Below, piece after piece: positions 1 to 64,000 of a DNA stretch of 64,000 nucleotides. This DNA comes from Dyella sp. ASV24 (GTDB taxonomy: Bacteria > Pseudomonadota > Gammaproteobacteria > Xanthomonadales > Rhodanobacteraceae). Position numbers and translations under genes: made by a program. Each line of letters begins with the position of its first letter. The stretch's first letter is position 1. A model generated the notes under the pieces. It was not told the DNA's origin and searched no databases. It was given only the letters and a program-made list of their open reading frames with translations. The DNA lies in the NCBI RefSeq assembly GCF_016428905.1, contig NZ_JAELTQ010000005.1, positions 1-64,000 on the forward strand, written 5' to 3'.

Positions 1-763
1 CACGACCAGTGCCTCGCTTGCCACCGGCCTTGCCATGGCCGGCAAGAAAGTCGCGGTGATCGATTTCGACGTCGGCCTGCGCAACCTTGACCTGATCATG
101 GGCTGTGAGCGTCGCGTGGTGTACGACTTCGTCAACGTCGTGCACAGCGAGGCCACGCTCAAGCAGGCGCTGATCAAAGACAAGCGCTACGAAAACCTCT
201 ACGTGCTGGCTGCCAGCCAGACACGTGACAAGGATGCCCTCACCCAGGAAGGCGTCGAGAAGGTGCTCGACGAACTGGGCAAGGAAGGTTTCGACTTCAT
301 CGTGTGCGACTCGCCCGCCGGCATCGAAAAGGGCGCGCACCTGGCGATGTATTTCGCCGACCACGCCGTGGTGGTGGTGAACCCGGAAGTGTCCTCGGTG
401 CGCGACTCCGACCGCATCCTGGGCCTGCTCTCCAGCAAGACCCGCCGCGCCGAGCGTGGTGACGGCGCCATCAAGCAGCACCTGCTGCTGACCCGCTACA
501 ACCCGGCTCGCGTGGCCGTGGGCGAGATGCTGAGCGTGAAGGACGTCGAGGAAATCCTCGGCATCAACGTCGTCGGCGTCATCCCCGAATCCGAAAACGT
601 GCTTGCCGCGTCGAACGCGGGCGTGCCGGTGATCCTGGACGACAACTCGTTCGCGGGTCAGGCCTATAGCGACACGGTGGCACGCATCCTCGGTGAGGAA
701 CGTGCCCTGCGCTTTCTTGAGGTGCCCAAGAAGGGCTTCTTCCAGCGCGTATTCGGAGGTTGA
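1..763 (+). CDS. minD: Septum site-determining ATPase MinD (5' truncated)
   Basis: Membrane-associated P-loop ATPase that works with MinC and MinE to keep the division septum at midcell. The reading frame is open from base 2 and reads [20 protein letters not shown], which is MinD sequence just after the Walker A lysine. The true start and the Walker A motif therefore lie upstream of the window. The deviant Walker B region ([11 protein letters not shown]), the [11 protein letters not shown] segment and a C-terminal amphipathic helix (FFQRVFGG) are all present. minE follows 5 bases after the stop; minC is expected upstream but is not visible. Confidence 0.97.
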
Positions 764-768
764 TCGCG

Positions 769-1038
769 ATGGGTATTCTTGATTTCCTGAAGCGCAAGCC
801 GGAGCCCACCGCTGCCGTCGCCAAGGAGCGTCTTCGCATCATCGTGGCCCAGGAGCGCTCCACCCGTGGCGCTCCCGACTACCTGCCGTTGCTGCGCAAC
901 GAGTTGCTCGAAGTGATCAAGAAATACGTCCACGTCGACCTCGACGCCATCAACATCAATGTCGAGCGCGACAGCGGACACGAAATCCTCGAACTTTCGG
1001 TAGCGCTGCCCGAACACGCGGAAGCCAAGCCCGGCTGA
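769..1038 (+). CDS. minE: Cell division topological specificity factor MinE
   Basis: Small protein (89 aa) that stimulates MinD ATPase and drives pole-to-pole oscillation. It begins [13 protein letters not shown], the usual membrane-targeting start, followed by the MinD-binding helix ([13 protein letters not shown]) and the C-terminal topological specificity domain with [13 protein letters not shown] 769 is chosen over an in-frame TTG at 760 because GGAGGT at 755-760 sits 8 bases upstream. It is transcribed with minD, and a hairpin at 1081-1105 may end the transcript. Confidence 0.97.
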
Positions 1039-1080
1039 TGTCCCGGCGCGACCTGCGTCGCGCCACTCAAACCTGCAGGT

Positions 1081-1108
1081 GTCGCCGCCGCAAACCGGCG
1101 GCGACTTT
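1081..1108 (+). terminator. Hairpin terminator after minE
   Basis: A perfect 10-bp stem (1081-1090 with 1096-1105) and a CAAAC loop are followed by TTT. A smaller 8-bp hairpin lies just before it at 1045-1064. The position after minE suggests the end of the min transcript, although the U-tract is short. Confidence 0.55.
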
Positions 1109-1114
1109 CATCCC

Positions 1115-1627
1115 ATGTCAGTCCCCTCGTCATCCCCCACCCTCGAAGCGAATGTGATGCGCCTGGCCGAAACCGGCTTCGAGGCGCCTACGAGCCTGCT
1201 CGCGCGCTACGGGCTGGCGCTCGAACGCGTGGAACCCGGCGTCGCCATTCCCGGCAGTTTCTGGGGTGAGGAAGAGGCCGGCATCATCGGCACCACGGTC
1301 TACGCGCGCAACGACACGCCGGTGCATTCACTGTTGCACGAGGCCGGCCATCTCATCGTGCTGCCGCCCGACCGACGCACCTTTGTGCACACCGACGCCA
1401 CCGACTCGATCGACGAGGAGGACGCCACCTGCTACCTGCAGATCGTCCTGGCTGATGAACTGCCCGGCGTTGGCCGCGTCCGCCTGATGTCCGATATGGA
1501 TGCCTGGGGTTACACGTTCCGACTTGGCTCCGCCCAGGCATGGTTCGAACAGGATGCCGGCAACGCGCGGCAATGGCTGATCGACCACGGTCTGTTGGAT
1601 CTGCAAGGGCGACCGGTTTTCAGCTGA
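1115..1627 (+). CDS. Uncharacterised protein with HEAGH zinc-binding motif
   Basis: Protein of about 170 aa, mainly cytosolic in character with no signal peptide. The central VHSLLHEAGHLIVLPP contains an HExxH-type motif, as in zincin metallopeptidases, with acidic residues downstream (SIDEEDATC) that could supply a third ligand. I do not recognise a named family, so peptidase activity is inferred from the motif only. ATG 1115 lacks a clear ribosome-binding site; ATG 1157 is an alternative that keeps the motif. It stands alone between the min operon and the NfeD operon. Confidence 0.75.
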   Translation: MSVPSSSPTLEANVMRLAETGFEAPTSLLARYGLALERVEPGVAIPGSFWGEEEAGIIGTTVYARNDTPVHSLLHEAGHLIVLPPDRRTFVHTDATDSIDEEDATCYLQIVLADELPGVGRVRLMSDMDAWGYTFRLGSAQAWFEQDAGNARQWLIDHGLLDLQGRPVFS

Positions 1628-1727
1628 CGCTCGCCCAGCACGCGCCGGTACCACCTTCCAGCCCGCCTCACGCCAGCAAAACATCCCCTGGCGCAATGTG
1701 ATGGCGCGCCTCTCAAGGAGGCATGGC

Positions 1728-3095
1728 GTGACGCGAAGACCTGTGACATTGGCCAGTGCGCTGTTCGCAATAACGCTGGCTGCCACCGTGGTGGCCGGCA
1801 GTGCTACTGGCGTCCCTTCGCGTTCCACGGGTTTCGTAGCTCGCATCGACCTGTCCGGCCCCATCAGCCCAGCGGCGGCGGAGTACGTGGACGACAGCCT
1901 GCAGCGCGCCACCCGCGACGGCGCCAGCGCGGTCGTGCTGCAGCTCGATACCCCGGGCGGTCTGTCCGATTCGATGCGGCAAATCATTGCCAGCATTCTT
2001 GCGGCCCACCAGCCGGTGATCGGCTATGTAGCTCCCGGTGGCGCACGCGCCGCATCAGCCGGCACGTACATCCTCTACGCCTGCCCCGTGGCCGCGATGG
2101 CACCGGCCACGCATGTCGGCGCGGCGACGCCGGTATCACTGGGCGGCAGCAGTCCATTGCCGTCGATCAACCCACCCGCCGCCCCAGGCAGCACATCAGC
2201 GCCGCCGCCTGACGCCGAATCGACCAAGGTGCTCAACGATGCCGTCGCCTCCATCCGGTCACTGGCCCAGTACAACGGCCGCAACGCCGACTGGGCGACG
2301 AAGGCTGTGCAAGGCGCAGAAACCCTGACTGCAGACGAGGCAATGCAAAAACATGTGGTGGACCTGATCGCGCCCGATATCCCCACCCTGCTCGCCCGCA
2401 TCGATGGACGTCACGTGCGCGTCGACGGGCAGGACACCGTGCTGCACCTTGCCGGACTTCCGTTGCGCGACTACGCGCCGAACTGGCGCACCCACCTGCT
2501 GGGGCTGGTCACCCACCCCACCATCGCCTACCTGCTGCTGCTCGCCGGCATGTACGGCTTGGTGCTCGAAGCCTTCCATCCTGGCGTGTTCCTGCCGGGC
2601 GTGGCGGGCGCCATCTGCCTGCTGATCGGGCTCTATGCCTTGCAGTTGCTACCCGTGAATTACGCCGGCCTGGCCCTGATGCTGCTCGGAATTGGGTTGG
2701 TACTGGCGGAGGCCGTGATGCCCTCGGTGGGTGCCATCGGCATCGGCGGCGTCATCGCGTTCGTGATCGGCTCGATCATGTTGTTCAACACCGGCGTGCC
2801 GGGCTACGCCGTGAATCTTGGTGTCATCGCTGGCGTGGCGACAGGCGCGGTCGTACTGCTGGTCGTGATGTTGCGGCTAGTGACCCGTTCGCGACGCACG
2901 CGCGTATTCAACGGCGATGCACAGATGCTGCTGTCCACCGGTGAACTGACGCAACCCATCGATGCGGGCGGCGAAGGCTGGGCGCGCATCGATGGCGAGC
3001 AATGGCGTGTGCACTGCGAAACCAGCCTACCGGCGGGCACGCGCGTGCGGGTGGTGAGTCGCGACGGATTGCTACTGCGCGTCACGCGTGCCTGA
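1728..3095 (+). CDS. NfeD-family membrane-bound serine protease
   Basis: ClpP-class membrane protease of 455 aa of the long NfeD type (NfeD1b). After a signal peptide come the protease domain with DTPGG (about 74-78) and the nucleophile context ARAASAG (Ser110), then a Lys at about 167 matching the general base of the Ser-Lys dyad. Next are four or so membrane segments (about 260-385) and a C-terminal OB-like NfeD domain. GTG 1728 is preferred over ATG 1701 because AAGGAG lies 7 bases upstream and the protein then starts with a clean signal peptide. The slipin gene follows 25 bases later. In characterised NfeD/stomatin pairs the protease cleaves the stomatin C-terminus; that role here is inferred from context. 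Confidence 0.9.
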
Positions 3096-3120
3096 TCTTT
3101 CTATTGCAGAGGAGATGCTC

Positions 3121-3870
3121 ATGTTCGGCTTCGTCGGCGTCATCGTGGTCTGGGCTATTGCATTGCTGTTCCTCGCCATCAAGGTGCTACCCGAATACCA
3201 GCGCGGCGTGGTGCTTACGCTGGGACGCTACACCGGCACCAAGGGGCCGGGCCTGTTCGTGCTGGTGCCTATCGTGCAGCGCATGATGCGCGTGGACCTG
3301 CGTGTCACCGTGATGGACGTGCCACCGCAAGACGTGATCTCACGCGATAACGTTTCCGTGCGTGTGAACGCCGTGGTCTATTTCCGCGTGGTGGAACCCG
3401 ACAAGGCGATCCTGCAGGTGGCTGATTTCTTCCAAGCCACCAGCCAGCTCGCGCAGACACGCCTGCGCTCGGTGCTGGGCCAGCACGAACTGGACGACAT
3501 CCTTTCGCAGCGCGATTCGATCAACCACAGCCTGCAGCAGATCCTCGACGAGGCCACCGACCCCTGGGGCATCAAGGTCACCAACGTCGAAATCAAGGAT
3601 GTGGATCTCAACGAAACCATGGTTCGCGCCATTGCCCGTCAGGCCGAGGCCGAGCGCGAACGCCGCGCCAAAGTCATCCATGCGGAGGGCGAGCTGCAAG
3701 CCGCCGAAAAACTGCGCGACGCCGCCGGCCTGCTCGCGCAACAGCCACAGGCGCTGCAACTGCGCTATCTGCAGACCCTGTCGGACATGTCCAACAGTGG
3801 CAAGGCCTCCACCATCGTATTTCCGCTGCCACTGGATCTGGTGAAACCACTGATCGACAAGCTGGGTTAG
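3121..3870 (+). CDS. Slipin / SPFH (band 7) family protein
   Basis: Stomatin-like membrane scaffold of 249 aa. One N-terminal hydrophobic segment is followed by the band 7 domain ([20 protein letters not shown], then [20 protein letters not shown]). A charged helical stretch ([18 protein letters not shown]) and a hydrophobic C-terminal tail follow. ATG 3121 is chosen because AGGAG sits just upstream; GTG 3088 and ATG 3115 are in-frame alternatives. Pairing with NfeD is a conserved arrangement in bacteria and archaea linked to membrane quality control. Confidence 0.92.
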
Positions 3871-3934
3871 GCGCGAAACAGGACCGCATCGGGCTGCCTG
3901 TACAATGGACGGCCGTTTGCCGCGCGCATCATCC

Positions 3935-5194
3935 ATGTCCAGCACGCCCACCCACGTCAGCCTGGCCATTATTGGCGGCGGCCCCGCCGGCCTCATGGCG
4001 GCCGAAACCGCGCGTGCCGCTGGCGCGTCGGTGGACGTGTTCGACGCCAAGGGCTCGGTGGGCCGCAAATTCCTCATCGCCGGCAAAGGCGGCATGAACC
4101 TGACGCATGGCGAACCCAAGCCGGATTTCATCCAGCGTTATGGAGCGCGAGCCCGCGAGGTCGGCGAGTGGCTGAACGATTTTGATGCCGATGACCTGCG
4201 TACCTGGGCTCGCGGCCTTGGCGTGGAGACCTTCATCGGCAGCTCGGGACGCGTGTTCCCTAGCGATCTGAAAGCCGCCCCACTGCTGCGCGGATGGGTG
4301 CGCCGCCTGCGCGAAGATGGCGTGCATTTCCACGTCCATCATCGCTGGCTGGGCTGGAGCGATGACGGCGCACTGCGCTTCGCCACACCGGACGGTGAGC
4401 GACTGGTCCGCGCCGATGCCGTGGTGCTGGCGATGGGTGGCGGCAGCTGGCCAGAGCTGGGCTCCGATGGCGAATGGCAGGCGCCGCTCGCTGCGCTCGG
4501 CGTGGACGTGTCGCCATTGGTGCCATCCAACTGCGGCTTCGACATCGGCTGGAGCGAGCACCTGGCGACCCGCTTCGCGGGCACGCCGCTCAAGCCGGTG
4601 GTGATCCACCTGCGCGACAAAGACGGCAAGGAACACTCCCGCCAGGGCGAATGCGTCATCACTGCCACCGGCATCGAAGGCAGCCTGATCTACGCCTATT
4701 CATCGATACTGCGCGACGCCATCGCCGCACACGGCTCAGCCACCATCGCACTGGACCTGTCGCCCGACCGGCCACTTGAGCGCCTGCGCGCCGATCTCGC
4801 CAAACCGCGCGGCAGCCGCTCCATGAGCGAGCACCTGCGCCGGCACACCGGCCTTACCGGCGTAAAGGCCGCCCTGCTGCACGAAGTGCTCGACCGCGAG
4901 CAGTTCCACGACACCGACACACTCGCCCGCACCATCAAACAGTTGCCGCTACGCCTCGCGCAGCCGCGCCCCATCGACGAAGCCATCAGCAGCGGCGGTG
5001 GCGTGCGCCTGGAAGCACTCTCCCCCCAACTGATGCTCACCGCCGTTCCCGGCGTGTTTTGCGCGGGCGAAATGCTCGACTGGGAGGCCCCTACCGGCGG
5101 CTACCTGCTGACCGCCTGTTTCGCCAGCGGGCAACGCGCGGGGCTGGGTGCAGCCGCCTGGATCAAGCAATCGCCTGTGCCCGCCGATAACTGA
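3935..5194 (+). CDS. NAD(P)/FAD-dependent oxidoreductase, HI0933/YhiN family
   Basis: Flavoprotein of 419 aa. The N-terminus has the dinucleotide-binding fold (IIGGGPAGLMAAE) and GRKFLIAGKGGMNLTH, typical of the HI0933 family. The C-terminal FAD contact is CAGEMLDWEAPTGGYLLTA. The length and the final motif fit the subgroup often labelled TIGR03862. The substrate is unknown. ATG 3935 is used; an in-frame ATG at 3905 would add ten residues of non-family sequence. No close operon partner is visible. Confidence 0.9.
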   Translation: MSSTPTHVSLAIIGGGPAGLMAAETARAAGASVDVFDAKGSVGRKFLIAGKGGMNLTHGEPKPDFIQRYGARAREVGEWLNDFDADDLRTWARGLGVETFIGSSGRVFPSDLKAAPLLRGWVRRLREDGVHFHVHHRWLGWSDDGALRFATPDGERLVRADAVVLAMGGGSWPELGSDGEWQAPLAALGVDVSPLVPSNCGFDIGWSEHLATRFAGTPLKPVVIHLRDKDGKEHSRQGECVITATGIEGSLIYAYSSILRDAIAAHGSATIALDLSPDRPLERLRADLAKPRGSRSMSEHLRRHTGLTGVKAALLHEVLDREQFHDTDTLARTIKQLPLRLAQPRPIDEAISSGGGVRLEALSPQLMLTAVPGVFCAGEMLDWEAPTGGYLLTACFASGQRAGLGAAAWIKQSPVPADN

Positions 5195-5290
5195 GCATCC
5201 CGTCGCACCGCAGCAAGGCCCGCCTACATTTCTCCGGGTGGCTGCCGATACACAGCGGAGCGGGTGCCATACGAGGGGGCTGGCAGCACG

Positions 5291-6331
5291 ATGATGGGGA
5301 ACTGGTGGAGAGTCTTCGGACGTGAACGCGCGGCAGAACCAGCGGCGGCACGCCCGGCTGCACCCAATCCAGAACTAACTGTCGAGACGCTGTCGCCTCA
5401 CGCCACCGTTCCGTGCGACGAGATCGCCGAACGCTTCTTCCGTTTTATCTTGAACCAGCCGGTCAGCGCCGGCGACACGCCCAACAAGGTGCGCGAGCAG
5501 GCGATTTTGCAGCGCCTGCGGGATCAGTGCGAAAGCGGTCGTTTCGACATACGCAGCCTGCCGCGCATGCCCACCGTGCTGCCGCAGCTGATGCGTGCGA
5601 TGAAGAACGACAAGCTCAGCGGCGCACAACTGGCGGACCTGATCAAGCGCGACCCCGTGCTGGTGGGCGAAGTCATGCGCGTCACCGGCAGCGTCACCTA
5701 CCGCACTGCGCACCCCATCGGCAGCCTGCAGCACGCCGTGGTGCTGCTGGGCCAGATCGGCCTGCGCCACGTGGTGACGTCGTACGTGATGAAGCCCATC
5801 CTGATGGCCAGCGCCGGCACCAGTGGACAGATCGTCGGCCAGCGCCTGTGGGATCACGCCGAGCGTTGCGCCCATGCAGCGGTATACCTCAGCAAGGGGC
5901 AGTGCGACGCCTTCGAGGCCTACCTGCTGGCGCTGGTCGGCTATAGCGGCCTGGGCGCTGTGGCCCGCCTGCTGGACAGAGAACTGCAGAACACCGAGCT
6001 GCCGGCCAGCTCCGCCGCCTTTATCGATGATTGCGTCCAGCTCGCCGCCCAGCTCACCGTGCAGGCCGGGCAGCACTGGGAGCTTCCGCCTGCCGTGCAG
6101 GAAGCACTGGTAGAGCACGCGCAACACGGCAGCGCCGCCTTGATGCTGCCGATGAGCCGCGTACTGCACGTGGCTCAACGACTGGCGATGTACCAACTGC
6201 TGTCCGAGCAAGGCCTGCTCGATCGCGACTCCGGCGTCGGTGACGATCCCATCGCCACCTTTCCGCCGCAACTGGTCGCGCGCTGCCAGCAAGACCTGCG
6301 GCAGAGCTTCGACACAGCGATACCGCCGTAA
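5291..6331 (+). CDS. HDOD domain-containing protein
   Basis: Cytosolic protein of 346 aa. The HDOD domain starts near LPRMPTVLPQLMRAMKNDKL and includes DLIKRDPVLVGEVMRV, with the sequence SLQHAVVLLGQIGLRHVVTS further on. HDOD proteins are degenerate HD-domain relatives that act as signalling or regulatory adaptors and usually lack phosphodiesterase residues. No output domain is attached. The start is uncertain: ATG 5291 has GAGGGGG 11 bases upstream, and GTG 5264 is also in frame. It ends one base before the convergent luciferase-like gene. Confidence 0.85.
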   Translation: MMGNWWRVFGRERAAEPAAARPAAPNPELTVETLSPHATVPCDEIAERFFRFILNQPVSAGDTPNKVREQAILQRLRDQCESGRFDIRSLPRMPTVLPQLMRAMKNDKLSGAQLADLIKRDPVLVGEVMRVTGSVTYRTAHPIGSLQHAVVLLGQIGLRHVVTSYVMKPILMASAGTSGQIVGQRLWDHAERCAHAAVYLSKGQCDAFEAYLLALVGYSGLGAVARLLDRELQNTELPASSAAFIDDCVQLAAQLTVQAGQHWELPPAVQEALVEHAQHGSAALMLPMSRVLHVAQRLAMYQLLSEQGLLDRDSGVGDDPIATFPPQLVARCQQDLRQSFDTAIPP

Positions 6332-6332
6332 C

Positions 6333-7331
6333 TTAACGACTGGCGTCGAGTCGCTTCTTCACCTCGGCCACCAGGGCAAACGAGCGGCAACGCGCCTCGT
6401 GATCGAACACGTTAGCGGTCACCATCAACTCATCGGGACGATGACGCGCCACGAAGGCCTCGATGCCTTCCTTCACCGTGTCGGGAGCGCCAATCACCGC
6501 ACAGGCAAGCGCACGCTCCACACCGAACTTCTCCGTGGGCGTCCAATACGTCTCGATGTCGTCGATCGGCGGCGGGATCAGCCCCGGGCGTCCACGACGC
6601 AGGTTGATGAAACTCTGCTGCTGCGTGGTGAACAAACGCTTTGCCTCGACGTCACTCTCTGCCGCGACGATGTTGACGCCCAGCATTGCATACGGCGACT
6701 GCAGACGTGCAGAGGGACGGAAATCGCGGCGATACAGTGCCAACGCCTCGTCCATCGCGTCTGGTGCAAAGTGCGACGCGAAAGCGAACGGCAAACCCAT
6801 CGCTGCGGAAAGCCGTGCACTGAACAGGCTGGAGCCCAGCAACCAAACGGGCACCTCGATGCCCGCGCCAGGCACGGCGCGCACCGGCTGCTCCGGCGTA
6901 GCGGGTTCAAAGTAAGCGAGCAGCTCAGCCACATCCTGCGGGAAAGCATCAGCACTGTCGAAGTAGCGTCGCAACGCACGCGCGGTGGGTTGGTCGGTAC
7001 CCGGCGCACGCCCCAGCCCCAGATCAATGCGCCCCGGATAGAGCGAAGCCAGCGTACCGAACTGCTCAGCCACCTGCAGCGGCGCGTGGTTGGGCAGCAT
7101 GATGCCGCCAGCGCCCACGCGGATGGTTGAGGTTCCACCAGCCACGTGGCCGATCAATACAGCGGTTGCAGCGCTGGCGATACCCGGCATGTTGTGGTGC
7201 TCAGCCAGCCAATAGCGCGTATAGCCCAGCTGCTCGGCGCGACGCGCCAGATCCAGCGTGTTGGCAAAGGCCTGGGTGGTGTTGCTGCCCTCAGTAACGG
7301 GCGCCAGATCGAGTACGGAGAAAGGAATCAT
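6333..7331 (-). CDS. LLM-class flavin-dependent oxidoreductase
   Basis: Bacterial luciferase-like monooxygenase of 332 aa, expected to use reduced FMN. The N-terminus ([11 protein letters not shown]) and the [19 protein letters not shown] stretch are typical of the subgroup annotated MsnO8-like, and [17 protein letters not shown] and [10 protein letters not shown] follow. The start at 7331 has GAGGAAG upstream. The substrate cannot be told from sequence. It is convergent with the HDOD gene and divergent from the EamA transporter, so the 136-base gap at 7332-7467 holds both promoters. Confidence 0.92.
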
Positions 7332-7467
7332 GGGGCTTCCTCGACGGGGAAGCACACCACGTGGGGGCGGTGCGGGAAAAAGCCAGCCCTCCGCCAGGGA
7401 GGGCATACAATCTCACCGTCTGCACTTTTTGCGTGCACGCTGTCCGACACCTCGCCCCAGGAAGCCC

Positions 7468-8526
7468 ATGACCCGGATGATGCTCTCCCGCCCCGTTGTC
7501 GCTGCACTTCTGGCGGCGGCGTTATTCGGCGCGAGTACACCCTTTGCGAAGCAACTGGTCAGCCAGACATCCCCCTTCCTGCTGGCCGGCCTGCTCTACC
7601 TCGGCAGCGGCATAGGGTTGAACTTGATCCGCATCGTTCGCGACCGCTCGCTGCAACTGCCGACCATGCCCGCGAGTGAATGGTGGTGGTGGCTCGCCGC
7701 GGTGATCTTCGGCGGCGTACTCGGTCCACTACTGCTTATGTTCGGACTGGTCCAAACCGCCGCTTCCACCGCCTCCATGTTGCTTAATCTCGAAGCTGTG
7801 CTCACCGCGCTGCTGGCTTGGGTCGTGTTCAAGGAAAACGCGGATCGACGCATCGTCGCCGGCATGCTGCTGATCGTCGCCGGCGGTGTGTTGCTTTCCT
7901 GGTCAAGCGCGGGCCACGGCGAAGGCTCGTGGGTTGGCCCTGCAGCGATTGGCGGCGCGTGCTTGTGCTGGGCCATCGACAACAACCTCACGCGCAAGGT
8001 CTCCGCGCAGGATGCGTTGTTCCTTGCCGGTGGCAAGGGTGCTGTGGCCGGCGTCATCAATACCGCACTCGGGTTGGCTATCGGCGCCGCGTGGCCATCG
8101 TGGACACAAGTGGCGCCCGCCATGCTGATTGGCCTGCTCGGCTACGGCATCAGCCTCGTTCTGTTTGTGCTCGCTTTGCGCGGCCTGGGCACGGCGCGCA
8201 CCGGCGCCTACTTCTCCACCGCACCGTTTATCGGTGCCGCCATCGCCATCCTTTGCTTTGGCGAGCACGCGTCCACCATGTTCTGGCTGGCTGCTGCACT
8301 GATGAGTGCAGGCGTCTGGCTGCATTTGACCGAACGACACGAACACGAGCACACGCATGACGCGATGTTCCACGCGCATCGCCATATCCATGATGAGCAC
8401 CACCAGCACGAACACGACTTCGACTGGGATGGCACGGAACCGCACACGCATCCGCACCAGCACACGCCCATCACGCACACACACCCGCACTACCCGGATA
8501 TCCATCATCGTCACGGCCATGCGTAA
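7468..8526 (+). CDS. EamA/DMT-family transporter with histidine-rich C-terminal tail
   Basis: Inner-membrane protein of 352 aa with about ten transmembrane helices in two EamA repeats (FGASTPFAKQLVSQTSPFLL; LLNLEAVLTALLAW with FKE; second repeat ending ALMSAGVWLHLTERH). The last 65 or so residues are hydrophilic and carry about 23 histidines in HxH and HH patterns, a likely metal-binding tail. DMT proteins export metabolites; the tail suggests control by or handling of a divalent metal, which is inference. ATG 7468 follows AGGAAG. A bidirectional terminator lies downstream. Confidence 0.9.
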   Translation: MTRMMLSRPVVAALLAAALFGASTPFAKQLVSQTSPFLLAGLLYLGSGIGLNLIRIVRDRSLQLPTMPASEWWWWLAAVIFGGVLGPLLLMFGLVQTAASTASMLLNLEAVLTALLAWVVFKENADRRIVAGMLLIVAGGVLLSWSSAGHGEGSWVGPAAIGGACLCWAIDNNLTRKVSAQDALFLAGGKGAVAGVINTALGLAIGAAWPSWTQVAPAMLIGLLGYGISLVLFVLALRGLGTARTGAYFSTAPFIGAAIAILCFGEHASTMFWLAAALMSAGVWLHLTERHEHEHTHDAMFHAHRHIHDEHHQHEHDFDWDGTEPHTHPHQHTPITHTHPHYPDIHHRHGHA

Positions 8527-8561
8527 CGCGATGAGCGTAGTCCGCATCCACTCTCACCCAT

Positions 8562-8593
8562 AAAAAAACGGCGGCCCGTAAAGGCCGCCGTTT
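8562..8593. terminator. Bidirectional rho-independent terminator
   Basis: An 11-bp stem (8566-8576 with 8583-8593) and a CGTAAA loop lie between two convergent genes. A7 on the left gives a good U-tract for the minus-strand beta-propeller gene; only TTT follows on the plus strand. Confidence 0.85.
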
Positions 8594-8615
8594 CGTGTGC
8601 TGCACCGCTATTCGA

Positions 8616-9791
8616 TCAGCGCATGATGCCGGTGTGACCCAGCGAGAAGCGGCCCGGCTGCGGCCACACCGCGAGGCCGTGCGGCTCCTGACCCACCTTG
8701 ATGATGCGCACCTGACCGCTGGTGGTGTCGAATGCGTACACCACGTCGTCGAAGCGGCCGGAGAGCCACAGCGTCTTGCCGTCCGCGCTCACGTTGCCCA
8801 TATCCGGGCTGCCGCCGCCGGGGATACCCCAGTTGGCGACCACTTTCTGCGTAGCGAAATCGACTACCGACACGCTGCCCTTGCCGCCGCGCGGACCATG
8901 CACCTTATTGGAACCACGGTTGGCGACATACAGCTTGGTACCGTCACGGCTCGGGTACAGACCATGCGTGCCCACGCCAGTCTTGATGAAACCCACCTGC
9001 TTGAAGCTGTAGGGATCAATCAGGTACAGGCCGTCGGCCATCATGTCTGCGACGTAGAACGTCTTGCCATCCGGGGACGAGCGGATGTCCTGCGGCATAC
9101 CCTTCTTGGACAGGTCGAGGTAACCCACCACCTTGCGGTTCACCATGTCGATCTTCACCAGCTTGCCGGTGAATTCGCAGGTGAAGATGGCGAAGCTGCC
9201 GTCGATGGAGAACTCGGCGTGGTTAATGCCCTTGCACTCCGGCGCCTGCAGGCTGCTATGCAGCGCCTGGGTGTGCGCATCGCGGAAGTCCAGGCGCGCG
9301 AACGCCTCAGCCACCACGATGGATTCCTTGCCGTCCGGCGTGAAGTACATGTTGTACGGGTCGTCCACCGGCACCGCCGTGCCCGGCTTGCCGGTACTCG
9401 GATCGATCGGCGTCAGGCTGCCGGTCTTTTTACGCTCGGCGTTGTTGGTCACCCACAGGGTGCGCAGGTCCCACGACGGCACGACGTGCTGCGGACTCTC
9501 GCCCACCTTGAACTTGTCCACGACCTTGTACGTTTTCGGGTCGATCACGTAGACGTCGTTGGAACGCAGGTTCGGCACGTAGATGCGTTCCAGATCGTTC
9601 TTCACTGCCGGGCTCAGGTGGCCGAGCCCGGACTCGCTGTACATGTCAGCGGAATTCACCACCGGCGGCATGCCGGGCACGGTGGTCACGGACGAAGCCG
9701 CCAGGGCGGTGCCGCCCAGACACGCCGCGGCAAGCGCGAACGGTGCGAGTCGGAACAGACGGGAGGAACGCAGGGATTTAGCGATGGCCAT
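8616..9791 (-). CDS. Exported YVTN/NHL-type beta-propeller protein
   Basis: Secreted protein of 391 aa. A signal peptide (residues 1 to about 31, ending GTALA) precedes repeated blades with motifs such as RSNDVYVIDPKTYKVVDKFK, SPDGKTFYVADMMADGLYLI, GTKLYVANRG and SADGKTLWLSGRFDDVVYAF, the pattern of YVTN propellers. A binding or scaffold role is likely but its ligand is unknown. It lies 38 bases downstream of the creatininase-like gene on the same strand with no terminator between, so the two exported proteins are probably co-expressed. Confidence 0.88.
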   Translation of the reverse strand: MAIAKSLRSSRLFRLAPFALAAACLGGTALAASSVTTVPGMPPVVNSADMYSESGLGHLSPAVKNDLERIYVPNLRSNDVYVIDPKTYKVVDKFKVGESPQHVVPSWDLRTLWVTNNAERKKTGSLTPIDPSTGKPGTAVPVDDPYNMYFTPDGKESIVVAEAFARLDFRDAHTQALHSSLQAPECKGINHAEFSIDGSFAIFTCEFTGKLVKIDMVNRKVVGYLDLSKKGMPQDIRSSPDGKTFYVADMMADGLYLIDPYSFKQVGFIKTGVGTHGLYPSRDGTKLYVANRGSNKVHGPRGGKGSVSVVDFATQKVVANWGIPGGGSPDMGNVSADGKTLWLSGRFDDVVYAFDTTSGQVRIIKVGQEPHGLAVWPQPGRFSLGHTGIMR

Positions 9792-9829
9792 GGGTCACAA
9801 CTTGGTTGAGTGGTACAGGGGGAATTCGT

Positions 9830-10642
9830 TCAGTGCGTCTGCGTGTCGCGACGCAAGGCATTAGAGGTATTTACCACAATAGCATCCACGCCCAGCTGAC
9901 CAAGGTCAGCCGAGGAGCGGTGCGGGTCGCCGCCATAGACGCCATCGGCCGTGCCCAGCTTAGGACCATGCTGCAGGCGGTCCAGCCGCACCATCTGCGG
10001 CGCCACGGCCAGTTGCAGCGAGGTATCGGCAAGGCCGGCATGGGTGCCGATTTCATCATCCTTGATGCCGTGCTGCCGCAGGATCTGGTTGAAGCCGTCA
10101 GACGAGGTGGCGTAGTACTCCGGCGGCACAATGGCGCGGGCCTTGCCACCCCATGCCTTGTTCAGCTTCGCCGCCACGCGGTCGAGATCCTTCTGGTAAC
10201 CACCGTGGTCGCCGAGAAACACCACGTTGCGGAAGCCATGCACCGCGAAGCTCTGAGCGGCTGATTCCAGCATCTGCTCAAAGACAGCGTCGGGTACGGT
10301 GATGGTGCCCGGAAAACGCATGTGCGAACTGGGCGGCGCCGTATTGCCCTCCGGTACATAGGCCACCACCGGGGCAACCAGGGCATTCCCCAGGCGCTCG
10401 GCGATCTTCTGCGACAGGAACGCCGCGCGCGCGTTGTGCTTGCCCACAGCGATGCCGGGGCCGCTCTGCTCCGTACCGCCAATGGGAATGATGATGGTGG
10501 TCTTGCCGGCCTGAACCTGGTCGCGGATCTCGGTCCAGGTAAGGTCTTCGAGCAGTACCGTGCGCGGGTTCTGCGCAAAAGCCGCATGGGCGCCGAGCAG
10601 CAATGCGCCGCACAGCAAGGCTCGCAACGACGGGTAAGGCAT
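9830..10642 (-). CDS. Exported creatininase-family protein
   Basis: Protein of 270 aa with a signal peptide (about 1-22, ending AAFA), so it acts in the periplasm. The core shows GGTEQSGPGIAVGKHNARA, PGTITVPD and FLGDHGGY, which match the creatininase amidohydrolase fold. The usual EQHGPH and GTD metal-binding segments are EQSGPG and GKH here, so the metal site is altered and creatininase activity should not be assumed. Start 10642 has AGGA upstream. First gene of a pair with the beta-propeller. Confidence 0.85.
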   Translation of the reverse strand: MPYPSLRALLCGALLLGAHAAFAQNPRTVLLEDLTWTEIRDQVQAGKTTIIIPIGGTEQSGPGIAVGKHNARAAFLSQKIAERLGNALVAPVVAYVPEGNTAPPSSHMRFPGTITVPDAVFEQMLESAAQSFAVHGFRNVVFLGDHGGYQKDLDRVAAKLNKAWGGKARAIVPPEYYATSSDGFNQILRQHGIKDDEIGTHAGLADTSLQLAVAPQMVRLDRLQHGPKLGTADGVYGGDPHRSSADLGQLGVDAIVVNTSNALRRDTQTH

Positions 10643-10855
10643 TGGATCGTCCTGAAAAACCAGGCGCCAAGTGTAAAGCCCATCCTCGCGGGAGCACACC
10701 CCGTGCGTGACCACTCACCATCGGTGTGCAGCGGGCCCTCAGTGACCCACAAGCTGCGCTCCTACAACGAGTTAGGCGATACACAGGCTTTTCATGCGTG
10801 CCGTGATTTGTTCCGGAAGAGCGGGATTTGCCCTACCCCTGCCCCGGAGCTGCCC

Positions 10856-11938
10856 ATGCGTTGCCACATTCTTGCCCTGGCCACTGCCCTCGCCGCCTCA
10901 CTGACGACCCTTTCCACATACGCCTGCACGCGCACGCTGTACGTCGGCCAGGACAACACGGTGATTACCGGCCGCAATATGGATTGGTCGGAAGACATGG
11001 GTTCCAACCTGTGGATTTTCCCCGCGGGCATCCATCGCGATGGCAACGCAGGGCCGAACTCGCCTAAGTGGACCTCGCGCTACGGCAGCGTGATCGTCGC
11101 TGGTTACGACATCGGCAGCGTCGACGGCATCAACGAGAAAGGCGTAGTGATGAACGCGCTGTACTTGGCTGAAACGGATTACGGCGGGCCTGATCCAAAG
11201 CGGCCACACATGGCGATCAGCTTGTGGGGACAGTACATCCTGGACAACTTCGCCAGCGTGGACGAAGCGGTGAAGGTGCTGGCAAAGGAGCCGTTTCAGA
11301 TCATCGCCCCACCGCTGCCGAACGGAAAGCCGCTCACCATCCACATGTCGATATCCGACGCCTCTGGCGATTCCGCCATCTTCGAATACGTCGGCGGCAA
11401 GCTGGTGATCCATCACGGTCATCAATACAAAGTGATGACCAACTCACCGATCTACGACAAGCAGCTAGCGCTGTACGAGTACTGGGAAAGCGTCGGCGGG
11501 CTGAAATTCCTGCCGGGCACGAACCGTGCAGCGGATCGCTTCGCACGCGCATCATTCCTGCTGAATGCTGTGCCTAAGAAACTCGATCCGAACTACATCA
11601 AAGGCGTGCCCAACCAGAACTATCAGTACCAGGCGGTGGCCGAAGTGATGAGCGTGCAACGCGCGGTCAGCGTGCCACTGGGCATTTCCACGCCAGACCA
11701 GCCGAATCTGTCATCGACCATCTGGCACACGGTAGCCGACCAGAAGAACCTCACCTATTACTTCGATTCCGCAACCCGCCCCAATACGTTCTGGGTCGAT
11801 CTGCACAAGGTGGATCTGAAGCCTGGCGCACCGGTGAAGAAGCTCACCATGGCGGAGGGCGAAGTCTATGCCGGCGAAGTATCCGCGAAGTTTGTGGAAA
11901 CGCCATCGTTCAAGTTCATGCCAGCGCCGGCACCCTGA
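10856..11938 (+). CDS. Exported linear-amide C-N hydrolase (choloylglycine hydrolase family)
   Basis: Ntn hydrolase of 360 aa related to penicillin V acylase and bile-salt hydrolase. The signal peptide ends YA and is followed directly by CTRTLYVG, so Cys24 would become the N-terminal nucleophile after processing. Other family features are ITGRNMDW and YDIGSVDGINEKGVVMNALYL. It would act in the periplasm on linear amides; in Gram-negatives related enzymes cleave acyl-homoserine lactones, so quorum quenching is one possibility. ATG 10856 has GGAG 6 bases upstream. It is divergent from the creatininase gene. Confidence 0.9.
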   Translation: MRCHILALATALAASLTTLSTYACTRTLYVGQDNTVITGRNMDWSEDMGSNLWIFPAGIHRDGNAGPNSPKWTSRYGSVIVAGYDIGSVDGINEKGVVMNALYLAETDYGGPDPKRPHMAISLWGQYILDNFASVDEAVKVLAKEPFQIIAPPLPNGKPLTIHMSISDASGDSAIFEYVGGKLVIHHGHQYKVMTNSPIYDKQLALYEYWESVGGLKFLPGTNRAADRFARASFLLNAVPKKLDPNYIKGVPNQNYQYQAVAEVMSVQRAVSVPLGISTPDQPNLSSTIWHTVADQKNLTYYFDSATRPNTFWVDLHKVDLKPGAPVKKLTMAEGEVYAGEVSAKFVETPSFKFMPAPAP

Positions 11939-11954
11939 CGATGCATGGCGAGGA

Positions 11955-12182
11955 TCAGGGCGACGCGCCCGGATGCCGCTCTTTCCACGCTGCCAGTGCC
12001 TCGCGATAGCGCCCCATGGCTTCGTCGTAGAGATCGAAGATGCAGGGCACGCAGCCTTGGCCGCAACAATCTTCGTCATCGGGGCGTTGCGGTGGCGTGG
12101 GCGGTGGATCGTTGGAGGGCACAACCGCGCCCTCCACCTTCGTATTTAGCTGTGACTCGGTCAAACGGGGTGCACCACTCAA
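11955..12182 (-). CDS. Small oxidoreductase-like-domain protein
   Basis: 75-aa protein with the compact cysteine motif DEDCCGQGCVPCIFDLYDEA, the signature of the short oxidoreductase-like N-terminal domain (PF09791). A proline-rich N-terminus precedes it and a short helix (YREALAAWKERHP) follows. Function is unknown; the CC/C/C cluster could bind a metal. It lies 3 bases downstream of the secreted methyltransferase gene's stop region on opposite orders of transcription: the methyltransferase ends at 12186 and this gene begins at 12182, so they are likely co-transcribed. Confidence 0.85.
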   Translation of the reverse strand: MSGAPRLTESQLNTKVEGAVVPSNDPPPTPPQRPDDEDCCGQGCVPCIFDLYDEAMGRYREALAAWKERHPGASP

Positions 12183-12185
12183 CGA

Positions 12186-12953
12186 TTAGCCGGGCTTGCG
12201 GAAACGATAGACGAACTGGTCGGTATGACCACGGATCGACTTGTCGAATACCTTGATGTTGTGAGGATCCTTCGGATTGCGCAGCACGTCGCTCTCGCCA
12301 TCGAAGACAAAACCGACCGATTCCACCTGCTTCTTCACGATGGCCGGATCAATGCGGTGCAGCGTATCGGTGTCGCGCATGCCCGAACCCGCCTCGGCCA
12401 CATGATCGATCACCACGAACAAGCCACCGGGCTTGAGCGAATCGAACACCTGCTTGTCGAACGTCACCGGATCGACATTACCCATGAACTTGTCCGGGTA
12501 GTCGTGGTAGTTCTGCGACGTGAAGATCAGGTCAACCTTCTCCGGCGTCTTGAACTCCTTGGCCGGCACCATCAACACGCCGACGTTGGCGTAGTGGGGA
12601 TTGGCGACCAACGCCTTGGAGGCCTGCACGTCGGAGACCGCCTCCTTGCCGTACTCGTTCGGCCACACGGCGAAAACCTTGCCCTTGGTGCCCACGATGC
12701 CGCTGAACACGCGGGTGAAATAGCCACTGCCCGGGATCAGGTCCACCACGGACTGACCCGGCTTCACCTCGGCAAAGGCCATGATGTCGGCGATCTTGCG
12801 CCGATCGTCATTGGCCGTGTCGTCCTTGCGGGCGGGGTCGTTGACGGCTGCGGTGACGTAGGAGGGAACATCCGTCGGCGCTGGCGGTGTAGCCAGCGCA
12901 GCGGTGACAGGGAAAGCGAGGGCTACCAACGCGGCAAGGACAGTCGGACGCAT
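12186..12953 (-). CDS. Exported class I SAM-dependent methyltransferase-like protein
   Basis: 255-aa protein with a clear signal peptide (MRPTVLAALVALAFPVTAALA). It then has a Rossmann methyltransferase fold: motif I VVDLIPGSGYFTRVFSG, a following IVGTKGKVFAVWP, the acidic VDLIFTSQNYHDY, and LKPGGLFVVIDH. SAM is normally cytosolic, so a predicted periplasmic location is odd and the domain may bind another ligand. Start 12953 is chosen because GGAG lies 6 bases upstream; an ATG at 12965 is in frame. It is followed closely by the small CCxxxC protein. Confidence 0.87.
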   Translation of the reverse strand: MRPTVLAALVALAFPVTAALATPPAPTDVPSYVTAAVNDPARKDDTANDDRRKIADIMAFAEVKPGQSVVDLIPGSGYFTRVFSGIVGTKGKVFAVWPNEYGKEAVSDVQASKALVANPHYANVGVLMVPAKEFKTPEKVDLIFTSQNYHDYPDKFMGNVDPVTFDKQVFDSLKPGGLFVVIDHVAEAGSGMRDTDTLHRIDPAIVKKQVESVGFVFDGESDVLRNPKDPHNIKVFDKSIRGHTDQFVYRFRKPG

Positions 12954-13041
12954 AACGAACTCCATGTCAGGGATAGGGGCGCTATTCTGCGCCCCCGAAG
13001 CATAAACCGCAGCAGGAGTTTCGGCACGGTGCTGCGTCGCG

Positions 13042-14439
13042 TTATTTGGCCGAACCGGGCCCCGCCAGCGTGGTCAGCAGTACGTGCCAGTACGCCAGAT
13101 CGTCATAAAACGACTTCACCGGCACCCGCTCGTTGAGGCCGTGTGCGAACGAGTCGCTGTTTTTCATGAACATACCGTTGACGCCATAGGTGGGAATGCC
13201 CGCCGCGCGGAAATAAATGCCGTCGGTAGCGCCTGACTCCTGCACGGGCGTGATCGCGACGCCAGGGCGGATCGAATGCACTGCCTTGGTCACGGCAGCA
13301 ACCACGTCGGGGCGGAGCGGCGAGGCATCACTGGCCACAGCATGGCCAATTAGCGTCACCTCCACCTTCGGCCCCACGAGACCCTGCAGCGTCTTTCGCA
13401 CCGTCTCAATCGCCACACCCGGGAACACGCGGCAATTGATGTTGGCGGTTGCCGATTGCGGCAGCGCATTGTCAGCGTGACCACCTCGCAGCATGGTGGC
13501 CACGCACGTGGTGCGCGTCTTACCAACTTCCGAGGGCTCAGCGGCAAGCACGGCGGCCGCAGCCGCATCATGCGGATCCTTGGCGAAGTCACGCATCGCC
13601 TGCCCCACCTTACCCTGTGTACTGGCACCCAGCGCCTTGAACGACGCGATGGTGGTGTCGTTCCACATCACGGGGAACGCGTAGCCCTGCACCTTCTTCA
13701 GCGCATCCGCCAACTCGTAGATGGCGTTGTCCGCACGCGGCAGCGAACTGTGTCCGCCCGGGTTGCGCGTAGTCAGCTCGAAATCCGCATAGGCCTTTTC
13801 GGCGGTCTGCAGACCGAACACCAGCGGCTTGCCGTCTTCGCCCAGTTCGCCACCACCAGCGTCGGTGTTGAGTGCGAACTCCGCATCCACCAGATCCCGG
13901 TGGTTCTTGACCAGATCATCCATGGTGTCCTGCGAGGTTTCCTCGTCGCCCGTGTAGACAATGATGAGGTCACGCGTGGGCACGAAGCCGGCTTTTTTCA
14001 GTTGAATGAAATTAGCCGCCAGCACAGTGACACCGCTCTTGATGTCCTCCGTACCGCGCCCGTAGAAGTAACCATTCTCTTCAATCAACTTGAACGGATC
14101 GCGCTGCCAGTCTTCCGGTTTGGCCGTCACCACGTCCATGTGCGCCATCAACGCGATGGGTTTGCCGCCTGTGCCATTGCCGCGATAGCGCACCACCATC
14201 GCCGCCGTCTCGCCGTGCGAAATGATATGGATGTCCGAATCGGGAAAGCCCGCTGCACGAAACTGGCCAGCAAGGTAATTCGCCATCACCGGTACTTGCC
14301 CTTGTCCGATCTCCGTCTTGAAGGCGATCAGGTGGCTGAAGATATCCCGTGCCTGGGCCTGATCGGCGTCAGGCAGCGCCGCCAGGGCGGGCATGGCGAC
14401 AGAACAGGTCAGCAAAGATGCGAGCAAGGGTTTCAGCAT
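13042..14439 (-). CDS. Exported M20-family zinc peptidase
   Basis: 465-aa metallopeptidase with a signal peptide (ends PALA). Zinc ligands are visible in ALMAHMDVV (HxD), YGRGTEDIKSG and IVYTGDEETSQD (paired Glu), with a dimerisation lid domain at about 190-330 (RNPGGHSSLPRADNAIYELAD). It probably trims peptides in the periplasm. The start at 14439 lacks a strong ribosome-binding site. Upstream is a 300-base divergent region with a long inverted repeat. Confidence 0.92.
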   Translation of the reverse strand: MLKPLLASLLTCSVAMPALAALPDADQAQARDIFSHLIAFKTEIGQGQVPVMANYLAGQFRAAGFPDSDIHIISHGETAAMVVRYRGNGTGGKPIALMAHMDVVTAKPEDWQRDPFKLIEENGYFYGRGTEDIKSGVTVLAANFIQLKKAGFVPTRDLIIVYTGDEETSQDTMDDLVKNHRDLVDAEFALNTDAGGGELGEDGKPLVFGLQTAEKAYADFELTTRNPGGHSSLPRADNAIYELADALKKVQGYAFPVMWNDTTIASFKALGASTQGKVGQAMRDFAKDPHDAAAAAVLAAEPSEVGKTRTTCVATMLRGGHADNALPQSATANINCRVFPGVAIETVRKTLQGLVGPKVEVTLIGHAVASDASPLRPDVVAAVTKAVHSIRPGVAITPVQESGATDGIYFRAAGIPTYGVNGMFMKNSDSFAHGLNERVPVKSFYDDLAYWHVLLTTLAGPGSAK

Positions 14440-14556
14440 GGGCGGCTCACCGGCGTCGAAAGGAGCCGTGAGTATGTCGCGTTGGCCGCCCATGCGACAC
14501 CATGCAAGGAACGATTCGGTTCCATGGAAACCATCTGTGGCGCTGCAGCACGGCTA

Positions 14557-14622
14557 AGAGTCGCTAACAAAACGTAGCGAGCGACCGTCAGGCGGGCGCG
14601 CAGTCGTTTTGTTAGCGGCTCT
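14557..14622. repeat. Long inverted repeat (18-bp arms) in divergent intergenic region
   Basis: AGAGTCGCTAACAAAACG (14557-14574) pairs with CGTTTTGTTAGCGGCTCT (14605-14622) with one mismatch across a 30-base G+C-rich loop. The rest of the 14440-14739 gap shows no gene. It lies between the divergent M20 peptidase and ExbD genes. It could be a stem-loop repeat family, a terminator-like or an operator structure; there is no U-tract. Confidence 0.6.
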
Positions 14623-14739
14623 AGCTGCCATGGCGGTGCTTGCGATACACCCACCACTCGGGAGTAAGCTGGCATCGCCGATGCATCCCCAAGCTCGGCC
14701 CCCACATCGATGCAACATCACGCCGTCAGGAGGAAGAAC

Positions 14740-15141
14740 ATGGCTTTCTCTGCTCGCGCTTCCGATGCACCGCTCGCCCAGATCAATGTCACGCCACTGG
14801 TCGATGTCTTGTTGGTACTGCTGGTCATCACCATGATCACCTCACCGGTACTCATCCACAAAGTGAAGCTCGACCTTCCCCAGCACAGTATCGTCGACTT
14901 CACCGAACCACCCGCGATGGTCCAGCTTGCCATCCACGCGGATGGATCCATGACCTGGAACGATGCCCCCATCGACGCGTCGATGCTGTCATCGCAATTG
15001 GTGATCGCTGCTCACCAGAGCCAACAGCCGCATCTGGTACTCGACCCCGCCGACGGTGTGCCGTACCAGACGGTCGCCACCGTGATAGCCGAGGCAAAAC
15101 AGCAAGGCTTGCAGAAGATCGACTTCATGGATCCTCGTTGA
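14740..15141 (+). CDS. ExbD/TolR-family biopolymer transport protein
   Basis: 133-aa inner-membrane protein. It has a short cytosolic N-terminus, one transmembrane helix containing the conserved acidic residue (INVTPLVDVLLVLLVITMI) and a periplasmic domain (VQLAIHADGSMTWN...). ExbD works with ExbB to energise TonB, or TolR with TolQ. No ExbB, TolQ or TonB partner is adjacent, so it is an orphan copy here. Start 14740 follows AGGAGG. A strong hairpin ends the unit. Confidence 0.93.
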   Translation: MAFSARASDAPLAQINVTPLVDVLLVLLVITMITSPVLIHKVKLDLPQHSIVDFTEPPAMVQLAIHADGSMTWNDAPIDASMLSSQLVIAAHQSQQPHLVLDPADGVPYQTVATVIAEAKQQGLQKIDFMDPR

Positions 15142-15149
15142 TGCCACTA

Positions 15150-15181
15150 GTCCGCGAAGGCGTCAGCGCGCCTTCGCGGAC
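15150..15181 (+). terminator. Hairpin after exbD-like gene
   Basis: A perfect 13-bp stem (15150-15162 with 15169-15181) with TCAGCG loop starts 8 bases after the stop. It has no U-tract, so it may be a terminator or an mRNA-stabilising hairpin. Confidence 0.55.
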
Positions 15182-15329
15182 GCAACACTCTCGTCACGCA
15201 TCCACGACATAAGCAAACCGTTCCGAAAGCCGCATGAACCTGCGGTGCGGCGTTGTGCCGGCGTGCAGATGGGCGGACCTACGCTGTTCCCTGTGCAACA
15301 CCGCCGCTGTCATGCCGGAGGGAACGTTG

Positions 15330-15683
15330 ATGAAACACGACTCGTCCATTGCACTTCGCCATAAGCTCGCCGCAGCTGCGATCGCCGTGGCATGGGTGGC
15401 ACTACCCCTGCCGGCGCTTGCCCAGTATCACCACGGCCCGCCGCCTCCGCAGCACTACGACCACCACTACGACCACGGTTACGACCGCGGTCACTACGAC
15501 TATCACGACGACCACCACGGCAACGATACCGGCGCCATTGTTGCCGGCGCCTTGCTCGGCGTAGCGGCAGGTGTGGCCATTTCCAATGCGAACACGCCGC
15601 AGCCGCCACCCACCGTGGTCTATACCTCGCCACCGCCACCACCACCGCCAGGGGTCGTGTACTACGACAACGGTGGCTATTGA
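15330..15683 (+). CDS. Exported His/Tyr/Asp- and Pro-rich small protein
   Basis: 117-aa protein with a signal peptide ending LPALAQ. The mature part begins with a low-complexity histidine, tyrosine and aspartate stretch. A glycine/alanine-rich hydrophobic segment follows (AIVAGALLGVAAGVAIS), like a glycine-zipper motif, and then a polyproline stretch. It is probably a small outer-membrane or periplasmic protein; the His/Asp region could bind metals. Function is unknown. GAGGG lies upstream of ATG 15330. It is followed by the Spy-like gene 37 bases later. Confidence 0.75.
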   Translation: MKHDSSIALRHKLAAAAIAVAWVALPLPALAQYHHGPPPPQHYDHHYDHGYDRGHYDYHDDHHGNDTGAIVAGALLGVAAGVAISNANTPQPPPTVVYTSPPPPPPPGVVYYDNGGY

Positions 15684-15720
15684 GCCGTTACGGATTCGCA
15701 CTGCATAGGGAATACTGACT

Positions 15721-16284
15721 ATGAAAACCATGCTTCGCAGTCTGACCATGCCGGCGCTGCTTTCCTTCGCGTTGGTTGCCGGGCCGGCCCTGGCGCAACA
15801 AGGCACACCTACCACCGCGCCTGCCGCACAGAAACCACCCACGGCTACGCCCGCGGCAACGCAAGACCACGGCCAGAAGCACGCTGATGCCGTCGAGCGC
15901 CGCATCGCCGACCTGCATGCCCAGCTGAAGATCACTGATGCGCAGGCCAAGCCATGGGATGCGTTTGCGCAGACCATGCGTGACAACGCACGCAAGGCGG
16001 ACGAAGCCTTCCGCGACCGCGCACAGAAACTACCGACGATGAGCGCGCCGGATGCGATGAAGTCGTATGCCGACCTCACGCAGACGCATGCCGACAACAT
16101 GAAGAAGCTCTCGTCGGCCTTTGACGATCTGTATTCGGCACTCACGCCGGATCAAAAGCAGATCGCCGACGCGATGTACCGCAACCAAGGCGGCCCCAAG
16201 GGTGGTGGCCCGCGCAAGGGTGGTAAAGCCAGCAAGGGAAGCAAGAGCGCGCCTGCTAGCGCATCCTCTTCGGCTAGCGGTTAG
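15721..16284 (+). CDS. Spy/CpxP-like LTXXQ-motif periplasmic protein
   Basis: 187-aa exported protein (signal peptide ends PALAQ) made of amphipathic helices. The motif LTPDQKQIAD near residue 140 and the segment AQLKITDAQAKPWDAF match the LTXXQ family of periplasmic chaperones and stress sensors. The C-terminus is basic and rich in Gly, Lys and Ser. It lies downstream of the His-rich small protein and may form an envelope-stress unit with it, which is inference. Confidence 0.85.
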   Translation: MKTMLRSLTMPALLSFALVAGPALAQQGTPTTAPAAQKPPTATPAATQDHGQKHADAVERRIADLHAQLKITDAQAKPWDAFAQTMRDNARKADEAFRDRAQKLPTMSAPDAMKSYADLTQTHADNMKKLSSAFDDLYSALTPDQKQIADAMYRNQGGPKGGGPRKGGKASKGSKSAPASASSSASG

Positions 16285-16303
16285 TCGCTACGCCATGCAC
16301 GTC

Positions 16304-16330
16304 GACGCGGCGCGAGTTTCGCGCCGCGTC
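16304..16330. terminator. Hairpin between convergent genes
   Basis: An 11-bp G+C-rich stem (16304-16314 with 16320-16330) and an AGTTT loop lie between the Spy-like gene and the convergent 2H phosphoesterase gene. It probably terminates both. Confidence 0.55.
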
Positions 16331-16335
16331 CGTAT

Positions 16336-16992
16336 TCAGGTGTCCGTCGCCGTTCGCACCGCTTGTTTCAACGACACGGAATGGACGGTTTCCAGCGGGC
16401 CAAGCTGGTCGCGCGTGTCGTAGGTGACGTAGTGCAGTTCCCGTATCGCTAGCACTGGCGGAGGCATGGCGAGCATGGCCAACCGCCTGCGCACCACATC
16501 GCCACCCACGCATCGGCGGTACAAGCCCAGCGTGATATGGGGCACGTAAGGTGATTGACGTACTTCGCAGCTCGCCTCACTCAATGCATGTCGCCACCGC
16601 GACAGCTGCCCCGAGGCATCCCCCACGGGGACAAACGCTGCGCTGGCAAAACTGTCGGGTCTCGCCATCGGTAAGGTGCACAGGGTTCCTGCGCAGGCCT
16701 GCAGCAACGTGACTTGCCGCGCCAACCGCAGCGATGGGAAATCATCATCCGCGACACCCTCGCCATGGAAGCCGCAGACAAACACCGTGAGGTGGGGTTG
16801 CCTACGCGGACTGGGATGGATCAGGTCGGCCAGTTGCTCGCGTGTCGCTTCGATGTAATCGAGCAAGGCCGCATCCTGCACCGGTATTACCCATACGCCA
16901 TACCGCCCGCGTCCCCGATGCCACTCGGGGTAGTCGCGCAACTCGGCCACCAGCGTTTCGGCGGGTCTCGCCACGGGATCGGAAAACAGCAT
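16336..16992 (-). CDS. 2'-5' RNA ligase / 2H phosphoesterase family protein
   Basis: 218-aa cytosolic protein with two HxT motifs about 80 residues apart, HLTVFV and HITLGLY. These form the paired catalytic histidines of the 2H phosphoesterase superfamily (ThpR/LigT-like). The family cleaves 2',3'-cyclic phosphodiester ends or cyclic nucleotides; the exact substrate is unknown. The gene is divergent from the following membrane-protein gene. Confidence 0.85.
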   Translation of the reverse strand: MLFSDPVARPAETLVAELRDYPEWHRGRGRYGVWVIPVQDAALLDYIEATREQLADLIHPSPRRQPHLTVFVCGFHGEGVADDDFPSLRLARQVTLLQACAGTLCTLPMARPDSFASAAFVPVGDASGQLSRWRHALSEASCEVRQSPYVPHITLGLYRRCVGGDVVRRRLAMLAMPPPVLAIRELHYVTYDTRDQLGPLETVHSVSLKQAVRTATDT

Positions 16993-17066
16993 GGCCAGAT
17001 GGTAGCGATTCCCGGGCGCCCCCGCTTGCCGCTAAAGTGACGCCGCCAGACGCCATGGAGAATGCC

Positions 17067-17522
17067 ATGTTCCGCTCGCGTCACTCCCCGCTCCCCGCCA
17101 TCCTCTGGGGTGGATTTGTCGCCGGCACGCTGGACATCGGCGCCGCCACGCTGATCAGTGGCTACAGCCCGCTCATCATTCTCAGGTACATCGCCAGTGG
17201 ACTGCTGGGCAAGACCGCGCTGAGTGGCGGCCTCGCGGAGGCTGGACTAGGCCTGGCGCTGCAATGGGCTATGTCATTGCTGATCGCCGCCCTCTTCGTG
17301 CTCACCGTAGGCCGCCGCGCCGCCGCAACGCGGCAATGGCCCGTGTGGGGTGTGGCCTACGGGGTGGTGATTTTCTTCGTGATGAACTACGTGGTCGTCC
17401 CGCTATCTGCGCTGCACGCCAAGCCGCATTTCAGCGCCTTCAGCTTTATCGCCAATATGGCGGCCATGCTGCTGTTTGGCTGGATCATCGCCCTGTTCGC
17501 GCGCAACAAGCTCGTTGGCTGA
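17067..17522 (+). CDS. Small uncharacterised inner-membrane protein
   Basis: 151-aa protein with four predicted transmembrane segments: about 8-30 (ILWGGFVAGTLDIGAATL), 55-80, 90-112 and 125-148. The first helix carries a polar pattern (GTLDIGAA) also seen in the DUF1440/YagU-like group, but I cannot assign it firmly. ATG 17067 is used because GGAG lies 6 bases upstream; ATG 17055 is in frame. No operon partner gives a clue to function. Confidence 0.75.
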   Translation: MFRSRHSPLPAILWGGFVAGTLDIGAATLISGYSPLIILRYIASGLLGKTALSGGLAEAGLGLALQWAMSLLIAALFVLTVGRRAAATRQWPVWGVAYGVVIFFVMNYVVVPLSALHAKPHFSAFSFIANMAAMLLFGWIIALFARNKLVG

Positions 17523-17568
17523 CGCGGCTTCCTGCCGCAACAGTGCCGGATAAGGCACACTGGCGACG

Positions 17569-17913
17569 ATGGAATGCGCTGCCCCAACCATGCCCGACCC
17601 GATTGATACCGCCACACCCGCCGGCACGTGGTGCCTCTACCTGATCGAATGTCGCGACGGCTCGTATTACGCCGGCATCACCAACGATCTCGATGCGCGC
17701 TATCAAGCTCACGTCAACGGCAAGGGGGCTCGCTACACGCGCTCGCATCCACCGCTGCGCCTGCTCGGTTCGCGTGTGTATGAAAATCGCGCAGCAGCGT
17801 CGCGCGCGGAATGGGCCATCAAACAACTGCCCAAGCACCGCAAGCTTGGCTATCTACGTACCGACGCCGACATCGCTGCGACGACCACCGTCACCCCGGC
17901 GCTGCCGGAATGA
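17569..17913 (+). CDS. GIY-YIG nuclease domain protein (YhbQ/UPF0213-like)
   Basis: 114-aa protein consisting of a single GIY-YIG domain: CLYLIECRDGSYYAGITND contains the two tyrosine motifs, followed by the conserved Arg in YTRSHPP and a Glu in RAEWAIKQL. YhbQ-type proteins are stand-alone nucleases of uncertain role. ATG 17590 is an alternative start. The last ten codons and the stop lie inside a palindromic REP-like element (17884-17920), so the C-terminus TTTVTPALPE is a product of that repeat. Confidence 0.88.
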   Translation: MECAAPTMPDPIDTATPAGTWCLYLIECRDGSYYAGITNDLDARYQAHVNGKGARYTRSHPPLRLLGSRVYENRAAASRAEWAIKQLPKHRKLGYLRTDADIAATTTVTPALPE

Positions 17914-17920
17914 CGGTGGT
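17884..17920. repeat. REP-like palindrome (GTCA..CCGGC/GCCGGAATGAC)
   Basis: Arms at 17884-17900 and 17904-17920 pair over 17 bp with two mismatches and a GCT loop. The right arm GCCGGAATGAC is shared with the element at 24156-24187. The element overlaps the 3' end of the GIY-YIG gene and provides its stop codon. Confidence 0.7.
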
Positions 17921-17929
17921 GGTTTCGCA

Positions 17930-20239
17930 TCAGGACGACTTCTTCAGCATCGCCGTGATGGTGTCCAGCTTCTCGCGATAGCCGTCCAACGTTTTCGCCG
18001 TTGCCTGCGCAAACTGGTTTGCCTCATCCCAGCGACGCGCCTCAATGGCTTCGCGCACGCCAGGCACGGTTTTCACGCCGTAGCCGGTAAGCATGCCTGG
18101 CGCGTAGATCATGTGCTGAAACCATGGGCGTCCCGGCAAGCCGGAGGCATCCGTGAGTGATTGCTCCATCTGCCCCATCAATGCGTTCACCTGCTGCTGT
18201 TGCTCGGTGGACAGCTTGAAGCCCGCAGCAGCACGCTTGCTGTACGCATCTTCGAACGCCTGCGTGCTCTTTTTCAGCTTCTTCGCTGCATCGTCAAGCG
18301 GGGCAAGCTTGATATCGGGTACATCCGAATCACGCTCCGGTGGCAGGATCGGCCGCGTCGGGTCGGATACCAGTGCATACGCATGCTTGTCGAGCAATTG
18401 GTGTTGCTGCTCCGTATCCTTGCGCGTGTCCTCTACCAGCTTGTGCAACTGCTCGACATAACGATCCAGCGTGTCGCTGAAATCGCCGAAGCGCATCGGC
18501 AGCACGCTGGCATCAGCAGTGCGCAGCACGATGTGGCCCGCCACCTTCGACAGCGCTACGCCGTACTGGAAGTCCTGGTCACCAAAGCGCACGTAGTGAT
18601 CGAACGAGTCGTAGGCAGAGTGATAGATGCCGCCGTTGTCGTCCTCGCCGCTGAAGCCCAGGTCCAGCGAAGCGATACCCAGGTGCTCGAGGAAGGCGCT
18701 GTAATCCGAGCCCGAGCCCAGCGCCATGATCGGCACATCACCACCTGCTGCGGCGAGCTTGGCGAACTCCTTCGCCTCCGGCTTGGCGTCCTTGTTGCTG
18801 CCATTCACCATGACATGCGCGCGCATGCGTTCGCGCACACTGACCTTGGTTTCGGGATCGACGACACCCTCGGCTACCTGGTTCACCAGATGCTGGTACG
18901 AATGACTGCCGCCCGCTTCCAGAAAGCCGCGGCCATTGGTATCGGAGTTGAGATACAGCACCGCCTTCTGCTTCAGCTCGTCCGCGTGGGTTTCCGCCCA
19001 TTCGGTGGAACCGAGCAGGCCCGGTTCTTCGCCGTCCCAGCTCGCATAGACCAGCGTGCGCTGCGGCTTCCAGCCCTGCTTGTAGAGCGTGCCGATGGCT
19101 TTCGCTTCCGCCAACAACGCCACGTTGCCTGCCAACGGATCCCACGCACCGAACACCCAGCCGTCGTGATGGTTGCCGCGCACAATCCAGCGGTCGGGTT
19201 CTGTGGAACCCTTGATCACGGCGATCACGTCGTACACCGGCTTCTGGCCCCAGTCCGACAACACGGTCAGGTGTACGGGCGCACTGCTCGGTCCCATGTG
19301 ATAGGTGACCGGCAACGAGCCGCGCCAGTGGCCCGGCGCCACCGGCCCAGTCAACGACTTCAGCAGCGGTGTCGCATCGGCATAGGAAATGGGCAGCACC
19401 GGAATCTTGAGGATGGTCTTGGCATCTTTGAGCGCCAGCCGCTTGGCATCGGGCGTGGAGCCGACACCGGGTGTCAACGGATCGCCTGGGTACTGCTGCA
19501 TGTCAGCCACCGAACCGCGCTGCACGCCATCCTCCGGACGCCAGCCGCCCTGCGGATAGGTGTCACCCTCGGCGTAACCGTCATCGTGCGGATCGGAGTA
19601 GATCAGGCAGCCCACCGCGCCATGTTCCTGCGCCAGCTTGGGCTTGAGGCCGCGCCAGCCGCCGCCGTAGCGCGTAATCACGATCTTGCCGCGCACGTCG
19701 ACGCCACGGCGGGCCAGATCCTTGTAGTCGTCCGGCATACCGTAGTTCACATAGACCAGCGGCGCGCTCACATCGCCATCGCCACCGTAGACGTTGTACG
19801 GCGGCAGCACGCCATCCTTGATGCTGGAGGTCGCATCGCCAGCTACGGCCGGCTCATGCAACTTCGCGGTGTACGGGTGCGGGCCTTTCAACTCCAGCGC
19901 CACCTTCTTTGGGGTGGGATAGAGCACGTTGAAGGTTTCGATGTGGGCATCCCAGCCCCACTCCTTGAACTTAGCGAGCATGAACTCCGCATTGGCTTTG
20001 TCGTGCGGCGAGCCCACCTGATTAGGCTCGGACGACATCTGCTTGAGCCACGCGCGCTGATCGGCGGGATCGAGCAAGGCGTCGAAGCGTTGCTCCAGGC
20101 TCTGCTGTGCGGCCGCGCCGTCCGTGGTGAAGCCGAGCATGCCCTGGTCGGCTTTGCCCGGATCGTCCACAGCCCATGCGCTCCCCATCGAAGCCAACAG
20201 GCAGGCCGCCAGCAGCGGCCGTATCGTCAAACGAGTCAT
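17930..20239 (-). CDS. Exported M28 metallopeptidase, glutamate carboxypeptidase II-like
   Basis: 769-aa zinc peptidase with a signal peptide (ends SAWA). A protease-associated (PA) domain sits at about 150-330 (YGMPDDYKDLARRGVDVRGK). The di-zinc M28 domain carries ligands in RGNHHDGWVFGAWDP, SWDGEEPGLLGSTEWAE, LNSDTNGRG and YHSAYDSFDHY. The C-terminus is a transferrin-receptor-like dimerisation domain. The architecture and length match the GCPII/NAALADase family, which removes C-terminal glutamate or other residues. Start 20239 has GGGGAGAG upstream. Confidence 0.93.
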   Translation of the reverse strand: MTRLTIRPLLAACLLASMGSAWAVDDPGKADQGMLGFTTDGAAAQQSLEQRFDALLDPADQRAWLKQMSSEPNQVGSPHDKANAEFMLAKFKEWGWDAHIETFNVLYPTPKKVALELKGPHPYTAKLHEPAVAGDATSSIKDGVLPPYNVYGGDGDVSAPLVYVNYGMPDDYKDLARRGVDVRGKIVITRYGGGWRGLKPKLAQEHGAVGCLIYSDPHDDGYAEGDTYPQGGWRPEDGVQRGSVADMQQYPGDPLTPGVGSTPDAKRLALKDAKTILKIPVLPISYADATPLLKSLTGPVAPGHWRGSLPVTYHMGPSSAPVHLTVLSDWGQKPVYDVIAVIKGSTEPDRWIVRGNHHDGWVFGAWDPLAGNVALLAEAKAIGTLYKQGWKPQRTLVYASWDGEEPGLLGSTEWAETHADELKQKAVLYLNSDTNGRGFLEAGGSHSYQHLVNQVAEGVVDPETKVSVRERMRAHVMVNGSNKDAKPEAKEFAKLAAAGGDVPIMALGSGSDYSAFLEHLGIASLDLGFSGEDDNGGIYHSAYDSFDHYVRFGDQDFQYGVALSKVAGHIVLRTADASVLPMRFGDFSDTLDRYVEQLHKLVEDTRKDTEQQHQLLDKHAYALVSDPTRPILPPERDSDVPDIKLAPLDDAAKKLKKSTQAFEDAYSKRAAAGFKLSTEQQQQVNALMGQMEQSLTDASGLPGRPWFQHMIYAPGMLTGYGVKTVPGVREAIEARRWDEANQFAQATAKTLDGYREKLDTITAMLKKSS

Positions 20240-20401
20240 GCGTTGTCTCTCCCCAGCGTTGCAGCGTTGGCACGAATGGTTGCCGCCGCGCTCTCCCTTC
20301 GCGACGACGTTCAATGCTGTCGTGACACTTATACCCCCTGCCCCGCGGCATCCGCCTAGGACAAAGGTCATGCTTTGGACGGATGTCTACCGCAAGAGAG
20401 C

Positions 20402-21847
20402 TCAGGAAGGCATGGCGCGCGACGCCTTCCACGCAGCCAGCCGCTCGGCGATGTAGTGATCCGCATCGGCCTCGGTGTTGAGCGCGGGCACAACGTGGTG
20501 TGTATCGCCCTGCGCATTGGGTACGGGCAACCGCGATACCAGTTCCGCGTAAACCTCTTGCAGATGCGAAGGCTCGCCGGCCGCAGGGTTCTTGCCTTTG
20601 GAGGTCGGCACCGTTACACCCGCAAGCGGATCGTCGGTACGTGGCGTCACCAGGGTAAGCACGCTGCCGACATCCGGCGCGGCGGCATCGCGCGCCGTCA
20701 GCGCCGGCACGCCCCATCGCGCTTCGACCGTGCTCAGAATGGAGGTGTGATCCAGCGCCATGCTGCCCGCCGGCACTCGGAACACCGTGCCCGCAGGAAT
20801 CAGCGGTGAGATCAGCACGGTCGGCACACGCGGCCCGAAACGTTTGAAGTCGAAGCCGTACTCGCCCGCCGTGGCATCGGGCGGCACCGCGTTGGTCGGC
20901 GGCGGCACGTGGTCATAGCAACCGCCATGCTCGTCGTACGTCACGATCAGCAGTGTCTGATTCCACAATGGACCGCTGCGCAACGCGGTGTACACGTCGT
21001 GGATCAACTGCTCGCCCAGCGCCACGTCATAGTTGGGGTGCTGACTGTTGCCGCTGGAACCCCAGCTGGGTTCGAGAAAGATGTAGTTAGCCAGCGTGCC
21101 GTTGGCTGCAGCCTTCTGGAAGTCCGAAAACTGTCCGAAGTTGGTATCTGGCGCGTTGACCAGATCCGAGTACGTCACGCGCGTGAGCGGCTCGGCGTTA
21201 TAGCCGTAGATGGCCCAGGACACGCCCTTCTGCGTAAGAGCCGCATAGATGGTCGGTGCGGTGAACGACTTGGTGGTGTCGTCCATGTGGCCCTGCGATG
21301 TGGCCGCATGAGTGAACGCACGATTGGGTAGCGTTTCCGTGGGTGCCGAGCCGAACCAGTGATCGCACACCGCAAAGCCGCGCGCCAGCGCCGACAGCAC
21401 GGGCAAGGTCTGTGGTGTGTGCATGCCCATGATGTCCGCGGCGACGGTACCCGCCAGGATGGAGCGCTTCTGCTGCGCCTCCCACGTCAATGTGGACGCA
21501 AAGTTGGCGACAAAGCCCTGGTTAGTCGCCACCGGCGGCACTGGTGCAGTCGCGCTGCCAAAAAGCTGCGCATTGGTCGCACTGTAGCCCTCGCCCGGGT
21601 CCGCACCGGGCATGTAGTACGTACTGGTGGTGTTGGGTGGAATGCTGAATACGGTAACGGCCGCGCCTCCACCCGCCCCCGGGTTGCTTTCTTTGCCTGT
21701 CAGTCCTTCGAAAGGCTGTCCGCCAGGCGACACGTTGCCCGAGTCGGCATAGAGAAAGCCCAGCATGTGATCGAAGGAGCGGTTCTCCAGCATCAGCACC
21801 ACGATGTGGTTGATGGCCGACAGCTGGCTTTTGGTCTGGGTGGTCAT
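20402..21847 (-). CDS. Phosphoesterase family protein (PF04185; phospholipase C/acid phosphatase-like)
   Basis: 481-aa enzyme that begins near INHIVVLMLENRSFDHMLGF; ENRSFDH carries the metal-binding and nucleophile region typical of bacterial phosphatidylcholine-type phospholipase C and acid phosphatase AcpA. Later motifs are LLIVTYDEHGGCYDHVPPP and RVPTVLISPLIPAG. No signal peptide or Tat motif is visible at the N-terminus, unlike most relatives, so it may be cytosolic or have lost its leader. It lies upstream of the M28 gene on the same strand with a 162-base gap. Confidence 0.88.
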   Translation of the reverse strand: MTTQTKSQLSAINHIVVLMLENRSFDHMLGFLYADSGNVSPGGQPFEGLTGKESNPGAGGGAAVTVFSIPPNTTSTYYMPGADPGEGYSATNAQLFGSATAPVPPVATNQGFVANFASTLTWEAQQKRSILAGTVAADIMGMHTPQTLPVLSALARGFAVCDHWFGSAPTETLPNRAFTHAATSQGHMDDTTKSFTAPTIYAALTQKGVSWAIYGYNAEPLTRVTYSDLVNAPDTNFGQFSDFQKAAANGTLANYIFLEPSWGSSGNSQHPNYDVALGEQLIHDVYTALRSGPLWNQTLLIVTYDEHGGCYDHVPPPTNAVPPDATAGEYGFDFKRFGPRVPTVLISPLIPAGTVFRVPAGSMALDHTSILSTVEARWGVPALTARDAAAPDVGSVLTLVTPRTDDPLAGVTVPTSKGKNPAAGEPSHLQEVYAELVSRLPVPNAQGDTHHVVPALNTEADADHYIAERLAAWKASRAMPS

Positions 21848-22025
21848 GTCGCCGCCTTGGGGTTAGGTGGGAAAAGGGCCATTTCGACGCCTGGCGTGTC
21901 TGCATTCCATCATCGACGCGTGTCGTACGCGTGACCCGGCGCACACCACGACGTTCAGGATCGGCAGGACTGAAGTTTCTTCCGGACGCGCCGATAAACC
22001 CCTCGTGCCCGGCTATGGGGCACGG

Positions 22026-22670
22026 ATGACTCCTTATGGCGGGACACGTATGCTGCAAACGGCGCCGAACATCGCCTATCTCAAGGCCGCATGGGCTGCA
22101 TTCGCGGGCATCAGCGGCTCCAATGCCCAGCAAAGCTACGAAGCGGCGGGCCTGAGCTTCACGCGCATCAACCACTCCACCCTGGTGCGCAAGAACGACG
22201 TTCAAGTCTCCACCATGCCCATTCACTACACGCGGCACGAGCTGCGCGTGGGCTTCCTGGGTCGTATCGAGAACGAAGTGCGCAAGGCGGTAGATGAGAT
22301 CGAGGCCGTGTTCTACCGCGATCTCTGCTTGCCGCAAGGCCACGAATTGGTCATCGAGCTGGACGAATGCCTGCGCATGCTGCGTCGCCGCGGCCATCGC
22401 TCGCTGTCCATCCTGATTCAGCCGGACAGCTCCGCCACGCTAGACACCTACGTGCGTGTGGAAATGCGCGTATTCCTCGATTCGCCGCGTGCCTGCCTGT
22501 TCGCCAGCGCGGCGGACGCTACGACCCACGGTTTTGTGGATCTGCTGGAAGATGCCCCAAAGCGTGCCCGCGTGCCCCGTGCGGCGAACTACGGCGAACT
22601 GGCCGCGCAAATGAGCACGACGTTGAACGACGCCTTCGCTTCCTTTCCGCGCGCCTTGCTCGCTGCCTGA
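22026..22670 (+). CDS. Uncharacterised cytosolic protein
   Basis: 214-aa protein of mixed helix and strand character, with no signal peptide or membrane segment. Readable parts include the helix-rich YLKAAWAAFAGISGSNAQQSYE, RVGFLGRIENEVRKAVDEIE and DECLRMLRRRGHRSLS. I do not recognise a family. ATG 22026 and ATG 22050 are both possible starts. It is divergent from the phosphoesterase gene and convergent with the GyrI-like gene. Confidence 0.65.
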   Translation: MTPYGGTRMLQTAPNIAYLKAAWAAFAGISGSNAQQSYEAAGLSFTRINHSTLVRKNDVQVSTMPIHYTRHELRVGFLGRIENEVRKAVDEIEAVFYRDLCLPQGHELVIELDECLRMLRRRGHRSLSILIQPDSSATLDTYVRVEMRVFLDSPRACLFASAADATTHGFVDLLEDAPKRARVPRAANYGELAAQMSTTLNDAFASFPRALLAA

Positions 22671-22674
22671 GGCC

Positions 22675-23127
22675 TTATTCCACAGGAATATAGAGGTCAG
22701 TTTCCGACGACGGATCGTCCGGTGCGATGAAACGCTCATCGTAACGCTCGAACTCCACGCCGGATTGCGCACGCAATCCCAGCTTGGGTAGCAGGCGCGT
22801 ATGGATGGTCTGGAAGGTTTCGCCAATCCCCGTGACCGCGCCCCGGTGGGTGAACACGCCGTACTTCTGGGCCGGGACGGTGAACTTCACCATGCCCTCG
22901 GGCACCACGGCATCCTCGGCCACCGGCAGACCCGCCACATAACGCAGCATGCCGTCTGGCATAGCCGCGCACACGCCAAAGGCCACGCCTGGTTCCGCCA
23001 GCGGCTGCACTTCGTGCTCGCGCGGCAGAAAGCGCTCCCATAGTGGCCCGATGCCGTTCGGACTGCGGGCGATGTATTCCAGGCCGACGACCGTGAAGGC
23101 GGGCAGCGATACGATCCGGTAGTCCAT
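22675..23127 (-). CDS. GyrI-like effector-binding domain protein
   Basis: 150-aa stand-alone effector-binding protein of the GyrI/AraC-E type. It opens MDYRIVSLPAFTVVGLEY and ends with ETDLYIPVE, as in the SHS2-fold small-molecule-binding domain. A conserved KFTVPAQKYGVFTHRGAV segment is in the middle. Free-standing members bind hydrophobic or cationic drugs, and some hydrolyse cyclopropanoids. AGGA lies upstream of the start at 23127. No attached DNA-binding domain is seen. Confidence 0.85.
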   Translation of the reverse strand: MDYRIVSLPAFTVVGLEYIARSPNGIGPLWERFLPREHEVQPLAEPGVAFGVCAAMPDGMLRYVAGLPVAEDAVVPEGMVKFTVPAQKYGVFTHRGAVTGIGETFQTIHTRLLPKLGLRAQSGVEFERYDERFIAPDDPSSETDLYIPVE

Positions 23128-23356
23128 GGCGACGTCCTGGGGCAGCGTTGAACGAACCCCAAGCCTAAGCCAGTGGACGGATATGACAACAGGGTGAAAA
23201 GGGCCACTTGCGGGGTGAATGCCTTTCCACCTCACTCATGGGAGAAGTGTCGATATCGCCGGCCCCCGTTCGTCGTGAGGGTAGACGCGCCCTTCGCCCG
23301 GTCGGGCAGAGGATGCGCCTGCACACCATCCCCTTGTCGCGCCTGAGGTCTTGCTC

Positions 23357-24067
23357 ATGTCCCAAGCCCCTACGCTGGTCCCCGTCGCCGAGCTCGTGAA
23401 GCGCAATGGCGTCACCTTTGCCGGCGAAAGCGCCGAGTACCGGCACGCCCGCAACGCCCTGCTTGCTGAAGAACTGGAGCTGCGCCGCCATATCGAACGC
23501 GTGGCCGAACAACGCCGCGCCCTGCCTCCGGGCCCCGAGGTGAAAGGGGACTACCGTTTCACGGGCGAGCACGGCCCCGTGGATTTCGCTGGCCTGTTTG
23601 GCGACAAACAGACCTTGGTCACCTACAGCTACATGTTCGGCCCGCAACGCGAACGCCCCTGCCCCATGTGCACGTCGCTGCTCAGTGCGTGGAACGGTGA
23701 AGCGCGCGATATCCAGCAGCGCGTGGCATTAGCCGTGATCGCACGCTCACCCATCGAGCGCCTGCTCGCCTTCAAGCAGGAGCGCGGCTGGAAAGACCTG
23801 CCGCTCTACTCGGATCTCAACGGACACTTCAGCCGCGACTACGGCGCTATCGATGACAAAGGCAACGACGAGCCTGCGTTCTGTGTCTTCACGAAACGCG
23901 ACGGCCATATCCGCCTGTTCTGGGCCGGTGAAATGAGCATGGCCACCGCCGATCCCGGCCAGGACCCGCGTGGCGCGCCCGACCTCATGCCGATCTGGAC
24001 CATCCTGGATTGCGTGCCCGAAGGCCGCGGTACCGACTGGTATCCGAAGCTGAGTTACGGCGCCTGA
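23357..24067 (+). CDS. DUF899 family thioredoxin-like protein
   Basis: 236-aa cytosolic protein with a thioredoxin-like fold. It has the family landmarks ELELRRHIERVAEQRRALP, LFGDKQTLVTYSYMFGPQR and the cysteine pair CPMCTSLL, followed by AVIARSPIERLLAFKQERGW. DUF899 proteins resemble peroxiredoxins or thioredoxins, but their reaction is not established. GAGG lies upstream of ATG 23357. A hairpin follows the gene. Confidence 0.88.
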   Translation: MSQAPTLVPVAELVKRNGVTFAGESAEYRHARNALLAEELELRRHIERVAEQRRALPPGPEVKGDYRFTGEHGPVDFAGLFGDKQTLVTYSYMFGPQRERPCPMCTSLLSAWNGEARDIQQRVALAVIARSPIERLLAFKQERGWKDLPLYSDLNGHFSRDYGAIDDKGNDEPAFCVFTKRDGHIRLFWAGEMSMATADPGQDPRGAPDLMPIWTILDCVPEGRGTDWYPKLSYGA

Positions 24068-24078
24068 CTACAAAACTA

Positions 24079-24102
24079 ACGGGCCGCGACTACGCGGCCC
24101 GT
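24079..24102 (+). terminator. Hairpin after DUF899 gene
   Basis: A perfect 10-bp stem (24079-24088 with 24093-24102) with a 4-base loop begins 12 bases after the stop codon. No real U-tract follows. Confidence 0.5.
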
Positions 24103-24155
24103 CACCTTGCCCACCCTCAGAGCCGGCTCACGATCTCCGCATACGTCATTCCCTC

Positions 24156-24187
24156 ACTGTCATTCCGGCCTGCGCCGGAATGACAGT
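24156..24187. repeat. REP-like palindrome (ACTGTCATTCCGGC/GCCGGAATGACAGT)
   Basis: A perfect 14-bp inverted repeat (24156-24169 with 24174-24187) with a CTGC loop lies between convergent genes. A partial extra copy of GTCATTCC is at 24146-24153. It shares its arm sequence with the element at 17884-17920. Such short palindromes are commonly scattered through Xanthomonadales genomes. Confidence 0.75.
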
Positions 24188-24226
24188 AAGGAAAACTGGC
24201 GCTCAAGCCAGGTCGTAAACAAACGC

Positions 24227-24631
24227 TCACATGGTCTTCAGGCAATTGACCATCCATGCCTTGCCGAAACGGTCGGTGAGCATGCCGAAGCGGTGCGCCC
24301 AGAAAGTTTCTGCGATGGGCATAGACACCTCACCACCCTCAGCAAGCGCCTTGAACACGCGGTCAGCCTCGGCGGCGTTGTCCACGTCGATATTCACGCA
24401 ACCTTTGGATACCACCGTGTGCGGCGGGCTATCAGCGCCCATCAGGATGCCGCTGGGCGTTTCCAGTTGCGAATGCATCACGCGGCTATGCGTTTCCGGC
24501 GGCATGTCGTTGGCCATGGGCGATTCGCCGTAGGTCATGCGCATGGTGATCTTGCCGTTGAACGCCTTGGCGTAGAAATCGAACGCCTCGCGCGCCTGGC
24601 CATCGAAATCGAGATAGGGAATGAACTTCAT
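24227..24631 (-). CDS. VOC superfamily protein (PhnB-like)
   Basis: 134-aa protein of the PhnB / glyoxalase-bleomycin resistance fold. It begins MKFIPYLDFDGQAREAFDFY and has KITMRMTYGESP and HSRVMHSQLETPSGILMGAD, ending WAHRFGMLTDRFGKAWMVN, which is typical of this subgroup. No enzymatic reaction is established for most members. It is on the same strand as, and upstream of nothing but, a 200-base gap before the cyclase gene's stop at 24834; transcription runs away from the cyclase. Confidence 0.88.
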   Translation of the reverse strand: MKFIPYLDFDGQAREAFDFYAKAFNGKITMRMTYGESPMANDMPPETHSRVMHSQLETPSGILMGADSPPHTVVSKGCVNIDVDNAAEADRVFKALAEGGEVSMPIAETFWAHRFGMLTDRFGKAWMVNCLKTM

Positions 24632-24833
24632 CGAGCTACTCCTGCTTCGTGGGGACAGAGAGCCCTACGGCATCCCGCTGCGTGAGCGCAACGGCAGCCG
24701 TGTGGCCATCCTTAAAACCGCACCGGGATCATTGTTCCGGCGTGATGGTTCATCAGGATGACGAACGAGCGTCTCACGGATCGACATTGAGCAGCACCGC
24801 CTGACGCCCGCGGCGTACGGCGCATCGAACGGA

Positions 24834-26609
24834 TCAGGCCCGGATCATGCCCGGGAGCTGGTTGTCCGCGATCACACGGTTTCGCCCGGTGCGCTTGGCG
24901 CGGTAGAGCGCGGCGTCCGCTTCCCTGCGCAATAACTGAAGCTCGTAACCTGAGCTATCGGTGGACGCCAGTCCGATGCTGGCGGAGAAGGTGACAAGAC
25001 GGCCGTCACCCTCCACCGGCGTCGCCTCGATCGCCGTGCGGATGCGATCGGCAATGGCCACGCCCTGCTCGCGCGTGCAATCGGGCAGCAGGATGCCGAA
25101 CTCCTCGCCACCCAGGCGACCGAAGAGGTCTGTCGGGCGAAGCTGCCGTTGGCAGAGCGTCACGGTGTGCTTGAGCACGATGTCGCCAACGGCATGGCCG
25201 TGCGTATCGTTGATCAGCTTGAAGTGATCCAGGTCGATGGAGATCAGGCAGGCAGCACCCGATTTCCTCTCTGTCGCGCGCAACACGCGCTCGGCCTCAC
25301 TCACAAAGTGCTGGTGGTTGAAGATGCCGGTCAGGCTGTCGCGGAAGGAGAGCATCTTGAAGCGCAGCTGCGAGCGCTTGATGCGCAACAGCCATGCCGC
25401 GATGGAGATGACCAGGACCAGCAGCAATGCAATGTAAAGCCGACTCGTTTCGACAGCCTTGGTGTCCAAGGCCTGTTGCAGGCGCAGGATATTGTTCTGC
25501 TTGCTCAGCCCCTCAGCCTCCAGCCGTTGCGCGAGCAAATGCTGCTGCACGGTGGCATAGGCCAACGACCTGGCGCTGATATCGTCGATGTAGCCCTTGT
25601 CCTGGGCGACAAAGTTCTCGTAATAGGCCAGCGAAGCCGCTGGGTTACCCCGGCGCTTCTCCACCTTATAGAGCACCTCGTAGGCAGTCCGGACCCATTC
25701 GCTGACTTCGTCCTGGCCACTCATGGCCAATGCGGCGAGCGCCGCCTTGCGGGCATTGGCCTCGTCGCCCAGCTTTTCATACGCCTGGGCAAGCTGTACT
25801 TGCACGGCACGCATGTGTGAGTAGTAGCGGTTGGCGGCGACGCTGGGAGCCAGGTGGTTCAGCAGAGCGAGCGCTTTCTCTGGCCGGTCTTCGGTGAGGT
25901 AAAGGTCGCTCTTGATCAACATCATGGTGTTGACGAATACCGGTTGTCCGGCCGCCGAACAGGCATCGATCGCTTCCTGCAGCTTCGGGCTGGACGAGGT
26001 GAGCCGATCCGTCTTGTTGAGCGCACTCACTTCCATGGACAGCGGGTTGCACAGGCTTTCACCAGGAGGCACCGAGTCCTCCATCATGCGCGCGTACTTG
26101 ATCGCCAGATCGGTCTGCCCCGCGTACACCATCAACTGCGAGAGATTGGACAGCACAATAAAGCGCGCCAGCTTGTCCTTTACCGTCGGCAAGTCGGACG
26201 CCAGCTGGTTGGCCAGCGTAAACGCTTCCTCGTAATGGTTGCTCAGCCCGAGGTTGTGCATGAGCAAGGCCATGGACTTGGCCTTCAGCGTCGCGTCACC
26301 GGAATGATCGATGACGTCTTGCAGCATCATGTTGGCCTTGGTCGCATCCCCCTCGAAGGCCGTCTGCCACCCATCGAGATAGCGCAGGTACCACTTCTGC
26401 ACAGGCGTCAGCTGGGACGCCTCTTCGTGGATCTGCGCGAGCATGGCGACGAAACGCGGGTGGTCGATGGTGCGTACCCGCTCCGTCTGCTCGAGGAACT
26501 TGCCGGGATCGGTGACCGTCCCGGCGGCGTGAATCACGCCCGGCAGTACGCAGAAGGCCAGGCTCGCGAGTGCGAGCCGTGGCCAAGCCTTGCATCGCCG
26601 GAGCGACAT
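24834..26609 (-). CDS. TPR-containing membrane diguanylate cyclase (GGDEF)
   Basis: 591-aa protein. It has a signal sequence or N-terminal helix (1-28), then TPR-like helical repeats (about 30-380) in the periplasm, one transmembrane helix (about 390-410) and a GGDEF domain. The active site is GGEEF near residue 500, so c-di-GMP synthesis is likely. An inhibitory I-site RPTD lies exactly five residues upstream. The start lies 8 bases after the stop of the small precursor-like gene 26618-26929, so the two are almost certainly co-transcribed. Confidence 0.92.
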   Translation of the reverse strand: MSLRRCKAWPRLALASLAFCVLPGVIHAAGTVTDPGKFLEQTERVRTIDHPRFVAMLAQIHEEASQLTPVQKWYLRYLDGWQTAFEGDATKANMMLQDVIDHSGDATLKAKSMALLMHNLGLSNHYEEAFTLANQLASDLPTVKDKLARFIVLSNLSQLMVYAGQTDLAIKYARMMEDSVPPGESLCNPLSMEVSALNKTDRLTSSSPKLQEAIDACSAAGQPVFVNTMMLIKSDLYLTEDRPEKALALLNHLAPSVAANRYYSHMRAVQVQLAQAYEKLGDEANARKAALAALAMSGQDEVSEWVRTAYEVLYKVEKRRGNPAASLAYYENFVAQDKGYIDDISARSLAYATVQQHLLAQRLEAEGLSKQNNILRLQQALDTKAVETSRLYIALLLVLVISIAAWLLRIKRSQLRFKMLSFRDSLTGIFNHQHFVSEAERVLRATERKSGAACLISIDLDHFKLINDTHGHAVGDIVLKHTVTLCQRQLRPTDLFGRLGGEEFGILLPDCTREQGVAIADRIRTAIEATPVEGDGRLVTFSASIGLASTDSSGYELQLLRREADAALYRAKRTGRNRVIADNQLPGMIRA

Positions 26610-26617
26610 CGCGATAC

Positions 26618-26929
26618 CTAGGCGGCCTGCGCGGGCAGGTTGTGCACGGACTCGGGATCCTTGTTCGGCTCCCCTTCTTCGTCCGGCACCGGAACCGGCA
26701 CAGGAATCGGCTCCTCGCGTTGTGGGTAGGTCTGAGAGCTTTGGGTCACGTGCATGACGTGCTCGCCAAACTCCCGCCCCAACTGCGCGCTGTCACCCGA
26801 TGCCACCGCAGCCACCAGCGCTTCGGAGGCATCAGCCGCCGCCAGCAGGGTGGTGAGTTCATCAGACGACGCATGACGCAGCGTTGCATCCTGGCCAATG
26901 GCCTCAAGCCAATCCATCGTATCGGTCAT
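26618..26929 (-). CDS. Candidate split-borosin precursor peptide
   Basis: 103-aa protein. Residues 1-52 look like a small helical domain, WLEAIGQDATLRH then SEALVAAVASGDSAQLG. As I recall it, the SonA precursor of Shewanella has GQDA and a GD-containing second helix at the same places. Residues 55-70 (GEHVMHVTQSSQTYPQ) and an alternating Pro/Val stretch at 74-82 are core candidates, followed by an acidic tail. It sits next to an OphMA-like methyltransferase and has its own promoter (27003-27030). AGAGGGGG lies about 10 bases before the start. Assignment is inference from context and resemblance. Confidence 0.72.
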   Translation of the reverse strand: MTDTMDWLEAIGQDATLRHASSDELTTLLAAADASEALVAAVASGDSAQLGREFGEHVMHVTQSSQTYPQREEPIPVPVPVPDEEGEPNKDPESVHNLPAQAA

Positions 26930-27002
26930 ATGTCAGAGCCCCCTCTGTTTTGTTGTGATGATCTTGCATTGATTGCTGCGTCCGGCACGCCACGGTCGCG
27001 CC

Positions 27003-27030
27003 GGTATAGCTTGATGACACACGATGACAA
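27003..27030 (-). promoter_or_regulatory. Predicted sigma70 promoter of the precursor gene
   Basis: Reading on the minus strand, TTGTCA (27025-27030) and TATACC (27003-27008) are separated by 16 bases. Transcription would begin near 26996, giving a leader of about 65 bases before the precursor ATG at 26929. This would let the precursor be made in excess of the methyltransferase. Confidence 0.5.
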
Positions 27031-27104
27031 GCGTCATCGGCGGGCCATCATCGTGCCATGCGCCAACGGGCCTCTCCCCCGTCACGCGTGGTCACTGTAC
27101 CGCG

Positions 27105-27944
27105 TTACGCAGGCTCCACGGCGTTTTCCGCCGCTTCCAGTTCTGCCAGCCGCGCCTGTATCGCCAGGTTTGGCTTCATGGCCTTCGCCGGGGGCAACAC
27201 CACGGTTTCCTCGGCGGACAATTCGATATGCGGCAGGTCGCGCAGGGCGATGCGGCGGATACGCGGCTGCTGGATGGGCAGCGTCGCCGCGCGGTAGATG
27301 ATCATTTGATGGTCGAGCGGATAATCCGCGCTCAGCAAGTCGACGAACACCTGCCGATACGCAGCCCCCGTCGCCTTGAAACGCGCCAGCGACTGGTCAC
27401 CCACGTGCCCGACCTGCCATAGCACCAGATAGCCGGTGGGATCGATGCGACGCTCAAACAGCAGCAACTGGCTGGCTTCGAAGTGCTGGCAACCGAAACG
27501 GCCCGGGTCGATGCCCAGATCCGCATAGAGGCAGTCTTCGGCAGAAATGCCCGGCTCCATGTGCGCGTGATAGCCCTCGGCACGCGCCGCCTCGATGGCC
27601 TTGTGCGGCGACCAGGCAAAGATGCCAGGGTGCCCGTAGAACACACCGCAGACACGCTTGCCGGCGCGCACTTCGGTCATCATCAGGTCGACCCATTCGC
27701 GATAGGTCGTGAGTCGCGACTTCCCTTCCCGGTAATAGGGCTGCAGGCTGCGCACATCGGGATGCATGCGTTGCAGCCAGGCCTCGACGATGCCGTCGGA
27801 CACACCCGCGAACACCACGTCCGATTGGGTGATATGGCTGCGCGCCAGTGGCGTGAGGTGGGATCCGAGCGTCATGCCCAGGCCGACACAGGCCAAGCTA
27901 CCGCGGCGCGCGTCTGTCGATGCCGGTATCGAAGGGTTTTCCAT
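27105..27944 (-). CDS. Borosin-type peptide alpha-N-methyltransferase (TP-methylase fold)
   Basis: 279-aa SAM-dependent enzyme of the tetrapyrrole-methylase fold. It lacks features of CobA or RsmI but tracks the omphalotin enzyme OphMA closely: GKSRLTTY, VFYGHPGIF, EGYHAHMEPGISAEDCLYAD and LVLWQVGHVGD. The four catalytic positions known for OphMA (Tyr66, Arg72, Tyr76, Tyr98) correspond to Tyr71, Arg77, Tyr81 and Tyr103. OphMA methylates backbone amides of its own C-terminus; this protein ends after the catalytic domain, so it should act in trans on a separate precursor, likely the gene 175 bases downstream. The start has only a weak ribosome-binding site. Confidence 0.88.
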   Translation of the reverse strand: MENPSIPASTDARRGSLACVGLGMTLGSHLTPLARSHITQSDVVFAGVSDGIVEAWLQRMHPDVRSLQPYYREGKSRLTTYREWVDLMMTEVRAGKRVCGVFYGHPGIFAWSPHKAIEAARAEGYHAHMEPGISAEDCLYADLGIDPGRFGCQHFEASQLLLFERRIDPTGYLVLWQVGHVGDQSLARFKATGAAYRQVFVDLLSADYPLDHQMIIYRAATLPIQQPRIRRIALRDLPHIELSAEETVVLPPAKAMKPNLAIQARLAELEAAENAVEPA

Positions 27945-28317
27945 CCCGCGATATTAGGGCAATTTCTTATCGCTGAGCACGCCAGGCGACATATGGCAAA
28001 GGATCGCCCAAGGCGCCCCAGAGCCTTGTATAACAGCCGAAAAGTTTGCTGGATCGAGACAAGCAAAGTGGCGCGCGCTGACGCACAAGCGCATGGTAGC
28101 GCTCACCGCTCGGTGAGAATCGCACAGGCAGGAGGCTCGCAAGCCCTCCCCCCTGGGCACGGCGCCGATGGGGCTCCAACGCCCGGGTAGCCCAACGCCA
28201 TAGCCGCCCACTGTCGCGGCATCGGCCACAAGCGATAGATTGGGCTTTTGAACCCCAGGGCCTGCCCCGGGCACTCACTCCCCACTGTCTACCCCGACGC
28301 ACCACGAGGATACCGGC
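27945..28317. other. Divergent intergenic region with strong secondary structure
   Basis: About 370 bases between the methyltransferase and peroxiredoxin genes without a convincing gene. On the minus strand TAATAT lies 12 bases before the methyltransferase ATG. The part at 28105-28265 holds several short inverted repeats (for example CTCACCG/CGGTGAG near 28110 and GGAGGCT/AGCCCTCC near 28130-28150) and could be a structured leader of the peroxiredoxin gene. Confidence 0.45.
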
Positions 28318-28932
28318 ATGAAAAAGCATCTCCTGTGTTCGCTGGCCGCCACGATCCTGGCCGCTGGCATGACCCTGGCAACACCCGCACTCGCCGCCAT
28401 CAGCCAGGGCGCCACCGCGCCAGCCTTCACCACCCAGGCCAGCCACGACGGTAAGAGCTTCACCCTTTCGCTCGCGGACGCGCTTAAGAAGGGTCCGGTC
28501 ATCGTCTACTTCTTCCCCTCCGCCTATACCGGTGGCTGCGACATCGAAGCCCACGCCTTTGCCACGGAAGCCGCGAAGTTCGCCGCAGCGGGCGCCACCA
28601 TCATCGGTGTCTCCGCCGACAGCATCGATAGGCTCAACACGTTCTCGGCTGACCCGAGTTACTGCGCCGGCAAGTTCCCGGTGGCATCCGACCCGCAAGG
28701 CAAGATCGCCGCCCAGTACGACGTGAAGATGTCCGCGGCGGAGCCTGATGCGAAGGATGTGCGGGGCCAGGCCATTGAGCACGGCTTCATTTCGCGCGTG
28801 ACCTTCGTGATCGGTCGCGACGGCAAAGTGGCCGCGGTGTTCTCCTCCGAGGCCGATCACCTGCATCCGCAGGAGCATGTGAGCAAGTCGCTCGCCATCG
28901 TGCAGCAGTTGCAGGCTGCCAAGGCGCCCTGA
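28318..28932 (+). CDS. Exported peroxiredoxin (AhpC/TSA family)
   Basis: 204-aa thiol peroxidase with a signal peptide (ends PALA), so it protects the periplasm against peroxides. The peroxidatic motif is PSAYTGGC with Cys74; Cys116 in DPSYCAGKF could be the resolving cysteine. ISRVTFVIGRDGKVAAVF is the usual late strand pattern. It is divergent from the borosin methyltransferase. A hairpin follows the stop. Confidence 0.9.
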   Translation: MKKHLLCSLAATILAAGMTLATPALAAISQGATAPAFTTQASHDGKSFTLSLADALKKGPVIVYFFPSAYTGGCDIEAHAFATEAAKFAAAGATIIGVSADSIDRLNTFSADPSYCAGKFPVASDPQGKIAAQYDVKMSAAEPDAKDVRGQAIEHGFISRVTFVIGRDGKVAAVFSSEADHLHPQEHVSKSLAIVQQLQAAKAP

Positions 28933-28943
28933 GGATACGTACA

Positions 28944-28979
28944 GCGCACGTCCGCGTTCCATCAAAGGCGGACGTGCGC
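28944..28979 (+). terminator. Hairpin after peroxiredoxin gene
   Basis: A perfect 12-bp stem (28944-28955 with 28968-28979) with a 12-base loop starts 12 bases past the stop. It lacks a U-tract. Confidence 0.5.
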
Positions 28980-29082
28980 GATCCCGGGCGCGAATTACCC
29001 CCCGCCCCACGGTCACGAAACCGTCGCTTGCAGTCCTACGAGGCACCCGGCAAGCTCTCCCGTTTGACCAACCGGAGTTGCC

Positions 29083-29358
29083 ATGTCCTCGCAAGAAACC
29101 ATCATCCAGATCATGCCCGCCACGGGTTGGGTTGCCGTGTTTGACGAGAGCGGCGACGAGAGCGCAGAAGCGCTCGTGTGCTTCGCGCTGGTGGAGTCCG
29201 TGCAGAACGGCACCACGCGCCGTGACGTGCGCCCGATGCTGGTGAACGGCAAGCAGATCAGCTTTGCCGACGCCGCACCGAACTTCCTGCGCGTGGAAGA
29301 ACTCGAAACCTTCGAGGACGAAGGCGAAGAGGAAGAAGAGGAAGACGGCGAGGAGTAA
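29083..29358 (+). CDS. Small acidic uncharacterised protein
   Basis: 91-aa cytosolic protein. It starts with a conserved-looking strand (IIQIMPATGWVAVFDESGD) and a beta-rich body (ALVCFALVESVQNGTTRRDVRPML), and ends in a run of Glu and Asp. Similar short proteins are common hypotheticals in Proteobacteria; no function is known. It is a monocistronic unit closed by a strong terminator. Confidence 0.75.
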   Translation: MSSQETIIQIMPATGWVAVFDESGDESAEALVCFALVESVQNGTTRRDVRPMLVNGKQISFADAAPNFLRVEELETFEDEGEEEEEEDGEE

Positions 29359-29380
29359 TCCTGCGCTTCCGCTTCATTCG

Positions 29381-29413
29381 CAAAGGCCGGCCACTTAGCC
29401 GGCCTTTGTTTTT
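29381..29413. terminator. Strong rho-independent terminator
   Basis: An 11-bp stem (29381-29391 with 29398-29408) with CACTTA loop is followed by TTTTT. It terminates the small acidic gene on the plus strand and touches the stop of the convergent oxidoreductase gene. Confidence 0.9.
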
Positions 29414-30408
29414 CAGAGTGAAACGTCGACTACCACCTTGCCCCACGCCTCGCGTCGTTCGATCAGTGCGTAAGCCTCGCCTACCGAGGCCAGATCGAAG
29501 GGCCGCGGGTCAACGAACGGCGTGATCCTTCCGTCGTTCGCAAGCCGCGTGACCTCGCGCAGGATGTCGCCGTGGTGCTCACGCCCCTCGCCCGTCAGCA
29601 ACGGCAACAGCGTGAAAACGCCCGAATAGGTCGCCGCGCGGAACGACAGCGGCGCCAACGCATGTGTGCCCCAGCCAAGCGCGCTGACCACGCGGCCAAA
29701 GCGTTTGACTGCGTTGAACGCCGCATCGATGCCGGTGCCGCCCACCGTGTCATAGACCAAATCGAAGCCATGGCCGCCAGCGTGCTCGGCAACGTACTGC
29801 TCCACCGCCGTGTCCCTGTCGATGGGCACGGCGCCCCAGGCCCGGATTCGCTCCGCCTTCGATGCACCGTCGACCGCATAGACCGACGCACCGAAAGCGC
29901 GCGCCAGTTGAATGACCGCGTTGCCCACACCACCGGCACCCAATACCAGCACCGACTGTCCGGCCTTTACCTGTGCACGGTCGACCAGCCCCTCCCAGGC
30001 GGTAATGAACGCCAGCGGCAACGAAGCCGCTTCGCCCATGCCGATGCCCGATGGCCTCAGCGCAAGGAGGCGCGCATCCACTGCGGCGAATTCCGCCAGC
30101 GAGCCCGGCACGCCGCCCACGCCACCCGTCATGCCATATACCTCGTCGCCGGGGCGAAAAGCGCTGACGCCGGGCCCGACGGCTTCCACTACACCTGACA
30201 TGTCCATGCCAAGGATCGCCGGCAGCGGATGCCGGGCGTGGCCGGCCTTGCCGGCGCGGATCTTCAGGTCGAGTGGATTGACGCCGCTCGCCCCCACCCG
30301 AACCAACACTTGCCCCGGGCCTGGCACCGGGCGATCCATGGTGACAAGACGAAAGTCGCCATCGTGCTCTTCGAGCAAGGCGGCCTGCATCGATGGTGAA
30401 GCATTCAT
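29413..30408 (-). CDS. Zinc-type alcohol dehydrogenase / quinone oxidoreductase (MDR superfamily)
   Basis: 331-aa NADPH-dependent oxidoreductase of the quinone-oxidoreductase branch. The catalytic domain shows GPGQVLVRVGASGVNPLDLK and the Rossmann domain VLVLGAGGVGNAVIQLA. The structural-zinc cysteines of true alcohol dehydrogenases are absent. It probably reduces quinones or enones. GAGG lies about 8 bases before the start at 30408; longer in-frame starts exist but add non-family residues. Confidence 0.9.
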   Translation of the reverse strand: MNASPSMQAALLEEHDGDFRLVTMDRPVPGPGQVLVRVGASGVNPLDLKIRAGKAGHARHPLPAILGMDMSGVVEAVGPGVSAFRPGDEVYGMTGGVGGVPGSLAEFAAVDARLLALRPSGIGMGEAASLPLAFITAWEGLVDRAQVKAGQSVLVLGAGGVGNAVIQLARAFGASVYAVDGASKAERIRAWGAVPIDRDTAVEQYVAEHAGGHGFDLVYDTVGGTGIDAAFNAVKRFGRVVSALGWGTHALAPLSFRAATYSGVFTLLPLLTGEGREHHGDILREVTRLANDGRITPFVDPRPFDLASVGEAYALIERREAWGKVVVDVSL

Positions 30409-30700
30409 GGCACCGTCCTCGTGGTCTAGCGGAACCAACCTCGCATCGCTTCGCGCAGATAGTGCCCCAACCACATCGTTTTGCGCATCGATGTGTCCAA
30501 AAGCCGTCGGCCTGCGTAAGCCTCAGGCACGCCATCCATTGCCCGCGATAAAAGGCCCGGCGCGCACCTCGGAAGATTTGTATCCGAATGTATCTAGCCT
30601 CCCCTGAGGTACATCTGCTTTCAATTCGGCCTGGGCGTCACACGAAAGCGATACACGGCGATGTTCTCCTAACGCCATACCCACCTGCCGGAGAACAGCC

Positions 30701-31753
30701 ATGTCGGACCTGATCAACCCCAAGCGTCGCCGCTTCCTTGGCGCCACCGCGCTCGGCCTTGCGATCGCCCCGCTTGGGTTGTCCTCGCTCGCCAACGCCC
30801 AGGCGGCCAAGTCCACGCCTGCCAACGCCAAGCGTACGGCGACAAGTGGACATACCTCGTTCAAGTCCATCAAGCATGTGAAGGCCGGCGTGCTCGATGT
30901 GGCCTACGCCGAGGACGGCCCGGCCGACGGCAAGCCCGTTCTGCTGCTGCACGGCTGGCCGTATGACATCTACAGCTTCGTCGACGTGGCCCCCATCCTT
31001 GCCGCCGCGGGCTACCGCGTGATCATCCCCTGGCTGCGGGGCTACGGCGACACCCGCTTTCTCTCGGCCGACACGCCGCGCAATGGCCAGCAAGCCGCAC
31101 TCGCGGTCGACGCCATCGCGCTACTGGACGCGCTGAAGATCGACCAGGCCGTCGTCGCTGGCTTTGACTGGGGCGCGCGCACCGCCGACATCCTCGCCGC
31201 CGTGTGGCCGCAGCGCTGCAAGGCATTGGTATCGGTGAGCGGTTACCTCATCGGCAGCCAGGCCGCCAACCACGCGCCGCTACCGCCCAAGGCCGAACTG
31301 CAATGGTGGTACCAGTTCTACTTCGCCACCGAGCGCGGCGAAGCCGGCTATGCCAAATACACTCACGATTTCGCGCGGCTCATTTGGGAACTGGCCTCGC
31401 CGCAATGGGGTTTCGACGACGCCACCTTCGCGCGCTCCGCAGCCGCGTTGGACAACCCCGACCAAGTGGCCGTGGCCATCCACAACTACCGCTGGCGTCT
31501 GGGCATCGCCGAGGGCGAGGCGCAATACGACGCGCTGGAAACCAAGCTCGCCACCCTGCCAAACATCCAGGTACCCACCATCACGATGGAAGGCGACGCC
31601 AATGGCGCGCCACACCCCGAACCGGCTGCCTATGCGAAGCGATTCACCGGCAAGTACCAGCATCGCCTGATCAACGGCGGCATTGGCCACAACCTGCCGC
31701 AGGAAGCTCCGGCGGATTTCGCGCAGGCCGTCATCGACGCGGACCACCTCTGA
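30701..31753 (+). CDS. Tat-exported alpha/beta hydrolase, epoxide hydrolase-like
   Basis: 350-aa enzyme with a twin-arginine signal (RRRFLGATALG, residues 9-19) and cleavage near ANA. The hydrolase core has the oxyanion HGWP at 84-87 and nucleophile elbow AGFDWGAR with Asp156, which is the aspartate type used by epoxide hydrolases and haloalkane dehalogenases. The catalytic His is probably in INGGIGHNLPQE. It folds before export to the periplasm. The P460 gene follows 22 bases later and is probably co-transcribed. Confidence 0.92.
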   Translation: MSDLINPKRRRFLGATALGLAIAPLGLSSLANAQAAKSTPANAKRTATSGHTSFKSIKHVKAGVLDVAYAEDGPADGKPVLLLHGWPYDIYSFVDVAPILAAAGYRVIIPWLRGYGDTRFLSADTPRNGQQAALAVDAIALLDALKIDQAVVAGFDWGARTADILAAVWPQRCKALVSVSGYLIGSQAANHAPLPPKAELQWWYQFYFATERGEAGYAKYTHDFARLIWELASPQWGFDDATFARSAAALDNPDQVAVAIHNYRWRLGIAEGEAQYDALETKLATLPNIQVPTITMEGDANGAPHPEPAAYAKRFTGKYQHRLINGGIGHNLPQEAPADFAQAVIDADHL

Positions 31754-31775
31754 ACCGTTTCCGGGGAATACATCC

Positions 31776-32285
31776 ATGAAAACACTGTTGGCTCTTGCCG
31801 CCGCCGGCGGTCTGATAATCGCGGGCGTGCTGGCCGGAGTGTCCCAGGCGAGCGAATCCACATCCACGCCAGCCTCCCCGATCTACGGTGTCACCCTGCC
31901 GCAGGGCTACCGTCAATGGGAACTGATTGCGCCCGCACTGGAAGACGCACCACTCAACGAACTGCGTACCGTCGTCGGCAACAAGGTGGCCGTTGATGCC
32001 TATGCGCGAAACAGCCAGCCCTTTCCTGATGGCACCGTGCTGATCAAACTCGCGTGGAAACGCCAACCCTCCGCCGAGTTCGCCACCGCAACGGTGCCCG
32101 GTGCTGCCACGACTGTGCAGGTGATGGTGAAGGATTCCAAGAAGTACGCCGCCACTGGCGGCTGGGGATTTGGCCGTTTTATCGACGGGAAGCCAGCGGA
32201 TGAAGCGCAGCACCGCACCTGCTTCGCATGCCACGCGGCGCGCGCCAGCGGGCACGATTTCGTCTTCACCCGATACGCACCCTAA
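31776..32285 (+). CDS. Cytochrome P460 family protein
   Basis: 169-aa exported protein (signal peptide ends SQASE). A single c-type heme site CFACH (Cys149, Cys152, His153) is near the C-terminus, as in P460 cytochromes. FPDGTVLIKLAWKR and KKYAATGGWGFGRF are family-like segments. Classical P460 oxidises hydroxylamine, but many relatives have no known substrate. Co-transcription with the upstream Tat hydrolase suggests a shared periplasmic oxidative role, which is inference. Confidence 0.9.
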   Translation: MKTLLALAAAGGLIIAGVLAGVSQASESTSTPASPIYGVTLPQGYRQWELIAPALEDAPLNELRTVVGNKVAVDAYARNSQPFPDGTVLIKLAWKRQPSAEFATATVPGAATTVQVMVKDSKKYAATGGWGFGRFIDGKPADEAQHRTCFACHAARASGHDFVFTRYAP

Positions 32286-32471
32286 AAACGTCCGATGGAG
32301 CTTCCCTGAGCCAGCGGGTTTGTTGCCAGAGTCGTTGGTCTGGTGGAAGATCCGCGCGGCGAGAGGCCAGCGAGATCTCTGTTATCGCCACTCACCTACG
32401 ATCACTGCTTCGCATTCGGGAAGACACATGACCATGCTCACGGAACAAGACGCCACACCACGGCTCACCCC

Positions 32472-32687
32472 ATGAAGCCCGAAGACCTGCAGCGACTCGT
32501 CACCATGCCCATGCCCTATGGCAAATACCAGGGCCGCCTCATCGCCGACCTCCCTGGCGCCTACCTCGCCTGGTATGCCCGCAAAGGCTTCCCGCCCGGC
32601 GACCTCGGAAATCTCCTTGCACTGGCTCTCGAACTCGACCACAACGGTTTGAAGCCGCTGCTCGATCCGTTGAGGAAGCGCAGGTAA
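32472..32687 (+). CDS. DUF3820 family protein
   Basis: 71-aa protein with MPYGKYQGRLIADLPGAYLAW and the helix LGNLLALALELDHNGL, the full DUF3820 domain (PF12843). Family members are small, widely conserved and sometimes linked to quorum-sensing-regulated virulence. The long 5' region from 32286 has no other gene. No ribosome-binding site stands out. Confidence 0.85.
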   Translation: MKPEDLQRLVTMPMPYGKYQGRLIADLPGAYLAWYARKGFPPGDLGNLLALALELDHNGLKPLLDPLRKRR

Positions 32688-32778
32688 GGCTGTTTGCGCA
32701 AAGAAGGCATGGGCGTTGGCTTTCGATCCGACATGGATATTGGCGAGACAACGAGAAAGGGCCGGAAGGAATATGCGT

Positions 32779-33624
32779 TCAAGCGGCTGATGGCCCGCTC
32801 GACATGAATTCCGCATGCAGCACTTCCGTTTCCTCGTCTGCTGGAAACATAGATTCGATGCGCAGTTCCTGAGCGGCCACGCTTTGAGGCGCCCCCACGG
32901 TGGTCACCATCGAAAAGTAACGAAGTGTTTTGCCGTGCATCCTGAAACCCAAGGGAATCATGGGAAGGTTCGGCGCAGAAACACTTGATCCTCGCAGCCG
33001 CCACGCGGGATCAACCCCTGGGTACGCGAACAGTTCATCCAGCAGGGTTCGGCTTCGTTCGTCCAGGACACCTCCAACCAGCTCCCTATGCACTCGGTGA
33101 ATGAGGCTTCTGGCGACCGTTTCCCAATCCACGACAAACGGCCGCATGCCTTGTGGATCAAACATGAGATGCAGCAAATTCCTCGGCTTCGCGCGTGCCG
33201 CCATATCGACAAACAATCCGAAAAAGTGCGGCGATGAGGCGTTGGTGGCCAGTACGTTCCAGTAACGATCCATGACAATGGAAGGAAAGGGATCATGCTG
33301 GCGAAGCAGGCGATCCAGTGCGCGCGTAATGCCCTGCATTTCCTGCGCATTCCAGGCGGTTTCCGGGTAGATCGGCGCGTAGCCGGCCGCGAGGAAGAAC
33401 GCATTCCGTTCGCGCAGCGGAACGTCCAGTGATTCGACGATGCTCGTCAACGCATGGCGACTCGGCACACTGCGACCCTTTTCGATAAAGCTTAGATGCC
33501 GTTGCGACATACCTGCATCAAGCGCCAGCCCCAGTTGGCTGGCGCCGCGCATTTCTCGCCAGTGACGCAGCAGAAGACCCAGGTCATGGGATGGAGATGT
33601 CTGGTCGCTATACATGGTGCCCAT
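32779..33624 (-). CDS. XRE-family regulator with MmyB-like ligand-binding domain
   Basis: 281-aa DNA-binding regulator. The N-terminal helix-turn-helix (LRHWREMRGASQLGLALDAG then QRHLSFIEKGRSVPSRHALT) is followed by an MmyB-type domain (ALDRLLRQHDPFPSIVMDRYW, PRNLLHLMFDPQGMRPFV). MmyB-like domains bind fatty-acid-like ligands and often control nearby oxidoreductase genes. It lies 115 bases downstream of the AhpD-like gene on the same strand, a likely target. GGAGG is placed 5 bases before ATG 33624. Confidence 0.92.
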   Translation of the reverse strand: MGTMYSDQTSPSHDLGLLLRHWREMRGASQLGLALDAGMSQRHLSFIEKGRSVPSRHALTSIVESLDVPLRERNAFFLAAGYAPIYPETAWNAQEMQGITRALDRLLRQHDPFPSIVMDRYWNVLATNASSPHFFGLFVDMAARAKPRNLLHLMFDPQGMRPFVVDWETVARSLIHRVHRELVGGVLDERSRTLLDELFAYPGVDPAWRLRGSSVSAPNLPMIPLGFRMHGKTLRYFSMVTTVGAPQSVAAQELRIESMFPADEETEVLHAEFMSSGPSAA

Positions 33625-33739
33625 GGGATCCTCCAAGCGTGTCCAGCTGGCGATGCGCACGATAACCGCTTGAGTGTGTCATACGCGGTCGCCAGCTACG
33701 CTTCCATCAGCCCCCTGCCCGAACAAGGCTCGTGGATAG

Positions 33740-34285
33740 TCAGGGCCAACGGCGTGCCTGGAATGCCTCCTCCAACGGCGGATGGGTGATATTGCCCGTG
33801 TAGTTGGTGATGGTCGACGCAGCGACCACGGCAACCGTTTCCAGTAGATGGCGTTTGTCAAAACCGGCCTGAAGAAACGTCGACACATCGTGATCGTCCA
33901 AATGTCCGCGCTTCTCGATAAGCGTCCGGGCCAAAGTGGAGAGTGCGGCGTGCTTCGTACCGAGGGGGCTCCGGCCCTCGCGGATGGCATGGACATCCGC
34001 CTCGTCAACACCTTCCTTGATGGCCAGAAAGGAGTGAAAGGCCACGGCCCAGGAACACTTATTCGTCACGGCATTGGTAAGCAGGATCACCTGAACCTGC
34101 TCTTCGGGAAAGCTGCCACCATGCACTTTGCCAAAGAGCCCGACCAGGCTATCGATCAATATGGGCGATGTCGCCATCGCGCCGACGATATTGGGGATGA
34201 CGCCAAACGTGCCCTGCAGCGCCTCGAGAGCAGGCCCGGATTGTGGTGGTGCGGATTCCATTGTGTGGACGGAAAAAGATGTCAT
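33740..34285 (-). CDS. Carboxymuconolactone decarboxylase / AhpD-like protein lacking the second Cys
   Basis: 181-aa helical protein with an AhpD-like core. The redox motif C-x-x-C and proton-relay His appear as NKCSWAVAFHS: Cys77 and His84 remain, but the second cysteine is Ala80. Peroxidase reduction through a CxxC disulfide is therefore unlikely and another role should be expected. LGTKHAALSTLARTLIEKRG and VAVVAASTITNYTGNITHP follow. GAGGAC lies before the start. Probably regulated by the downstream MmyB-like protein. Confidence 0.85.
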   Translation of the reverse strand: MTSFSVHTMESAPPQSGPALEALQGTFGVIPNIVGAMATSPILIDSLVGLFGKVHGGSFPEEQVQVILLTNAVTNKCSWAVAFHSFLAIKEGVDEADVHAIREGRSPLGTKHAALSTLARTLIEKRGHLDDHDVSTFLQAGFDKRHLLETVAVVAASTITNYTGNITHPPLEEAFQARRWP

Positions 34286-34520
34286 GGGTAGTCCTCGCTG
34301 AATACATGCATCGCCATCGATATCGATGACGTGGAGGAACCTTAGGCGTGTGCATTGAACGAGCCAACTACCTGGGAGGTAATAAACCAGTCTCGATTCG
34401 TGAAAGGAAAAGCCCACAGATCTCGCGATAAGATGAGATATCCGCCCCCGCCCCTTAAAGCGAACGTCCGGCGCTGGATCACCCTCCCTTCTCACACCCA
34501 TCAAGGATGACTTCACTGAC

Positions 34521-35018
34521 ATGGCAAAGATTCACCTGGTCGAAGGGCCCGTTGGTGCCGGCAAATCCACGTTCGTCGCAGCGCTGCGAAAGCAACACGC
34601 AGCGCCAGGCTTCATTCTCGATGCATGGTTCGTCCGGCTATACAGCCCGGATCGTCCGGCCACGAACTTGATGGAGTGGTACATAGCCCGGAAAGAGCGC
34701 TGCCTGGAGCAGATCTGGGAAGCCGCCAAGGAAGTTCTCGACGCGGGCCATGACGTCGTCCTCGAGCTTGGGCTGGTCGAAAGGACAAGCCGCGAACGCT
34801 TCTGCACGCAGATCATGAGCGCCGGATACGAACTGACCATCTACCTGTTGGATGCTCCAAGGGACATCCGGCGCGAACGCGTCCGCAAGCGCAACCTGGA
34901 AAAAGGTTCGACCTACGCCATGGACGTACCCGATGCATTTTTCGAGATGGCGAGCGATCACTGGCAACCCATGGACGAGATCGAACGCGAGATGTACGAC
35001 GTCCGCGAGATCTCCTAA
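34521..35018 (+). CDS. P-loop AAA-family ATPase / small-molecule kinase-like protein
   Basis: 165-aa protein with Walker A GPVGAGKST (residues 9-17) near the N-terminus and a DVVLELGLV strand that can serve as Walker B. RRERVRKRN provides a typical LID-like basic helix. The size and layout suit a shikimate/adenylate-kinase-fold or zeta-like kinase, but no partner antitoxin is seen. The substrate is unknown. It is divergent from the AhpD-like gene. Confidence 0.82.
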   Translation: MAKIHLVEGPVGAGKSTFVAALRKQHAAPGFILDAWFVRLYSPDRPATNLMEWYIARKERCLEQIWEAAKEVLDAGHDVVLELGLVERTSRERFCTQIMSAGYELTIYLLDAPRDIRRERVRKRNLEKGSTYAMDVPDAFFEMASDHWQPMDEIEREMYDVREIS

Positions 35019-35335
35019 CCTGATCGCCAAGGTCTGCTTTCGACTGCGACTTCAGTCGATCAACGCAAAGCAGAAGAAACGTGTCCTGCACATACCCATC
35101 AGAATAGGACTCCGCGTAGCAAGGATCCTCGTTGTCCCTGATGCCAGGCATGAATCGATCGGCATAGGCTGCTGCGCCAGAAGAACAGGGCTTCACAACA
35201 TGGAGTCGAGGTCGAGGTATCTGAGAGATGGCGACTTTTCGACCGGCTACCGCACCTCTTCGTTTCAAGCTCCATTGCCGAACCGCAGCGGGTCTTTGCC
35301 GTTCGATCAGGTCGTTTGACACGCGATAGTCGGTA
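35019..35335. other. Intergenic region with no supported gene
   Basis: About 317 bases between convergent genes. I see no plausible start, repeat or clear hairpin. The segment begins a stretch of visibly lower G+C that runs to about 38.3 kb. Confidence 0.5.
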
Positions 35336-36502
35336 TTAGAGCCGCCGTGGGCGCGTTCCCGGCTTCCGCATGGTGTCGGACACGGGCACCGGCGCCTTGG
35401 CGCTTCTGAAGCCTCGCACCTTCTCCGCCATCTCCTTGATGGCGAAGGGTGGCGCGATGGTCTGCAGTGGATTGAATTGTTCCAGCACGTACTTCTTGCT
35501 CATGCCTTTGCCGGCGTCGAACTTGATCATGTAGCGGATGTTGGTGACGAACCAGCCACAGCTTCTGACGGGGCAGGTTCGACTGACGCAGATGGTTACG
35601 GATTTGTAGCGAGCGCTGGTGCGCAATTGGTCCTTTACGAAGCCCTCGATGAGCATCATCGCGGTGTTGGCGCTCTCCGTCCCCAGCACCAGGTTTTCTG
35701 GGATCTGGGCTTGCCCCTGGTGGCCACCCAAGCTGAATGCGATCAAGTGCAGCCATTCGAATCCCACCGGCGCCAATCCAAGGAGCTTGGCCATTTCGTT
35801 GGCGCTGTTGTTCTTCATGACCTTCTTCTGGTCGTCGAAGGTCTTTCGATCCAGGCTGCGGATCACATCCATCTTGTCGTCGGTCAGCGTGATATGTACC
35901 GGGAGCGGCAGGATCTCCGGCAGACCGGCCGTTGTCCTTGCCGCAAGGATCCGGTCCGCGTCAGGGGGGGCCAAGACGTGCTCGCCGGCCGCCACATACA
36001 CACCCCAAGGCCGGTACTCGCTGGGCACGGATAGACGCGTCCAGCGGCGGCCCCATTCGTCCTCAAGCTGCTCCGGATACCCGGCATAGACCTCGATGAA
36101 CTTCTCGTCGAGGATGCGCAGGCCAGGGCCGTCGGCAAGTTTGGTGAAGTCAACCTCTGACATATCGTCGTAACAACCGAGGACGCCGAATTCCGTACCT
36201 TCAGGAAAGCGACCGTATGGGTTTCCCCTGCTCGGTTCCCGTTTGAGCTTGACGGTGTTGTTTATGGCCTGCTTGATAAGACGCGTTGCTGTGGAGGTGC
36301 GACCCAGCACGCCGATCACGGTCGATTGCGGTGCCGGCTGGCCAGAGTTCAAGAAGTAAGTCCAGGGCTCCACGTCCACGCGCACATACAGCTGGCCACG
36401 TCGGTTGTTGAATTCGACGAAGCGGTAGTCGGGATTGAGGGTGGTCGAGCCCGTCCACCGATAGCGCAGATGACTGTCTTCGATGACCTTTTCGAAAGGC
36501 AT
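35336..36502 (-). CDS. Putative nuclease/toxin-like protein
   Basis: 388-aa protein without signal peptide or membrane segments. The region at about 247-287 reads EWLHLIAFSLGGHQGQAQ followed by NLVLGTESANTAMMLIE, a His/Asn arrangement resembling beta-beta-alpha metal (HNH/NUC1-like) nucleases in polymorphic toxins. The N-terminal part (RYRWTGSTTLNPDYRFVEFN) matches no family I know. The gene lies in a lower-G+C, gene-poor islet with no evident neighbour immunity gene. ATG 36502 is chosen because GGAGGG lies just upstream. The nuclease call is tentative. Confidence 0.6.
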   Translation of the reverse strand: MPFEKVIEDSHLRYRWTGSTTLNPDYRFVEFNNRRGQLYVRVDVEPWTYFLNSGQPAPQSTVIGVLGRTSTATRLIKQAINNTVKLKREPSRGNPYGRFPEGTEFGVLGCYDDMSEVDFTKLADGPGLRILDEKFIEVYAGYPEQLEDEWGRRWTRLSVPSEYRPWGVYVAAGEHVLAPPDADRILAARTTAGLPEILPLPVHITLTDDKMDVIRSLDRKTFDDQKKVMKNNSANEMAKLLGLAPVGFEWLHLIAFSLGGHQGQAQIPENLVLGTESANTAMMLIEGFVKDQLRTSARYKSVTICVSRTCPVRSCGWFVTNIRYMIKFDAGKGMSKKYVLEQFNPLQTIAPPFAIKEMAEKVRGFRSAKAPVPVSDTMRKPGTRPRRL

Positions 36503-37095
36503 GCGCCCTCCAGGGTTCGTCGTCGTAACCGGGCGCCGCGCCGGTGCGCCGCTCGGCGACAAGTCGATGCGATGACATGAAGTTGTTGTCTAGCACAGTG
36601 GCAACGGCGTCTGTTTCCCGCTCGTCAATCATCCACGCCTCGCCAGGGCCGTCATGGAGAGGCCGCACGGCAGGGAACGTTTGTATTTGATCCATCGGCG
36701 GATGGATGGCATCACCGTAGCTCAGGACGGTGGCAGTTATCCCGACATTTTGTCTCAGGCTTCTCGGTTCATCTGTACAGATCGGCCATGGTGTACCGAG
36801 GGCATTTCAGATGGCTCCCTTGGCTTGGTTGCCTGGGCATGGAAAGCATTGCGTAGCCCGTTTGGTTCGATGGATATCGCTACGTCGGCCGGACAAGGAT
36901 ATTGTTCTGCACAGGGGAGATCGGATTACGATGACCTACCTTCGATGTCCACTTTGGACGGCGGCTTCAACCGGTCAACCCAATTGCGTATCAGCGGGCC
37001 GATACGCCCAGCCACTCGAGAAACGGGGCTGATCCTAAATTAAGCGCATAGTTGCACTGCCTAGTCACCAACACCCGAGAAAGGATCTACTCATC
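36503..37095. other. Intergenic region in atypical-composition islet
   Basis: About 590 bases with no gene I can support. A minus-strand reading frame starting at 36695 overlaps the toxin-like gene in another phase; its first 65 or so codons look protein-like, so it may be a decayed upstream gene. A TGTACAGATCGGCCATGGTGTACC-like patch is near 36774-36800 but I see no clear regulator site. Confidence 0.4.
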
Positions 37096-37767
37096 ATGAT
37101 GAGATCGCATTCTCCACAGAGGCATTGGATACGCGCATTCGGCATGACCGTGGCGCTATTGCTAACGGTATACATCCCGACCTTTGCCCTGGTCGCCAAC
37201 CTTCATCTTCCTATGGCAAGTGCTATACCGGTAATCATCATGGTGAGCACGATGATTGCGCTGTCGTTAATGTGGGCACTGCGTTACTCCTCCATGGCAT
37301 TGAATCTCGCCAACTTTGGATTCCGCTTGTGCCGCTGGCAAAGCGCGATCGTAGCCATTTTGATCGCTGTGCCGCTCGCATGGCTTGTCAATGCGTTGCT
37401 GACATTCGCCCATGAGCCCGGCCCGTTGGCGGGCGTTGTTCTCACGCCTACCATCGCATGGATCTATTTTGGATTGGGATCGCCCCTGCAGGAGGAGCTA
37501 ATATTTCGAGGTCTGCTGCAGACGACATTTGCTCGCAGCCTGACCAACCCCGCTCCCGTGATGGCACAGGCAAACATCGCTGCACTGGTCAGCGCAGCTC
37601 TTCTATTCGCATCGGTTCATTTGGCAGTTGGCCCTTGGACCGCGGTCGCGGCGTTGCTTCTTGGCTTGCTTGCGGGCGAACTGCGGCGACGAAGCGGCAG
37701 CCTGATTCCAGCCGTTCTAGTCCATATCGTTTTCAACATCCCGGGATTGCTTGCGGCCATACCTTGA
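37096..37767 (+). CDS. CPBP-family intramembrane metalloprotease (CAAX-like)
   Basis: 223-aa membrane protein with six or seven hydrophobic segments. The ABI/CPBP motifs are in order: EELIFRG (Glu133, Glu134, Arg138), FASVHL (His175) and VHIVFN (His210, Asn214). Bacterial members act as intramembrane proteases and some serve as bacteriocin immunity or maturation factors. No precursor or bacteriocin gene is adjacent. AAAGGAT lies upstream of the two candidate starts at 37096 and 37099. G+C is lower than neighbours. Confidence 0.88.
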   Translation: MMRSHSPQRHWIRAFGMTVALLLTVYIPTFALVANLHLPMASAIPVIIMVSTMIALSLMWALRYSSMALNLANFGFRLCRWQSAIVAILIAVPLAWLVNALLTFAHEPGPLAGVVLTPTIAWIYFGLGSPLQEELIFRGLLQTTFARSLTNPAPVMAQANIAALVSAALLFASVHLAVGPWTAVAALLLGLLAGELRRRSGSLIPAVLVHIVFNIPGLLAAIP

Positions 37768-38309
37768 GGCTCACGTATGCCAAGCAGTGTCTGCCACGGT
37801 CTCAGCGAGATCAGCGCGCCAACGCCGTGGCGCGAGTAAATTCATCGACAAGCCTTCGGTTAGCCCTGCTTCTTCATGCGGGGGCGCGCAACCCAATTTA
37901 TCGGCACACGCCGTTGATTCGGATCATGCACTGGCTCAATGTTGTCGCGCTGAGACTCATGTTCGAGCATGTTTCTTTCTAGACTGGCACTATCGCTCGA
38001 CTACTTGGCGGGGGGATGCGCTGAGTGAAATTTGAAATCTGGATGGCGCGCCTCGCGGGCATGTGCGAAGGGTCGCGTCTGTCCTTGGCTGGGGAGCGCT
38101 CGCTGCGATCGCCTTGGCGACCGAGGCGATTTAGACGGTGTCGCTGTTGAAAGCCTAATGTCTGCCCCTCGCGTTCAAACGGACATCTGACGAAAATAGC
38201 GACCGGCTTCGCCCCAAACAGACTCGCGGCAACCAAGATCGGCAAGGCTGACCATTAGTATTCCGCAGACACTTCGTTTGCATACGCACCATTGTCCATG
38301 GGAGGGAAC
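37768..38309. other. Intergenic region without a supported gene
   Basis: About 540 bases. Short open frames here have poor codon structure and no ribosome-binding sites. The stretch has low coding character in all frames and ends with the GGGAGGG ribosome-binding site of the next gene. Degenerate coding remnants cannot be excluded. Confidence 0.4.
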
Positions 38310-39239
38310 GTGGCGGATTTTTCGATCAGCAAGGCCATCGGCTCAGGTTTTTCCCTTGTCTTACGCCGACCGGGATCGGCGATTGCCTGGAGCGTGGCGT
38401 ACCTGTTTGTTGCGATCGTCCCGATGGCGGTGATGTTTGGCTATCTCTTGTCGGAGATGCCCTCGCTCATCACCAATCTCCAGCACATGGATCCCCAGAG
38501 GGGACCGTCGGCCGACATGTTCCGTCTGCAGAGCAGGATGATAATGGCCAACCCGCTGATGGTCGTGACTGGCCTGGCCGGACGCGCACTTCTGGTGGGC
38601 GCCATCTATCGCAGCGTCCTGGAACCCGATAATCGCCGTTTCTTCTCCTTGCGCCTGAGCACGCAAGAGCTCTGGCTCGCTCTGTCACTGTTCGTCTATG
38701 GAGTGATCGTCGGCTTCGCGTTGCTGGGGGCGATGATGGGCGGCGGCATACTGGGTGGATTGGCGTGGTTGATCGGCGGCCTGATACCCGACCCGACTGC
38801 GGCCACCCTCTTCCGTGTTGTGCTTATTGTCGGCGTTGTTATCGCAGCTATCGGCGTCTGGGCCTGGGTGGCGATTCGACTTTCCCTTGGCCCCGTGATG
38901 ACGTTTGCCGAGAAGGAGTTTCGGCTGCACGAGTCCTGGGCACTGACGAAGGGCCATGCCTGGAAAATGACCGGCCTGGGCGCCATTCTGGCGGTGATAG
39001 CCGTCGGCATTGGGTTGATCCTGGAATGCCTCGTGGTTGCGATCATCTATTCGCAGCTCGGTGGTTTCGATCAGGCCCACCTACGGGCATTCTTCCCCCA
39101 GGGGCAGGCCCCCAATGTCCTGCCGTTATTGGTCGCTCTCGCTCCGGCACTCGCCATAGGCTTTGCGCTGGTGGGTCCATTTTTTGCCATCCTGGTGGCA
39201 CCGCTGGCGTCGGTATATAGGGATCTGCGTGGGCGATGA
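38310..39239 (+). CDS. Uncharacterised multi-pass membrane protein
   Basis: 309-aa protein with about six transmembrane helices and a loop between the first two. It starts ADFSISKAIGSGFSLVLRRPG and has a helix-breaking MMGGGILGGLAWLIGGL stretch. It resembles the membrane domain seen in glycerophosphodiesterase-type and BPSS1780-like DUF proteins, but the resemblance is weak. GTG 38310 is preferred since GGAGG is just upstream; ATG 38298 is in frame. Confidence 0.75.
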   Translation: MADFSISKAIGSGFSLVLRRPGSAIAWSVAYLFVAIVPMAVMFGYLLSEMPSLITNLQHMDPQRGPSADMFRLQSRMIMANPLMVVTGLAGRALLVGAIYRSVLEPDNRRFFSLRLSTQELWLALSLFVYGVIVGFALLGAMMGGGILGGLAWLIGGLIPDPTAATLFRVVLIVGVVIAAIGVWAWVAIRLSLGPVMTFAEKEFRLHESWALTKGHAWKMTGLGAILAVIAVGIGLILECLVVAIIYSQLGGFDQAHLRAFFPQGQAPNVLPLLVALAPALAIGFALVGPFFAILVAPLASVYRDLRGR

Positions 39240-39429
39240 GTTGCAGCAGGCTTCGAAAAGTCCTAGCCGTGCGCGGTAGCGCAAGGTAGCTGCGCGGGGA
39301 CGCTTTGGGCCGCCGTACAGGCTCGCTTTTTGAGCGAAGGCGAACGTTTCCTCCTTGCGCAAAACGTGTACCCTGCGCCGGCCTGATTGCTCAATCCGCA
39401 CACTCCATCGACAAGACAGGGTTCGCGCC

Positions 39430-40146
39430 ATGCATTTCGAATTGCCGGAAGTCAGCGCTCATTCGCTGAAGGATTTCGCCAAGCACTATCTGATGATCGT
39501 GGTCAGTATCCTGACCGCGCTTTCGCTGGAGGCATGGATCGAGCACGCGCATCACGAGCGGGCGGCGAAAGAGGCACGTGCGCGAATTGAAGCGGAGATT
39601 CATCAGAACCTGGTGGAAATCACCAAGGCCAGGGATCACGACCGCGAGCGTATCGCGTCACTGGAAAAGATCCGCAACGGCCTGCTGGACGCCTTGAAAT
39701 CTCATGCGTCGGCCAGCGACATCGATAAATACGTTCACAACGCCATGGCCAACGAGTTCTATCTCGATGGCCGCTGGCCCACTCTCCGCCGCGAAGCCTG
39801 GGATGTAGCCGTCGCTGATCAGTCCGCCAGTTGGGTCGATACCGAGCAACTGCGCCGCTACTCCAGCATCTACGCTGAGCAGAACACCAAGGCCGCCACC
39901 ATTGCCGGTGAAACGACCGCAGTGCTTAGCGAATCACGCATGGCGGACGCCATGATCGACATTCAGACGGGTGAGTACGAGCCGCGGGAATTGCTGCACG
40001 TCACCAATCAGATGGTGGGCTTGTTGAGTGAAGAGGTGAACGCGCTCGACGCACTCGCCAAAGAGATCGGCGACAGCTTCCCGGCAGCTTCCGGTACGCA
40101 GGTCGCCCATGTGCCAGCTGCCACCCCTTCGGCTGGCAATGGCTGA
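39430..40146 (+). CDS. Uncharacterised protein with N-terminal membrane anchor and coiled coil
   Basis: 238-aa protein. A hydrophobic segment at about 20-36 (KHYLMIVVSILTALSLEAW) is followed by a charged, probably coiled-coil helix (HHERAAKEARARIEAEIHQN) and further helices with no enzyme motif. It would sit in the inner membrane with a large soluble domain. Many similar hypotheticals exist in Xanthomonadales and Sphingomonadales. No operon partner is evident. Confidence 0.75.
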   Translation: MHFELPEVSAHSLKDFAKHYLMIVVSILTALSLEAWIEHAHHERAAKEARARIEAEIHQNLVEITKARDHDRERIASLEKIRNGLLDALKSHASASDIDKYVHNAMANEFYLDGRWPTLRREAWDVAVADQSASWVDTEQLRRYSSIYAEQNTKAATIAGETTAVLSESRMADAMIDIQTGEYEPRELLHVTNQMVGLLSEEVNALDALAKEIGDSFPAASGTQVAHVPAATPSAGNG

Positions 40147-40147
40147 G

Positions 40148-40351
40148 TCATTGGGGAAACCGTGAGTCCACGGGCACGGTGTCCGCATCATCGAATCGCC
40201 GTACTTCAATGCCATCGATCAGCGCTGGATCGGCATTGCGTATGTTGACGCCGATCAGATGCGCCGGCCCAGAAGGAACCTGAAGCCGAACGGCTCCGTA
40301 ATGGCAGCTCGCAGTGAGCACTCGAGTAGATCGCCGAGGTTTACGGAGCAT
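40148..40351 (-). pseudogene. Remnant of a glutathione-dependent formaldehyde-activating (GFA) family gene
   Basis: The minus-strand frame shows the start of a GFA protein (ASCHYGAVRLQVP, close to the usual CHCGAVRF) joined directly to its end (HLIGVNIRNADPALIDG, VRRFDD). About 60 central residues, including the zinc-binding CxxC, are missing, and the first zinc motif CxC has become CHY. The remnant is about 67 codons against 115-130 in intact genes. It looks like an internal deletion. Confidence 0.6.
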
Positions 40352-40452
40352 CGATAAAAGCTGTCGCCCACACGGCGAGATACACAGCCATAAACATGGC
40401 GGCGATTCACTCGCGTGAATTCGCCGCCACGTGTCGCTTCGAACGCTGTCGC

Positions 40453-40863
40453 TCAGCGCAACTGTTGGATACGGAGCATATTGCCGGCCGGATCGCGCAC
40501 GGCGCAATCGCGAACACCGTACGGCTGATCAGTTGGCTCCTGCACGATGTCGGCATCCCGCGCCTGCAACCGCTCGAAGGCACCAGCAAGATCGTGGGTG
40601 GCGAGCAGAATCATGCCAAAGGTGCCCTTCGCCATCATCTCGGCAATGGTGCGGCGCTCATCGTCGGTGACGCCTGGGCTGGCTTCCGGCGGATACAGCA
40701 CGATGGAAGTCGCTGGCTGGCCCTTCGGGCCCACTGTGATCCAGCGCTTGCCGCCGTAACCGACGTCGTTGCGCACCTCGAAACCCAAGGTGTCGCGGTA
40801 GAACACCAACGCGGCGTCGGGATCGTTCTGGGGGAGGAAACTGGAGTGAATCTGGATATCCAT
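40453..40863 (-). CDS. VOC family (glyoxalase/dioxygenase-like) protein
   Basis: 136-aa protein with the paired beta-alpha-beta-beta-beta fold: SSFLPQNDPDAALVFYRDTL at the start and VRDCAVRDPAGNMLRIQQL at the end, the typical closing motif. It could bind a divalent metal and act as a dioxygenase, isomerase or binding protein. It lies 35 bases downstream of the AraC-type regulator gene on the same strand, so the two likely form an operon. Confidence 0.9.
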   Translation of the reverse strand: MDIQIHSSFLPQNDPDAALVFYRDTLGFEVRNDVGYGGKRWITVGPKGQPATSIVLYPPEASPGVTDDERRTIAEMMAKGTFGMILLATHDLAGAFERLQARDADIVQEPTDQPYGVRDCAVRDPAGNMLRIQQLR

Positions 40864-40898
40864 GGCGCTCTCTCGGTGGGTGGTGAAGTCCATGGGGA

Positions 40899-41348
40899 TC
40901 AGTCTAGTTCCGGCTCCCGCGCCGGCGCTTCTCGATTCCTGATCGGTCGCGTCACCTGCTTGGCCACGCACGAGGGCATCCCCTGCGTCGCCAGTGCCTG
41001 GCCGCGTCGGTAGGCACTGGGCGACATGCCAACCAGCTCGGTGAACCGCGTGCTGAAGGTGCCGAGCGAAGAGCACCCCACTTCAAAGCAGACCTCGGTG
41101 ACGCTGAGTTCACCCTGGCGCAACAAGGCCATCGCGCGTTCAATGCGCCGCGTCATCAGATACGAATAAGGCGACTCGCCATACGCCTGGCGAAACTGGC
41201 GACTGAGGTGCCCTGCCGACATGTGCACCCCGCTTGCCAGCACCTCGACATCCAGCGGTTGCGCGTAGTCACGGTCGATCCTGTCGCGCACGCGACGCAG
41301 CCGTGCAAGGTCGCGCAGGCTTTGCGCTTCGTCGGGTCTGCGGGTCAT
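40899..41348 (-). CDS. Short AraC/XylS-family transcriptional regulator
   Basis: 149-aa protein that is mainly the double helix-turn-helix domain: MSAGHLSRQFRQAYGESPYSYL with RIERAMALLRQGELSVTEVC and FSTRFTELVGMSPSAYRRG. There is no N-terminal ligand-binding domain, so sensing must come from another partner. It is cotranscribed with the VOC protein and divergent from the flavin reductase; the 111-base gap between them is the likely control region. Confidence 0.9.
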   Translation of the reverse strand: MTRRPDEAQSLRDLARLRRVRDRIDRDYAQPLDVEVLASGVHMSAGHLSRQFRQAYGESPYSYLMTRRIERAMALLRQGELSVTEVCFEVGCSSLGTFSTRFTELVGMSPSAYRRGQALATQGMPSCVAKQVTRPIRNREAPAREPELD

Positions 41349-41459
41349 CTGCGGATCGTGTCACGACGCAGAAGCGGGCTCAAGTCACCCCGTTGTAGCG
41401 ATACGCTGGAGTGCTGGCAGAATGCGGCGCTTATCGACATCACAGACGAGACAGACCCC

Positions 41460-42041
41460 ATGGACAGCCATGTTTCACCGGTACCGCTGGAAAAGGCCTA
41501 CCGCCTGCTCAACCATGGCCCTACGGTGCTGGTGTCGGCCCGCCACGACGGCATGGATAACGTCATGGCCGCCGCCTGGGCCTGCGCGCTGGATTTCGAC
41601 CCGCCCAAGCTCACCGTCATTCTCGACAAGATGACCAAGACCCGTGAGTTGATCGAGAAGACCGGCCGTTTTGTCGTCCAGGTACCCACAGCGGCGCAGC
41701 TGCAGCTCACGTACACCGTCGGCAACCTGGGACGCGCGCAGGCCGCCGACAAACTGGAGCGTGCCGGTGTGCAGTGGTTCGACATCGACGGCCAGGACCT
41801 GCCGTTTGTCGCTGGCTGCTCCGCGTGGCTGGCATGCCGGCTCATTCCCGAGCCGCACAACCAGGAGACGTACGATCTGTTCATCGGTGAAGTCGTCGGC
41901 GCATGGGCCGATAGCCGCGCCTTCGCCAACGGCCATTGGGACTACGAGAATGCCGAGCCCGCGTGGCGCAGCCTGCACTACATCGCGGGCGGTCAGTTCT
42001 ATGCCATCGGGGAATCGCTGAAGGCCAAGCCCATCGAATAA
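41460..42041 (+). CDS. Flavin reductase family protein (FMN-binding split barrel)
   Basis: 193-aa flavoprotein with HGPTVLVSARHDGMDNVMAAAW at the start of the split barrel, DPPKLTVILDKMTKTRELIE and RFVVQVPTAAQ following, as in the DIM6/NTAB flavin reductase family. It likely reduces or binds FMN. It is transcribed divergently from an AraC-type regulator that may control it. Confidence 0.9.
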   Translation: MDSHVSPVPLEKAYRLLNHGPTVLVSARHDGMDNVMAAAWACALDFDPPKLTVILDKMTKTRELIEKTGRFVVQVPTAAQLQLTYTVGNLGRAQAADKLERAGVQWFDIDGQDLPFVAGCSAWLACRLIPEPHNQETYDLFIGEVVGAWADSRAFANGHWDYENAEPAWRSLHYIAGGQFYAIGESLKAKPIE

Positions 42042-42068
42042 GGCATCAGGCTACGCTCGCTGCGTGCG

Positions 42069-42515
42069 CTATGCACCCCAGCCGAAGTCCGAGTAAGGGA
42101 CGCCATCCAGCGCACAACGAATACCTTGGGCGGTGTAAGGAATCACATTCCCGGGCAATCGAGTCGGCTCGTACCAGTCCAGGTGATCGTGCTTTTCAGG
42201 CTCCACCAATCGCGGCTCACCCTTCCACCTATCTGCGCGAAAGAAGGCACCCAACCACTCGTTGCCGGAATCGCCGGAACGGCAATGCATAAGATGCACG
42301 AGCCGAAGCGCTGACGGCTCGGCCCACAGCCCGGTTTCTTCGCGGAGCTCACGGGCGGCGGCGTTCGCGAGCGGTTCGCCGCCGTCATGTGCGCCAGCGG
42401 GAAGACTCAGGCATCCATCGTTCCATCCCGTATGGCTCCGCCGCAGCAGTAGCACCCTCCCCTCGCGCTGAACGATGACGAAGACACTCGTGGTCAATGG
42501 GAAACGCTGCCTCAC
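42069..42515 (-). CDS. Nudix hydrolase
   Basis: 148-aa enzyme. The Nudix box is complete: GAHDGGEP at about residue 41, then RELREETGL, with all catalytic glutamates. The ends (SVFVIVQREGRVLLLRRSHTG; RCALDGVPYSDFGW) match the small 'Nudix' group with broad NDP-sugar or NTP substrates. The GTG at 42515 is chosen because AGAGGGG lies 5 bases upstream; longer frames up to 42749 have no family-like sequence. Confidence 0.9.
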   Translation of the reverse strand: MRQRFPLTTSVFVIVQREGRVLLLRRSHTGWNDGCLSLPAGAHDGGEPLANAAARELREETGLWAEPSALRLVHLMHCRSGDSGNEWLGAFFRADRWKGEPRLVEPEKHDHLDWYEPTRLPGNVIPYTAQGIRCALDGVPYSDFGWGA

Positions 42516-42561
42516 CCTATCCCCTCTTTCGGCGCCATCGACATGCCACCTGCAAAGCACA

Positions 42562-43191
42562 TTACTTCTTTGTGTATGGAAGTTCGGGCGTGAGGTACGG
42601 CGGGTCCGGGCGTGGGAGCAACGTGATGTCCGTGGGCAGATGGCATTGCCCAATGTCCGCAAGGCCGCTGCGTCGCAAGACAACATGATCCACGTGCGGC
42701 TCCTTAGGCTCAGCCACGCCCGCTCCCCAGGAACTCCCGGTGCCAGCAAGCTCGCTCCCTGAGGGAGTCAGTGTGGCGATGTAGCCAGAGTCGGGGGACC
42801 GCGCCAGGGAAACTTCCACGTGCCCATCCCGATAAGTCCAGCGAGTCAACTCCGGCCACCGGGTACTCACATACCCACGGCTCTTTCGGCCAGGCAACAA
42901 GTTGAGCCGAAAGCAAGCATTGGCGGGCCCTCTCTCCAACACGGCGCTATAGCCACTATCCAGTCGTTCCATGTCTGCCTGCCCAAGCGGGCGTGGCAGC
43001 ATCACCACCAACCCGCCAATGAAGGCATTTCCGGTCTCATCGAATGTACAAGCACCGTCGCAGATAAGAATCTCGTAGGTGCCGTCAGGCAAATCCTTCG
43101 GATTGTCGTCAGCCATCGCCCCACGGGATGACGCGGCAACGGCCAAAAGAATGGCTACTGTGCTGTACGAAAAACGACGAGCGGCACCCAT
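42562..43191 (-). CDS. Uncharacterised exported protein
   Basis: 209-aa protein with a signal peptide (AILLAVAASSRGAMA). The mature part contains paired cysteines (ICDGACTF) and a beta-rich body (HVEVSLARSPDSGYIATLTPSG). No family is recognised. AAGGAG lies 9 bases before ATG 43191; a TTG at 43212 is in frame. It follows the kinase gene on the same strand after about 118 bases. Confidence 0.72.
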   Translation of the reverse strand: MGAARRFSYSTVAILLAVAASSRGAMADDNPKDLPDGTYEILICDGACTFDETGNAFIGGLVVMLPRPLGQADMERLDSGYSAVLERGPANACFRLNLLPGRKSRGYVSTRWPELTRWTYRDGHVEVSLARSPDSGYIATLTPSGSELAGTGSSWGAGVAEPKEPHVDHVVLRRSGLADIGQCHLPTDITLLPRPDPPYLTPELPYTKK

Positions 43192-43309
43192 TCCAAAACA
43201 CTCCTTGTCCAACCGCCCATCGCTCGAGCGACAAAGGGATCTGCGCAGAGGCCAAGCAAGCGCTGGCTTCGTTTCAAGGCTAGGGTAGGCAAATACCCTA
43301 CATCAAATT

Positions 43310-46033
43310 CTATGGTGCAACACGATTGCCGATGGCAACACCATTCCTCGCTGCAGACAACGACTCCCGCAAGCGCTGCACATACAACGCGTAGTAGTCC
43401 CCCGGCGATGCGGCACTGATGCGCGCAAGCAGTTGCACCACTGCTGCTCGCTGGTTGTCGTCGAACGGCGCGTTCACGGCACGCGAAAGATCCAGCCATG
43501 CTCCACTGAGCGTATCCAGATCATCGCTGTCAGCGAGCCTGAGCGCCTCGGTATAGGCGTGTGTAGCGCCAGCCCCATCACCGGCCATCTGCATCAGCTC
43601 GCCACGACGCCGCCATACCGGGGCCATGCGCGCGGGATCGTTCGGCCAGTTGGCGGCGACGGTATGCGCGGCATCGTCCAGCATCCGGTTCGCGGCATCC
43701 ATCCTGTCAGAGACAGCCGCGGCGTGTGCGCAGACCAGATCCAGGCGTACATGCACCGGGGCCTGCAACGGCGGCATCTTCGCGAAGTACGGTTCGCAGG
43801 TATTCAGGGCCTCGGATGGGTCACCCCACTTGTCATGCAGATCAGCTTGGCTTGCGTCAATGAAGCCGGTCAGCACCACCTTGTTGCCTCGCCACTGGTC
43901 GGCGTGGATCGACGCCAGCGCAGAACGCAGCAAGGCCGCGGCTTCGTCATGGCGAGATGACGCGGCCAGCAGATTGGCGAGGTACATCTGCGAACGCGCC
44001 ACCAGAAAATGGCCATCGCCCCAGATCGTTCGCTGCGTAGCCAGCGCCTTCCTGAGCAAGGGCTCGCCCTGCGCTGGCCGAAGCAAGGTGCCGAGCATCA
44101 GGCCGGTCTGTTCTTCCGCCGCCGCCGTCTTCCAATCCAGTTCGCCGAACTGGCGCAGGTTGTTCTCCATGCCCTCACGCGCGGCGCGATAGGCATCCTC
44201 GTTGCGGTTGAGCAGCAGGTAGTACTGGGTCATGCGCTCCATGACCGAGCCGAACTCGCTCTTGCCGTAGCGCCCTCGCCACAATTTGGCTGCGGCCTGC
44301 AGGTGCATCAGATCGTCGGCATCACCAGCCGCGTGCGAGTGCATGCCGAAGGCTGCCACCTGATAGTGCGCACGCGCCAACCGATCGGGCGAGGATTCAC
44401 CCGCGGCGGTATAGATGGCCAGGGCCCGTTTCGCATCCTGGTAAGCATCGGGATAACGCCCCTGCCCTTCCAGATCCGACGTGCGGTCGAGCAAGGCATC
44501 CGCGTATTCCGGGCTGTCTTTGCCCATCAGCGCCAGCGATTGCGCCAGCCGTGCCTCGTGCAGCTTTGATGCGGCGTCGGCCATGCCCAGGCTGGTGGTA
44601 AGCGCGGCCAGATCGTGCATCAGCTGGAATCGTGCCTGCGGCTGGTCGGGCATACTGCTCGTCACGCGATCCGCGGCCAACGCCACCAGCTCGTGCGCCG
44701 GCATATTGCGTGAGCGCGTGTCGGGAATAGGCAGGCCGCGCGGATTGAACACGCCCAGCACAAACTGGTACAGCGCCTGGTTACGCGCCGCCTCACGGTT
44801 GGCCATGTGGGCCTGATGCAAAGCTTCGCCGGTCATCCCCAACAAGGCCGCCACCGCCAGCGCGCCTGCTGTCACACCCGCTTTATGCCGGCTAACGAAA
44901 CGGGACAGCCGGTAGCCTGCACTCGGCCTGCGCGCGAGCACGGGCTCGCCACGCAGATGGCGGCTCACGTCGTCGACCAATGCCTCGACCGTCGCGTAAC
45001 GGTGGCCGGGTGTCTTGTCGGTCGCCTTGAGGATGATGGTGTCCAGGTCACCGCGTAGTCGCCGCTGCAGCGTGCGATCCGCGACGCGCTCGGAAGGGTG
45101 ACGCAAGCTCTGATGGAGAATGCAGTGCGCCAACGCCTGACGGCCGGTTTGCGCTGGCTCATACGCACTTACACCGCTAAGCAGGCGATACAACAGCAGG
45201 CCTAGCGCATAGATATCGGACGCCACACCGGGTCGCTCGCCGCGTACTTGCTCAGGTGATGCGCCCTCCAGCGATAGCGGTGATGCGCCAGCCGCCGTGA
45301 GCGCGGGTGACTCGTCGTCGATATCAAGCAATTGCGCAATACCGAAATCCAACAGGCGTACCTGGCCATCGTCGTTCACCCGGACATTGCCGGGCTTGAG
45401 GTCACGATGGATGACCAATTGGCCATGCGCGTACTGCACCGCACCGCCTATCTGCAGAAACAGGGTCAGCCGCTGCTCCATGCTTAGTTGCCGGCTGTCG
45501 CACCAATCGAGCAGATTCGCGCCCGACACGTATTCCAGCGCCAGCCACGGCTGGCCTTGCTCATCGATGCCCGCATCGTAAAGGCGCGCAATGTGCGGAT
45601 GATTCAACGCGCTGAGGATATCCCGCTCTCGCGTGAAACGCTCACCCAAGCGGCCCGTGCCGTATCCAGGCAGGGGCAACTTCAAGGCGACCTCGCGTTC
45701 GAGCAGGCCATCGTCACGATGCGCCAGCCACACTTCGGCCATGCCACCGTAGCCAAGCAGCGAACGCAGACGCCATGGACCGACACGTTCCCCCGGCTGA
45801 TGATGGGCTACGTCACCCGTATCGGCCACCGCGATCGCAGGCATCGTGTCCAAGAAGCCTGCCGCATCGGCAGCGCGTGCAGACGCCAGCAGTGTGCGCA
45901 CACGCGCAGCCAACGCAGGATGCGTGCCATCCAGCGAGCTCAGCTCAGCCTCTTGCCTCGCGGGCTCCATGTCGAGCAAGGCATCCAGAAGCGCCGAAAC
46001 CACGGACCAAGCGGGCGTGATCGGCTCGCTCAT
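43310..46033 (-). CDS. Membrane-anchored Ser/Thr protein kinase with TPR-like sensor domain
   Basis: 907-aa kinase. The catalytic domain (about 80-350) has the glycine loop LLGYGGMAEVW, the lysine in VALKLPL, the catalytic loop HRDLKPGN and DFG in LLDFGIAQ. A transmembrane helix (about 385-405) is followed by a large C-terminal region of helical TPR-like repeats (LDRTSDLEGQGRYPDAYQDAK and later ones). It overlaps the ECF sigma gene by ATGA and GGAGG lies in the end of that gene. In several bacteria such a kinase phosphorylates the linked ECF sigma factor. Confidence 0.93.
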   Translation of the reverse strand: MSEPITPAWSVVSALLDALLDMEPARQEAELSSLDGTHPALAARVRTLLASARAADAAGFLDTMPAIAVADTGDVAHHQPGERVGPWRLRSLLGYGGMAEVWLAHRDDGLLEREVALKLPLPGYGTGRLGERFTRERDILSALNHPHIARLYDAGIDEQGQPWLALEYVSGANLLDWCDSRQLSMEQRLTLFLQIGGAVQYAHGQLVIHRDLKPGNVRVNDDGQVRLLDFGIAQLLDIDDESPALTAAGASPLSLEGASPEQVRGERPGVASDIYALGLLLYRLLSGVSAYEPAQTGRQALAHCILHQSLRHPSERVADRTLQRRLRGDLDTIILKATDKTPGHRYATVEALVDDVSRHLRGEPVLARRPSAGYRLSRFVSRHKAGVTAGALAVAALLGMTGEALHQAHMANREAARNQALYQFVLGVFNPRGLPIPDTRSRNMPAHELVALAADRVTSSMPDQPQARFQLMHDLAALTTSLGMADAASKLHEARLAQSLALMGKDSPEYADALLDRTSDLEGQGRYPDAYQDAKRALAIYTAAGESSPDRLARAHYQVAAFGMHSHAAGDADDLMHLQAAAKLWRGRYGKSEFGSVMERMTQYYLLLNRNEDAYRAAREGMENNLRQFGELDWKTAAAEEQTGLMLGTLLRPAQGEPLLRKALATQRTIWGDGHFLVARSQMYLANLLAASSRHDEAAALLRSALASIHADQWRGNKVVLTGFIDASQADLHDKWGDPSEALNTCEPYFAKMPPLQAPVHVRLDLVCAHAAAVSDRMDAANRMLDDAAHTVAANWPNDPARMAPVWRRRGELMQMAGDGAGATHAYTEALRLADSDDLDTLSGAWLDLSRAVNAPFDDNQRAAVVQLLARISAASPGDYYALYVQRLRESLSAARNGVAIGNRVAP

Positions 46034-46548
46034 GTCATCGCCTCCCACAGCAGCGCGCGTGCCTTCAGCCAGTCGCGCTGCACGGTGCGCCGGGAAACAT
46101 TCAATGCGTCGGCCGCGTCGACCTCATCGAGCCCGACGAAGTAACGCAGCTCCACCACGCGCGCCAGGCGGGGATCGATCTTCTCCAACGCCTGCAATGC
46201 ATCGTGCACACGGAGAATCTCCGCATCGCCATCGGGCTGCGGCAGCTGGGTATCGAGCGTGACCTGCCGAACATTGCCACCTCGGCGCAGCGCTGCCCGT
46301 TCACGCGCAGCATCCACCATCACTGAGCGCATGGCCTGCGCGGCGTAGCCGAAGAAATGGGCCTTGTCGTCCTTCCACACGGCATGGCGTTCACGCAGGC
46401 GGAACCACACCTCATGCACCAGCGACGTGGTGTTCAACAGGGTCAGCGGCTCGCCTTTACGCAGGCGCTGATGGGCCATGCGTTTGAGTTCATCGTACGT
46501 CTCGGCGAGCAGGTCACCGTTGGGCGGAGCACTGGGGGCAAGCGGCAT
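46030..46548 (-). CDS. ECF-type RNA polymerase sigma factor, kinase-linked class (ECF43-like)
   Basis: About 172 aa. Region 2 is LLNTTSLVHEVWFRLRERH then AHFFGYAAQAMRSVMVDAAR, and region 4 is LEKIDPRLARVVELRYFVGLDEVDAADALNVSRRTVQRDWLKARA. This Sigma70_ECF type (PF07638) commonly sits next to a Ser/Thr kinase and lacks an anti-sigma factor. The gene overlaps the kinase start by 4 bases. The start is uncertain: ATGs at 46548, 46590 and 46635 are in frame. Targets may include the divergent lipoprotein genes. Confidence 0.88.
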   Translation of the reverse strand: MPLAPSAPPNGDLLAETYDELKRMAHQRLRKGEPLTLLNTTSLVHEVWFRLRERHAVWKDDKAHFFGYAAQAMRSVMVDAARERAALRRGGNVRQVTLDTQLPQPDGDAEILRVHDALQALEKIDPRLARVVELRYFVGLDEVDAADALNVSRRTVQRDWLKARALLWEAMT

Positions 46549-46715
46549 AGGGATCGGCTTTGGGCTGGGACAACGGACGCCATCGGCCATGGCACGCATT
46601 GCATCGGCATGGTGCCAGATTTCTTTTGCAGGCATGGCGCTTTCGGGCGCCGGTTTCCGTATGAGGAGGTAAGGCGATCTGTTCGCCGCCCCATCCGCCC
46701 GACCAAAGGACCTTC

Positions 46716-47660
46716 ATGAAACGCCCTGCCTTGCTCCTTCCCTGCCTGCTTGCCGCAGCCGTGCTCGCCGCCTGCGGCAAGCACGATGCGCCTGCCAGCG
46801 CAGCATCAACGGCTGCCGCCCCTGCGCACAACGAAGCCAGCGCCCCGGCCGCTCCGGAACGCCGCGACGCCAAGCCCATGGATGCCTACGAACTGATCGA
46901 CCTCTCCCCCAGCAGCTACCCCGAGCCCGTTTATCAAGGCTTGATCCGTCAGGTGCGCGCCGCGTTCTGGTCCGCTGCGCCGAAGGACATGGACAAGCTG
47001 GCCTACGACTACGTCGACGCGTACCGGCAAGAGAACGACAGTTTCAAGCGCGCAGACATCGTCAAAGCACATGCCACTGAGTTGGAACAGGATCTCGCGA
47101 CCGCCCAGCAACGGCGTGACTACGCCGTGCGCAACAGCTCGCTCATGCAGGTGTATCCGTACGACGCAGCTACGGGCAGCTTCAAGATCGCGTTCTCCAC
47201 GGACGGCGAGAGTAGCGGCATCGGGGTGTTCAAGAACGCGGGCAATCCACATCCCTATGGCGCGTGGAACTTCCGCTTCGTCGGCATTCCCACGATGGCC
47301 TCGGGCAAAAGCTACGCCTATCACCCGAAGAACGAAGACGAGGCCCGCGCCATCGAAGCCATACTGGCATCACAACGCAGTGCCGGCGGTGGCGACTGGA
47401 TCACCGTCCTGACCCAGTACGAAGGCCACACGCTGGGCACGATCCCGGGGCCCGGCAAGGATGACGCCGTCATTCTCGGCATCGACGCCATTACCGCTGT
47501 CGATCGCAAAACGGGCAAACCGCTGTTCTCCCTCGGCGGCAAGGATCTCGGCCCTATCGAGGTGAAGTGTTCGACCACTCGCAAGGCACTGAACCTGGCG
47601 GAACCGGCCGCCACCGGCGCGGGGTGGAACATGGCCGCCTCCAGCGAGTCGCCGTGCTGA
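46716..47660 (+). CDS. Putative lipoprotein, uncharacterised
   Basis: 314-aa protein with a lipobox (VLAACGK; Cys20), so it is probably anchored in the membrane on the periplasmic side. A Ser/Ala-rich linker precedes a folded body (about 70-310) with DYAVRNSSLMQVYPYDAATG and FKNAGNPHPYGAWNFRF. A DUF4852-like fold is possible but not certain. It is divergent from the ECF sigma gene and followed 46 bases later by a small lipoprotein. Confidence 0.78.
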   Translation: MKRPALLLPCLLAAAVLAACGKHDAPASAASTAAAPAHNEASAPAAPERRDAKPMDAYELIDLSPSSYPEPVYQGLIRQVRAAFWSAAPKDMDKLAYDYVDAYRQENDSFKRADIVKAHATELEQDLATAQQRRDYAVRNSSLMQVYPYDAATGSFKIAFSTDGESSGIGVFKNAGNPHPYGAWNFRFVGIPTMASGKSYAYHPKNEDEARAIEAILASQRSAGGGDWITVLTQYEGHTLGTIPGPGKDDAVILGIDAITAVDRKTGKPLFSLGGKDLGPIEVKCSTTRKALNLAEPAATGAGWNMAASSESPC

Positions 47661-47706
47661 TGCACGCGGTGCGCGACACACCCTCCCTCCAGCTCAAGGA
47701 ACACTC

Positions 47707-47982
47707 ATGAAACGACTGCTCACGATAACGCTCACCACCTTGACCCTTGCCGCCTGCTCGTCCGGCCCCAGCACCGACGACGTCAAGGCCGCCGTGCGCA
47801 AGCAAATGACCGCACTGGCCGGCAACCAGGCGACGGAGATCTACGCCAAGGAGATCGATGCGATCAAGGTGCTCGGCTGCAAGTCGGCCGACCGCGGCTA
47901 CGAGTGCGACGTGCAAGGCGCAACAGGCGTACAGCGACAGCGCTTCATCAAGACGGATGACGGCTGGGTGCTGGCGCAGTAA
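47707..47982 (+). CDS. Small lipoprotein
   Basis: 91-aa protein with lipobox LAACSS (Cys17), a helical segment (TDDVKAAVRKQMTALAGN) and two further cysteines (VLGCKSADRGYECDV) that could form a disulfide. Likely in the same transcript as the preceding lipoprotein and ended by a hairpin. Function is unknown. Confidence 0.82.
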   Translation: MKRLLTITLTTLTLAACSSGPSTDDVKAAVRKQMTALAGNQATEIYAKEIDAIKVLGCKSADRGYECDVQGATGVQRQRFIKTDDGWVLAQ

Positions 47983-47991
47983 GAGCAATAT

Positions 47992-48021
47992 GTCGATACC
48001 TCGCACAGGCGAGGTATCGAC
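47992..48021. terminator. Hairpin terminator after small lipoprotein
   Basis: A perfect 13-bp stem (47992-48004 with 48009-48021) with an ACAG loop begins 9 bases past the stop. It lies between convergent genes. U-tract is weak. Confidence 0.6.
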
Positions 48022-48040
48022 CGCGCATCGACAAGGCCCG

Positions 48041-48391
48041 TCATTGCCCGAAATACCGGTGAACGAGCCGCAAAAGTCGCTCCTTATCCAGCTCGATATC
48101 AGTCGAGGTGTACTGCTCCACATCGCGACTCGCCCAGGCGTCGATGACCCGGACGCCTGCGGATGAGCCGTCAAGGCGGAGCGCAAAGATATGCGCACCG
48201 GTCCAGCTCCGATGAAAATGAAGCCAGCCATCCTCGGCGTAGATGAACCACTTGTCGTCCATGTCCTCGGGGATATGGCCAGTGAGCATCCGCTCGGCGG
48301 TCGCATCGGAGAAAATCTCTGGAACGTTCAAGCGCGCCCGCTCTTTCGGTGGCGGCAGCGTCTTCCATGATGTGCGCGTTGCGTTGGTCAT
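48041..48391 (-). CDS. Uncharacterised small protein with WFIYAEDGWLHFHRSWTG motif
   Basis: 116-aa cytosolic protein with the conserved aromatic core WFIYAEDGWLHFHRSWTG that I associate with a widespread uncharacterised family of beta-rich proteins, sometimes fused to other domains. DVEQYTSTDIELDKERLLRLV closes it with a helix. No reaction is known. It is just downstream of the GNAT gene on the same strand (30-base gap), so a two-gene unit is likely. Confidence 0.75.
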   Translation of the reverse strand: MTNATRTSWKTLPPPKERARLNVPEIFSDATAERMLTGHIPEDMDDKWFIYAEDGWLHFHRSWTGAHIFALRLDGSSAGVRVIDAWASRDVEQYTSTDIELDKERLLRLVHRYFGQ

Positions 48392-48421
48392 GCGTTCTCC
48401 GTATGCCGCGTCACCGCAATC

Positions 48422-48928
48422 CTATGCGCTGGCGTTGAAAGCCTCGTGGTAACTAACACTGGCTTCGGGTATCGGACCACCGAAAGCCTGCGCCTGGAAG
48501 TACTCCGGCGGCACGTCAGGCAACACCAGGCACGGATCGGCGCGGAAACCAAAACGCCCGTAGTAATCCGGATTGCCCAGTACCACGCAACCTGCCGCGC
48601 CTTGTCCCCGCAAGGCATCCAATGCTTGTCGGATCAGCCGGGAGCCCAAGCCTTCGCCCTGCCGCTCCGGCAACACCGACACGGGACCGAGCCCAAACCA
48701 ACCCTCGCTTCCATCCGAAAGCGATACGGGAGAGATGGCGACATGTCCCACGACGGTGTCGCCATCGTCCGCCACCAACGACAAGGTGAGTTGCCCCGCG
48801 TTGCGCAAGGCATCGTTGATGAACTGCTCCGTGTGCGACGTATGCTCGGCATCGCGGAACGCCGCCACGGTGAGCGCATGGATGGCGTCGACATCGGCAG
48901 GTGTTTCGGGGCGGATCAGCACGGTCAT
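48422..48928 (-). CDS. GNAT family N-acetyltransferase
   Basis: 168-aa enzyme with motif A VSVLPERQGEGLGSRLIRQA, which holds the Q/RxxGxG/A acetyl-CoA-binding site. It is followed by VVLGNPDYYGRFGFRADP, as in the YhbS-type group. The starting strand (VLIRPETPADVDAIHAL) is typical. The acceptor is unknown. Start at 48928. Confidence 0.92.
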   Translation of the reverse strand: MTVLIRPETPADVDAIHALTVAAFRDAEHTSHTEQFINDALRNAGQLTLSLVADDGDTVVGHVAISPVSLSDGSEGWFGLGPVSVLPERQGEGLGSRLIRQALDALRGQGAAGCVVLGNPDYYGRFGFRADPCLVLPDVPPEYFQAQAFGGPIPEASVSYHEAFNASA

Positions 48929-49253
48929 GAAAGGGACTCCAAGTAACGCCCCATCTTGAGCCGGCCCCCTTTACGACGCCACTGCCAAAAGAACAGGAAA
49001 AGCTGTTGTTCGGGTATCTGAGCCACCGAACGCGGGCGTGGGATGGGTCGCCAGGTGTAGTGATGCCCTTGTCGCTCAAGGTAAAGGCCGCAACAGCGCC
49101 ACTCGAAGAAGTGCCGAACACCGCTCAACCGAAAGGAGTGGCCACCGGAAATATCAGAAACGTATCCAGCGCCATGTACACCCCTGAAATCGGGGGTGCC
49201 TGCATCGCTACCCCCGAACACAATGCACGGCGTTGGGTATCAGGGGCAGGGGC
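48929..49253. other. Divergent intergenic region
   Basis: About 325 bases between the GNAT gene and the autotransporter. No convincing gene or strong hairpin is visible. It should hold both promoters. The autotransporter ribosome-binding site (AGGGGC) is at its right end. Confidence 0.45.
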
Positions 49254-52200
49254 ATGAGCAGCACATGGGCGCGGCGGGTGGGGCGTGGGCTAGGTTGGCT
49301 CGCGTTGCTTGGCGTGTTTGGCTTGCCGGGCCTGGCGCAGGCGTCACCTGGGTGCCAGGCGCTCAACGGGCTATCCGGCACCATTCCTGGGAATGGCTAC
49401 ATCCAGTTGCTGACCAACAGTCAGCAGGTCAATCAAGGCGACTACGTCACGTTGACCACGTCGGGCCAGATTTTCTATGGTGGCTCGTTCCTGCAAATGA
49501 CAGCTGCCAACAATACCGTGAGCGGCACGGAGAGCAGCTCGGGCGCTGGCGCCGACAACATCGACAACTTGCTGGGCAGCCCAACCAACTACAGCATCAC
49601 CTGCACATCGGTCGGTGCCTCGATATCGGGCGTCAGTCCGACTTCGGCCACCGTCGGCAGCACGGTCACCCTTTCCGGCTCGGGTTTCTGGGGAACAACG
49701 CAGGTGTTCTTTGGCGCTACGCCCGCCACCGCATTCAGCGTCAACTACGGCGCCAGCCCGACCATCACCGCGACCGCACCCAACGGCTCAGGTACGGTGA
49801 CGATCACCGTGGTGACCGATGCAGGCACTTACAGCGGCGGGACATTCAAGTTCCTCCCACCCAGCGCAGGATCCGCAAGCGCCAGTGTAACGTTCAACAG
49901 CAGCAACAACCCCATCACACTTAATCTCGGTGGTAATCCCACGTCGGTGACGGTGGCCAGCGCACCGCCTCACGGCACGGCAAGCGCCGCCGGCACGGCG
50001 ATCACGTATACGCCTACGACGGGCTACACCGGCACGGACAGCTTCACCTATGTGGCCAGCAACGCCGCCGGCACCTCGACGGCCGCCACCGTAACCATCA
50101 CGGTCAGTCCACCGCCAGCACCCACGGTCACTGCCGCATCGGCGACAACGGCGTACAACACGGCGACCAGCATCAATCTCGCAAGCGCGATTTCCGGGCT
50201 GAACATCACCGGCGTCAACATCGCTGCCGCCCCTTCGCACGGTACCGTCAGCGTGTCGGGTGAAACGGTGACCTATACGCCATCCGCCACGTTTTACGGC
50301 GGTACGGACAGTTTCACCTATACGGCGACGAACGCGGGAGGAACCTCTTCTCCCGCCACGGTCACAGTGAACGTAGGCACGGTGGGCACGCCGACCGTAT
50401 CAGGCAGTGCGGCCACGACGCCGTACAACACGCCCACCAACATCAACCTGGCGAGTTTGATTTCGGGAGCCGGCATCACGGCGGTGCACATCGTCAATGC
50501 ACCATCGCACGGCACGGCAAACCTTTCCGGCCAAACCGCAACGTACACACCTTCCGCGACGTTCTATGGCGGCACCGACAGTTTCACTTACACGGCAACC
50601 AATGCGGGTGGCACGTCGGCTACGGCAACCATCACGATAACCATCGGCACCGTGCCCGCGCCGACGGCTACGGGGAAGACGGTTACCACACCCTACAACA
50701 CGTCGATGAGCATCGATCTCTCCAGCGCCATAGCGGGGGCAGACATCACCGGCATCGACATCGTCGGCTCGCCCACGCATGGCAGTGCTAGCGTGACGGG
50801 TAACACGGTGACGTACACGCCTTCGGCCACCTTCTACGGCGGCACCGACAGCTTCACCTATACCGCGATCAATCCGGGCGGACACTCGGCACCCGCCACC
50901 GTAACGATCACCGTAACGCCGCTAAACGGGCCGACCGCCCCGCCACTCTCCGTCGCCACCACGAAGGCAACGCCCGTACTGATCGAAGCGGCGGCCGTGG
51001 CCAACAGTACGCAACCCTTGACCGGCGCGAGCGTGGCGACGCAACCGATGCACGGCTCCGCCACGGTCAGCGGCGAGCAGATCCTCTACACGCCCGTCGC
51101 AGGCTTCGTGGGTACGGACAGTTTCAGCTATCAACTGAGCAACCATTTCGGCACATCGACGCCCGGCACGATCACGGTCACCGTCACTGCCGCCGGCAAC
51201 GCTGCCGGCCTCAGCCAGACCGTGACCACGCGGCCGGGCAGTCCTGTGACGGTGAACCTAGCCGGGATCGCGCCCGGCACTTACGCATCATCGGCGTTGC
51301 TTGGTTTGTCGCCGGCCAGTGCGGGCAGCACCACCTTGAGCCAGCCTGCGACGTTGACCTTCACCCCCGCGTCGACCTTCCACGGTCTGGTACAGATAAC
51401 AGCGGTGCTGATCTCCGCCAACGGGCCATCGCAAGTGGTCGATGTGTTGGTGCTGGTGAGCAGCCAGCCAGACCCTTCGCACAACCCTGACGCATTGGGC
51501 TTGATCAACGCGCAGACCATGCAGGCCGAACGGTTCGCGCAGAACCAGCTAAGCAATATTCAGAGCCGGCTGGACAGCCTGCATGATGGGAATACCTCGG
51601 CAAGCTTCAGCAACCATCTATCCATCAGCCTGAATGGCAAGCCCCTGCAAGCAACCGGCGACACGGCATCCAGCGCCGGACGAACGTCGACTTCCGGCAC
51701 GTCGACGCCAATCGGCGCCCGCCCGGGTATGGGCGCCGCAGAAAGCGCTATGGCCAGCGCGGATACGCCCGCTCAGACCAAGGCCCCTGCGCCCACCACG
51801 CAAGCATCCTCTGGCCTTGGCGTATGGATCGATGGTGCCGCGAATTTCGGTTCGTTCGATGCGTACCGGCAATCGGCCGGCTTCGACTCGGACACCATCG
51901 CGGTGAATACCGGTATCGACCAGCGGATCGGCGAGCACGCCCTGGTGGGCTTCAGCCTTGGCTACAACCACGACCACAGTGATATCGGCAACGACGGCAC
52001 CCGCAGCGTGGCACAGGGCTATAGCGCTGCCATCTATGGCAGCTACCAGCCGCTATCGCAGGTGTATATCGACGGTGTCCTGGGCGGCGGCGGCCTGCGT
52101 TTCGATAGCCGGCGCTACGCCGCAGACAGCGGCACAGGGCTCCTCGGCCAGCGCAACGGCAGCCAATGGTTCGCCTCGCTCACGGCAGGATATGAGTACA

Positions 52201-52646
52201 AAACCAGCGTGTGGTCCGTGTCACCTTACGGTCGACTGGCATGGTCGCTGTCTTCGCTCAACGGCTACTCGGAAAGCGGCGATGCCGCCGAAGCCCTGGC
52301 CTATGGTGCACAAACGGTACGCAGTTCGCAGGTGGTCGCCGGTATACGTGCCAGCGGCACGATTCCCTGGAAAGACAGCATGTTCATACCGCATGTGCGC
52401 CTGGAAGTCGGCCATGATTTCCAGGGCACCAGTGACACTGCGCTGAGCTATGCCTTCGTACCGTCGGCGGGTTCCTGGAATGTGCTGAGCAACCCTTATT
52501 CGGCTAATGGCACCACGGTGCAAGCCGCTTTCGGCGGTGACCTGCAACTCTCGAATCATCTGATGATCACCACCGAATACGAATACCTGTTGATGCCGCA
52601 CGCGCATGACCAGGGCATACGTATCGGCTTGAGCAAACAGTTTTAG
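49254..52646 (+). CDS. Repeat-containing autotransporter adhesin-like protein
   Basis: 1130-aa type Va autotransporter. A signal peptide (ends LAQA) is followed by a small N-terminal domain and an IPT/TIG Ig-like domain (about 125-205, ISGVSPTSATVGSTVTLSG). Four to five Ig/cadherin-like repeats follow (about 225-660, with YTPSATFYGGTDSFTYTATN). A linker with the coiled segment precedes an autotransporter barrel at about 860-1130, starting SGLGVWIDGAANFGSF and ending QF, the C-terminal Phe that the BAM complex recognises. It is probably a surface adhesin or display protein. Confidence 0.93.
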   Translation: MSSTWARRVGRGLGWLALLGVFGLPGLAQASPGCQALNGLSGTIPGNGYIQLLTNSQQVNQGDYVTLTTSGQIFYGGSFLQMTAANNTVSGTESSSGAGADNIDNLLGSPTNYSITCTSVGASISGVSPTSATVGSTVTLSGSGFWGTTQVFFGATPATAFSVNYGASPTITATAPNGSGTVTITVVTDAGTYSGGTFKFLPPSAGSASASVTFNSSNNPITLNLGGNPTSVTVASAPPHGTASAAGTAITYTPTTGYTGTDSFTYVASNAAGTSTAATVTITVSPPPAPTVTAASATTAYNTATSINLASAISGLNITGVNIAAAPSHGTVSVSGETVTYTPSATFYGGTDSFTYTATNAGGTSSPATVTVNVGTVGTPTVSGSAATTPYNTPTNINLASLISGAGITAVHIVNAPSHGTANLSGQTATYTPSATFYGGTDSFTYTATNAGGTSATATITITIGTVPAPTATGKTVTTPYNTSMSIDLSSAIAGADITGIDIVGSPTHGSASVTGNTVTYTPSATFYGGTDSFTYTAINPGGHSAPATVTITVTPLNGPTAPPLSVATTKATPVLIEAAAVANSTQPLTGASVATQPMHGSATVSGEQILYTPVAGFVGTDSFSYQLSNHFGTSTPGTITVTVTAAGNAAGLSQTVTTRPGSPVTVNLAGIAPGTYASSALLGLSPASAGSTTLSQPATLTFTPASTFHGLVQITAVLISANGPSQVVDVLVLVSSQPDPSHNPDALGLINAQTMQAERFAQNQLSNIQSRLDSLHDGNTSASFSNHLSISLNGKPLQATGDTASSAGRTSTSGTSTPIGARPGMGAAESAMASADTPAQTKAPAPTTQASSGLGVWIDGAANFGSFDAYRQSAGFDSDTIAVNTGIDQRIGEHALVGFSLGYNHDHSDIGNDGTRSVAQGYSAAIYGSYQPLSQVYIDGVLGGGGLRFDSRRYAADSGTGLLGQRNGSQWFASLTAGYEYKTSVWSVSPYGRLAWSLSSLNGYSESGDAAEALAYGAQTVRSSQVVAGIRASGTIPWKDSMFIPHVRLEVGHDFQGTSDTALSYAFVPSAGSWNVLSNPYSANGTTVQAAFGGDLQLSNHLMITTEYEYLLMPHAHDQGIRIGLSKQF
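50112..50921 (+). repeat. Tandem 270-bp repeats in the autotransporter passenger
   Basis: Three consecutive 90-codon units at about 50112, 50382 and 50652. The phrase encoding TPSATFYGGTDSFTYTA recurs at an exact 270-base period (near 50278, 50548 and 50818). The flanking diverged units before and after extend the array. Such repeats allow length variation by recombination. Confidence 0.85.
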
Positions 52647-54487
52647 GCGTTCTGCGGCAAGGGCGCGTCGAAGTTCAGGCGCGTCCCCTTCCCCGGTGAT
52701 GTCGTGAGTTGCAACGTCGCGCCGAGGCGACCGGCGCGAGCGTGCAGGCTTGGCAAGCCCGCGCCATAGGGGACCGTGCTCCCCGCATCGAACCCACGCC
52801 CATCATCACGGACATCCACGGCAAGGCTTTCACCCACGCAACGGACAGACACATGCACTTGCGAGGCACCGCTATGCTTGAGCACGTTGGTCAACGCCTC
52901 CTGCAGGAAACGCAGCAGCTCCAGCACCCGCATAGCGCCGAGGCGAACACCGTCCACGCCCTCCAGTGTCCACGAACTTTCGATCGCCACGGCCTCGAAG
53001 CGATCACTCCAGCGATGTCGCAGCGGGGCGATCAAACCGGCCAGATCGATGTCCTGCTCGTGCGTCGTCGTGTCGATGATCAGGCGCAGATCGTCCCGTA
53101 GTTCCTTGAGCGTGGCCACGATCCGCGCCGGCTCTGTGGGACGCTGGGGATGTTCCAGCGCCGAGATGGCCGCGACCAGGCTGCCACCGAATCCATCGTG
53201 CAAGTCGCGAACCAGGTTGAGGCGCTCGCCGATGCGGGCGTTATTCAAAGCCAGGTGATGCTCGCGCCCCAGCGTTTCGGTTAACTGCCGAGTGGCGACA
53301 TCCACTTCGCGTTGCAGCTCCGCCGCAAAATTTTCAGCGCGCCGCATGGCCGCGGCAAATCGATAGGCAAGCGCAAAACCCATGCCGATGACCGTCAACG
53401 GCGATGTCACCGTCATCAAATACGTTTGATCGTGAATGACACCGAAGAACAGCAGCATGTCATGCGCAGACACGAGCAAGGGAATCAAAAGACTCGCAGC
53501 CAGTACATAGCCGTCGGTGCGACGGCGTCGCAGCGAGTAGCCCACGAAACCAAACACCGCCACGTAGTACGTACTGCAACCGAAGACGAATGCGATGGCG
53601 CGATGATGTCCAACCCAGATCGGCCATGCCATCGCCGCTATGCCTAATAGCACGCATAGCGCCAACAGCGTTCGCTCGATGCGTGGCCACCGGTGGCCCG
53701 CATAGCGAAGCAGGAATATCGAGAATGTCACCGCTGCGGCGGCATAAGCCGCCGCATTGACCGCTTCCCAAGCGTCGGTGTTGTCGAACGGCCACGGGCT
53801 GTAGGCAACGAAGTTGCACGAATACAACGACCAGAACAACGTGCACAGCACATACCAGCCGTAGTAGGTGTCTTTGCGCCGCAATAGCCAAAGAATGAGG
53901 AACAACCCGCCAAACACGAGCCCCACGGATTGGCCGAACAACTGCATGTCGTAGCGCCAGAACTCGCCCTGGCGTTGTCGCGCCTGCACCAAGGCTGGCG
54001 CGCCCACCGTGACGGTGCCCAGCCCCGATTGGTAGGCGGCCAATCCCGACACGCGCACCCAAAGCGTGTTTTCTCCCTGGCGAAGGAGCGGCTTGTCGAG
54101 CAGAAAGTACTGCGGCCGAATCCAGGCGCGCGACAGCGGCTCCACCAAACGATCATCGCGATAAACCACGCTTCCGTTGACGTAAAGCGCGTAAGCCGAA
54201 CTGACGTAGTCGATCAGCAGACCCACTGGCTGATCGGCATTCTGCTGGTTCCAATGCAGTCGATACCACACCACGCCATCGTGCTGCGGCCATCGCCCAT
54301 CCCAGGTATCGACGAGCTCGACGGGCGTCCAGCCTTCTGCCGGTGGCAAGGGCGATAGCCAATCCGCGGGCGCCGCATCGGCGGATCGAAGATCGATCGT
54401 TCCCTCTACAACCGGTGCGGGCTGCTGCGCAAAAGCAGGAAACGCAAGCATGGCGCACACCAACCATAGGGCGAGCAGCGCGCGCAT
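52643..54487 (-). CDS. Sensor histidine kinase, 7TMR-DISM / NarL-type
   Basis: 614-aa membrane kinase. A signal peptide precedes a periplasmic domain (about 25-165) with a jelly-roll-like ligand fold (GVVWYRLHWNQQNADQPV), typical of 7TMR-DISM proteins. Seven transmembrane helices (about 180-400) come next, then a HisKA_3 domain with the phospho-accepting His in LVRDLHDGFGGSL. The ATPase has N box EALTNVLKHSGA and VDVRDDGRGFD. It starts 2 bases after the response-regulator stop. Together they form a complete two-component system. Confidence 0.95.
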   Translation of the reverse strand: MRALLALWLVCAMLAFPAFAQQPAPVVEGTIDLRSADAAPADWLSPLPPAEGWTPVELVDTWDGRWPQHDGVVWYRLHWNQQNADQPVGLLIDYVSSAYALYVNGSVVYRDDRLVEPLSRAWIRPQYFLLDKPLLRQGENTLWVRVSGLAAYQSGLGTVTVGAPALVQARQRQGEFWRYDMQLFGQSVGLVFGGLFLILWLLRRKDTYYGWYVLCTLFWSLYSCNFVAYSPWPFDNTDAWEAVNAAAYAAAAVTFSIFLLRYAGHRWPRIERTLLALCVLLGIAAMAWPIWVGHHRAIAFVFGCSTYYVAVFGFVGYSLRRRRTDGYVLAASLLIPLLVSAHDMLLFFGVIHDQTYLMTVTSPLTVIGMGFALAYRFAAAMRRAENFAAELQREVDVATRQLTETLGREHHLALNNARIGERLNLVRDLHDGFGGSLVAAISALEHPQRPTEPARIVATLKELRDDLRLIIDTTTHEQDIDLAGLIAPLRHRWSDRFEAVAIESSWTLEGVDGVRLGAMRVLELLRFLQEALTNVLKHSGASQVHVSVRCVGESLAVDVRDDGRGFDAGSTVPYGAGLPSLHARAGRLGATLQLTTSPGKGTRLNFDAPLPQNA

Positions 54488-54489
54488 GC

Positions 54490-55236
54490 CTAAAGCAACC
54501 CCATCGCCTTGGCTTCAAAAACGGCGGCCGTGCGAGAGCTCACCGCCAGCTTGCGATAGATACTCTTGGTATAGCCTTCGATGGTAAAGCGCGAGAGCCC
54601 GGTGAGATTCGCAATCTCGCGGTTACTGAATCCACGCGCCACAAACTGAAGGATCTCAGACTCGCGCTCCGAGAGTGAAATATCGCGCTTTTCCGGTGAA
54701 TGGGCAGCGACAAGGCCCTGCGCTGCGTCCTCTTTGGAGGCGAGCGAAACATGGGCAAGAATGCGGCGCGCGATAAACGGATCGATCAAGGCGCCGCCGC
54801 GGTGAATGCTCTGCAGGGCCGCGCGAAGCTCCAAGTCATCGCGCTCTTTCATCAGGTAACCGACAGCCCCCGCACGCAATGCGGCCAGTGCGACCTCTTC
54901 GTGCCCCCAGGCCGAGATGGCGACAGTCGTGGTATCGGGGTGATGGGTTTCCACCCACTTGATGAGCTCGAGGCCGCTGCCATCCGGCAACCCGATGTCC
55001 ACCAAGGCAAGAGAGGGCTTCAACGCGGAAACAACTGCTTTGGCAGCCGCCACGCCGCTCACCACCGTGATGTCATCGGCCGCACCGACCAGCTCCAGCA
55101 GCAGATGCGCAAGACGGCGCTGGGTCGCTTCATCGTCTTCCACGATAAGCGCGGGATGGAACGCGATGTGCTCACCTGTCGAATCCACGCGCCCCCCATC
55201 GGCCCATGCGGCCGAGCAACGTTCGGGAGCGATCAT
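54490..55236 (-). CDS. NarL/FixJ-type response regulator
   Basis: 248-aa regulator with a receiver domain (acidic pocket IVEDDE, phospho-acceptor Asp80 in LVDIGLPDGSG, Lys in YLMKERDD) and a C-terminal LuxR-type helix-turn-helix (LSERESEILQFVARGFSNRE, IANLTGLSRFTIEGYTKSIY). It is the cognate partner of the sensor kinase that follows on the same strand. Start 55236 was chosen as the first ATG with family-like sequence after it. Confidence 0.94.
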   Translation of the reverse strand: MIAPERCSAAWADGGRVDSTGEHIAFHPALIVEDDEATQRRLAHLLLELVGAADDITVVSGVAAAKAVVSALKPSLALVDIGLPDGSGLELIKWVETHHPDTTTVAISAWGHEEVALAALRAGAVGYLMKERDDLELRAALQSIHRGGALIDPFIARRILAHVSLASKEDAAQGLVAAHSPEKRDISLSERESEILQFVARGFSNREIANLTGLSRFTIEGYTKSIYRKLAVSSRTAAVFEAKAMGLL

Positions 55237-55495
55237 AGTTTGGCCGGATCGGGTAGGCCATGGCTTTTGGCCAAGGGGCGCTCGCGACCCCCTGCCCCGG
55301 CCGCGGGGACGGTCCACCCAAACCACCCGGAGCCACCTGGAAAATCTTTCGTATCAAAGAGATGAGAAGACATTCAACGCGCAGCCCGCTCGAGGGAGCA
55401 AGGGATACGAGCGCACCGAGATCTATCACTAAGCTGCCCGCTCTTGACGGTACAGCGAAGCTCTAACCGTTACCGATCGCCGTCGGGCAATAAAC
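55237..55495. other. Upstream region of the two-component system
   Basis: About 260 bases between the regulator start and the terminator at 55496. No gene is supported. It should include the promoter of the response-regulator operon, but no clear -35/-10 pair stands out. Confidence 0.4.
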
Positions 55496-55533
55496 AAACG
55501 ATGGGCGAAGCCATGTGACTTCGCCCATCGTTT
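55496..55533. terminator. Rho-independent terminator (bidirectional)
   Basis: A perfect 15-bp stem (55496-55510 with 55519-55533) with an 8-base loop, A-rich on the left and T-rich on the right. It ends the minus-strand AIM24-like gene, whose stop is at 55544, and blocks read-through into the two-component operon. Confidence 0.9.
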
Positions 55534-55543
55534 TCGAAACAGA

Positions 55544-56320
55544 TCAGTTGTCGTCGCCGCTCAGCAGCGAGCCCACGATGCCGCCCAGCAGTGCTCCACC
55601 GACGGTAGCCCGTCCAGTACCGCTGCCGCCCTCGCCACTCGGGAGATACTCGGCGATCTGGTGCGCCAGGCGCGAGATAGGCAAGGTCTGCAGCCACACC
55701 GTGCCAGGTCCGGTAAGCGCCGCGAGGAAAATGCCATCGCCACCGAAGATGGCGTTCTTAATGCCGGGCACCGTGGTGATCTGGAAGTTCACCGACGCCT
55801 GGAACGCGCCGACGTGTCCCGGATGCACGCGCAGGGTTTCCCCAGGGGCCAGGTCCTTGCGGATCAGCTCACCGGAAAGCTCCAGCCATGCCGTACCCGA
55901 GCCGCCGATCTTCTGCAGCACAAACCCGTTGCCGCCAAAGATGCCCGCACCCAGCGACTGCTGAAAACCGACACCGATGGTGACTTGCGGCGTCGCGCAG
56001 AGAAAGCCATGCCGATGCACCAGGTATTCGTTATCCGGGCTCACTGAAATCGGCACGATATGACCCGGCACCTTGGTTGCGAACGCCACTTCGCCAGGTG
56101 CTTGCGCAGCACGATACTCGGTCATGAACAGGCTGCCGCCCGCGACCACACGCTTGAACATGCCAAACAGGCCACCGCCACCACCCATCTGCGTGTGCGT
56201 GGTCATCTGGATGGAAGAAGTCATCCACGAAAGCTCTCCACTCTCGGCGAAGACGCTTTCGTTGGGTTCAAGCCGCACTTCCAGTACGGGCATCACAGTG
56301 CCCTGAATGCGTGTCTGCAT
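55544..56320 (-). CDS. AIM24 / TIGR00266 family protein
   Basis: 258-aa soluble protein with Gly-rich beta strands: ELSWMTSSIQMTTHTQMGGG, then SLFMTEYRAA, PGHVGAFQASVNFQIT and AIFGGDGIFLAALTGPGTVWLQTLP, the usual order of the family. The C-terminus has a glycine-rich hydrophobic segment (GALLGGIVGSLLSG). Related yeast Aim24 acts in mitochondrial membrane organisation; the bacterial role is unknown. Confidence 0.9.
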   Translation of the reverse strand: MQTRIQGTVMPVLEVRLEPNESVFAESGELSWMTSSIQMTTHTQMGGGGGLFGMFKRVVAGGSLFMTEYRAAQAPGEVAFATKVPGHIVPISVSPDNEYLVHRHGFLCATPQVTIGVGFQQSLGAGIFGGNGFVLQKIGGSGTAWLELSGELIRKDLAPGETLRVHPGHVGAFQASVNFQITTVPGIKNAIFGGDGIFLAALTGPGTVWLQTLPISRLAHQIAEYLPSGEGGSGTGRATVGGALLGGIVGSLLSGDDN

Positions 56321-56658
56321 GAGCTGTTCTCTAGATGATGAAGGATGGCCACCCGGTATTGGAAAGCATGTGCCGGTTCCGGATCGTGGCGGACATTACC
56401 GCTGCCGCGGAGTCACCGCCAGCTATCCGTGCAACGCATGGCTGCAGCGCGAACAGGCATCGCAAAGCGCAAGAAATTGAGCCTTACATCAAGCCAACGA
56501 TGTCATAGCCGCCCCTGGCGGACAGTGGCACACTGGGTGCGGCTATCCTGCAGCGACGTGGGCACGTCGCCTCGCTAGAGCAACGTTCCAATCCTCTTGT
56601 ATCGGCATCAGCGCCGCCCCTCATCGGATCGGGTGCGGCTTTCATAGGGAACATGACC
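56321..56658. other. Divergent intergenic region
   Basis: About 340 bases between the AIM24-like gene and the next plus-strand gene. No gene is supported. An AGGGA ribosome-binding site lies at 56646-56650. Confidence 0.45.
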
Positions 56659-58131
56659 ATGCCTCTTTCCACACCCAAAAAATTAGCGCTCGGGCTCGGC
56701 TGCCTTGTGGGACTTCCCGTTCTTGCCGGCGCAACCTACGTGCTGATCCTGAGTGCTGCAAAGCTGGAATGGGGCGGATCCAGGCCCAACGAAAAATTGC
56801 TTGGCGCAGCGGAATCCGCCTATCTGCGAAACATGGATCAGTACTGCACGGGCGTCACCACGACGCCGGCCTCGACCTGGCTGGTCGGCAAGATGGACGA
56901 CTATGTCCCGGATGAGCTCAAGAAGCTCAAGGCCGTCGACATCGATGCGCTTCTGCAAAGTGCCACGCCCGGAGGCAACGCCAAGGACGACTCGCAGGCG
57001 GACTCGACGCCATCGCTCTCCGGCTACGCGCTCAGCAATCATCCCAAGCAGAGTTACATATCGCGCCTGGATGATGCAGGCCATTTCAAGCTGGTTGCCA
57101 CCGTGGGCGAGGATGCCTGCCTGATCACCAGTGCCGATGGGGCACACGTCTTTCTGCTGACCGGCCTCGACGCGCCGCAAGACGACACCATGCCCCAACA
57201 GTCGGCCGTCTTTCGTTCCGACGATCAGGGCAAAAGCTGGCAATGGCTCAAGGAAGGTTTCTTTCCGAAGGCAAACCTGGTTGCGTGGGCGATGCAGCCC
57301 GAGTTTTTCAAGGGTGACCAGGTCTGGGTCTGGGATGCGCCCAGTGACGACGCCCAAGGGATAGGCCTTTTCTATTCGCCCGACCTGGGCAAGACCGTTG
57401 TTCCGATAGAAAGCACATCGCCAGTCGGCGTTTCGGACGACGAGGCACAGAAGCACCTGCCTGCCGACGCATCGATCAGCGACGGCGACGCCAAGCGCTT
57501 CATCCGGCAATTGGACGATACCCACGCCATCGGCTGGATGTCGCAGTACTTCGATGCAAGCTGGCCGGACAGCGACAAGCGGGCGCGCTACAGCGTGACG
57601 ACGCGCGTGCAACTATCCAGGGAGGGAAACACCTGGAAAGTCACTGGCGCAACGCGCGACGAGGGTCTCTACCTGGAGAAGCTGACCCAGAATCCCCAAG
57701 GGGATTTCTACGCCGTCACATCCCGCGACCAACGAAAAGAGCAAGCCATCGAGCGTTTCAACACCGGCACCGGCAAGTGGGAGGAGCAAGGCGCTCTGCC
57801 CAGTCCGTTCTGGCCGCTCGATAATCTGACCACCCTGCGCAGCAATGCCACCTACACATTCTCCGTAGGCGCCAAGAGCATCGTGGTGACGACAGACAGC
57901 GAGTACACGGCCCCTCGCTCGCTCACTCCCTTCGACGAGCGCGAAGCCCATATTTCCGCTGACGCGAATTACTACTCCACCAACGGTGGCAAAAGCTGGA
58001 AGAAGCTGGGCCTGCAGGGATACCTGGGCATCCTCGGTTTCGACCCGACCCACGATCGGGTCGTGGGTGCCCACGGCGACGGATACAGCGGTCGCGACCC
58101 CAACATCTATACCTATGACCTGGCCCCTTGA
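56659..58131 (+). CDS. Uncharacterised membrane-anchored protein with BNR-like repeats
   Basis: 490-aa protein with an N-terminal hydrophobic helix (LALGLGCLVGLPVLAGATYV) that acts as an anchor or signal peptide. The body shows BNR/sialidase-type Asp-box repeats: RSDDQGKSWQWL and STNGGKSWKKL, suggesting a beta-propeller exposed to the periplasm. No catalytic residues of sialidases are recognised. ATG 56659 has AGGGA 8 bases upstream; ATG 56653 is in frame. It stands alone. Confidence 0.78.
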   Translation: MPLSTPKKLALGLGCLVGLPVLAGATYVLILSAAKLEWGGSRPNEKLLGAAESAYLRNMDQYCTGVTTTPASTWLVGKMDDYVPDELKKLKAVDIDALLQSATPGGNAKDDSQADSTPSLSGYALSNHPKQSYISRLDDAGHFKLVATVGEDACLITSADGAHVFLLTGLDAPQDDTMPQQSAVFRSDDQGKSWQWLKEGFFPKANLVAWAMQPEFFKGDQVWVWDAPSDDAQGIGLFYSPDLGKTVVPIESTSPVGVSDDEAQKHLPADASISDGDAKRFIRQLDDTHAIGWMSQYFDASWPDSDKRARYSVTTRVQLSREGNTWKVTGATRDEGLYLEKLTQNPQGDFYAVTSRDQRKEQAIERFNTGTGKWEEQGALPSPFWPLDNLTTLRSNATYTFSVGAKSIVVTTDSEYTAPRSLTPFDEREAHISADANYYSTNGGKSWKKLGLQGYLGILGFDPTHDRVVGAHGDGYSGRDPNIYTYDLAP

Positions 58132-58358
58132 TGGAGCGTCACCCGAACATCGGTGCAATCCGACACGCCATGAGCGACAAGGCTCATGCTTTCAATGACC
58201 TGCATCTCCCACACCGCCAGCGGAGCCCGCATGCGGGGGGAAAATCGTCCTGTCAAGGTGAGTGAGCTGTCACAAATTCCTAGTGCCGGCGTGTACACAA
58301 ACGTCACGACACCGTGGACAATGTGCCGGCCCATCAGTCCGGAGGGGGAGCCGGAATC

Positions 58359-58808
58359 ATGACTCATAGCGATGCCACGGGTCGTCCCGTGGCCCAACTG
58401 CTTGTTGTCACGCGCAGCCTTGTTGAGCTGACCGACCGAGCCGTCTCCGACAGCGAGCTGTCCCACGCCGCCGCCGACGTGCTGATGTTCGCGGCGCGCC
58501 AGGCGGCCCGACTGGTGGAAGACGTGGTGAGCCTTCGCTCGCGCGATCCCGATGATGCCGGTGCATTCGTGCAGTGTTCCAGCAGCGCTGAGCTCGACCG
58601 TGCCTACAACGATCTGGAATGTCTGGCTGAAGCGGCCGGCATGATCCGCGCGCACGGCATCGGCTCGCAGTACCGCGCCCATCTCGCTTACCTGATGCGC
58701 TACGCCGCGGAATCGGCCTGCAACGCGCTGGAGCGCGCAGAGCGCTCCATGAACCTGGCCGACATCACCAACCTGACCCATGCCTGGGTCATGGACGCGC
58801 GGAACTGA
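58359..58808 (+). CDS. Uncharacterised small helical protein
   Basis: 149-aa cytosolic, alpha-helical protein (ELTDRAVSDSELSHAAADVLMFA, YRAHLAYLMRYAAESACNALE) with no signal or membrane part. No family recognised. GGAG lies 8 bases upstream of ATG 58359. Convergent with the next gene. Confidence 0.7.
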   Translation: MTHSDATGRPVAQLLVVTRSLVELTDRAVSDSELSHAAADVLMFAARQAARLVEDVVSLRSRDPDDAGAFVQCSSSAELDRAYNDLECLAEAAGMIRAHGIGSQYRAHLAYLMRYAAESACNALERAERSMNLADITNLTHAWVMDARN

Positions 58809-58823
58809 CAGGCACGAGAAGGT

Positions 58824-59579
58824 TTACTTCTTGTCCGGTGCGTCCGCTGCAGGCACCTGCTCCAGCGGCCCCACCTGCACGTGGCCAACCCAGCCGTCGA
58901 AGACGTTGACGGCCGCCTTGTCCAAGGCCTTCATCACGGTCTCTATCGGCGGACAGCCGTTGGGATCGGCCACAGGTCGAGACGGGTCGGTCATCCCCGC
59001 CATGCAGAATTTCGCACCACGCGCACTCATGCGGCTCAGTGTGGCCATGCCGTCGGTGTAACGGCGTTCCGCACGCGGCGCAGCGGTGGCATCGCCATAG
59101 ATCGGGCGCATGCTGACCAGCAATTGTTCGGCAGCGTGCCGGTCCGCTTCCGTGGCGTTCTTCATCGCCGTGTCGTACGCCTGCCGGAATGGCGAATTGG
59201 CGCGCTCCGACGCCAGCGTGAGCCAAGCCAGGCCCAGTGCCTGGTTCGCCGGTTGGTTGTCACCGTTGAGCGCCATCACGCCGAGCACGTACTGGGCCGG
59301 CTTACTTGCCCAGCTCGCCGCGGTCTTGAAGAAGCGCTGAGAGGTGGAATACCTGCCCAGCCCGTAGGTCTGCGTGCCCAGGCAATAGAAGTAGTCGCCC
59401 GGCAGGATCTTTTCTTCACCCGACACGCAGCGCGTACCGGCAAGATCGGCATCGGTGGGCGGCGTGTCGCTGTCCGCCGCGGTATCCGCCGACTGCGCCC
59501 CAGCCTGCGGCGCAGCGATAGCCATGAACAGGGCCAGTGCCCATACGATCAAACTGCCTTGCCGTCCTTGCGTGGTCAT
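58824..59579 (-). CDS. Exported Sel1/TPR-like protein
   Basis: 251-aa protein with a signal peptide (ends GAQS). The mature part has Sel1/TPR-like helices: YFYCLGTQTYGLGRYSTSQR, ASKPAQYVLGVMALNGDNQP and GLAWLTLASERA, as in periplasmic Sel1 repeat proteins. Paired cysteines occur near the start. The role is probably protein interaction; no partner is visible nearby. The start at 59579 is preceded by GGAGAA. Confidence 0.78.
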   Translation of the reverse strand: MTTQGRQGSLIVWALALFMAIAAPQAGAQSADTAADSDTPPTDADLAGTRCVSGEEKILPGDYFYCLGTQTYGLGRYSTSQRFFKTAASWASKPAQYVLGVMALNGDNQPANQALGLAWLTLASERANSPFRQAYDTAMKNATEADRHAAEQLLVSMRPIYGDATAAPRAERRYTDGMATLSRMSARGAKFCMAGMTDPSRPVADPNGCPPIETVMKALDKAAVNVFDGWVGHVQVGPLEQVPAADAPDKK

Positions 59580-59823
59580 ATCGTTCTCCGTCGATGTGTC
59601 GTATTCACGAACGGCACATCCTAACGTCGACTGACGTAGAGAGGATGATGACGATAGGCAGCATGTTCTTGCGGCACACGTATCGCGACGGCGGCGCCTC
59701 GTCGCGTGATGTCGGACATGTGTTCCTAGGCACACACCCGCGCATCAACACGACGAGGCCCGCGGATTGTGTCGATGACGACGCGACGCGTCCTTGCGTC
59801 CAATCGCAAATTTGCGAGATGCG

Positions 59824-61416
59824 TCAGGCCGTATCCGCCCGTCGTGACGAAGCGCTCAGGGAAAGTGCCACCAGCACCACGGCCAGCACCGCATACGCGG
59901 CGGCGAACTGCCACACAAGCTGGCGCAGAGCGTCATCGAGCTGCCACGGCAGATAGATGCCGCCGCTGAGCTCCACCGAATGGATCACGCCGAACAGGCT
60001 GAGCGCCGCGCCAAGCAGAAGAATCAATGCCGCACGCAATGCCTTGCCGTCGATCATGGCCACCACAAAGCTCGCCCACACCATCGACGTGATGATGAAA
60101 CCGTTGCCCAGCGCATTGATGATGGCCAGCTCGGAGAAGCCGTGCGTGCGATCGCCCAGCAACGCGACGACGTGCTCGGGCTGCACATAGGTAGGGTCGC
60201 TCAGCTTGATCGCCACCATGCGCGCAATCGCGGGAAAAAAGCTGAACACCACCGCGGGCGCGTAACGCATCGGCGTCGCCTCGAACGCCTGCACGGTGAT
60301 GCCGATGGCGACGAACACCAGGATGGGCGCGAGTACCGACAGTGGAATCAACTCCACCAGATTGGAGAGATAGCCGAACACGCCACCGAGGCCCACGAAC
60401 AAGCCGGTGAGCAGCGTATAGCCCGTGCCAGCGCCCATGGCCTTGTACGACGGCTGGCCGATGTACGGCGTGGTCTGCGCCACACCGCCACAGAACCCAG
60501 CCACCAACGTCGCCAGCGCTTCCACCAGCAAAATGTCGCGCGTGCGGTACTCGTCCCCGGCGGCGCGCGCACTCTCCGTCACGTTGATGCCGCCCACCAC
60601 CATCAGCAGGCCAAACGGCAGGATCAACGGCAGATACGGCACCGCAGAACCCAAGCCACCGATCCACTCCAGCGTTGGCAGCGGCAGCGCGAAGCGCCAT
60701 GTCCATGGCTTGGGCGGCTCATAGCCACTGCCCAGCCAGCCCAGCGGGCCAAGCACGTAATAGAGCAACGCACCCACCACAAAAGCCACCAGCACGCCCG
60801 GCAGGTTCCAAGGCATGCGCGCGCGCGCCACCAGTGCGTAAAGCACCACGCCCAATCCCGCAAAACCCACCAGCGGATGCTTGAGGATCTCCACCAGCGG
60901 AAAGAACCCCATCAAGACCAGTGCAATGCCCGCGATGGAACCCAGCAGGCCGGCGCGCGGCACATGCCGTTGCACCATGCCGCCGAAGAACGACAGCACA
61001 AACTTCAACACGCCCATGATCACCAGCGACGCCATACCCAGTCGCCAGGTGGCGAGCCCGGCCGCCTGCGGATCAAGCCCCGTCTGTTTGAAGTGCAGAA
61101 ACGCGGGCCCCAACACCAGGAAGGCCATGCCAATGCTGGTGGGCGCATCGAGTCCCAACGGCATCGCGGTAACGTCTACTCGTCCGCTCTGACGCGCCAG
61201 TCGACGGGCCATGGCGGTATAGGCCAGGTTGCCCAGCAACACACCAAAGGTCGTGCCGGGCACCATGCGCATAAACACAATGTCGGCGGGAAACCCGAAA
61301 ACGCCGATCAGCGCTGTGGCAAGAAACGCCAGCACCGACAGGTTGTCCACGACCAGTCCGAGGAACCCGTTGAGGTCGCCCGGCGATATCCAGCGTTCAC
61401 GTACGGACGCACTCAT
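59824..61416 (-). CDS. Multi-pass permease (NCS2/xanthine-uracil-type superfamily)
   Basis: 530-aa inner-membrane protein with 12 to 14 hydrophobic helices, including the family-like ADIVFMRMVPGTTFGVLLGN, DVTAMPLGLDAP, GINVTESARAAGDEYRTRD and FCGGVAQTTPYIGQPSYKAM. It resembles putative permeases of the nucleobase/sulfate-transporter fold; the substrate is unknown. It begins 1 base after the stop of the DUF3574 lipoprotein gene, so the two are translationally linked. Confidence 0.85.
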   Translation of the reverse strand: MSASVRERWISPGDLNGFLGLVVDNLSVLAFLATALIGVFGFPADIVFMRMVPGTTFGVLLGNLAYTAMARRLARQSGRVDVTAMPLGLDAPTSIGMAFLVLGPAFLHFKQTGLDPQAAGLATWRLGMASLVIMGVLKFVLSFFGGMVQRHVPRAGLLGSIAGIALVLMGFFPLVEILKHPLVGFAGLGVVLYALVARARMPWNLPGVLVAFVVGALLYYVLGPLGWLGSGYEPPKPWTWRFALPLPTLEWIGGLGSAVPYLPLILPFGLLMVVGGINVTESARAAGDEYRTRDILLVEALATLVAGFCGGVAQTTPYIGQPSYKAMGAGTGYTLLTGLFVGLGGVFGYLSNLVELIPLSVLAPILVFVAIGITVQAFEATPMRYAPAVVFSFFPAIARMVAIKLSDPTYVQPEHVVALLGDRTHGFSELAIINALGNGFIITSMVWASFVVAMIDGKALRAALILLLGAALSLFGVIHSVELSGGIYLPWQLDDALRQLVWQFAAAYAVLAVVLVALSLSASSRRADTA

Positions 61417-61417
61417 G

Positions 61418-61867
61418 TCAGAACGACACCTCGGCCGGTTGGGTCACGCGCAGCACGGACTGGTCGCCCGTGCGCTGCTTCCAAGCGGCGCGAATAGCTT
61501 CCACTTTATCGCGATTGGCGGGGGTATCGGGATAATCGATCACCAGCATCTTCGAACGCAGCCGCTCGGGTGTCGCCTGCCCCTTGCCCTGCCACTGGCC
61601 ATAGACATCCAGCACGCTGAGCCCATCGGGAAAGCGCGGCGTCACCTCGGCGTCCAGAAAGGCACGCCACCCTTGTTCGGTGACCCCGTGCGAGTCGTCG
61701 CCGACCACGCCAAGCCCGAAGTACAACCGTGTTTCCACCCAGCCCTGCGTCTGCGCGGGGTGTGCCGCATCGCCATGCAGCGTGGCCTGGGTCACCGGCG
61801 CGGTGGTCGCGCAACCCGATAGAAGCGCCGCTGACAACAGCGTGGAAGCAAAAAGCAAATGACGCAT
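61418..61867 (-). CDS. DUF3574 family lipoprotein
   Basis: 149-aa protein with a lipobox (LLSGCA, Cys19) and the DUF3574 domain: GWVETRLYFGLGVV, then FLDAEVTPRFPDGLSVLDVYGQW and SKMLVIDYPDTPANRDKVEAI. It probably faces the periplasm. No activity is known. It is the first gene of a pair with the permease. Confidence 0.88.
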   Translation of the reverse strand: MRHLLFASTLLSAALLSGCATTAPVTQATLHGDAAHPAQTQGWVETRLYFGLGVVGDDSHGVTEQGWRAFLDAEVTPRFPDGLSVLDVYGQWQGKGQATPERLRSKMLVIDYPDTPANRDKVEAIRAAWKQRTGDQSVLRVTQPAEVSF

Positions 61868-62198
61868 GGTTATGTCCTTATGTTCGTTTGGACATCCAGA
61901 CGGATATCAATCCATGGATGTTCTTCGCAAAGTATTGACAACAGAACTTGCGCAATGCAACAAATAACTTACGGTCACGTAGCCATACGGGTCCACTGCC
62001 AGTTTCACCGGGGACACAAGGTCTGTTTGACATGAACGTCGCTACACCTGGACATCGCTCGACGCCGCATGGCCATGCCATGCGGCGATGTTGCCCGGGC
62101 TGATGCTCTGGCGCCCTGACGGGCGCCCTTCCCTTCTCTATCCATCCTCCGGCGTCCGACCACGGGCGTCATGGACTGCTGCGCTCCAAGGAAACGCT
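61868..62198. promoter_or_regulatory. Divergent control region upstream of the TonB-dependent receptor
   Basis: About 330 bases without a gene. Two hairpins lie in the leader of the receptor: an 11-bp stem with CAT loop (62063-62073 with 62077-62087) and a 7-bp stem (62110-62116 with 62121-62127). The first resembles a terminator or attenuator without a U-tract. The region contains both promoters. Confidence 0.45.
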
Positions 62199-64000
62199 AT
62201 GCCGATCAACACCGCGGCCCTACGCCGCCGACTCCTGCCGGCCCTGATCATTAGTTTGCTCGCGCCCGTGGCGCAGGCCCAATCCCAGGCCGATGACGGA
62301 CAGGCCAAAACGCTCGACCAAGTGGTGGTCACCGGCGTTCGCGCCAGCCATCGCACGGCGCTGGAATCACCGGTGCCCGTCGACGTACTGACGCAGGACG
62401 ATCTGCGCGCTGCCGGATCGGTCAACGGCGAACTCGGCCAGGCGCTGGCAACGCTGCTCCCCTCGTTCAACTTTCCGCGCCAATCCAACTCGGGTGGCTC
62501 GGACCATGTGCGTGCAGCGCAGTTGCGCGGACTTTCGCCTGATCAGGTCCTGGTGCTGGTGAACGGCAAGCGCTTCCATACCTCGGCGCTGGTGAACACC
62601 GATACCAAGATAGGCCGCGGCACCACGCCGGTGGACTTCAACGCCATCCCCATCAGTGCGATCAAGCGCGTGGAAGTGCTACGCGATGGCGCCGGCGCGC
62701 AGTACGGCTCGGATGCCATTGCCGGCGTGGTCAACATCATCCTGGACGATGCGCCGCAAGGCGGCGAAGTCACCGCTACGGGTGGCGCGTACCACACGCA
62801 TTTCCGCCCGGCCGACCGCGACATCACCGATGGCGACAGCGGCTACGCCGCCGCCAAGTGGGGTACGCGCCTGGCAGGCACGGGCTTCTTCCGCTTTGGC
62901 ATTGAGGCGAACAACCACGGCTCGACCAATCGGGCCGGCATCGACACCGTGCCGGATTGGCTGGCCGATCCCACGCCGGCTAACCTGGCGCTGCGTGGAA
63001 GGCGCAACTACGCGGCAGGTGATCCCGCCGCAGAAAGTTACAACGGCTGGCTCAATAGCGAAGTACCGTTGGGTGGCAATGCGACGTTCTACTGGTTCGG
63101 CACCTACACGCAGCGTCACAGCGTGGGCGACAACTATTTCCGCTACCCGGATAGCAGCGCCAACATCACCTCGATCTATCCAGACGGCTATCTGCCCAAG
63201 TCCGTCGGCAGCGATCGCGACCTGCAGACCGCCGCCGGCGTGCGCGGCCTGCTCGGCGACTGGCACTACGACGGCAGCCTGAACTGGGGCAGCAATGGCT
63301 TCAACTACGACCTGCGCGATTCGCTCAACGCATCGCTGGGCCCCGATAGCCCCACGTCGTTCCACATCGGCAGCTATACCTTCAACCAAGGCAGCGTCAA
63401 CAGCGATTTCAGCCATGACTTCAGCGTGGCATCGCGCAACGTCACGCTGTCACTGGGCACGGAATACCGCCACGAAAATTTCCGCACGCGCCCCGGTGAT
63501 CCGGCGTCTTACATTGCCGGCCCCTATGTCGACGCACCAGTTGGCGCGCAGGCGGGCGGCGGCCTGCAACCACAGGATGCCGCCAACCTGTCGCGCGATG
63601 TGGGGGCGGCCTATGCGGAGTTGTCCAGCGATGTGACCGAGCATGTGTTTGTCGACGCTGCCGCGCGTTATGAGCACTACAGCGATTTCGGCGGCAACTG
63701 GAGCGGCAAACTCAGCGGCCGCTGGGAGTTTGCTCCTGGCTTCGCACTGCGCGGCGCCTGGTCCAACAACTTCCGTGCGCCGTCGCTCAGCCAGATCGGC
63801 TACGAGGCCACCACGACTGGCTACGGCGCAGACGGCAAACTGGTCACCGGGCGCATTCTTTCGGTGAACAACCCTATCGCACGCGGGCTGGGTGCTGAGC
63901 CGCTGAAGCCCGAGAAATCGCGCAACGCCAGCCTGGGCCTGACCGGTCAGGTGGGCGAGCACTTCGACTTCAGCCTGGATGCGTACCAGATCAACATCGA
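62199..64000 (+). CDS. TonB-dependent outer-membrane receptor (3' truncated by window end)
   Basis: At least 600 residues of a receptor that continues past the window. A signal peptide (ends VAQAQS) is followed by a TonB-box-like segment (LDQVVVTGVRAS). The plug domain has LSPDQVLVLVNGKRFH, VEVLRDGAGAQYGSDAIAGV and VNIILDDAP. The barrel then begins. AAGGAAA lies 5 bases before the ATG at 62199. Its substrate is unknown; many Xanthomonadales receptors of this type take up carbohydrates or peptides. The end is not visible. Confidence 0.95.
   Translation, partial: MPINTAALRRRLLPALIISLLAPVAQAQSQADDGQAKTLDQVVVTGVRASHRTALESPVPVDVLTQDDLRAAGSVNGELGQALATLLPSFNFPRQSNSGGSDHVRAAQLRGLSPDQVLVLVNGKRFHTSALVNTDTKIGRGTTPVDFNAIPISAIKRVEVLRDGAGAQYGSDAIAGVVNIILDDAPQGGEVTATGGAYHTHFRPADRDITDGDSGYAAAKWGTRLAGTGFFRFGIEANNHGSTNRAGIDTVPDWLADPTPANLALRGRRNYAAGDPAAESYNGWLNSEVPLGGNATFYWFGTYTQRHSVGDNYFRYPDSSANITSIYPDGYLPKSVGSDRDLQTAAGVRGLLGDWHYDGSLNWGSNGFNYDLRDSLNASLGPDSPTSFHIGSYTFNQGSVNSDFSHDFSVASRNVTLSLGTEYRHENFRTRPGDPASYIAGPYVDAPVGAQAGGGLQPQDAANLSRDVGAAYAELSSDVTEHVFVDAAARYEHYSDFGGNWSGKLSGRWEFAPGFALRGAWSNNFRAPSLSQIGYEATTTGYGADGKLVTGRILSVNNPIARGLGAEPLKPEKSRNASLGLTGQVGEHFDFSLDAYQINI

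Follow-up and report, generated by a model that had tools for sequence, protein, structure and literature searches.

The window, the whole 64,000-nucleotide stretch of Dyella sp. ASV24 DNA that we analysed, carries on its reverse strand a unit of three genes in operon-like order, which encode a methyltransferase (MT), a small precursor protein and a membrane sensor with diguanylate cyclase (DGC) output (Table 1). A sequence-only reading of this DNA had described the locus as an MT and a separate precursor. Both of these open reading frames, of 279 and 103 residues, are present and keep their assignments, but the reading overlooked the third gene of the same unit, the DGC gene, which begins 8 bases past the precursor.

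Table 1 Features of the three-gene unit, with the evidence for each assignment
Feature	Position in window	Strand	Evidence
MT, predicted SonM-type borosin alpha-N-methyltransferase, 279 aa	27105..27944	-	phmmer match to SonM (E 2.7e-73), PF00590, invariant active-site residues, tree
Gap between MT and precursor, 175 bases	26930..27104	-	sequence
Predicted borosin precursor, 103 aa	26618..26929	-	profile match to SonA; relatives at MT loci
Precursor residues 1-55, putative borosin-binding domain (BBD, leader)	26765..26929	-	ungapped alignment with SonA; pN/pS 0.21
Precursor residues 58-69 (VMHVTQSSQTYP), proposed core	26723..26758	-	block conserved across 8 close relatives
Precursor residues 70-103, acidic proline-rich tail	26621..26722	-	D/E counts in DGC-adjacent precursors
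TPR-type membrane sensor with GGDEF output (DGC), 591 aa	24834..26609	-	PF00990 (E 2.9e-40), weak TPR, hydrophobicity
GGDEF domain, GGEEF motif with RxxD site five residues ahead	24876..25346	-	domain search; motifs from translation

The sequence of the MT–precursor gap has a GGGGG-type ribosome-binding site right ahead of the precursor ATG, and its folding is not unusual (z of -1.53). Promoter and terminator patterns occur at about the shuffled expectation. Rfam gave no family, and no cyclic-di-GMP riboswitch, in the window, and in ten relatives it gave tmRNA only. With Rfam empty in the window and the gap fold ordinary, we rejected a conserved RNA element or riboswitch. Phage origin was also rejected, as no PHROGs family was found at E 0.001. 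A divergent gene for an AhpC/TSA-type peroxiredoxin (window 28318-28932, forward strand) adjoins the MT gene; its relatives occur near 10 of 55 loci, placing it outside the unit.

We searched the MT against the sequences of the PDB with phmmer. The closest match was SonM of Shewanella oneidensis (E of 2.7e-73), followed by OphMA (9e-50) and a precorrin methylase (0.007), with the fused fungal enzymes in the PDB matching at approximately 4e-50 to 1e-44. The OphMA-like segments quoted in the sequence-only reading are found in the translation, and the likeness to OphMA holds at the level of the family; the closest relative, however, is SonM (250 bits, compared to 173 bits for OphMA). Pfam recognises the protein as TP_methylase only (PF00590, E of 1.7e-19), and NCBIfam matches it to tetrapyrrole-methylase-type enzymes, all far below the cut-offs. 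The residues Y71, R77, Y81 and Y103, correctly picked out as catalytic from the sequence, do not vary among the 23 MTs aligned and correspond to Y58, R67, Y71 and Y93 of SonM, which were mutated in PMC8429565. The chain stops after the catalytic domain, as had been noted, and carries no substrate of its own, having neither a fused clasp nor a core. The MT shares 47% identity with the MT of locus L166, which is itself 93% identical to SonM; we take L166 for a putative Shewanella locus, without implying S. oneidensis itself.

Comparison with the tetrapyrrole-methylase relatives gave a consistent picture. CysG and RsmI from the same genome fit the MT profile poorly (E of 1.7e-8 and 0.15). We built an MT tree of 80 rows, 23 of which, from alignment A2, were labelled by hand. 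The window MT groups with Dyella MTs and SonM groups with L166 (100/95). The window MT lies with SonM and apart from its own CysG and RsmI, a split that is fully supported; the CysG and RsmI outgroup branches are very long, so that only this gross split is safe. The placement with CobA or RsmI that had been named as the case against a borosin enzyme was thus found neither by phmmer, nor by the MT profile, nor in the tree, and a corrin or 16S rRNA methylase (CobA/CysG, RsmI) was rejected, the closest match lying elsewhere by phmmer and in the tree and the NCBIfam matches staying far below cut-offs. We assign the 279-residue protein, from these comparisons, as a SonM-type borosin alpha-N-methyltransferase.

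The precursor gave nothing significant in Pfam, and a single-sequence search of the PDB returned no significant match (best E of 0.53, to an unrelated protein). A profile of 52 precursor relatives searched against the PDB placed SonA as the top 7 of 17 matches (E of 2.9e-4 to 1.3e-3, the next being 0.19), with an ungapped alignment over residues 1–60. Residues 1–53 of SonA form the BBD (PMC8429565). Since the profile match spans this domain, the GQDA motif, which is common to both proteins and had been noted as SonA-like, was a correct hint. Compared pairwise, the precursor aligns weakly with a SonA-like one (27% over 45 residues, E of 7e-4 for that single comparison). Relatives of the precursor are found at 87 of 90 MT loci, duplicates included. 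The 103-residue protein, which has no signal peptide, is on this evidence assigned as a borosin precursor with a leader homologous to that of SonA. The MT clade, the active site and the SonA-like leader make a split borosin, as originally proposed, the best-supported reading, and the locus very probably makes a backbone-methylated peptide.

Across an alignment of eight close relatives, the pN/pS ratio rises from 0.21 for the leader through 0.52 for the core region to 0.75 for the tail (raw, pooled values from non-independent pairs). A QSSQT-x-P block is conserved between the variable linker and the tail, with QSSQT in seven of the eight relatives and QASQT in one. The short, DGC-less precursor of L079 ends with the same core, QSSQTFP followed by three residues; thus, the core block occurs with or without the tail. 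The alignment suggests that the methylated positions may lie near residues 58–69.

Among relatives of the window locus, the acidic tail accompanies a neighbouring DGC gene. We counted acidic residues among 107 profile matches, after excluding a 34-residue fragment from L059 and dropping 12 duplicate loci, a script having set each precursor start at the start codon closest to the match. In this nonredundant set, all 72 DGC-adjacent precursors (gap of -13 to 31 bases) carry between 7 and 16 D/E past residue 55, with lengths of 88–117 residues, while 20 of the 22 other precursors have 5 or fewer, the exceptions being L044 (13) and L088 (7). The precursor nearest the DGC in L051 is 214 bases off and lacks an acidic tail, indicating that some DGCs of the set have no acid-tailed partner directly ahead; L176 has two acidic-tailed precursors, and no DGC-type gene was found alongside. 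SonA-type loci place short precursors, without an acidic tail, directly before the DGC. The acidic-tail rule is limited to relatives of the window locus and fails at SonA-type loci. The tail described earlier as flexible is present, but in these loci it is mostly an acidic extension specific to DGC-adjacent precursors, which the sequence-only reading had not seen. By separating core from tail, the rule shows where to look for methylation.

Several loci carry more than one precursor. L034 (Luteibacter sp. dw_328, 6885-9144) has one MT followed by six short tandem precursors and an acid-tailed seventh directly before the DGC. Extra precursors with a repeated core were observed in L043, L051 and L055, that of L055 (6839-7141) apparently made up of several hydrophobic blocks that resemble one another and finish in LMP or LMA. 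The L059 fragment (5783-5887), a precursor leader upstream of the MT, is probably a relic.

The sensor has hydrophobic stretches at residues 12–30 (signal) and 392–410 (membrane helix). Its order is a signal-like stretch, a TPR-like domain predicted to be periplasmic, one membrane helix and the GGDEF domain. The TPR signal is weak in the window sensor and strong in some related partners, and PDB relatives of the sensor domain were weak TPR-like or chance matches alone, at E of 0.02 and up. A hydrophobic stretch lies just ahead of the output domain in 48 of the 51 listed GGDEF or histidine kinase (HK) proteins. The Dyella sp. ASV24 genome has 26 GGDEF matches, two of which carry this sensor, both behind a precursor.

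We then examined how the three genes are distributed. Named relatives, across 60 loci, belong to Dyella, Rhodanobacter, Luteibacter, Frateuria and others. The MT is present in all 20 genomes of the genus and, at E 1e-40, in 94 of 147 family genomes and 9 of 369 class genomes; with SonM as query at 1e-45, matches came from 69 of the 295 genomes in a single other order. The 20 genus genomes were searched separately for the MT, the precursor and the TPR part of the sensor, and the positions were then matched. A precursor of this family lies downstream on the same strand for 35 of 35 MTs, which makes the arrangement more than chance. If the two contig-end fragments in G016 represent a single gene, the 39 sensor matches amount to 38 genes. 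For 37 of these a precursor lies at under 400 bases upstream, frame-broken in one case, and for 31 an MT lies within 3.5 kb. Of the 44 genus precursors, seven have no sensor directly downstream, and 4 of the 35 MTs have no such sensor next door. In the 55 loci longer than 12 kb, every other ORF family (at least 150 residues) is confined to 8 loci or fewer, and neither a protease nor an exporter recurs among ORFs of this size; a protease or exporter was rejected as a member of the unit on these grounds. The surroundings vary between genomes, while the unit itself is constant.

Precursor and DGC also occur without a local MT. Six genomes (that of the window, G004, G007, G009, G013 and G019) have a precursor–DGC pair with no MT within the fetched stretch, and all six carry one or more MTs elsewhere. 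The precursor is frame-broken in G007 and intact in the other five; G005, a seventh genome, keeps the DGC behind a precursor remnant of approximately 25 residues. Thus, the precursor–DGC pair tends to survive the loss of its local MT, though not always. The related locus in G014 has kept an MT, a precursor without a long acidic tail and an acid-tailed precursor. For the five intact pairs together with G014, the leader is under purifying selection (pooled pN of 0.18 and pS of 0.52).

In the other order, the analysis covered 40 regions, drawn from 28 of its 69 matching genomes. A GGDEF (29) or HK (8) ORF of more than 450 residues lies on the same strand within 2.5 kb for 37 of the 42 MTs, and two such ORFs occur elsewhere in these regions. 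A wider control is weak, since of the 251 other genes in these regions, 67 likewise have such an ORF within 2.5 kb, in most cases the partner of the MT. L193 counts among the 37 by way of a non-TPR GGDEF gene, its TPR-DGC being divergent. In L180 and L203, two of the five MTs that lack a GGDEF or HK partner are next to TPR proteins having no output domain. These are secreted or membrane proteins (L180, 7300-9480; L203, 4627-5787) that adjoin both the borosin MT and the precursor. A precursor was found for 29 of the 42 MTs. The pairing of a peptide gene with a single-pass sensor gene, which holds for 37 of 38 sensors in the genus, is weaker here: the precursor is directly upstream of 15 of 30 TPR-scored partners, although the profiles overlook certain precursors, such as one in L058. 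Extra TPR-DGCs with no detected precursor are present in some regions. In L166, the MT, a 71-residue precursor and a TPR-GGDEF gene follow end to end.

Further arrangements were found closer to the window. In three genomes from another genus of its family (L144–L146), TPR, GGDEF and MT are fused into an ORF of 821–867 residues, as judged by Pfam from one of the three fusions. A SonA-like precursor lies just upstream of the fusion gene and overlaps it in two of the three. Two further class genomes (L147, L148) have TPR-HK partners, one of them also with a TPR-GGDEF gene. DGC, HK and fusion loci cluster in the tree, requiring 11 changes compared to a shuffled mean of 22.8. Six distant MT loci (L149–L153, L155) have neither precursor nor sensor. 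Near distant MTs that have no recognised leader-type precursor, we observed related proteins of approximately 450 residues (L151, 7000-8346; L152, 5767-7173; similar ORFs in L153), and the two scanned matched no Pfam family at E 0.01.

The window locus resembles the type IV SonM/SonA system of S. oneidensis (PMC8429565) in having a separate MT (279 compared to 263 residues) with the same active-site residues and an adjacent precursor with a homologous leader, and the close SonM relative L166 also has a downstream GGDEF gene. Unlike SonA, which ends at about residue 71, the window precursor extends to 103 residues with an acidic proline-rich tail, and its core is a QSSQT block rather than a YLVI-like block, with 27% identity in the leader. 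It is also longer than the short precursors, of about 75 residues, of PMC8429565. Precursor length marks borosin subtypes, not the class, so that 103 residues argue only against a plain SonA-like subtype. The OphMA-type fungal borosins share the MT family (E of about 9e-50), but in OphMA the clasp and core are part of the single chain, whereas here they would lie on a separate protein.

Split borosins are already known, as both enzymes and complexes (PMC8429565; PMC11285071). PMC11395268 describes borosin types 0–XI, of which V–X trace to Imani 2022, Cho 2022 and Lee 2024, and a class 3 with BBD and core in one protein and a distinct MT, a build that the window locus fits. In that paper, the legend to Figure 1 lists a GGDEF-containing domain in one scheme of borosin types; some link with GGDEF is therefore in print, and the precursor–sensor pairing may be partly known. 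The main text of PMC8429565 contains "diguanylate" and "ggdef" 0 times; according to that paper, no split borosin pathway has so far been connected with its final natural product. The open-licence literature searched never joins borosin with diguanylate, which is weak evidence of novelty; borosin and histidine kinase co-occur there in one paper, in unrelated passages, and nothing joins SO1480 with S. oneidensis, again weak evidence.

We propose that the locus is a type-IV-like split borosin cassette with a dedicated sensor, in which the methylated peptide or precursor works with the TPR sensor, and we consider this quite probable. The MT would bind the precursor through its N-terminal BBD and carry out SAM-dependent methylation of backbone amides in a short core at approximately residues 58–69, a step that the homology of both proteins makes highly likely. 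The acidic tail may be a non-product extension, kept because the precursor works with the adjoining DGC gene. The core might then be freed by a housekeeping protease and cross the membrane by virtue of its N-methylated backbone, or the methylated precursor itself might act; more tentatively, the periplasmic TPR domain could read the peptide or precursor and set the cyclic-di-GMP output, or the HK output in relatives. A functional link between precursor and sensor is likely, while the peptide as the ligand of the sensor is possible and somewhat doubtful. That the gene set is tied to a membrane sensor at this locus, as well as at those of many relatives, hints at a possible signalling role for such peptides.

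A broader form of this proposal, that gammaproteobacterial split borosins are ligands of their own receptors, is offered with caution. The receptors would be single-pass proteins with a periplasmic TPR domain and DGC or HK output, and N-methylation would make the peptides protease-resistant and membrane-permeable, so that no exporter would be needed. The acid-tailed precursor would be the form for the cyclase-linked receptor, with short-tailed precursors adding further peptides. The constant TPR input with changing output, the MT-less pairs and the lack of a recurring exporter or protease in the loci argue for such ligands; the decaying orphan pairs weaken the case, as do, in the other order, extra sensors for which no precursor was detected.

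The DGC could instead act upstream, sensing something else and controlling borosin making or methylation through cyclic-di-GMP, with an ordinary secreted natural product as the outcome. The DGC–MT fusions place the cyclase beside the enzyme rather than the peptide, and extra short-tailed precursors occur away from the DGC, in keeping with this. However, precursor and DGC remain paired without a local MT in six genomes, and the TPR input of the partner is constant while its output varies (GGDEF, HK or none), the reverse of what a cyclic-di-GMP-controlled enzyme needs. With no cyclic-di-GMP riboswitch in the window or the ten relatives (Rfam; tmRNA only), we find upstream control unlikely, although it retains some weight.

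The strict association of the acidic tail with DGC adjacency (72 of 72, nonredundant) could also mean that the precursor is never cut, and that a methylated BBD protein with an acidic tail works as a small subunit that regulates the sensor or its cyclase domain. A precursor without a signal peptide and the lack of a recurring protease or exporter nearby are consistent with this. It is nevertheless quite unlikely: the sensor TPR domain is predicted to be periplasmic and the precursor cytoplasmic, the DGC-adjacent precursor of SonA type is short and tail-less, and the repeated cores of L043, L051 and L055 fit the release of small peptides. It is very improbable that the sensor gene is a passenger in a mobile three-gene unit kept together by linkage only, since the constant unit in variable genomic surroundings that would suit such a passenger is accompanied by pairing in two orders with different outputs, by fusions, and by precursor–DGC pairs that persist without an MT. 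That the MT is another tetrapyrrole-methylase relative (CobA, RsmI or other) rather than a peptide N-methylase is scarcely credible, as the PF00590 match and the NCBIfam matches far below cut-offs stand against SonM at 2.7e-73 compared to a precorrin methylase at 0.007, the SonM active-site residues, the adjacent SonA-like precursor and the tree.

For the cassette with a dedicated sensor, the precursor–sensor pairing makes the purpose of split borosins testable, both in Dyella, a harmless soil bacterium, and in Shewanella. The DGC–MT fusions and the MT-less precursor–DGC pairs are natural experiments on which parts belong together. One MT-less pair, the second precursor and TPR-GGDEF pair of the Dyella sp. 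ASV24 genome, lies on contig C65 (L095 / L126), where the stop of the precursor and the start of the sensor are two bases apart.
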